Below are positions 1 to 28,194 of a stretch of DNA of 28,194 nucleotides, one piece after another. Origin of the DNA: a virus; IMG/VR virus record IMGVR_UViG_3300025769_000631, positions 1-28,194 of that record; one strand, given 5' to 3'. How positions within the stretch are numbered: the first letter of the stretch is position 1; every line of letters starts with the position of its first letter. Made by a program: the position numbers and the translations under genes. The notes below the pieces were generated by a model that worked only from the letters and a program-made list of their open reading frames with translations, was not told the DNA's origin and made no database searches.

Positions 1-223
1 AAGTAACAACATATTCATCTTTTCCAATAATTTCTAAAACAAATAATTTATTGTAAATTATAGTATACTTGTCTTGTATTTCAGCAAGAAGGGCATCCAA
101 ACCCCCTAAATCCGTAAATGTACAGAATAACTTATTATTCAAATCTCCTAGGTTTTGTATTGATGTTAAAACATCATAATTCGTATCATACATATTTGGA
201 GCTCTATCTAAAGTCGTAATCAT
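1..223 (-). CDS. Partial unknown protein (N-terminal 74 residues)
   Basis: A minus-strand reading frame opens with ATG at 221-223 and stays open to the window edge, so only the N-terminus is visible. It begins MITTLDRAPNMYDTNYDVL and continues with Asp/Leu-rich sequence. The start lies inside the last codons of the polymerase gene, overlapping it by 20 bases, which suggests translational coupling. AAGG lies a few bases before the ATG. I do not recognise the family. The preceding genes are structural apart from the polymerase, so it could be either virion-related or replication-related. The frame and start are fairly secure; the function is unknown. Confidence 0.6.
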   Translation of the reverse strand, partial: MITTLDRAPNMYDTNYDVLTSIQNLGDLNNKLFCTFTDLGGLDALLAEIQDKYTIIYNKLFVLEIIGKDEYVVT

Positions 224-1472
224 AACCTTGTTTTATTTTTATATTAAATTCGTATTTTTTGAAAATATTTTTAATATCTTCTAATATTTTTTCTTCTTTT
301 TTATCTACATCAAACAAAAATGAATCATAAGTATATAATATCAATTTTGTCTTATATCTCCTCAATATACAAAGAATATCCCACAATATCAACACATTTT
401 GCGAAGTTTCTAAATTTTGAAGTATATAATTAAACAGTTTTTGCGGGTTCATATTCTCCAATCCCTCCTTTGTATATACAAAGTTTGAAATCGGACATTT
501 TATAAAACCATCCTTATTAAATTTTTCCCAAGTTTTTTCTATATATTGTTTTACCTTACTAAAAAATTCCAGGTGCTCATATTGTTTAAAAACTCCTCCG
601 TATAACTGTTTAAATGTTAATTCTTTTGACTTATCATAATCTACATTGTAGAGTTTCGCCATGTGTTCGTGAATATCAACAGTGGGGAAACTATAATTAA
701 CGAGACGACAAGACAAGCTAGGATGATAAGCGCTAATATCAATTTCATACAAAAAATCATTGCTTGGTATAAAACTTTTCCTACATCCATTTTCTTTATT
801 AAGTGCCGCATAATTTACTCCATTAAATTTATTTGATGGTCTTGTTGTTGTTGTTTTTAAGTTGAACTGAGGGTAAACGTGTTCACCATTAAGGGTATGG
901 AAGTATCCTTCGAAGGTAGGAACGTGTACTCGTAATCCACTTCGCTCGATGGAGTTGAATACCACTGAACATTTGTTGTTAAAAAATTCATCATATTCTG
1001 TTTTATCTTTATTTATATTATCTTTTAAATCATTGTAAATTCCCTCACAATATTCATAATGTTTTACTACCGGAATAATACAATTTACACATTCTATATC
1101 TTTATGTTTACTATAATATATGTTATGTGCTGTTGTTTTAGTAGGTATATACGTAGTAGGTGGTGTGTTTATGTCAAAGAGAGCTTTTAGCGGAAAATAA
1201 TGTAATAATAACTTTTTATCTCTACAATATAATTTATTAAACCTTTTTAATAATCGGTTAATCTCGGTTATATTAATGCTTAAAGTTTCACTATGATTAA
1301 GGCATAACATAAACCCTTTACTCGCTTGTATAGGTCGAATATACACCAAAGATACGCGATTGATAGTAGGGTGGATAGTATCATTATAAGGAATTACTTC
1401 AATGAATGCTTCTTTATAACTACTATTTAATAAAAACCCTAATTGTTCATTGTCCTCTACTAGCCAATACAT
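204..1472 (-). CDS. Diverged family A DNA polymerase-like protein
   Basis: This 422-residue protein carries the polymerase core of family A (Pol I/T7-type) enzymes, which extend DNA from a primer using two metal-bound aspartates. The visible signature runs in the right order: a TxRxS-like stretch at 208-213 with N220 and a charged FIPSND segment at 234-239; motif A DISAYHPSL with D245; DIHEHMAKLY at 266-275; an O-helix-like KELTFKQLYGG with K283, F287, Y291 and G292; NYILQN at 348-353; and motif C YTYDSFLFDV with D383. Motif C is unusual: the family's HDE reads YDS, and the usual O-helix arginine is not evident. The N-terminal 170 residues are short and show no clear 3'-5' exonuclease motifs. 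A family A polymerase is unexpected here because T4 itself uses a family B enzyme. It follows the virion genes on the same strand. Family membership is well supported; activity is uncertain. Confidence 0.8.
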   Translation of the reverse strand: MYWLVEDNEQLGFLLNSSYKEAFIEVIPYNDTIHPTINRVSLVYIRPIQASKGFMLCLNHSETLSINITEINRLLKRFNKLYCRDKKLLLHYFPLKALFDINTPPTTYIPTKTTAHNIYYSKHKDIECVNCIIPVVKHYEYCEGIYNDLKDNINKDKTEYDEFFNNKCSVVFNSIERSGLRVHVPTFEGYFHTLNGEHVYPQFNLKTTTTRPSNKFNGVNYAALNKENGCRKSFIPSNDFLYEIDISAYHPSLSCRLVNYSFPTVDIHEHMAKLYNVDYDKSKELTFKQLYGGVFKQYEHLEFFSKVKQYIEKTWEKFNKDGFIKCPISNFVYTKEGLENMNPQKLFNYILQNLETSQNVLILWDILCILRRYKTKLILYTYDSFLFDVDKKEEKILEDIKNIFKKYEFNIKIKQGYDYDFR

Positions 1473-1490
1473 AAAACCATTTTTCGATAA

Positions 1491-1498
1491 TATAAATA
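1491..1498 (-). promoter_or_regulatory. Candidate late-promoter element before the polymerase gene
   Basis: The coding strand reads AGTTATTTATATTATCG, with the recurrent TATTTATA core ending 18 bases before the ATG at 1472. It sits in the 31-base gap after the 283-residue structural gene. This is one of ten similarly placed copies in the window; it deviates downstream of the core, so it is one of the weaker ones. Confidence 0.35.
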
Positions 1499-1503
1499 AC
1501 TAC

Positions 1504-2355
1504 TTAGTAACCTCCACGAGGTATATTTCTTCTTCTTGAAGTACCTACTTCTTCAGTAGCCCCAACTTTTCTACTTTTTAATGCTTCCCCTTCTTTAATT
1601 AATATTAAAACTTTGTGGGCTTGGGGTTGGTGAAATCTTCCTTCCATTAAAACCCCACTATTAGGATGAAGGTGGAAATAACCAACATATTCTTCATTAG
1701 TATCAAGAACCTTTAATTCCCCTCCTTCAGTATAATTAATATCTTCTTTATTTCCTTTATAGTACTTAGCAAACCTATATTTAAAATATTCTTCAAATTT
1801 TACCCATTCATTTATTTTAGCAACATATTTTACTGTGTTATAATTTTGTTTATAAACATCAAGTAATTTTCCTTTTAATTTCCAAGTTAATTGTAAGGGG
1901 GAATATAAATTGTATTGTACTGAACTGTCTTGGTTTTCGAATAACTCAAATTCATTTTGAGTAGTTTCATTATATTGGAAATTTGTACTTTTCTTTAAAA
2001 AATATCTTTGAAATGTTTGATTTTCATAATCAGAAGATGTTGGTTGCGGGATGCTATTAATTATAGGTCTTTGTGCAGTTATAGGAACACCTGAAGCATT
2101 AATGTATGCTTGAGGGGCTAAGCTATAAGATAAATCACTATCAGCCGGTTCTCCTTTTACTTCTACTTCATTATATATATTATCTACTTTAATTAAAGAA
2201 CGTACATTCTCATCTTGGGGATTTTGTCCAGTGAAATATTCTCCCTTTGAAGTTTTAAAATAAGCACCAATATAAGGAGATTTATCTGTAAGAAGAATAA
2301 ATTCTCCTCCTGCGGTATATAAATTAGATTCTATTTGGGATAAAGGTATGTACAT
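1504..2355 (-). CDS. Putative virion structural protein with HLHP motif
   Basis: A 283-residue protein that starts with ATG one base after the stop of the 1249-residue baseplate protein (TAA-A-ATG), so it belongs to the same operon. The N-terminus is a short strand-rich region mentioning typical structural repeats (GGEFILLTDKSPYIGAYF). The middle is Asn/Gln/Tyr-rich, as is common in phage virion proteins. Near the C-terminus is EEYVGYFHLHPNSGVLMEGRFH-like sequence with three histidines in a compact block. The C-terminal tail is basic (SRRRNIPRGGY). I recall similar histidine blocks in hypothetical virion proteins of marine T4-like phages but cannot name a function. Its position after the baseplate genes suggests a baseplate or tail-fibre-attachment part; this is inference. 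Confidence 0.55.
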   Translation of the reverse strand: MYIPLSQIESNLYTAGGEFILLTDKSPYIGAYFKTSKGEYFTGQNPQDENVRSLIKVDNIYNEVEVKGEPADSDLSYSLAPQAYINASGVPITAQRPIINSIPQPTSSDYENQTFQRYFLKKSTNFQYNETTQNEFELFENQDSSVQYNLYSPLQLTWKLKGKLLDVYKQNYNTVKYVAKINEWVKFEEYFKYRFAKYYKGNKEDINYTEGGELKVLDTNEEYVGYFHLHPNSGVLMEGRFHQPQAHKVLILIKEGEALKSRKVGATEEVGTSRRRNIPRGGY

Positions 2356-2356
2356 T

Positions 2357-5300
2357 TTATTTTAATTTATAAAATTCTTCATATAGTGTACTTAGTGGGG
2401 AGTATATTTCAACAAATTGTAACTTTCCTGTAAAATTGCCTTTTTCATCAGGATATTGGTCAAAATTATCAACAGTTATAGTCCCTGCTTTAAAATAAAG
2501 AAATTTACCATTGTCCTCAATGTAAGGTTGGCTACTAGTTTTGTAAGTAACAGCATATCCTAATTGTCCCTTATATTTAATTACTACAAAGTTTCTAACA
2601 CCAGAAAATTCCTCTCTAGCTTTTGGATCAAAACTTTTTTCTTTTATTTCAAATATCGTACCTTCTTTAGCAATAGCTACCCCAAATTGACTACTTGGAT
2701 TTTCTAATGCACTTAAGTTTACTGCAGAGGGGTTTATATAATTAGAACTAGCAGGGCCCCAATATTCAAAATGCCATGCTTCATCTCTTGATCTATTGTC
2801 TGCTAATCTCCAGGGGTTGTACCAACCATATCTTGCTGCTATAGTAGCTACTATTTTCCAGTTTTCTTTTAATCTATCATTTAAATTGGCCTCAGCACTT
2901 ACACCTCCAGTATAACTTAATCCAGATATTCCTAAATCAATAGCACCCCCCCAACCATGTGGAGAACTACCTACTGGAGCGGCAGCTGGGTTGTTTCCAA
3001 ATGATGCTTGGTAGGCTAGGTTTCTATATGCGGTTGTGATACTGATATTAATTCCTGCGGCTTTAGCATCTGCTCTCCATTTTTTATAGGCTTCCCAAGC
3101 ATATGTATTTAATTTCCAGTAATCTTCTCCATGGTATGTTTTTAATTTTGAACCACCTTTTTCATCTGTTAAAGCTAATAATTGTGGGGCAGTTTCTTGC
3201 ATTTTACCATTTACCCCTCCTTTAGCTATACTATCTTGAGTTATAGGGGCATATGTATAAGATTGTGCCCCGTATTTATTAGGATTTATTATGGGTTCAG
3301 GATCTCCTACAATACCACTAATAAGAGCATTACCATCCGCCCCAAGAGTATATGATAATGCTGAATCTGATAAATCATATTCTACTGTAGTAAATAAATC
3401 AGCTGTTAATACAGTATTTTGAGTATTTGCTGTTGAAATTGTATGTAATTCAGTTGTCCAATCGTTTTCGTCAATTTTGTGGTTTACTTGGGTAATAACA
3501 AATTTTAAAGCATTTGGATAAGCTCTAGGTAAAAATTCTTGTCTTATAGCTAATTGATTATAAATTTTAATACCCGAAAGACCATCACAGGTTAAGTTTA
3601 AATCTATAGGAATAAAACCTATTGTGTTTGAAGGTTCACCTGTTTTTCTATATATTTCATTACTAATACCATTAACAAATCCTTTAAAACTATTTTTACC
3701 CATTGATATAAAATCAGGATCAAATTTAAAGTAATAAGGAGAAATAATAGGAATTCCTCTAACTTTTCCCCCAAAAGCATTAGCTAAATAAACCATGTAA
3801 CTTACATTTTTTGGGTTTTGATCTTCTTGCTTATTTTTTAATTGTTGATATATAACCCAAGCCCTAACTTTATTTGAATATTCAATCCAAGTATAATCAA
3901 TAAAATCTTTTCCTGTTACAGGACATCCTTTAATTTCTTTATGTCCTTGTTTAGTTATACCAAAATTAGTTTCTTTAAATTCTCTTCTTGGAAAGGGACC
4001 CCAATGTGTATCTTCTTCTGATTCATCCCATTTTTTGGATATTTTTGTGATTTGTTCTATAGTTAATGGGTCATATTCATTTGAACCAGTGGAGGGAGAT
4101 ACAAGAGGAGGAGTTTCAGGGTCATCATATCTTACAGTATATCTATCTGTTAAACCCTTCATCCATTTAGAAAAAGCAGTAGCATCATAGTTTTTAGTTT
4201 TTGTCCCTTCTGCTGTAGTACCAATAGCTATCATTGAAGCTAGTTCAGGGGTTATTTTTGTATCAAAGCCAAAATCTCTTACGAAATTAGAAGTTTGTGC
4301 CTTATTTTTAGTAGCAGGATTATAACCAAATAATTCAAATGGAACAGTAACTTTACCGAACCTATCTTTATATTTATCTGAGGTTTCAATTGATGGAATA
4401 GGGTTTTGATCTATAAATGTAATTATTCTATCATCATTAAGAACACATTCTATATTATTTATACCACCTAATGCTCCATTTATACCATTACATATATTTT
4501 GCAAAAATTTAAATAGATAAATTTGTCCTTTTTCATCTGTTGTGTCTGAAAGTAATGTAGTAACAAAATCATAATTTAAATAAATATTCATTATATTACC
4601 ATATATAGCTTTATTATCTTGAGTCCCAAAATTATTTACACGACTTAGAAAAGGCCAAAAGTTAATTACCCCAGTATCTAATCCACCTGCAGTTTTTCCA
4701 CTATCAAATTGATCTGGAGTATTAAATGAACTTCTATCTAAGAAAAAAGGTTTTATAAAACAAATTCTAGGATCAAATGATACTTGATAAGGGTATATAG
4801 CACAAATTTGGTCATCACTTAAATCTATACCTAATATTTTATCACCATTTATAGAAGGTAAAACATATTTTTGGATTTTTATTAATAATTCTCTAAAAGT
4901 AAGAAAATAAGAATACCTTATAGTATTAACTCCATCATCTGTTCCTTTTTTAAGTGGTATAGTAGGGACACTATTAGTAAATCTAGCGGCATTTTCAGCT
5001 TGTTTTAAATTTCTTCCTACAACCCCTAATAAACTTAAATAGTTATTTTTTACTCCATTTTCTGACCCATCCCATTTTCCAACATCAGGAGAAACTATAT
5101 CACTATAAAGAGCATAAGATAAATTTGAGTCTCCTGCATTAGTAATAATAGCACTATTAGCATCTGCTAAACCTACTGTTACTTTACTAGTTGCTTTTTG
5201 GATGGATTTTTGTAATTCTCCTGCATCAACTATATCTTGAGGTAAATTTACTTTTAAGGATTCAATAACATCTCCTACAGTAATTAATTTTAAATTAATA

Positions 5301-6106
5301 TCATATGTTCCATCTGGGTTGAATTTCCAACTAAAATTAGTTACTTTACCTAAAAACCCATCATAATTTCCTTCGTATTCCTTTCTTTGTTGTCTAATTT
5401 TTCCTAATACCTCAGTAAATGGAGCTTTTTGATTGTAAAACCAATATTTTTCCATTAAAGTACTCCCAGTTGTTTTGTAAGTATCTTTTTGTATTACTTC
5501 ACCTTCTACTTCTATGGCGGAAGCACCATAATATTTATTCCAACCCCATTCTAAAAGCATAGTACACCCTAAACGAAGATAAAGTAATTCTAACATTTCA
5601 AATTGGAACTTGTTATGAGCTTTAATTTCAACATTAGCTTCTCGTATAGAACCCCTATTTTTAGCTTTTATATTAGCACTGATAAGTCCTGGTGGTGGGG
5701 TAATACCAAAGGTTGTTCCTCCTAATCCATAGGCTGCTGCATCATTCCAAAGACTTTGGTTAGAATTGAGTACTCCCGAACGCATATTATAATTTCCTAC
5801 ACTAGATATATTTCCTTCATTGTCTCGATTAATATCTAAACTAGATAAAGAATTGAATAATACTGCTTTTTCGGCCAATCTAGTACCTATAAAATTTGCG
5901 GGATTAGTAAAACCAATATCTGTTAACCTTTTTCTTCCTAAGTCATCATCATCAACAGAAATAGAAGAGCCTAATTTTAACCAGGCATTTTGATTAGATA
6001 GTACAGTTAATTGTTCATTACTTCTTACTTCTAACCCATGGAGATTTTGCCGGATTTGGATTTGGTTTTCAACCCAAGGTTCAAAAGATTCTCCTATTAT
6101 ACTCAT
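2357..6106 (-). CDS. Large baseplate/hub-like protein with M15 zinc peptidase domain
   Basis: A 1249-residue protein, the largest in the window. Residues 1 to about 950 are an Asn/Gly-rich structural region beginning FEPWVENQIQIRQ, without a motif I can name. Residues of roughly 985-1120 form an M15 (VanY / D-Ala-D-Ala carboxypeptidase / endolysin-type) domain: SPHGWGGAID supplies zinc ligands H1050 and D1057, and EAWHFEYW supplies ligand H1112 with catalytic E1109. This domain type cuts peptide stems of peptidoglycan. In a tail protein it probably acts locally during DNA entry, the job done by the gp5 lysozyme in T4. About 130 further residues follow. The start overlaps the LysM gene's stop (ATGA), and the next gene follows after one base. 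The peptidase call is strong; the hub assignment rests on context and size. Confidence 0.8.
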   Translation of the reverse strand: MSIIGESFEPWVENQIQIRQNLHGLEVRSNEQLTVLSNQNAWLKLGSSISVDDDDLGRKRLTDIGFTNPANFIGTRLAEKAVLFNSLSSLDINRDNEGNISSVGNYNMRSGVLNSNQSLWNDAAAYGLGGTTFGITPPPGLISANIKAKNRGSIREANVEIKAHNKFQFEMLELLYLRLGCTMLLEWGWNKYYGASAIEVEGEVIQKDTYKTTGSTLMEKYWFYNQKAPFTEVLGKIRQQRKEYEGNYDGFLGKVTNFSWKFNPDGTYDINLKLITVGDVIESLKVNLPQDIVDAGELQKSIQKATSKVTVGLADANSAIITNAGDSNLSYALYSDIVSPDVGKWDGSENGVKNNYLSLLGVVGRNLKQAENAARFTNSVPTIPLKKGTDDGVNTIRYSYFLTFRELLIKIQKYVLPSINGDKILGIDLSDDQICAIYPYQVSFDPRICFIKPFFLDRSSFNTPDQFDSGKTAGGLDTGVINFWPFLSRVNNFGTQDNKAIYGNIMNIYLNYDFVTTLLSDTTDEKGQIYLFKFLQNICNGINGALGGINNIECVLNDDRIITFIDQNPIPSIETSDKYKDRFGKVTVPFELFGYNPATKNKAQTSNFVRDFGFDTKITPELASMIAIGTTAEGTKTKNYDATAFSKWMKGLTDRYTVRYDDPETPPLVSPSTGSNEYDPLTIEQITKISKKWDESEEDTHWGPFPRREFKETNFGITKQGHKEIKGCPVTGKDFIDYTWIEYSNKVRAWVIYQQLKNKQEDQNPKNVSYMVYLANAFGGKVRGIPIISPYYFKFDPDFISMGKNSFKGFVNGISNEIYRKTGEPSNTIGFIPIDLNLTCDGLSGIKIYNQLAIRQEFLPRAYPNALKFVITQVNHKIDENDWTTELHTISTANTQNTVLTADLFTTVEYDLSDSALSYTLGADGNALISGIVGDPEPIINPNKYGAQSYTYAPITQDSIAKGGVNGKMQETAPQLLALTDEKGGSKLKTYHGEDYWKLNTYAWEAYKKWRADAKAAGINISITTAYRNLAYQASFGNNPAAAPVGSSPHGWGGAIDLGISGLSYTGGVSAEANLNDRLKENWKIVATIAARYGWYNPWRLADNRSRDEAWHFEYWGPASSNYINPSAVNLSALENPSSQFGVAIAKEGTIFEIKEKSFDPKAREEFSGVRNFVVIKYKGQLGYAVTYKTSSQPYIEDNGKFLYFKAGTITVDNFDQYPDEKGNFTGKLQFVEIYSPLSTLYEEFYKLK

Positions 6107-6429
6107 AACTCATTTCTATTATTTAATCTATAATATTCTGTTTGTATCCTTCCTATATTTTGAGGTATTCTAATTTGTACCCCTAGAGGAGGGAAATAAG
6201 AATTTTGAGAGAAAGAACTATTAGCACAAGAAATTATCCACCATAAAGAAGAATTTCCATAATAAGTTTGAGCTAATTGATCATATCTATCACTTTCTTC
6301 AGCATAAACATATATATCAGATATACTTAAAGGAATATCAGGATACTTAACTGTTTTATATAGTCTTTTTCCTTGCTTTCCTTCCGGAGAAAGTGATCTA
6401 GTAAGTCCTATTTCATTATATCTTCCCAT
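6103..6429 (-). CDS. LysM-like baseplate protein (gp53-like)
   Basis: A 108-residue protein with a LysM-like segment at about residues 45-90: DRYDQLAQTYYGNSSLWWI, an Asn, then a Pro-rich strand ending in VQIRIPQ. This is the usual pattern of an initial helix, a YYG turn, a second helix, then 'PPLGVQIRIP'. LysM-like domains occur in T4 baseplate wedge protein gp53 and in the tube-initiator proteins of other contractile systems, where they join the tube end to the baseplate. At 108 residues it is shorter than T4 gp53 (about 196). It starts on the 755-residue gene's stop (TAATG, one base shared) and ends inside the start of the 1249-residue gene, so the three are probably translationally coupled. 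LysM fold likely; exact T4 equivalent less sure. Confidence 0.7.
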   Translation of the reverse strand: MGRYNEIGLTRSLSPEGKQGKRLYKTVKYPDIPLSISDIYVYAEESDRYDQLAQTYYGNSSLWWIISCANSSFSQNSYFPPLGVQIRIPQNIGRIQTEYYRLNNRNEL

Positions 6430-8696
6430 TATTTTTTAGGTAAATAATTTATATGTTTATTATTTTTTATATCTAATCCTCCATCATAGTTATTTACCCC
6501 TCCTTGATTTGCTAAAGCAATATATTGTTCTTTACCATAAGATGAAGCAAAACTACCTTCACCAAATGCTTTTCCTGCAAATGTATTATTTTGTACGGCA
6601 GGAATAAAATTATGAATTGGGATAAATTGAAATCCAGTTACTTTAACTATCATTGGTAATTCTTTAACAGAAGGATCAGTTATAATATCACTGCCGTCTG
6701 CTGATAATCCTATATTTCCTGCATCTGGAATTGCTATTTCCCATGGTGATTCGGTTGGTACTCCTAGTTGTATTCCTTTCATTATTCCTACTTGTTCATA
6801 ACACCATCCTCCTATAGTTAAAGATATTAAGTTACCTCCCATATATCCAACACTTGAGTATTTAGGTGCATTTACCGAAGCAAGATAATTTAATTTTTGA
6901 TACATTGGAATTAGTTCTTGCTTTGATTGAGCTGCTACTGTCCAAGATAATGAAATATTTCTGTCAAACCCACCATATCTATAAAACTTTTCACCTCTAC
7001 CCATATATTTAATTTCACTCCAGTCACTAGAATAAGTATCAGACATTTCATCTATAATAGCTCTAAAATGAATATATGTTTTTTGGGATGGATCATCATT
7101 ATCTATAACACCAATCCTAAATTTAACAAAATCATTTTTAACTGCTTCCCCTTGAGCTACAGTTGAGGATTGGTAAATTGGTAAAGCATTAATTTTATCT
7201 AGAGCATTATTATAATCAGCATTGCCTTCTACAGTACTAATATTACTCCCTATATCTCTTCTACCTATAGTATAACTACTTCTATTTGCTTTAATTCCAG
7301 GGTTACCTAAATTTACTCTTTGTTCAAATTTATTAGCAGAGGTATAAGGTAAAGTATTTGGGATTGTATCACTTCCACTAGGAGCAATTACTTTCCTAAA
7401 ATCTGTTATATTATCTGCTTTATTAGTTCTAGAAAAAGGTACTTTAATTTCTACTTCTTGTTGGGTCCAAACTTGTCTTTCAGTACCTCTAAGTATTCCA
7501 CTTTTAAATCCTTCACTTGATTCTGGGGTTCTTAAACTATAAGGATTTGAAGTAGTATCATAAATATTATTACGTATTATAGTTCCATCTCCATTAAATT
7601 GATTAAAAAATGGTGGAATAAAATAATCTGAGTTTACTCCTGTTCTAAAAATATTTGCATTAGAATAAAAAGCAGCTGAGGCTCCAACTCTATATAATTT
7701 ATCATTTTTAAGATAATCTTGTACTTGTAAACTAGGATCATTTACAGTAGGTGATGGATTTGGTTTATTTGGAATATAATTTATAGTGGGTACATCTTCT
7801 CTTTCAGCTACTATTCTTGTTTCTTGAAGAGGAAATATAGGGTTATTTTCTTGATTATATGCTATATTAGAAAAATTAGGAACTTGTCTAAAACCGGAAA
7901 TAACACTTCCTGTGCCATATACTGGTCCTGCTTTACTAACAACAATTTTACTATTATTAATACCTGTTCTATATTCAGAAATCATATTAAGAGAAGTTCT
8001 ACCTACTCCTAAAATTGCCCCTGGACCTCCTGTGTAACTATATAATTCTGGGTCTCCACCTTGATTTTCTTTAATTTTTGGTAGTAGTCCTTGTAATCTA
8101 CTTTTATTACCTTCATCCCCCCCTGTAGTTATAGTATTTAAATAAGTTGGTAATCCTAAAGGGGTATTACCAAGTGGAGCTCCTACAGTTGTTTTTGTAA
8201 GGGGGTTTAAACCTTGTTTATTTAAATGGGCTCCTAATGCATTACCTGCGGCTTGTCCTATGGTTGATAAAGGTGTATAAATTCCTTGGTTAACAGCAAA
8301 ATTATTTACAAAAAAATCAGCTATACCTGCTATAACATTTCCAACACCTGTTTTATCATCACTTTGACTATTTCGTTGTTCGTTAAATGAAGTATACCCT
8401 GTTTGAGAGTTTACATTTGATAAAGATAATACATTTTGTTTAGCAACAAAAAGTATCCCATTAGGTGATTTAAAATCAACTAACATTTGTGTTAACCTAG
8501 AAACATCATTAGCTACAATTCTAGGAAGTAATGTTCCACCTCTTAATAAAAAATCAGGTCCACCTGTCCTGCCTGTTTCTGATAATCTAGTGGGTAAATC
8601 TCTTACTAGATATGGTTGGTTACTATTACCACCACCTACTCTATCCTTACCAAACCTTAATGATTTAAGATCTGTTCTTAAATCTACTAAACCCAT
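6429..8696 (-). CDS. Baseplate/tail-tube-end structural protein
   Basis: A 755-residue protein. Residues 1-500 are low-complexity, rich in Asn, Gly, Thr and Pro. From about 510 to 720 it looks like a compact strand-rich domain: DFVKFRIGVIDND, then FRAIIDEMSDTYSSDW, a GEKFYRYGGFDRNISLSW strand, a helix QELIPMYQKLNYLAS, and a final segment ELPMIVKVTGFQFIPIHNF. That pattern (strands, one central helix, strands) resembles the tube-like folds of baseplate proteins that start the tail tube, such as T4 gp48/gp54. This is a fold-level guess from pattern only. It lies between the tape measure and LysM genes, where a tube-cap or hub protein belongs. Structural role likely; exact identity unresolved. 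Confidence 0.6.
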   Translation of the reverse strand: MGLVDLRTDLKSLRFGKDRVGGGNSNQPYLVRDLPTRLSETGRTGGPDFLLRGGTLLPRIVANDVSRLTQMLVDFKSPNGILFVAKQNVLSLSNVNSQTGYTSFNEQRNSQSDDKTGVGNVIAGIADFFVNNFAVNQGIYTPLSTIGQAAGNALGAHLNKQGLNPLTKTTVGAPLGNTPLGLPTYLNTITTGGDEGNKSRLQGLLPKIKENQGGDPELYSYTGGPGAILGVGRTSLNMISEYRTGINNSKIVVSKAGPVYGTGSVISGFRQVPNFSNIAYNQENNPIFPLQETRIVAEREDVPTINYIPNKPNPSPTVNDPSLQVQDYLKNDKLYRVGASAAFYSNANIFRTGVNSDYFIPPFFNQFNGDGTIIRNNIYDTTSNPYSLRTPESSEGFKSGILRGTERQVWTQQEVEIKVPFSRTNKADNITDFRKVIAPSGSDTIPNTLPYTSANKFEQRVNLGNPGIKANRSSYTIGRRDIGSNISTVEGNADYNNALDKINALPIYQSSTVAQGEAVKNDFVKFRIGVIDNDDPSQKTYIHFRAIIDEMSDTYSSDWSEIKYMGRGEKFYRYGGFDRNISLSWTVAAQSKQELIPMYQKLNYLASVNAPKYSSVGYMGGNLISLTIGGWCYEQVGIMKGIQLGVPTESPWEIAIPDAGNIGLSADGSDIITDPSVKELPMIVKVTGFQFIPIHNFIPAVQNNTFAGKAFGEGSFASSYGKEQYIALANQGGVNNYDGGLDIKNNKHINYLPKK

Positions 8697-8698
8697 AT

Positions 8699-8932
8699 TT
8701 AGTTAGGTAAATTATTCAAGTACTTTTCAGCGGCAGGAATATTTCCTCTATCTAAAACAGAAGGATTAGGTAAAACACCATTAGGTGGATAAACTTGACT
8801 AGCTATAGGATTACCCTCATTTGAATATTCCTTATGTAGAGTAGAAATTTGTCTATTAGGAATTGGAGGGGTTGTTCCATTTAAGCTAGTTAAGCTAGAA
8901 TCGCCATTAATTAATTTGTCTTTTAAACTCAT
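8699..8932 (-). CDS. Small unknown protein in the tail operon
   Basis: A 77-residue protein starting MSLKDKLINGDSSLTS. I chose the ATG at 8930-8932; the frame continues upstream to a TTG at 8938, but the ATG is the more ordinary start and sits 13 bases after a promoter-like element. The sequence is Pro/Asn-rich with few hydrophobic runs (PPIPNRQ, YPPNGVLPNPSVLDRG) and looks largely disordered. It ends two bases before the 755-residue gene. A small tail or baseplate accessory protein is likely from position. I do not recognise a family. Confidence 0.6.
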   Translation of the reverse strand: MSLKDKLINGDSSLTSLNGTTPPIPNRQISTLHKEYSNEGNPIASQVYPPNGVLPNPSVLDRGNIPAAEKYLNNLPN

Positions 8933-8945
8933 GATCAATTGTTTT

Positions 8946-8958
8946 TATTATAAATATT
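8946..8958 (-). promoter_or_regulatory. Candidate late-promoter element before the 77-residue gene
   Basis: The coding strand reads AATATTTATAATA followed by AAAAC, identical in its 13-base core to copies before the tape measure, tail tube and sheath genes. It fills the short gap after the tape measure stop and ends 13 bases before the ATG at 8932. It would start a transcript for the baseplate genes. Confidence 0.5.
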
Positions 8959-8961
8959 AAA

Positions 8962-11382
8962 TTATTGTACTTCGTATAAACTTAAAGGAGCCATTTCAGG
9001 TGTTTTCTTAATTAATTGTTCTAATAGCATATTAGTTTTATTAGCTTGCTTAATCATTGGGGAATTATCTCCTAAAGGAATTACTGCTTCAGGACCAGCT
9101 TCACCTATAAGTGCTGGGGTAGGGCCTGTTACTGTTCCACCATTGGCCATTTCGTATAAACCAGCAGAAGTCCCCCAATTTTTTTCCATGGAGGATTCAA
9201 CATTTCGGCCTTGTCTATCTATGGCAGAACCAAATTCATAATCCTTACCAAACCAACTACCAATCCAACCTATTATATCTTCTATTAAAGCAGCAGCCAT
9301 CATTAAAATTTGAATAACAGGATCTAAAAGGGATATTAAACTAGCTACAGCACTTAAAATTGGCATTATAGCGTTTGCAACTGTAACAAAAATTTCTTTT
9401 AATTTTGCTATAGTTGCATTAAATTGTTCTTGTACACTTACTTGATTATTTAATTGTTCTACTCCTTTTTCTTCTAGCATACGTTGAGCTTCAGCTACTC
9501 CATAAGTTGCTTTAAGTATTTCAAAATTTTTCTTTGCTTCCTCAGCTTTTTCTCCAGTTAAACCTTTTAATTGATCTTCAAGTAATAAAGTAGATGCTAA
9601 TTCTTCTCTACTCATTCCAACTGATTTTGCTAAAGCATCTTGTTGGATTCTATTTAATTTTGTAAATTCAGCTGAGTCTCCTATTTGTTCTGATATTTCT
9701 TTTGCTACAGTAGCTAAATCATTATTTAAGGCAGCTTGTCTTGCTTTTTCTAAATTAATATCTTTACCTAATAATAATTCAGCTTGTAATTCGTTTTCAA
9801 TTGACTGTTCAAAGTTAAGTAAACTTTCTGCTATTGCATCAACTTTACTTAATTCCATACCTAATGATTTAGCAGTTGCAACTGCATCTGCTATTAATTT
9901 AGGATTTTTACCAAATGATAATGTAGTAGCAGCAGAAACTTTTCCTATGTCTTTTAGTAATTTTTGTTCATTAAGTAAAACACCATTTTGAGTAGCAGAT
10001 ATTTTTGCTTGAGCTAAAAATTGACCTGTAATTTCATCTGTGGTTTTGTTTGTTCCTAATTGAATACGGGCTATACCTTGTAATTCTTCATTAGTAAATC
10101 CAGACTTTTCCCTTAACTTAGTAAAAGAAACAGACATTTCATCACTTAATGCAACATTAGTTCCTAAAGCACCATTTATAGCCTTAAAAGTTTCTCTAAT
10201 CCCTTTTGTATTTACAAATATATCTCCTGAAGCGGCAGCTGTTTGGGTAAATTCTTTATTTAATGCTAAAGCATCATCATAAGTCATTCCAAATTCCTTA
10301 GCCATTTCACCCGCAGCTTTATCTAAACCTTTTATTGCTTCATAAAGTTCTAAAAATAATGCTGCGGGGCCTAAAGCTTTTTTTAACACTCCTTTAAGCA
10401 ATTTACCCATACTTTTAAATAGTTTGGTCATTCCTGCTTTTAATGGACTTTTACCGCCTGTTATACTTTTAGCTAAATCGTTTCCTGCTAATACTTTTCC
10501 AGCTCGAGCTTGGACTGATTTTCCTGCTAGCATTTTTCCGTCTTTGCCCATTACTAAATCTTCAATACCTCCTTTTTTAGCAATTTTTCTTACTTTGTCT
10601 TGGTCTAAACCTCCCCCTACTACTTCATCACCTATATTTCTTCCTTTACCTTTAGTTAAAGCTTTTCCTTTATAATCTTGGATTTGTTTAAGAGCTTTAA
10701 TTTGTTTTTTGCTAAGACTTTCTGTTTGGCCTGCTAAATCCATATTAGTTTTAGCAGTACGTTCTGCTTCTTCTCTTGCCTCTTTGAATGGTCCAGAAAA
10801 TGCCTTTAGTCCAGGAATACTTTCGGTGAATTCTTCCATAAAACTAAAGGTTTTTACACCTACATTATTTTTAATTTTTTCTGTTTGTTCAGCAATTTTT
10901 TCTATGGTTGCTAAAAATTTATCTGCAGCTTTTAAATTATCTTTAAATTCTTTAAGGTTAGATCCTGTTATTCTTCCACTTTTAATAGCTACCTCTAAAC
11001 TATCTCTTTCTAATTGGGCCTTTTTCTGTAGTTTTTCTAATGTTTCTTTTTCTATTGCTAAGCCTTTTTCATTCTCATATCTTAACTCTCTAGCAACAGA
11101 TTCCATACCCCGTAGAGCTTTTTTAGCATATCCTAATTCAGTATTCATTTTAGAAACTTCTGCTATACTATCACGAAAAGAATCTGATATATAAGATAAT
11201 GTAGAATTTACATCATTTAAATCCTCATCAAGTTTTTTGATTTCCCTTCTAGCAGCTGCTATTTCACTTGCCTTAAAAACAGGAGGAGTATCCCTACGAC
11301 CAAGTTTTTTATACATTTGGTCGATTATTTTATTTAAGTCCTTAATATCGTTAGATAATTTTTTAGGATCAAAATTAGCCAT
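8962..11382 (-). CDS. Tail tape measure protein
   Basis: An 806-residue protein that would fill the tail lumen and set tail length; T4's equivalent is gp29 (590 residues). Residues 1-200 are long, charged, coiled-coil-like helices (DLNKIIDQMYKKLG, SAEVSKMNTELG-type repeats). A Lys/Gly-rich stretch follows around 240-330. A strongly hydrophobic block with Ala, Ile and Leu lies at about 662-710, as in tape measures that form a membrane channel. Near 747-771 is GPTPALIGEAGPEAVIPL, a C-terminal signature seen in very many phage tape measures. It lies directly downstream of the two overlapping chaperone frames, the standard arrangement. The long helical length fits a tail somewhat longer than T4's. 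Identity is well supported by signature and context. Confidence 0.9.
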   Translation of the reverse strand: MANFDPKKLSNDIKDLNKIIDQMYKKLGRRDTPPVFKASEIAAARREIKKLDEDLNDVNSTLSYISDSFRDSIAEVSKMNTELGYAKKALRGMESVARELRYENEKGLAIEKETLEKLQKKAQLERDSLEVAIKSGRITGSNLKEFKDNLKAADKFLATIEKIAEQTEKIKNNVGVKTFSFMEEFTESIPGLKAFSGPFKEAREEAERTAKTNMDLAGQTESLSKKQIKALKQIQDYKGKALTKGKGRNIGDEVVGGGLDQDKVRKIAKKGGIEDLVMGKDGKMLAGKSVQARAGKVLAGNDLAKSITGGKSPLKAGMTKLFKSMGKLLKGVLKKALGPAALFLELYEAIKGLDKAAGEMAKEFGMTYDDALALNKEFTQTAAASGDIFVNTKGIRETFKAINGALGTNVALSDEMSVSFTKLREKSGFTNEELQGIARIQLGTNKTTDEITGQFLAQAKISATQNGVLLNEQKLLKDIGKVSAATTLSFGKNPKLIADAVATAKSLGMELSKVDAIAESLLNFEQSIENELQAELLLGKDINLEKARQAALNNDLATVAKEISEQIGDSAEFTKLNRIQQDALAKSVGMSREELASTLLLEDQLKGLTGEKAEEAKKNFEILKATYGVAEAQRMLEEKGVEQLNNQVSVQEQFNATIAKLKEIFVTVANAIMPILSAVASLISLLDPVIQILMMAAALIEDIIGWIGSWFGKDYEFGSAIDRQGRNVESSMEKNWGTSAGLYEMANGGTVTGPTPALIGEAGPEAVIPLGDNSPMIKQANKTNMLLEQLIKKTPEMAPLSLYEVQ

Positions 11383-11392
11383 ATAGGTATTT

Positions 11393-11405
11393 TATTATAA
11401 ATATT
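11393..11405 (-). promoter_or_regulatory. Candidate late-promoter element before the tape measure gene
   Basis: The coding strand reads AATATTTATAATA then AAATACCTAT before the ATG at 11382, a gap of 10 bases. It lies between the stop of the downstream chaperone frame and the tape measure start. The core is identical to the copies before the 77-residue, tail tube and sheath genes. Confidence 0.5.
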
Positions 11406-11406
11406 A

Positions 11407-11748
11407 TTATTTATAACTTGTTTTACCTTTGTAATCTTTTGTGGCATTTAAAAATTCAGGAGTATTTACTTTACCATCTGGGGTAATTAGAGTTTTAGTA
11501 CCTTTCTTTCCAGATCTAGCATTTTCTATAGCCTTTTTTTCATTTTCATAAAAAGTATTTATTTCAGAAAGAGTAAATTTTCTAAGCCAAATAGGCATAT
11601 TATAGATAGTAGCATAATCATATCCTCCTTTACCGTGGAATACTAAACTATGGATTTGTTGAAATAAGTTTTTTCTAAACTCAGGTGCGAACTCAGGCGT
11701 CAGGCCAAAAAAAGTTAAGCCCAATGGGCAATGTCGCCTCCTCTCCAC
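11407..11748 (-). CDS. Tail assembly chaperone, downstream frame (probable frameshift product)
   Basis: This frame overlaps the end of the upstream chaperone by 56 bases and sits in the +1 (equivalently -2) frame relative to it. Its only in-frame start candidates before the conserved part are GTG at 11748 and internal TTG codons; none has a suitably placed leader. I therefore think it is translated mainly as a C-terminal extension made by slippage on the T7 run at 11707-11713. That would add 99 residues to the first 238 of the upstream protein, giving about 337. The extension has FRKNLFQQIHSLVFHGKG-type sequence, then YNMPIWLRKFTLSEI, a Met-Pro-x-x-Leu-Arg block typical of tail chaperone C-terminal parts, and a charged helix. 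An independent gene or a homopolymer sequencing error are the alternatives. Confidence 0.65.
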   Translation of the reverse strand: MERRRHCPLGLTFFGLTPEFAPEFRKNLFQQIHSLVFHGKGGYDYATIYNMPIWLRKFTLSEINTFYENEKKAIENARSGKKGTKTLITPDGKVNTPEFLNATKDYKGKTSYK

Positions 11749-12421
11749 TGTCGAGCACTACAGTTAAATCTAAATCAGGAGAAACATTTCTTATATGTTC
11801 CCTAAATGCTCTTGCATCGCGTGCTAAAAAATAGTTATCAACAAAATCTCTAATATCTTTGGTTTCAGTTTTACCATCAACTGAAGTAATTAAATATTTT
11901 AATCTAGTTGTTAATTCTGCTGAGTTGTTTGGACTGATTTTTTTTATTCCAGCTAATTCTCTGTCTATTTTTTTCTCATCATGACCATTTAATAGTTTAA
12001 ATGTTAGAATTGTTCCTGTACTTTCTAATTTATAAGAAAGTTCATTATTTCCTCCTTCAAATACAGATAAATCTATTTCTTTTGGCTCGAGTTGAGTTAA
12101 ATCAATTACTTCTTCTTTCCCAGCAATTGTAACTTTATATTCTTTACCATATCCTAAAATACGAGCAGCAACAAATAAAGCATTTTTGTCACCTACAAAT
12201 AAATCATCAACATCAATATCTTTATTTACAATTAAAGATGTTAATAACTTATCTAGTACTATTCCTTTTTGGATAAAAGATTGATTAGTTAAAATATCCT
12301 CTTCTTTAGCAGTCATGTATTTAAGTTCTACTTTACCACTTGATAAAGGACTGTCTTTGGGGTACAAAAGACCTTTAGAAGGTAATTCTACTTCTTCGGT
12401 CGGAAACTTGAATTCGGCCAT
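11693..12421 (-). CDS. Tail/baseplate assembly chaperone, gp26-like
   Basis: A 242-residue protein beginning FKFPTEEVELPSKGLLYP, with SSGKVELKYMTAKEEDILTN at about 27-46 and a helical LDKLLTSLIV segment. I recognise this as the T4 gp26-type baseplate-assembly family (T4 gp26 is 208 residues). It is located just upstream of the tape measure, where chaperones that bind tape measure protein are encoded. Residues near 185-215 (DFVDNYFLARDARAFREH) are also characteristic. The last residues are LPIGLNFFWPDA, and the phenylalanine pair is encoded on a T7 run twelve bases before the TGA. The terminal codons (GAG GAG GCG, CCC, GGG) are unlike the AT-rich usage elsewhere. It is preceded by a promoter-like element. 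Family is well supported; exact role follows from context. Confidence 0.8.
   Translation of the reverse strand: MAEFKFPTEEVELPSKGLLYPKDSPLSSGKVELKYMTAKEEDILTNQSFIQKGIVLDKLLTSLIVNKDIDVDDLFVGDKNALFVAARILGYGKEYKVTIAGKEEVIDLTQLEPKEIDLSVFEGGNNELSYKLESTGTILTFKLLNGHDEKKIDRELAGIKKISPNNSAELTTRLKYLITSVDGKTETKDIRDFVDNYFLARDARAFREHIRNVSPDLDLTVVLDSGEEATLPIGLNFFWPDA
11707..11713 (-). promoter_or_regulatory. Candidate programmed frameshift site (T7 run)
   Basis: The coding strand reads AAC TTT TTT TGG in the upstream frame and ACT TTT TTT GGC in the downstream frame, so a shift of +1 or -2 within seven consecutive T joins the two chaperone frames. The upstream frame stops four codons later. Flanking sequence is unusually GC-rich, and AGGAGG lies 23 bases upstream. 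A -1 slip would not enter the downstream frame. +1 and -2 slips are both known in phage structural genes (for example Listeria phage PSA and Mu). Confidence 0.55.
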
Positions 12422-12449
12422 AATCTATTTTAATTAAAACGTTTTTGTC

Positions 12450-12462
12450 TATAATAAATACT
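12450..12462 (-). promoter_or_regulatory. Candidate late-promoter element before the chaperone gene
   Basis: The coding strand reads AGTATTTATTATAGAC, a variant of the recurrent AATATTTATAATA element, ending 28 bases before the ATG at 12421. It lies in the 72-base gap after the small membrane protein gene. It is the copy farthest from its gene. Confidence 0.4.
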
Positions 12463-12493
12463 AAAAAGGAAAGTTCTTAAAACAGGTTAGTAA

Positions 12494-12766
12494 TTATTTT
12501 TTATTAATTTTATTTTCAAATTTATCAAATCTTGAATCCATTTGTCTATAAATTTCATCAATTTGATTTTGGTAATCTAATTGTAAATCTTTAAATTGAT
12601 TATTAAAGTCTTTACCATATTCATCTATAGCTAAATAAACATTATCTACAGATTGGTTAATATCTCTAACTTTGGTTTTTACCTTAAACACTCCTATCGA
12701 AGCATACCCTACTAAGAATACACCTACTGTGGATAGGACACCTAAAACAAATTCTAAATTTTCCAT
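12494..12766 (-). CDS. Small single-pass membrane protein with coiled coil
   Basis: A 90-residue protein. Residues of about 5-27 (LEFVLGVLSTVGVFLVGYASIG) form one hydrophobic segment, followed by Lys/Arg (KVKTKV), so a single membrane helix with the C-terminus inside is the simplest topology. Residues 32-90 are a charged helix with heptad-like spacing (QSVDNVYLAIDEYG, YQNQIDEIYRQMDSRF). Small membrane proteins of this shape occur in phages as spanin, holin-accessory or host-inhibition proteins, but nothing here is diagnostic. It sits immediately downstream of the tail tube terminator and before the chaperones, so it may have its own promoter. Gene real; function unknown. Confidence 0.65.
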   Translation of the reverse strand: MENLEFVLGVLSTVGVFLVGYASIGVFKVKTKVRDINQSVDNVYLAIDEYGKDFNNQFKDLQLDYQNQIDEIYRQMDSRFDKFENKINKK

Positions 12767-12822
12767 ATCTTATTATTTTTAAATGTCAAAGAACTGTTCC
12801 TTTTAGTATTGACATTCAATAT

Positions 12823-12848
12823 AAAAAAAAGCTTGACCGAAGCCAAGC
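12823..12848 (-). terminator. Intrinsic terminator after the tail tube gene
   Basis: On the minus strand a seven-pair stem GCTTGGC/GTCAAGC (one G-T pair) closes a TTCG tetraloop and is followed by eight T. C(TTCG)G is an exceptionally stable loop. It lies 28 bases beyond the stop of the tail tube gene and would end the gp18-gp19 transcript. Confidence 0.9.
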
Positions 12849-12875
12849 AATTTTTAAAAAGGAGGGTGAAATATA

Positions 12876-13364
12876 TTAGAAGTTTAATATACAGTAATCT
12901 GGTTGTACAGTTAAACTAATTTCTTGAGCAGCATTTTCATTGTCCCAGCTGTAATCACCGAAGTTAGCTTCTGTAATTAAAGCACCTTTAATGATCCATT
13001 CTGATACGATATCACCAACGGGCCCTAAAATGTTTAAGGTAAGATCTTTTTTATAGAAATCAGAGTAGCCATCTCTACCAGTCACTGATTCATGGTGTAA
13101 TCTTACCCACTCCATACAAGCTTGAGCACCACTAGGGGTAATTGGATCAAACAATGTCATTGATATTGTGTTCCAAAGTGTTTTACCCTTTACGTATCTT
13201 GCAACGTTAATGTGGTTTAACTGAACTGTACCTTGAGTAAGTGAAACAGCTCCCATTCCTTTGATTTGGTATGAAGGAATACCATCAACATAAAGAATAA
13301 ATCTGTTCTGCTGTTTTGGCTCAAAAGCTGTATAAAATATTTCGTTTGGGTCTAATACTGCCAT
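12876..13364 (-). CDS. gp19: Tail tube protein gp19
   Basis: A 162-residue protein, almost exactly the length of T4 gp19 (163). It begins MAVLDPNEIFYTAFEPK and has NRFILYVDGIPSYQIKG, the strand pair typical of tube subunits, followed by NVARYVKGKTLWNTISMTLFDP, an ACMEWVR helix, and a C-terminal strand set ISLTVQPDYCILNF. Subunits stack as hexameric rings inside the sheath to form the DNA channel. It directly follows the sheath gene, as 18-19 do in T4. A promoter-like element ends 12 bases before its ATG and a strong terminator follows, so it may be transcribed both alone and with the sheath, as expected for an abundant product. Confidence 0.93.
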   Translation of the reverse strand: MAVLDPNEIFYTAFEPKQQNRFILYVDGIPSYQIKGMGAVSLTQGTVQLNHINVARYVKGKTLWNTISMTLFDPITPSGAQACMEWVRLHHESVTGRDGYSDFYKKDLTLNILGPVGDIVSEWIIKGALITEANFGDYSWDNENAAQEISLTVQPDYCILNF

Positions 13365-13376
13365 TTTATTTTATTT

Positions 13377-13389
13377 TATTATAAATATT
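13377..13389 (-). promoter_or_regulatory. Candidate late-promoter element before the tail tube gene
   Basis: The coding strand reads AATATTTATAATA followed by A/T-rich AAATAAAATAAA up to the ATG at 13364, 12 bases away. It lies in the 39-base gap after the sheath stop. The core is identical to those before the sheath, tape measure and 77-residue genes. Confidence 0.5.
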
Positions 13390-13403
13390 CTATTCTTTTA
13401 TTT

Positions 13404-15167
13404 TTATGACGGGAATGTAGCTCCTGTTGGTAATACATTGAAATCTAAAATCACAAATTCAGCTGTTTTAGTTGGTTGTAGGTAAATTTGTCCTACTAAC
13501 TCATTTCTATCTATAACATCTGGTGTGTTATTGCTTTCATCCATTACAACTTTAAAAGCATACAATCCTTGTCTTTGTTGTACTGATTCTAAGTATGGGT
13601 TAACTTGTGCTAAGAATGCATTTCTTGTAGCAATTGTATTTTGTTCAAATACTAAGTTATCTGATACTTGAGAAATATAGCTCTTAAGTGAAATTAACAA
13701 TCTTCTAACATTTACTCTATCTAATGCACTTGCTCTTTTCTGTAGTGTTTTCTGACCAAATACTACAACTCCACTTCCTGGGAATGTAGCGATTGGGTTA
13801 ATATTAGCTTCATATAAATTATCTCTATTTCCTGAGGTTAATTTTCTTTCAGCTCTAATTACACTTCCTAAAGCTCCTCTAATTAAACCTGCTGGTGCGA
13901 ACCATGGGTCTGAAGAAGCATCTGTAAAAGCATAAACTGCTGGGATATAAGTTGAAGCTGGAGCCCATACTGTTTGTCCAGTTCCTGCATCTATTGTTTG
14001 TAACCAAGGCCAATAAGTAGCAGCATATGAACTATCAAATGAAGCAGCATTATTAACTACTGTTCCTATTGTTGAGTTATAAGGAACTAAATCAATTACT
14101 GAAATGCAATCTGTTCTGCTTTCAGCTAAGCTTACCAATGAATTTACTTGACTTGCATGTAAGGAATAAATTAAACCTGGAGCTGAAAGTACATTAAATT
14201 GGTAATCGTCTTTATTTGATAATAAATTTATTGATTGTGTATAATCGTTAGCGCCAATTCCTTGAATATTACCTGCTGTAATATTTTCGTTGAATTTAGC
14301 ATCATTATTATAGTAATTATTTCCTGTAGCACTTGTAAATGATCCTGATCCTACTGCTGGTAAACTACCTGTATAAGCATTTTTAGGATTACCATCATTA
14401 TCAAAATATTCTGGGGTAGGAGTGTTTACTGCAGAAACATAAACGTAAGCACTTCTATTTACATAATTACCATTTGTTTTAACATAATAATCTGTACCAT
14501 CTTGCTCTACGCTAAAGTAAGTATCTCCAATTGCTTTAGCTATATAGTTAGGAGCCGTTGGGTCCATAGATAAATTATTATAAGTCTCTAAAATTGATTT
14601 TTGACCAGTTGTATCATTTCCTCTTCTAATAAGTAATGAGAAATTACCTGAAGAAGTGTTTACTGAAGCGATTTCCCATCTTATGTTATCTGCTGAACCG
14701 CTTGCTAAACTACCACTTGCAGATAATGAACTTGAAGAGTTCATAATTACTCCTTCAGAAATAGTTTTTAATTGGAATGAGGATTTTTGGTACCCTGCAT
14801 CTTGAGAATCTGCAAACCCTATTGATACAATTCCACTACCATTTGCTCCTGCTGTACTTCCTGAAGTAAATGCAGAAGTAAATGAACCAGATACTACTCT
14901 AGTTACTAATAATGATTCACCACCATTTGCGAAATAATTTCTAGCTGCAATTGAATTTAAATAAGTGTAATATTGAGAACCGCTTTCTACAGCCCCACCA
15001 AAAATAGCTTCATATTGAGAAAATGAAGAGACAGCTGTTGGGATTTCAACTGGTCCTTTTACAGCGGGTCCTATGATTGCGGCACCAAATGTAACAGGTC
15101 TTGAGCCAATAAATGACTGGTCATTTTCTCTTGCTAATACACCTGGAGATATTAATGTTTCTGCCAT
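13404..15167 (-). CDS. gp18: Contractile tail sheath protein gp18
   Basis: A 587-residue protein (T4 gp18 has 659). The N-terminus ISPGVLARENDQSFIG and the following GAAIIGPAVKGPVEIPTAV are the classic sheath opening, with the extended arm that links neighbouring subunits. The C-terminal half holds NINPIATFPGSGVVVFGQKT, RVNVRRLLISLKSYI, LVFEQNTIATRNAF and a final EFVILDFNVLPTGATF, the conserved domain that contacts the tube. The central part (about 90-330) is Ser/Asn/Thr-rich and is probably the variable, surface-exposed insertion. It precedes the tail tube gene. Contraction of this sheath drives the tube through the cell envelope. Identity is firm. Confidence 0.95.
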   Translation of the reverse strand: MAETLISPGVLARENDQSFIGSRPVTFGAAIIGPAVKGPVEIPTAVSSFSQYEAIFGGAVESGSQYYTYLNSIAARNYFANGGESLLVTRVVSGSFTSAFTSGSTAGANGSGIVSIGFADSQDAGYQKSSFQLKTISEGVIMNSSSSLSASGSLASGSADNIRWEIASVNTSSGNFSLLIRRGNDTTGQKSILETYNNLSMDPTAPNYIAKAIGDTYFSVEQDGTDYYVKTNGNYVNRSAYVYVSAVNTPTPEYFDNDGNPKNAYTGSLPAVGSGSFTSATGNNYYNNDAKFNENITAGNIQGIGANDYTQSINLLSNKDDYQFNVLSAPGLIYSLHASQVNSLVSLAESRTDCISVIDLVPYNSTIGTVVNNAASFDSSYAATYWPWLQTIDAGTGQTVWAPASTYIPAVYAFTDASSDPWFAPAGLIRGALGSVIRAERKLTSGNRDNLYEANINPIATFPGSGVVVFGQKTLQKRASALDRVNVRRLLISLKSYISQVSDNLVFEQNTIATRNAFLAQVNPYLESVQQRQGLYAFKVVMDESNNTPDVIDRNELVGQIYLQPTKTAEFVILDFNVLPTGATFPS

Positions 15168-15194
15168 TGCTTATGTTATTATAATTGTTTATTT

Positions 15195-15207
15195 TATTAT
15201 AAATATT
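15195..15207 (-). promoter_or_regulatory. Candidate late-promoter element before the sheath gene
   Basis: The coding strand reads AATATTTATAATA followed by AAATAAAC, ending 27 bases before the ATG at 15167. The extra distance gives a longer leader than most copies. It lies in the 58-base gap after the 83-residue coiled-coil gene. Confidence 0.5.
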
Positions 15208-15225
15208 AGAAGTTGTTTCAAAAAA

Positions 15226-15477
15226 TTATTCTGCGGTAGTAATCTCTCCTTTTTCTAAGTCAATATTTCCCTCACCATATTTTTCCTGCAGTTCTTGAGC
15301 CGTTTTACTTTGCTCTTTTTGCAATTCTTTAAAATCTTCTAAAAAAATATCTTTTTGGTCTTCTAAAGCTGCTAGCTGCAACTCTATTTTACCTAAACCA
15401 CCAACTATGGTATTAGTTTTAATTTGATAATCTTTTAATGTTTGTAACTCTTCTTCTAATAACTTTTTTATTGCCAT
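15226..15477 (-). CDS. Small coiled-coil protein
   Basis: An 83-residue, almost entirely helical protein: KKLLEEELQTLKDYQIKTNTIV, a short Gly-Gly-Leu-Gly turn near 27-30, then IELQLAALEDQKDIFLEDFKELQKE with heptad-like Leu/Ile spacing and a charged tail. The helix-turn-helix shape with a central glycine turn resembles a prefoldin-like hairpin, but that is only a shape comparison. It lies between the gp15 and gp18 genes and is flanked on both sides by promoter-like elements. Similar small coiled-coil proteins sit next to structural genes in marine T4-like phages, as I recall. It might be an assembly factor; I cannot assign a function. Confidence 0.6.
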   Translation of the reverse strand: MAIKKLLEEELQTLKDYQIKTNTIVGGLGKIELQLAALEDQKDIFLEDFKELQKEQSKTAQELQEKYGEGNIDLEKGEITTAE

Positions 15478-15495
15478 AATGTGTAGTTTGATTTG

Positions 15496-15505
15496 TTATA
15501 AATAT
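15496..15505 (-). promoter_or_regulatory. Candidate late-promoter element before the coiled-coil gene
   Basis: The coding strand reads ATATTTATAACAAATC, ending 18 bases before the ATG at 15477. The TATTTATAA core is kept but the surrounding bases differ from the strongest copies. It is preceded by further alternating A/T sequence. Confidence 0.4.
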
Positions 15506-15529
15506 ATATAAATTATATTAAAGATTCAT

Positions 15530-16477
15530 TTATTGTAAATCTCTTAAATTTCTTTTTCTACCATCATCGGTAGGATTAGCTTCAGGGTAATATACACTAT
15601 CTATATCACTTACCGCTTCAGATGTAATAGTAACTTTAGCTTTTGAATTGTAAATTTTAGTTGAATTTAGTTCTTTTTGAATAGTATCTGGAAGGATATA
15701 TCCTCTTAGTCTTATGTTAAATGTACCTTTTACTAATCTATCTTGACCTTGAGTTAGTTCAGTTGCTGTTGTAAAAGAATCAATAAATGCTCTAAATTGA
15801 AATCTTTCAGGATTTCCCCAATATGCATCAGAAGCATATTCACATGCTTCAATTATTTTATTTAATTGTTCCATATAGTAAGTTTGTACTAAACAACTAT
15901 ATTCCATAGTTACATAGTCAGGTTGAGCTACTACATGAAATTTTTCAACAGGTTTTCTATTATTTAAAGCTGCAAAATTACCATAGAAGTTTTTTGGGCT
16001 ATATTGTTTAGACCATTTGCCGTATAAATTAGGTTGATTTGCATCTAATTTATTTGCTACTGATCTATCTTTAGCTATATTATCTCTTTTAATTACTATA
16101 ATGGGCATCATAATTGCACCTGATTTGTCTCTATAATAACCATCTCTTTGAAATGATTTCCATCTTTCAGGAGCACCATATATTACGGGAACATTTCGTC
16201 TTTCACCATTTTGGTATACAAAGGGTTTTATAGTATTTTCAAAATAATAAAAAATTGCTTCATCTATATCTTTAATCCCAATTGAATATTGTTTAGTGTC
16301 ATCTCCTTTTTGGCTCATTTTAGTAGACCTATTAAAAGGTATACCTGTTTCTTGGTAATTAGGATTAATAGGAGACTTTGCTCTATTAGGATTACCCCTC
16401 TCTAAGTCAAAAGCTTGATGTTTGTTTTGACTTAAAGTTAATTGATATTTTGGTACTGGTTTTCTAGGTTTTGCCAT
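15530..16477 (-). CDS. gp15: Tail completion / sheath stabiliser protein gp15-like
   Basis: A 315-residue protein (T4 gp15 has 272). The body fits gp15: DEAIFYYFENTIKPFV at 72-87, then RRNVPVIYGAPERWKS, an exposed Pro-rich strand and PIIVIKRD, and later HVVAQPDYVTMEYSCLVQTYYMEQLNKIIEA and LVKGTFNIRLRGYILPD. T4 gp15 shows the same order: a VPI-YAS segment, an 'SPIKMIYELSIFTRYEDDMFQIVE'-like helix and a 'WSLTFEVNGWMYPP' strand. gp15 caps the tail tube and sheath and joins it to the neck. The first 60 residues are basic and Pro/Asn-rich, an extension relative to T4. Its start shares one base with the gp14 stop (TAATG). The order gp13-gp14-gp15 matches T4. Confidence 0.75.
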   Translation of the reverse strand: MAKPRKPVPKYQLTLSQNKHQAFDLERGNPNRAKSPINPNYQETGIPFNRSTKMSQKGDDTKQYSIGIKDIDEAIFYYFENTIKPFVYQNGERRNVPVIYGAPERWKSFQRDGYYRDKSGAIMMPIIVIKRDNIAKDRSVANKLDANQPNLYGKWSKQYSPKNFYGNFAALNNRKPVEKFHVVAQPDYVTMEYSCLVQTYYMEQLNKIIEACEYASDAYWGNPERFQFRAFIDSFTTATELTQGQDRLVKGTFNIRLRGYILPDTIQKELNSTKIYNSKAKVTITSEAVSDIDSVYYPEANPTDDGRKRNLRDLQ

Positions 16478-17010
16478 TACATTCTTTCTATATATGGTGA
16501 AATAGCTACTTTATCAGCTGGTATATAGTATGTTGATACTAGAATTGATACGCTATTACCAAATTCATCTAAATCAGGGTTTAATGGGTTTGGAGTACCA
16601 TCAGAATCATTATTAGGATATGATGGATTCTTTCCACCCCAATATTGGTTCGCAATTGTACTTTGAACCCCATAATATCTTTCTTCGTATAAAATAATAT
16701 CACCTACTCTAGGTACTATATCTGCATCTACTAAATCATCTCTAAAGAAGAAAAAGTTAATGCCTTGCTCAAATTGTACTCCTTCATACTCGCCTTCAGG
16801 ATATTGTTGATCACCTCTATCTATTAAAACATTAAACAAGAAAGGACCATTATAATATTTTTCTTCAGCTGCTTCTCCGTATATGTTTACTTTAGTTTCT
16901 TCTAGTTTAAATTGATAGACAGCGGCTTGTTGAGTAATAATATTACCCATTAACTCTCTATTGAATTTTCTCATTAGAGATACATCCCTAAGTCTAGTGT
17001 ACATTGCCAT
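16477..17010 (-). CDS. gp14: Neck protein gp14-like
   Basis: A 177-residue protein (T4 gp14 has 256, so this is compact). Recognisable parts are AEEKYYNGPFLFNVLIDRG, FEQGINFFFFRDDLVDADIVPRVGD (the T4 protein has a 'GDLIYFPMDNSLFEINWVE' stretch in the matching place) and IILYEERYYGVQSTIANQYW. gp13 and gp14 form the neck connecting the filled head to the tail. It begins one base after the gp13 stop, with ATG at 17010 and another ATG two codons later; I keep the first. Its stop shares one base with the gp15 start. Context and pattern both support gp14. Confidence 0.72.
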   Translation of the reverse strand: MAMYTRLRDVSLMRKFNRELMGNIITQQAAVYQFKLEETKVNIYGEAAEEKYYNGPFLFNVLIDRGDQQYPEGEYEGVQFEQGINFFFFRDDLVDADIVPRVGDIILYEERYYGVQSTIANQYWGGKNPSYPNNDSDGTPNPLNPDLDEFGNSVSILVSTYYIPADKVAISPYIERM

Positions 17011-17011
17011 A

Positions 17012-18193
17012 TTATCCTACATAAATTGTATAAGGTACTTGTTGTAATTCTTTCATTTTAGAATCTGCTTCATTTGCTCTTCTTTCTAAAGAAGCTGCTC
17101 TAGAAGTTTCATCAAAATAAGCCCTTAATCTTTCTATTAATGACGTTTTTTCTGCTGTTGCAGCTGCTAATAAATCTGATTGATTTAATGTAACATCTGC
17201 ATTTGGAATAGGTATTGTACCATATTTACCTCTTACATACCCTAACATTTCTTTTGATAATGCTAAAGTGTATTCAAATATCCATTGTCTACCAACTGAA
17301 TTAATAAATTCATAAGTTGGGTTTTCATACGGAGCATTTGATACATTAGTTACTCTATCAGGGCGTTGCTGTACAGCACTATTAATTCTATCATCTCTTA
17401 AAATATATTCAAACCATATTCTAGCAGGGGTTGATTCTTGTGCAGCTGTACTAAAATTAGGGATTGGGAATATTCTTAATTTATCATTTCTAATTTCAAA
17501 TGAATAATTACTTAATCTAATCATTTGATTCATTTCAATTTGTTGGATCACTTGTAAATCATAATTTAAAGGAGCCATTAAATACCCTAAACCATCACCA
17601 AATCCTCCTATACCAATAACACCCGCAGCTAGTACTCCACCAAATCCAAATCCATTATATGGATCTAAATAACGAGCAGATGCCGGATAGGGTTCTTGGT
17701 AAAATACTCTTTTTACTTCAATACCATTTTCATATGCTGATCCAGTTAAACCACTTTGAGTCATAAAAGTTTGAAATGAATAATCTTGTACACTTGAAGT
17801 TAGTACAAATGAACCTGAGTGGTAATCTATATTACCTCCTGTACCTGCTTCTTCAGCATATTGTTCAGTTAATCTAACAATTGGTTCAAAACTCGGTGTA
17901 ATCAATGCTTGATTTAAACTTGATCCCGTGGTAAGGTTTTCTAGAGACAATTGATTATCTCGTATTTTATACGCATATAATTCGTTACCATATGTGGTTA
18001 CTGCTTCTTCAAATGCAGTGAAAAATGAACCAGATTGTAGTTCAATATCAACTAAGGGATAACCTAACCGTTGGGCACAAAATTTAGCTACCTTTACAGC
18101 ATCAGTTTGGAAATTAGTATCTGAATTATAAAATCCAAATGGTACTGAATTTGCATTCCAAACAGGACTACCATCATAAATTGGTACATTCAT
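17012..18193 (-). CDS. gp13: Neck protein gp13-like
   Basis: A 393-residue protein (T4 gp13 has 309). The C-terminal third carries the recognisable gp13 region: RQWIFEYTLALSKEMLGYVRGKY at 302-324, then VTLNQSDLLAAATAEKTSLIERL. Earlier, residues 22-75 form an N-terminal helical part (DAVKVAKFCAQRLGYPLVD). Residues 181-204 are an unusual, almost uncharged Gly-rich run (GFGFGGVLAAGVIGIGG), probably a loop or insertion relative to T4. gp13 works with gp14 to seal the portal vertex. It is followed directly by gp14 and preceded by a promoter-like element. It is a confident neck protein, slightly less certain as the one-to-one T4 equivalent. Confidence 0.8.
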   Translation of the reverse strand: MNVPIYDGSPVWNANSVPFGFYNSDTNFQTDAVKVAKFCAQRLGYPLVDIELQSGSFFTAFEEAVTTYGNELYAYKIRDNQLSLENLTTGSSLNQALITPSFEPIVRLTEQYAEEAGTGGNIDYHSGSFVLTSSVQDYSFQTFMTQSGLTGSAYENGIEVKRVFYQEPYPASARYLDPYNGFGFGGVLAAGVIGIGGFGDGLGYLMAPLNYDLQVIQQIEMNQMIRLSNYSFEIRNDKLRIFPIPNFSTAAQESTPARIWFEYILRDDRINSAVQQRPDRVTNVSNAPYENPTYEFINSVGRQWIFEYTLALSKEMLGYVRGKYGTIPIPNADVTLNQSDLLAAATAEKTSLIERLRAYFDETSRAASLERRANEADSKMKELQQVPYTIYVG

Positions 18194-18202
18194 AATATAT
18201 TT

Positions 18203-18215
18203 TATTTATAAATAT
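18203..18215 (-). promoter_or_regulatory. Candidate late-promoter element before the gp13 gene
   Basis: The coding strand reads ATATTTATAAATAAAA, ending 9 bases before the ATG at 18193, the shortest distance of the set. It lies in the 31-base gap after the PhoH-like gene and would drive the gp13-gp14-gp15 unit. Confidence 0.45.
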
Positions 18216-18224
18216 GAAAAAAAT

Positions 18225-18944
18225 TTATTTAGATCCAGATATAGTAATACTCATACCATCTTTAACAGCATTATCATAATAATCTAATAAATCTTCAACA
18301 ATTGGGTCTCTATGGTTAGTAAATAAAGTAATAGCTGAAAGATTTTTTATTTTTCTAGATGCAGTATAAAGAAATTTAAAACCAGAATCTGCTTTTCTTT
18401 TTAAATCAGTTTGGTTTGAATCACCACATATCATCATTTTACTTCTTAAACCAATACGAGATGTAATCATCTCCATTTGTTCATGAGTAACATTCTGGGC
18501 TTCATCAACAATAATTATTGAATCTAAAAATGTTCTCCCTCTCATAAATGATACGGGTACAATTTCTATTTTACCATCAGCTATTAATTTATCAATTTTT
18601 ATTTTATCATATAATGCATAAAAATTTTGATAAATTGGTTGAACCCAAGGATCCATTTTTTCTCTTAAATCACCAGGTAAAAATCCTATTTCTTCTTTAG
18701 ATACTGTAGGTCTTGTAATAATGATTTTTTCGTATTGTCTTCTCATTAACCCATCTAAAGCTACATTACATGCTAATAAAGTTTTTCCACTACCTGCACT
18801 TCCTGCTAATAGAGTAATAGTATTTTCTAGGATTTCTTTTTTAGCTTCTTTTTGTTCATCATTTAATTGTAACTTAAATTTGATCGGATTTTTTGGAATC
18901 CTTTTTTGACGATACACGTCGTCAGTATGAGGTTTACTCGTCAT
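18225..18944 (-). CDS. phoH: PhoH-like P-loop ATPase
   Basis: A 239-residue P-loop protein. With the start placed at the ATG at 18942-18944 (MTSKPHTDDVYRQ), Walker A is GSAGSGKT at 48-55 and Walker B IIIVDEAQN at about 143-151. Other family landmarks are LNDEQKEA, ITRPTVSKEEIGFLPGDL and FTNHRDPIVEDLLDYY. The reading frame continues seven codons upstream to a TTG at 18965, but the ATG is more ordinary and leaves room for a leader. PhoH-like proteins are common in marine phages and are a known marker gene; they are ATPases of uncertain phage role. It lies between the gp23 terminator and the neck genes, an unusual position among virion genes, and has its own promoter-like element. Confidence 0.92.
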   Translation of the reverse strand: MTSKPHTDDVYRQKRIPKNPIKFKLQLNDEQKEAKKEILENTITLLAGSAGSGKTLLACNVALDGLMRRQYEKIIITRPTVSKEEIGFLPGDLREKMDPWVQPIYQNFYALYDKIKIDKLIADGKIEIVPVSFMRGRTFLDSIIIVDEAQNVTHEQMEMITSRIGLRSKMMICGDSNQTDLKRKADSGFKFLYTASRKIKNLSAITLFTNHRDPIVEDLLDYYDNAVKDGMSITISGSK

Positions 18945-18963
18945 ATAAAATAACTTTGTGTTC

Positions 18964-18976
18964 AATAATAAATATT
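18964..18976 (-). promoter_or_regulatory. Candidate late-promoter element before the PhoH-like gene
   Basis: The coding strand reads AATATTTATTATTGAAC, ending 19 bases before the ATG at 18944. It lies immediately beyond the capsid gene terminator, exactly where a new transcript must start if that terminator works. This position is the best contextual support for the element being a promoter. Confidence 0.5.
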
Positions 18977-18984
18977 TAAAAGAT

Positions 18985-19010
18985 AAAAAAACCCGGTCAA
19001 AGACCGGGTT
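18985..19010 (-). terminator. Intrinsic terminator after the major capsid gene
   Basis: On the minus strand, AACCCGGTC, loop TTT, GACCGGGTT form a perfect nine-pair stem followed by a seven-base T run. It lies about 30 bases beyond the gp23 stop and should end the capsid transcript efficiently. It separates the capsid genes from PhoH and the neck genes. Confidence 0.92.
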
Positions 19011-19041
19011 AATTTATTAAGAAAATAAATTAAATCTCTAA

Positions 19042-20712
19042 TTATAGAGTATTTAATCCGTTTACTTTGATAGTACCATAGAATTCTGGTCTTACCATTT
19101 TCTTAGCGTATCTAGTTAACAATCCTTTTCTTGGAGTGAAAGTATCTGGATCGTATACTAGAGGAGTCATGATTAATGGAATATAAGGAGCAAATACAGC
19201 ACCAGTTTCTAAGAACTGAGATCCTCTGAATCCTAACAAGATTTGGTTAGTAGTCATATAAGGGTTCTTATAAACTTTATATCTTCCATTTAATTGACCA
19301 ACTTTCTGAACACCAAATGCATAAGTTGCTTTTGCAGCATCTCCATCTGAATCAGCAGCGAACCCAGGGATACTTTCTAAGATAGTACCTACAGTTGGAG
19401 AACATACTAAGAAGTTAGCTCCACCTCTAAGAGTTTTCTGGTGAATGATGTTGCTTAATTTTTGGATTTTAGTTCCTAAAGTTTGGAACCATTGTCCTTG
19501 AGAGTTGTAGAATCCTAAATCAGAGATAGTACCATCAGCACCGTTATCTACGATAGATCTGTTGTTAACAGCAGACCATACTTCGCTACCAGCACCAGCA
19601 TTCTCAAGTAACATTTCTAAGATTTCTAAGTCAATTTCTAAAGAAATGTACTCACTTAAGATAGAAGTCAATTCTGCTTCAGCATCTAGAGCGTGGTAAG
19701 CGTTAAGGTCTTGAGCGAACTCAGGAGTCCATACAGCTTTTAATTTTCTAGTTTTAGCTACGATAGCAGATGATTTCATCTGTACGTTGATTTCAGGAAT
19801 TGTGATAGATGGAGAGTTTAAGCTGTTAGGCTCTGGGTTACCATCTTCGAAGTCACCTCTATATTGGTCAGTTGGTTGTAATTGATAAGCTACTGTTAAA
19901 GTAGAATCTGCATCAATTGTACCATAAGATTTACTAACGATGAAGTCTACATTCTCACCACCATCATATTTAGTAAATTGTGATAACTGGATACCAGCAA
20001 TACCATCATTGTAGAATGAAGCAACTGAACCAGTAATGATTTGGAAAGCAGCTACACCTTCTTTGTCTAAGAATTCTAAAGAAGAAGTAGGTACAGAAAT
20101 TTTGTACCAAGTGTTAGCTACAGCAGAAGCTGAATAATTAGAATCAAAATCTAAATCAGACCAAGCAGCATCAGCAACTGTAGAAGCTGAAATAGCGATT
20201 GATTGAGAATTGTTAACTGAGTATCCGAATCTACCAGCACCATATAATCCACCTGCGTTAGTGTTTCCAAATGGTGCAGTCTCAGCTGATCCGTTACCAT
20301 ATAATGAAGATCCACTAGCGAATGGAGTTTTATCACTTCCGTATTGGAAGTCTAAGAAGAATACTAGACCAGAAGGTAAGTTCATTGGTTGAACGCTAAC
20401 GAATTCTTTAGCAGCGATTTGACCAAATACTTTTCTTACTAATGGTAAAGCAACTCCCGCCCATTGACCACCGATGTTAACGGCAGTTTGGCTTGAGAAA
20501 GTACCTGAAGAAGCAGCGCCTCCACCAGTTTGTGAACTTTCTACAACAAGTTGTTTAGCTTGGTTTTCAAGGATGATACCCATGTTATTTTTGTGAGTTC
20601 CTTCTAAACCTTCCAACAAACCTGTTTTTTCCCATTTGCTAGCTAATCTAGCAGCATCACTCTGTACTGAGTGGTATGGGTTTGCGCTTTCTAATAAAGA
20701 GTTTAAGCTCAT
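19042..20712 (-). CDS. gp23: Major capsid protein gp23
   Basis: A 556-residue protein (T4 gp23 has 521). The N-terminal ~60 residues correspond to the removable propeptide: ARLASKWEKTGLLEGLEG, then MGIILENQAKQLVVESSQ, which lines up with T4's KWKPLLEGEGL and IFENQEKDF. Candidate gp21 cleavage sites are E49 (ILE) and E58 (VVE). After it come WAGVALPLVRKVFGQIAAKEFVSVQPMNLPSGLVF, the typical HK97-fold start of this family, and C-terminal APYIPLIMTPLVYDPDTFTPRKGLLTRYAKKMVRPEFYG. It assembles into the capsid shell around the gp22 scaffold. The gene shows more C- and G-ending codons than its neighbours, as expected for the most abundant product. It follows the scaffold by 36 bases and ends at a strong terminator. 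Confidence 0.96.
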   Translation of the reverse strand: MSLNSLLESANPYHSVQSDAARLASKWEKTGLLEGLEGTHKNNMGIILENQAKQLVVESSQTGGGAASSGTFSSQTAVNIGGQWAGVALPLVRKVFGQIAAKEFVSVQPMNLPSGLVFFLDFQYGSDKTPFASGSSLYGNGSAETAPFGNTNAGGLYGAGRFGYSVNNSQSIAISASTVADAAWSDLDFDSNYSASAVANTWYKISVPTSSLEFLDKEGVAAFQIITGSVASFYNDGIAGIQLSQFTKYDGGENVDFIVSKSYGTIDADSTLTVAYQLQPTDQYRGDFEDGNPEPNSLNSPSITIPEINVQMKSSAIVAKTRKLKAVWTPEFAQDLNAYHALDAEAELTSILSEYISLEIDLEILEMLLENAGAGSEVWSAVNNRSIVDNGADGTISDLGFYNSQGQWFQTLGTKIQKLSNIIHQKTLRGGANFLVCSPTVGTILESIPGFAADSDGDAAKATYAFGVQKVGQLNGRYKVYKNPYMTTNQILLGFRGSQFLETGAVFAPYIPLIMTPLVYDPDTFTPRKGLLTRYAKKMVRPEFYGTIKVNGLNTL

Positions 20713-20719
20713 TTTAATT

Positions 20720-20733
20720 AAGTTTAAGTTTGT
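20720..20733 (-). promoter_or_regulatory. Leader motif before gp23 shared with the scaffold gene
   Basis: The coding strand reads ACAAACTTAAACTT seven bases before the ATG. The scaffold gene has ACAAACTTAAATTT at the same distance from its own ATG. The shared sequence and equal spacing suggest a translation-enhancing leader or promoter part for these two highly expressed capsid genes. Confidence 0.4.
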
Positions 20734-20748
20734 TATTAATTATTATTT

Positions 20749-22098
20749 TTACAACAATCCAGCAAGTTGTCTCATTCTGTTATACACATCGTTTGACTCA
20801 ATAATAGGATGTTTTTCGCTTTTTGGTTCTAAACCAGTTGCTTTTGAAGCTGCACCTTTTTTAATTGATTCATTAATAGAAGATTTATCTAATAGTCCTT
20901 CGTTTAATGTTTCGTAAATAGTTTTAGCTTGTTTAACATCTACTGCTTTGTCAAATGCTTTTAACACTTTAACTTTTTTGCTTTCTGTTAAGTTTTTAGA
21001 CTTAAAGATTTTGTTAGTGTAAAGTAATTTAGCATTTAAAAGATTAACTTCTTGTAATTCAACTTTAAGAGCTTCGATTTCATCTAATGCTTCTTTAAAT
21101 CTCATTTTTTCAGTTTCTTTTTCGATTTTAGAGTCATCTTTGTCTCCATCCTCGTTTCCAACGCCTTTTTCACCTTTTACACGTGATTTTCTTTCGTCTA
21201 CTTTTTCTTTGTCGTCGTCTGATTTTTTAGCTTCGTCGATTTCAACATCTACATCGATATCTTCTTCGTCTTCAACTTCAACTTCGTCTTCAACAAATTC
21301 ATCACCTGGCTCTAATTCGCCAGCTGATACCATACTTTTAATGACGTCTTCAATGAATCCTTTAAGATCTTCTTCTGACATATCTTCGAGGTCAATTTCC
21401 TCGTCTTCCATATCATCTTCCATATCTTCTTTTTCGTCCTTCATACCATCAAGATAGCCTTCTTCTTCAGCATCTGTTCTAGCATCTTCCTTAACGTCTT
21501 TTTTATCATCGTCTTCAGATTTTGCTTCTTTAACTTCATCCTTATCTTCAGCTTTTTTAGCTTCTTCTAAGTCTTCGTCTTTAGCTTCAGATACTTTCAT
21601 GTCTTTAAGGGCGTTTTTAATGTCTGCTTTAGCATCTTTAAATCCATCCTTATAGCCTTCTTGTTCAGCATCAGTACGTTTGTTTTCATCAACTTGATCA
21701 TCATTGAGTTCAGCTAATAGTTCGTCAAGATCAATTTCTTCTTCAATTTCTTCTTCTTGAACTGTTGATTGTCCCACTTTTCGTGGGTCAAGGTTCTTTA
21801 AAGAATCACCTGCAGGAGAATTTTTTCTTGCAAAACTAGGAGCATCCATTTCGTCTAGCTCTTCTTCAGAAACATTTTCTACCTCATTAACATCTTTGTC
21901 ATCTTCTTCATACTTTTTAGATCCGTACATTTCGTCGACTTTGTCTTCGTTGTCCATCTCTTCTAGTTTAGCAGATAACATTGATTTTAAATGTGGAGTA
22001 AAGGCTTCTTCTAGAGCAAGTTTAGCATTCGCGATAGCAGTTTCTTTTACAGCTTTAGCATCGGCGATTGCTGACTTTAACAAATCTCTGTTTGCCAT
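20749..22098 (-). CDS. gp22: Prohead scaffold/core protein gp22-like
   Basis: A 449-residue, extremely acidic protein. Residues 1-50 are a basic-acidic amphipathic helix (MANRDLLKSAIADAKAV). Residues 60-320 are dominated by Asp/Glu and Lys. Two copies of RTDAE-EGY-DG-KD occur at 141-155 and 207-221, and EEIDL blocks near 120 and 233. Residues of about 330-365 form a coiled coil ending NLLNAKLLYTNKIF, the part I most associate with gp22. The C-terminus is NDVYNRMRQLAGLL. In T4, gp22 (269 residues) is the main internal scaffold around which gp23 assembles, and it is degraded by gp21. The position directly before gp23 fits. It is considerably longer than T4 gp22, mostly through the acidic middle. 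Confidence 0.85.
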   Translation of the reverse strand: MANRDLLKSAIADAKAVKETAIANAKLALEEAFTPHLKSMLSAKLEEMDNEDKVDEMYGSKKYEEDDKDVNEVENVSEEELDEMDAPSFARKNSPAGDSLKNLDPRKVGQSTVQEEEIEEEIDLDELLAELNDDQVDENKRTDAEQEGYKDGFKDAKADIKNALKDMKVSEAKDEDLEEAKKAEDKDEVKEAKSEDDDKKDVKEDARTDAEEEGYLDGMKDEKEDMEDDMEDEEIDLEDMSEEDLKGFIEDVIKSMVSAGELEPGDEFVEDEVEVEDEEDIDVDVEIDEAKKSDDDKEKVDERKSRVKGEKGVGNEDGDKDDSKIEKETEKMRFKEALDEIEALKVELQEVNLLNAKLLYTNKIFKSKNLTESKKVKVLKAFDKAVDVKQAKTIYETLNEGLLDKSSINESIKKGAASKATGLEPKSEKHPIIESNDVYNRMRQLAGLL

Positions 22099-22105
22099 AA
22101 TCCCA

Positions 22106-22119
22106 AAATTTAAGTTTGT
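22106..22119 (-). promoter_or_regulatory. Leader motif before the scaffold gene shared with gp23
   Basis: The coding strand reads ACAAACTTAAATTT seven bases before the ATG at 22098, twelve or thirteen of its fourteen bases matching the motif at the same distance before the gp23 gene. It follows a predicted hairpin in the leader. Confidence 0.4.
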
Positions 22120-22123
22120 GAAA

Positions 22124-22143
22124 TACGATTATTAAGAATCGTA
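22124..22143 (-). other. Leader hairpin of the scaffold gene
   Basis: The strands TACGATT and AATCGTA can pair over seven bases with a six-base loop, just upstream of the shared leader motif. Only three T follow on the minus strand, so it is a poor terminator. It may stabilise the scaffold mRNA or mark a processing site. Confidence 0.4.
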
Positions 22144-22165
22144 ATAGGAAAGTTTTACATTATTC

Positions 22166-22186
22166 ACACCATATAAGAGATGGTGT
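22166..22186 (-). other. Second hairpin in the gap before the scaffold gene
   Basis: ACACCAT and ATGGTGT pair perfectly over seven bases with a seven-base loop. The next bases on the minus strand are GAATAATG, not a T run. It lies upstream of the first hairpin, within the 123-base gap that follows the 118-residue gene. A perfect ten-base palindrome, TATACGTATA, lies nearby at 22195-22204. Confidence 0.4.
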
Positions 22187-22221
22187 ATTACGGTTATACG
22201 TATATGAGTATTTAGTAAAAA

Positions 22222-22578
22222 TTAAGAAATTGAGCAAGAAATTCCTCCTGTTCCTCTAATCATTGAAGAACTTACATCTATATTTGAGGTTGGTGTAAAT
22301 TGAAATATTCCTCCTTCAATAGGAACTATAACAGATGCAATATAGGAAGAAGTTATTAGAGTAGATTCATCAATATCAGAAAAAGAAGAATATGAACCTA
22401 AGGCGTTAGTAGGTTGACCAGCATATGAGCCAGAATTATTTTTAACTGTTTCTAAAGTAAAATATGCTGACCCTGTACAAGTTGGGGGGCTAATAGATAT
22501 TACATATGATACCCCTCCGGTTAAAGCTTCAATGGGTGTTCCTGCTCCTTCTAATTGTGTTGATGTATAACTTGCCAT
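22222..22578 (-). CDS. Unknown 118-residue protein between protease and scaffold
   Basis: A 118-residue protein, rich in Ser, Thr, Gly and Ile, with alternating strand-like stretches (GGVSYVISISPP, SAYFTLETV, SSYIASVIVPIEGGIFQFTP). It looks like a small all-beta protein. Two cysteines lie near residues 34 and 115. It starts nine bases after the gp21 stop, so it is co-transcribed with the protease. In T4, genes 21 and 22 are adjacent, so this is an inserted gene in that order. Beta-rich, Ser/Thr-rich and encoded among capsid genes, it might be a capsid decoration or outer-shell protein; that is speculative. Confidence 0.6.
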   Translation of the reverse strand: MASYTSTQLEGAGTPIEALTGGVSYVISISPPTCTGSAYFTLETVKNNSGSYAGQPTNALGSYSSFSDIDESTLITSSYIASVIVPIEGGIFQFTPTSNIDVSSSMIRGTGGISCSIS

Positions 22579-22587
22579 TTTTTAGAA

Positions 22588-23193
22588 TTAAAATATAGGA
22601 CAAGAACCTTTAGAACATAATATTTCTCTTACTATATTATTTACTTTAGTATAATCGTAGGTAATTGTATTTTTTCCTTCTTGCAATACCCCCATAAATG
22701 AACCTGGGTTTGAAGGTGTAGAGACAAAGTCCCAACATAATAATTCAAAGTCATCTTGTACTTCCATTACGTTACCTCTTTGTTCTAATGAACCCATACC
22801 TCTAGATGATACACCTACTGTAACACCATTTTTAATAAGTTCTTTTAATATATTTCCTGAAGGAGTAGGTAAAATTTCTATTTTACCCATTACATTATCT
22901 CCATCCCAATTCCAATCAGTAATAAGATGAGATACGTTTTGTAAATTAATAACTTGAGACTCTGGATGGTCTAGTTCCCCTAATGATCTTCTTTCACTAA
23001 TTAAGGTTTGGTATTTATCCATTTCTCTCTCCCATAATTCTCTTGCATAATAACGTCCGTTACCATTTTTAACCTCACAAGTTGCTAAAATCCCTTCAAC
23101 AACAAGGTTCCCATTTTCCTTACTTACATTTTCATTTATTGTTTTAGGGGAAAATTTTAGGGTTTGAGTCTCTATTAATAATTTTCTATTCAT
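22588..23193 (-). CDS. gp21: Prohead maturation protease gp21
   Basis: A 201-residue protein (T4 gp21 has 212). It shows the serine-protease signature of this family: RSLGELDHPES with H76, and GVSSRGMGSL with candidate nucleophile S129 or S130, followed by a conserved DFELLCWDFVSTPSNPGS strand. gp21 is incorporated in the prohead core and cuts gp23, gp22 and core proteins after (L/I)-x-Glu. Its own N-terminus MNRKLLIETQ contains such a site (LIE). The C-terminus ends with two cysteines at 193 and 198 (LCSKGSCPIF). Its ATG overlaps the stop of the 430-residue core protein gene by eight bases. The order matches T4 apart from the inserted 118-residue gene. Confidence 0.93.
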   Translation of the reverse strand: MNRKLLIETQTLKFSPKTINENVSKENGNLVVEGILATCEVKNGNGRYYARELWEREMDKYQTLISERRSLGELDHPESQVINLQNVSHLITDWNWDGDNVMGKIEILPTPSGNILKELIKNGVTVGVSSRGMGSLEQRGNVMEVQDDFELLCWDFVSTPSNPGSFMGVLQEGKNTITYDYTKVNNIVREILCSKGSCPIF

Positions 23194-24478
23194 TATCAGT
23201 TACTTCAGTTTCATCAACCATTTCTTTTTTAGAGTATTTTTTACCACAAGATTTTTCATACAATTTTTCCATTTTAGCTTTTTTCTTTTCTAAAAGCTTA
23301 ATTTCTCTTTGCATTTGTTTCATCTTAGAAGTATCAATTAACTCTTTAAGATTTTCATCTTCATTAATTGAATTAACTCTATCAATTTTTTCTTGAATAT
23401 ATTCGCTTAGATAATCTAATTGAGCCTCTAATTTTACAGCTTCAGCTTCTTTACCAATTTCAGATAATTTAGAATCAATAGATTCTTTTTTAGATTTTTT
23501 AGATTTAGCTGATTTAATAGCTTTATCTCTAGCTGCTAAATAATCATCAGAATCAACATCACCATCTCCATCATGATCTTTTTTAGCTTCATCCATTGGT
23601 AATTCTTCTTCTTTATTTTCTTCAGCATATAAATCTTTATGATATTGAGAACCAACTTGTTGTTGCCACTCATCTTCATTCATCATTTGTTTAATGACTT
23701 GTCCTGACATAGCAGCTAATGAATTTGGGTTTCCTGAAGTAACTACTCCTCCTAATGATTCTTTAATTAAAGAAATTAATTGTGATTCTTTAACAGGTAC
23801 CATTTCAGATGAACCTTCTTTTAATTTATCACTATAGCCACTGCCCCCATATGTTTTTCCAGAGTTTTCTTCTACTTTTTGTTCTTGGTAACCTAAACCT
23901 TCAACTCCAAATTGACCTTCTTTTACATAGTGTAAAGAATCTTTAGATAAGTTTTTAATAACTTTTTCTTGGGCTTCTTCTAATGATAGTTCGGGGTTGT
24001 TTTTTATTTCAAAATATACCCCATTTAGCATTTCTTGAGCGTTAACATTATTAATGTTATCTACTTTAGGGGAATAGTCATAGTTTCTATTTTGAGTATT
24101 TACTACTTCTTTAGCAGTTTCTTTTTCTTCTGCTTTAATTTTTTCATCCCCAGCTTTATCATTAATTTCTTCTTCAACTTTATCGTTAACGATAGGATTT
24201 AAAGATTTAGAACCTGCTTCATTTAAAAAATTATTAAACTTTACCTCCCAAGATTCTTTTTCTCCATTTAAATCTTCAGATGTGATAGTATTTAAAGGCT
24301 TTAAATCTACATAATTTTCATTAAGCACACTTTTGTTTTTTAAGATTTTTTCAGCTTGTTCAAAAGTAGCAGAATTAGTAATTAAGTTAGGAAAATTTCT
24401 TTTTGCTTCATTTAGAAACACACCTTTATGGCCTTTTCCTTCTTTGATTAAGTTATATTGTTCTTGTAAAGTTTTCAT
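23186..24478 (-). CDS. Putative prohead core / internal head protein with EF-hand-like loop
   Basis: A 430-residue charged, largely helical protein. The N-terminus MKTLQEQYNLIKE strongly resembles the capsid-targeting peptide of T4 internal proteins (MKTYQEFIAE), which gp21 removes after the final Glu. At 301-312, DHDGDGDVDSDD matches a calcium-binding EF-hand or dockerin loop (D at 301, 303, 305 and 312), followed by YLAARDKAIKSA. I recall this loop-plus-helix in other marine T4-like phages. C-terminal residues 340-415 form a Lys/Glu coiled coil. The gene sits directly before gp21 and overlaps it by eight bases. Together this suggests a core or internal protein packed with the scaffold. No T4 gene matches by length. 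Confidence 0.65.
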   Translation of the reverse strand: MKTLQEQYNLIKEGKGHKGVFLNEAKRNFPNLITNSATFEQAEKILKNKSVLNENYVDLKPLNTITSEDLNGEKESWEVKFNNFLNEAGSKSLNPIVNDKVEEEINDKAGDEKIKAEEKETAKEVVNTQNRNYDYSPKVDNINNVNAQEMLNGVYFEIKNNPELSLEEAQEKVIKNLSKDSLHYVKEGQFGVEGLGYQEQKVEENSGKTYGGSGYSDKLKEGSSEMVPVKESQLISLIKESLGGVVTSGNPNSLAAMSGQVIKQMMNEDEWQQQVGSQYHKDLYAEENKEEELPMDEAKKDHDGDGDVDSDDYLAARDKAIKSAKSKKSKKESIDSKLSEIGKEAEAVKLEAQLDYLSEYIQEKIDRVNSINEDENLKELIDTSKMKQMQREIKLLEKKKAKMEKLYEKSCGKKYSKKEMVDETEVTDNE

Positions 24479-24720
24479 TCTTCGTTTGTTAATAATGTTT
24501 CAATATCTTTTATATAGTCTTTAATTAAATCTGTTCCTCTAACTACAGCATAACTTTTTGGGTTTTCTCTGTAGTATTTTATTGTTTCAATTTTTGCCTG
24601 TCTAAGAGGTTTAACTAAAGCTTTTATTTTATTTTCAATTTCATCAAAGGCATTAATTCTTTCTTGTTGAAATTTTTCAACTCCTTCTTCTTGTTCCTTA
24701 ATTAATTTATACTTATACAT
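24475..24720 (-). CDS. Small putative prohead core protein
   Basis: An 81-residue protein when started at the ATG at 24718-24720 (MYKYKLIKEQEEG). The frame also has an ATG at 24744, but the chosen start follows the previous gene's stop by one base and places YKYKLIKE at the N-terminus, resembling the openings of neighbouring core proteins. LIKE is a candidate gp21 cleavage site. The rest is a charged helix (QQERINAFDEIENKIKALVKPLRQ) and a C-terminal amphipathic part. Its stop overlaps the next gene's start (ATGA). In T4 the small core proteins gp67 and gp68 lie between portal and protease, so this may be a functional counterpart. Confidence 0.55.
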   Translation of the reverse strand: MYKYKLIKEQEEGVEKFQQERINAFDEIENKIKALVKPLRQAKIETIKYYRENPKSYAVVRGTDLIKDYIKDIETLLTNEE

Positions 24721-24721
24721 A

Positions 24722-25450
24722 TTAAAAAAGTTTTTTGACTTCAAGACCTGATCCTTTTATCTTAGAGGGTACAAGTTTATACTTAAATGCTTTAACGTAA
24801 TAATTATCTTTTACCCCATCAGGACCTGCTTTAGGACCTGGCCCTAATGTTGCTCCTGGGTTTTGGTTTTCTTCAACTTTTTTCTTTTTCTTTTTGGGTA
24901 ATTTAAAAGCATATGGGGTTAAATAAGCTCCTGCCCCCCCACTAGTAGACATTTCTTCTACTTCTGCTTCTTTTACAGGTTTTACTCTATCACTAGGGAA
25001 TCTTTTAACAGTACTACCATCAAATCGAACAAATGTTTTATCTCCTTCTACTTTTTCAACTGAACCCGTACCAAACATTTTACCATCTTTATCATAAACG
25101 TGTACTAAATCTAAATGGTCATTAATACCTTCATTAGTTGGAGCTACTTTTTTATATTCATCAGGATAATTTTTTCTAAGATGAGTTCTAAATTGGTTGA
25201 ATAATTTATTTACATCATCAGATAAAGTATCAATTGTACTATCATCTGTTTTTTGGGCTAATTTTTTTAAGTATTGTCTTAATTCTTGAAATTCCTTAAA
25301 TGTGGAATCAAAAGCAGGTACGTATTCAACTTTCCAAGCTACAGATCCTGTTTCAGGATCAATATCTCTTACAGTTGTTTTAACTCCTCCTTTTGTTGAT
25401 ATATCTCCAACATTAAAAGGTTCTTCTTTAAGTTTATATTTGAATGCCAT
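24722..25450 (-). CDS. Putative prohead core protein with repeated FKYKL motif
   Basis: A 242-residue protein beginning MAFKYKLKEEPFNVGD. A second AFKYKL occurs near residue 221 in the C-terminal tail (AFKYKLVPSKIKGSGLEVK). Residues of about 110-150 hold a small strand-rich unit (DLVHVYDKDGKMFGTGSVEKV, FVRFDGSTVKRFPSDRV) resembling a KOW/SH3-like fold, a pattern-based guess. A SGGAGAYLTPYAFKLPKKKKKK segment follows, with a strongly basic run, and then a Gly/Pro-rich linker. It overlaps the preceding gene by 17 bases and ends one base before the next. Located between portal and protease, it most likely belongs to the prohead core. The basic run could contact DNA or the acidic scaffold. Confidence 0.55.
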   Translation of the reverse strand: MAFKYKLKEEPFNVGDISTKGGVKTTVRDIDPETGSVAWKVEYVPAFDSTFKEFQELRQYLKKLAQKTDDSTIDTLSDDVNKLFNQFRTHLRKNYPDEYKKVAPTNEGINDHLDLVHVYDKDGKMFGTGSVEKVEGDKTFVRFDGSTVKRFPSDRVKPVKEAEVEEMSTSGGAGAYLTPYAFKLPKKKKKKVEENQNPGATLGPGPKAGPDGVKDNYYVKAFKYKLVPSKIKGSGLEVKKLF

Positions 25451-26297
25451 TTACTGATTTAATTTCGTTGACTAATTCATAATATTGTAAAAGATCAACT
25501 AAATTCTCGCTATCAATTTTAGTTGATTTATCTACTTCATTTAGCAACTTAGATATTTCTACTACCTTTACTTTAGTAGCTTTATCTTTAATATTTTCAG
25601 ATTCTTCTATTAAAGTATTTTTTAATTCTCTAACTTTAGAATTATAAAAATCTCTTAAACCCGGGGTTGAATCTACAGAATTAATATATTCTTTAAGTAC
25701 TTCTTTTTGTTCTTTACTTAATACATCGTATTTGTTATTGAACTTTTCAAGAAGTATTTTATAAGTCAAAATTCTAGTATCTTTATCATAAGATTTAAAT
25801 TCTTCTAATACTATATCTTTTTGACTTGGTGAAATCTCTTTTTTAGTTAAATGTTCAAATAAAGTAATTTTATTATTAATTAATTGATCAGTATTAACTT
25901 CTTCACCTAAGTTTTGACCCTCAATTAAAGTATATAAAGCTGCTAGTTCTTTATAATTTTTAATTTGGGCACCAAAGAAAACATCTAAGTCATAATGATT
26001 TTTAATTTCATTAATTAGATTATATTTTTGTTTCTTTAAAGAAGTTCTATTAAAAGATTTAGAACTTTCTAGAATAGTTGTAATTGTAATATTGGCTTTA
26101 CTTTCACTTAAAACTTTAGATTTTAAAACTGACTCATATAACTTGTATTCACGACCTAAGGAAGTTTTTACAAAGTATTTTTTTAATAAATCAATAGCCG
26201 GAGAGTCACCCCCTTTAAGGGTGTCTGCTGTTATCTGTCGTACAAGTAGCTCGAAGAGAATACCAGTATTCTTATATTTAGAGTGCTTTATTTTCAT
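25434..26297 (-). CDS. Conserved helical structural protein of the head module
   Basis: A 287-residue, predominantly helical and charged protein. It starts MKIKHSKYKNTGILFELLVRQITADTL and continues with DLLKKYFVKTSLGREYKLYE. I recall an N-terminus of this kind in hypothetical proteins next to the portal in marine T4-like phages, but no function. The remainder has long Lys/Glu/Leu helices and no cysteine or membrane segment. It starts 26 bases after the portal stop, beyond a promoter-like element, and overlaps the next gene by 17 bases. It may be a core, packaging or head-assembly protein. Gene call firm; function unassigned. Confidence 0.6.
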   Translation of the reverse strand: MKIKHSKYKNTGILFELLVRQITADTLKGGDSPAIDLLKKYFVKTSLGREYKLYESVLKSKVLSESKANITITTILESSKSFNRTSLKKQKYNLINEIKNHYDLDVFFGAQIKNYKELAALYTLIEGQNLGEEVNTDQLINNKITLFEHLTKKEISPSQKDIVLEEFKSYDKDTRILTYKILLEKFNNKYDVLSKEQKEVLKEYINSVDSTPGLRDFYNSKVRELKNTLIEESENIKDKATKVKVVEISKLLNEVDKSTKIDSENLVDLLQYYELVNEIKSVNGIQI

Positions 26298-26310
26298 TAA
26301 AAAATATATT

Positions 26311-26324
26311 TATTTATAAATATT
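26311..26324 (-). promoter_or_regulatory. Candidate late-promoter element after the portal gene
   Basis: The coding strand reads AATATTTATAAATAAATA, ending 13 bases before the ATG at 26297 and overlapping the last bases of the portal stop codon. It would drive the core, protease and scaffold genes separately from the portal. Confidence 0.45.
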
Positions 26325-28194
26325 AACCTTTTAGTTGAGATTCATCTAGAAGTGTAGTATCGTCCTTATCTTGCTCAAAAACTAATTGTTTTTTATTCAT
26401 TTTTTTGAATAATTCTTTGTTTTTTAAGAAAGTTACTTTAGGACTTTCAAACTCAGATAAACTTGGTCTTCCGTCACCATCATTTTTATCTGTGTCTTTC
26501 ATTCTTTTTACTCCTAATGGATCTTTACCAAAATTATTTTCTTGTTTTCCTCTAGTGATTATAGAATCTTGTGGTCTTCCTAATTTAGGATCATCAGCAG
26601 CATATTTTTCAGGTTCAGGTACATTACCTGGATCTGAATACATTCTACCTTTACCATATAATGAAGCTAAATCATGAGGTGTACCATAGGATTTACCTGA
26701 TTCTACTGGGTCATTTCCTTCTGCTTCAATTTGAGCTAATCTAAATTTACGTTTAGCATCTTCTCTTACTAAATCTCTATATTCATCATATTGATCTTCA
26801 CTAAAATGATAAACATTATGATAAATCCAATCTGAAGGTACTAATCCTTGTTCTAATAAAGTACCTGCTAATTCAGATTTTGATTTTAATAATTCAACTC
26901 TTTCTTGGTCATATATAATTGATGGGGTAGTCATTGATAATTCAAAATTAGTCAATGTCTCATCAGTATAGCCTTGGGTATATAAGTGTACTAAAGCTAT
27001 TTTATTTAATTCTGATAGTAATATTCTTTGGATTCTATCAATTGTACGAGCAAATCTAATATCTTCGGCTGCTAATGTAGCTTTACCTTCTGTATTTTCA
27101 TCATACCCCATAAATGCTTTAGGGATTTTTAATGCAGCGAATAATTTTTCTCTTAAATATTCTACATCAGCAATACCATCATATGCTAAACCAGGTGTAG
27201 TATCTATTTTAGTAGCACTATCATTTCCTCTAACTGGTATATAGAAATCTTCAAGCATATTTTGCATATTATATTTCAAATTGTACTCACCTGTTTTTTC
27301 ATCCATAAATGGAGTACGTTTCATATTTGAAATAGTTTTCTGCATAAATTGCTCTACTTCATTAGGAGGAATAGCTCCAACATTCACATAAAATACTCTT
27401 TTTTCTGGTGCACGAGCAATTCTATGAATTAACATCGCGTCTTCCATCAATGTATATTGTTTAAATAACTTTCTAGCTGGTTCAATATAGGCTCTACCAT
27501 AAGGAAGGTAATTAACATCTCCTACCATTCTAAAGTGAGCCATTTCGTAATTGTCATAAATGACAGAACCTTTATCATCTGGACCAGCATCTAATTGTTG
27601 TCCTGGTACATTATAGTAACCATAAGAACTACCAGCAAATCCATCAGGGTTCCATTTGTATTTTACTTCAGCTGGATTATCGGGGTTAGATCCTTCAATT
27701 CTTTCAATATGGTAAGCAGTATAAGGTATTACATTATAAACACCAAATTTTTCAGCAATTTCTAATTTTAAGAAAAAATCACCATATTTACACATTTGTC
27801 TAACCCACATCCATAAGTTAAATTCTATATTTAAAACATCGTAGAATAAGTTATATAGAATTTTTTGAATATCTTCGTTTGAACTTCTAATTTGAAGTAC
27901 TTCACCCATATCATTTTTAAGGGTAGATTCATCAGCAATAATATCAAGTGCAGAAGCAATAATCGCATCTTGATCCATTACATCATATTCTGAATATAAT
28001 TGGGTTCTTAAATATTGATAATTGAGATTAAATTGTGCCCCATATAATGAGGTAGGCATTGTAGAATAAACTCTATTAAATCTATCTATTAATGCATTGG
28101 TTTCATATTCACCACTTGATTGAATATGACCCGAATCTATAGTTTTAACTTGATTACCCCCTACATTACGAATAACTACATCCGTTGAAAATAA
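26323..28194 (-). CDS. gp20: Portal vertex protein gp20 (5' end outside window)
   Basis: The portal is a ring of twelve subunits at one capsid vertex that nucleates head assembly and passes DNA. An ATG at 28059 gives 578 residues, but the same frame stays open to the window edge (LFSTDVVIRNVGGNQV ... ALIDRFNRVYSTM), and this extra part reads as normal portal N-terminus. I therefore treat the gene as truncated by the window, with at least 623 residues (T4 gp20 has 524). Landmarks are YDVMDQDAIIASALDIIADEST, the portal clip/wing opening, WVRQMCKYGDFFLKLEI, RAPEKRVFYVNVGAIPPNEVEQFM, and DTTPGLAYDGIADVEYLREKLFAALKIPKAFMGYDE. The C-terminal ~90 residues are a charged, probably disordered tail. Identity firm. 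Confidence 0.94.
   Translation of the reverse strand, partial: LFSTDVVIRNVGGNQVKTIDSGHIQSSGEYETNALIDRFNRVYSTMPTSLYGAQFNLNYQYLRTQLYSEYDVMDQDAIIASALDIIADESTLKNDMGEVLQIRSSNEDIQKILYNLFYDVLNIEFNLWMWVRQMCKYGDFFLKLEIAEKFGVYNVIPYTAYHIERIEGSNPDNPAEVKYKWNPDGFAGSSYGYYNVPGQQLDAGPDDKGSVIYDNYEMAHFRMVGDVNYLPYGRAYIEPARKLFKQYTLMEDAMLIHRIARAPEKRVFYVNVGAIPPNEVEQFMQKTISNMKRTPFMDEKTGEYNLKYNMQNMLEDFYIPVRGNDSATKIDTTPGLAYDGIADVEYLREKLFAALKIPKAFMGYDENTEGKATLAAEDIRFARTIDRIQRILLSELNKIALVHLYTQGYTDETLTNFELSMTTPSIIYDQERVELLKSKSELAGTLLEQGLVPSDWIYHNVYHFSEDQYDEYRDLVREDAKRKFRLAQIEAEGNDPVESGKSYGTPHDLASLYGKGRMYSDPGNVPEPEKYAADDPKLGRPQDSIITRGKQENNFGKDPLGVKRMKDTDKNDGDGRPSLSEFESPKVTFLKNKELFKKMNKKQLVFEQDKDDTTLLDESQLKG

Follow-up and report, generated by a model that had tools for sequence, protein, structure and literature searches.

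Probable +1 programmed frameshifting in the tail assembly chaperone genes of a clade of T4-like phages

How can a phage translate a reading frame that overlaps the end of the preceding tail gene, lies in another phase, and has no good start codon of its own? This question is raised by the tail genes of the window, the whole stretch of DNA that we analysed, which is one linear virus fragment of 28,194 bases and coincides with its source record, IMGVR_UViG_3300025769_000631. The frames of a gp26-like tail assembly chaperone (TAC-N) and of a second domain (TAC-C) overlap there, between the tail tube gene and a putative tape measure gene (Table 1). The latter is assigned from its position and length; its product (8962-11382) has no family match of its own, and the gene at the equivalent place in the genome of immuto is annotated as tail tape measure. 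The interval between the tube and TAC-N genes also holds an ORF of 90 aa (12494-12766, minus strand) with a hydrophobic N-terminus, which has only weak matches, to families of unknown function. Elsewhere on the minus strand, inspection by eye identified a resemblance to D-Ala-D-Ala carboxypeptidase in a C-terminal stretch (SPHGWGGAIDLG) of the 1249-aa product of 2357-6106, and a PhoH-like ATPase motif (GSAGSGKT) in 18225-18965, which sits among structural genes. We found no tRNA gene in the 28,194-base window.

The ORFs and the coding strand both place the overlap of the two frames at a run of seven T, as the first-pass annotation of this DNA had it. The frames meet at AACTTTTTTTGG (11716-11705, minus strand), and the coding strand at the junction reads AAC TTT TTT TGG CCT GAC GCC TGA. 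If TTT TTT is read, T11707 is skipped, and GGC is read next, the 238 residues encoded up to this point are joined to the 99 residues of the second domain, and our recomputation gives the same fusion of 337 aa as had been proposed. The -1 frame of the window reaches a stop two codons past the site. Before the TAC-C domain, the +1 frame contains GTG (11748) and TTG (11724) as its only starts, and the next ATG lies deep inside the domain. Runs of this kind are not rare in the window, which is AT-rich and whose coding strand has five further T runs of 7 or more. Hence, the single sequence alone is weak evidence, and it is the relatives that supply the weight.

Table 1. Positions of the chaperone frames, the putative shift site and the neighbouring tail genes in the window.
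Feature	Position	Strand	Remarks
Tail sheath protein	15167-13404	minus	phrog_23, E 6.6e-74
Tail tube protein	13364-12876	minus	phrog_4542, E 3.8e-22
TAC-N, gp26-like tail assembly chaperone	12421-11693	minus	frame 0, 242 aa, ends ...GLNFFWPDA*
Second ORF	11748-11407	minus	+1 relative to TAC-N; contains ...LTFFGLTPEF...
AGGAGG, Shine-Dalgarno-like element	11742-11737	minus	23 nt ahead of the first T of the site
Putative shift site, T7	11713-11707	minus	UUU_UUU would be read, then +1 past T11707; frame-0 A-site codon UGG
TAC-C, second domain	11706-11410	minus	+1 frame, 99 aa; stop 11409-11407
Putative dual-coding overlap GGCCTGACGCCTGA	11706-11693	minus	frame 0 to its UGA, plus +1 frame
Predicted frameshift product TAC-NC	join 12421-11708 + 11706-11407	minus	337 aa, derived from both frames
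Putative tape measure gene	11382-8962	minus	806 aa; assigned from position and length; starts 24 nt past the TAC-C stop

We gathered 297 loci, with 229 distinct junctions, from public phage records and from scans of viral contigs. TAC-C was detected in 286 of them, and for 280 of these the domain is in the +1 frame (some contigs are counted twice). Clustering at 90% TAC-N identity resulted in 134 clusters with a +1 TAC-C, and the hosts of the named relatives are Flavobacterium, Rhodothermus, and Microcystis. A site compatible with a +1 shift was kept in all 134 clusters, with both frames maintained, which is the pattern that the first-pass annotation had expected of recoding. The site is TTT TTT TGG in 100 clusters, TTT CTT TGG in 21, and another +1-compatible form in 13, the commonest context being TTT-TTT-TGG-CCT. 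Positions 0 to +11 of the site are almost invariant, except for the alternation of T and C at position 3, and nearly all of the 128 aligned sites have YTT_T at positions 3-6, i.e., the RF2-type arrangement of YUU followed by U.

These data bear directly on the possibility of a sequencing error, in which the true gene would have one T fewer and a continuous frame. Homopolymers are indeed error-prone. However, the same frame relation recurs in 280 loci from many metagenomes, also at sites without a long run. The deposited genomes of immuto and Mel-JY01 agree with it, and RM378 has the same site (CTTTTTTTGG) with an open +1 frame, although its TAC-C was not recognised by our profile. The number of T is identical in the separate contigs L008 and L009, and a number that fuses both frames, named beforehand as evidence against recoding, is absent from all collected relatives. 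The comparative data already refute this explanation, and its probability is negligible.

The coding constraint changes phase at the shift site. Within the window group, the variable positions upstream of the site are the third positions of frame 0 (1.18 bits vs 0.25-0.27), and those from 51 to 96 nt downstream are the third positions of the +1 frame (1.20 bits vs 0.55-0.77). The overlap itself is constrained beyond its amino acids: its Pro codon is CCT in 132 out of 133 cases, vs 35% of the Pro codons elsewhere, and its Asp codon is GAC in 89 out of 89, vs 22% of the Asp codons elsewhere (the nominal p-values are tiny in both cases and ignore shared ancestry).

TAC-C could instead be a separate protein, made either from a start codon of its own or through re-initiation, with an incidental overlap. 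The GTG and TTG codons of the window are in frame for this, there is an AGGAGG upstream, and two relatives (L260 and L264, see below) encode TAC-C as a separate gene with an ATG. Some ATG, GTG, or TTG is found upstream in the +1 frame in 79 of the 134 clusters, at scattered positions, which we counted against frameshifting. In the other 55 clusters, the +1 frame ahead of the site has none of these codons, in many cases owing to a +1 stop one codon before the T run, and there is no start ahead of the domain; start positions are not conserved. The lack of a good start that had been described in the window extends to many of its relatives, which combine a conserved slippery site with a second frame that is open and without a proper start. 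Furthermore, a separate protein does not explain why the T run and CCT are conserved at the nucleotide level, and we regard this explanation as quite improbable. In the record of immuto (MW353176.1, L001), TAC-C lies at 2207-2449, the CDS immuto35A_232 (2339-2449, hypothetical, 36 codons) is a truncated call of it, and the record has no frameshift product.

In which direction would the frame shift? The second frame is not reached by a -1 shift, and the -1 frame is shut after 2 codons in 112 of the 134 clusters, in agreement with the initial view that -1 does not work here. That view left the choice between +1 and -2, of which the former was borne out and the latter was not. A -2 ribosomal frameshift on the T run, as in phage Mu, would add one Phe to the fusion and fits the T7 of the window and 106 of the 134 clusters. 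However, in the other 28 (with CTT, CTA, or TTC-TTT sites), the tRNA in the P site would need to re-pair with TTC or TCT, which makes -2 re-pairing impossible, whereas re-pairing at +1 is possible in all clusters, as UUU_U, CUU_U, or UUU_C. Since only +1 re-pairing works in these 28 clusters, e.g., at TTT-CTT-TGG, the choice of direction is decided in favour of +1, and a -2 shift is extremely improbable. Slippage of the RNA polymerase on the T run, which would produce mixed mRNAs to be read normally by ribosomes, suits the 205 of 280 loci that have the T7 homopolymer; the 75 that lack a run of seven T (TTTCTTT, TTCTTTT, CTTTTTT) keep the same frame relation, and we deem it very improbable.

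We thus consider it very probable, from the comparison of sequences, that TAC-N and TAC-NC are products of genuine +1 recoding in a T4-like phage with a contractile tail. The deep comparison of relatives supports the original proposal of a programmed frameshift in a tail chaperone pair placed just before the tape measure gene. Most ribosomes would stay in frame 0 until the UGA at 11695-11693, producing TAC-N. In the remaining cases, the tRNA would re-pair one base downstream (UUU_U to UUU), GGC would be read next, and the slipped ribosome would continue in the +1 frame to produce TAC-NC. We infer that the slip occurs on the ribosome. The A site holds UGG, which is not a stop, and we found no RNA structure downstream (RNAalifold gives -1.9 kcal/mol without covariation, with a shuffle z of about -0.4); no stimulator is therefore evident in these respects, and we counted this against frameshifting.

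The shift codons themselves have precedents. Natural RF2 shift codons are CUU_U in their conserved form and UUU_U in a minority form (PMC5009743), and the P site of the window clade has either CUU_U (21 clusters with CUU_UGG and one with CUU_UAC) or UUU_U. The likeness to RF2 (prfB) stops there: the A site holds UGG where RF2 has UGA, the Shine-Dalgarno-like element is at ~26 nt from the P codon, and there is no autoregulation. A distant Streptococcus phage, SagM-GXN1 (L005), has TTC TTT CGT near 2200-2230 and its second domain in the +1 frame. This UUU_CGU is of the same type as the UUU_C site of influenza PA-X, where mass spectrometry identified the slippage as +1 (PMC3498833), but the ribosome is bacterial and the gene unrelated, making it an analogy only.

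An AGGAGG-like element is frequent upstream of the site. AGGAG or GGAGG was found 18-42 nt upstream in 94 of the 134 clusters (70%), vs 2.6% of windows of equal size taken from these genes. An unbiased count of k-mers also gave GGAGG as the most enriched 5-mer (57-fold), and its end is usually 23-28 nt ahead of the first T. The amino acids encoded by the element vary between clades, and codon -10 is GAG in 30 out of 30 sequences of the window group, GAG making up 10% of the Glu codons elsewhere. The constraint on the element thus acts on nucleotides. None of the 22 listed genes of the window has a Shine-Dalgarno sequence before its start. Pairing between the purine element and the U run was scored at 0.74, vs 0.51 when the sequence upstream was shuffled (mean z -0.95), which is suggestive only. 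Stimulatory Shine-Dalgarno sequences lie about 3 nt from the shift in RF2 and about 10 nt in dnaX. The spacing is different here, and we know of no stimulator in such a position. Because the element is also present in L264, a relative that does not shift, its link with frameshifting is not proven. A GGAGGG shared by the cyanophages P-SSM2 (L279) and S-PM2 (L280), identical in both, occurs ~9 nt upstream of their TTTTTTC sites at the end of the gp26 gene and resembles a classical -1 Shine-Dalgarno stimulator.

What are the products of these frames? TAC-N matches phrog_150 (baseplate hub) with an E of 1.9e-10. It scores 20.8 bits against PF12322, under the cut-off of 24.5, and its relative in RM378 passes (37.6). 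This family takes in both gp26 (8.8e-64) and gp51 (3.9e-52) of T4, the second of which has an additional C-terminal domain, phrog_634. Immuto, Mel-JY01, and RM378 have no match to phrog_634. Nevertheless, a TAC-C profile built from 30 sequences aligned with the C-terminal domains of gp51 from seven T4-like phages, T4 among them (E 5.7e-9 and probability 95.9 by hhalign), and our profile also detects S-PM2 (E 3e-4) and P-SSM2 (E 8e-4), both in the -1 frame. We modelled the TAC-N and TAC-C domains separately with AF2. The TAC-N model (pLDDT 92) has strong matches among predicted viral proteins, including baseplate hub and hub assembly proteins of the T4-like kind. Its best match among solved structures, the HK97 tail assembly chaperone 2ob9, is weak (probability 0.33, TM 0.44 by target); searching solved structures with the TAC-N sequence revealed nothing convincing, and the fold search with TAC-C gave no significant match. 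The homology of the domains, the fold matches of TAC-N, and the position between the tube and tape measure genes support the assignment of the products TAC-N and TAC-NC as tail assembly chaperones with homology to gp26/gp51 of T4.

The T4-like phages provide natural controls. By their coordinates, P-SSM2, S-PM2, HTVC008M, phiM12, KVP40, and phiW-14 have TAC-C in the -1 frame (for HTVC008M and KVP40 the frames come from the coordinates), and where the junction is readable the classic -1 sites are such as TTTTTTC; this covers the junctions other than L281, L283, L288, and L289/L290, whose matches were unreoriented minus-strand ones or uninformative. In T4, genes 26 and 51 are two separate genes on opposite strands. 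The TAC-N tree has a branch that parts this classic set from the rest (SH-aLRT 99). L006 and L270 both branch basally on the +1 side, and their downstream ORF is in the -1 frame (judged by eye for L270), but several long branches, chiefly those of RM378, L006, and L270, limit the deep placements in this tree. Relatives with a separate start for the second frame, which had been named as evidence against recoding, do exist: L260 (about 2208-2500) and L264 (about 2205-2500) have a TAC-C with its own ATG just past the stop of TAC-N. Yet their shift sites are altered, to TTC TTG TAT in L260 and TTC CTT TGG CCA in L264, and the tree places them within the CUU_U clade (98 and 99). Nested within a frameshifting clade and with an altered site, they look like a derived loss of the frameshift. 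It is conceivable, although we think it rather unlikely, that the conserved AGGAGG-like element, at ~26 nt from the shift codon, stimulates +1 shifts in a new way, either by pairing with the U run or via the anti-Shine-Dalgarno of ribosomes that start the genes of this phage without such a signal, and that one homologous chaperone gene has moved between -1 shift, +1 shift, gene duplication, and split gene.

Tail chaperone frameshifts are mostly -1, and the window was initially described as a less common case in a T4-like phage. The direction is unusual, but the pair itself belongs to a known type of T4-like frameshift: gp26/gp51 are of the same families and occupy the equivalent position ahead of the tape measure gene, and the comparators that we checked have TAC-C in the -1 frame, or two genes in T4, where the window clade has +1. 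The chaperone genes of T4-like phages were reportedly identified by Vladimirov, Gautam and Davidson in 2022 (Virology 566:9), who are said to have assigned genes 26 and 51. We found no report of a +1 shift for the window clade in the literature, a coverage that stops short of Vladimirov et al. 2022. In a paper of 2025, the TAC sites of T4-like phages are cited as poly-T signals for -1 shifts.

The frameshifting of G-T genes is widely conserved in long-tailed phages, T4 excepted (2016 review, PMC5009743). In lambda and its many relatives (Xu, Hendrix and Duda 2004), the genes for the major tail protein and the tape measure flank overlapping frames that encode a short and a long chaperone, gpG and gpGT (PMC5009743). 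The window pair is alike in having a short and a long chaperone with frames that overlap before the tape measure, but the lambda shift is -1 at a site of the X XXY YYZ type, and we detected no sequence homology between the pairs. By analogy with gpG/gpGT, the long and short forms would both bind the tape measure protein, and the C-terminal domain would recruit tube subunits. The tail chaperone gene of Halorubrum virus HSTV-2, a myovirus, very likely uses a +1 frameshift (PMC5009743, PMC8211752); this virus is archaeal, and we liken it to the window pair by the type of gene and the described direction.

A frameshifted chaperone pair was thus already known, and the unusual features here are the +1 direction, the upstream element, and the codons on which the shift would occur. 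Public records mis-annotate the +1 clade, which is a large one, and searches for -1 heptamers will overlook +1 chaperone sites. One homologous pair is found in four states: -1 in cyanophages and others, +1 in the window clade, two genes in T4, and a separate gene in L260 and L264. This makes it a good natural system for studying how recoding can switch direction and still yield the same products.
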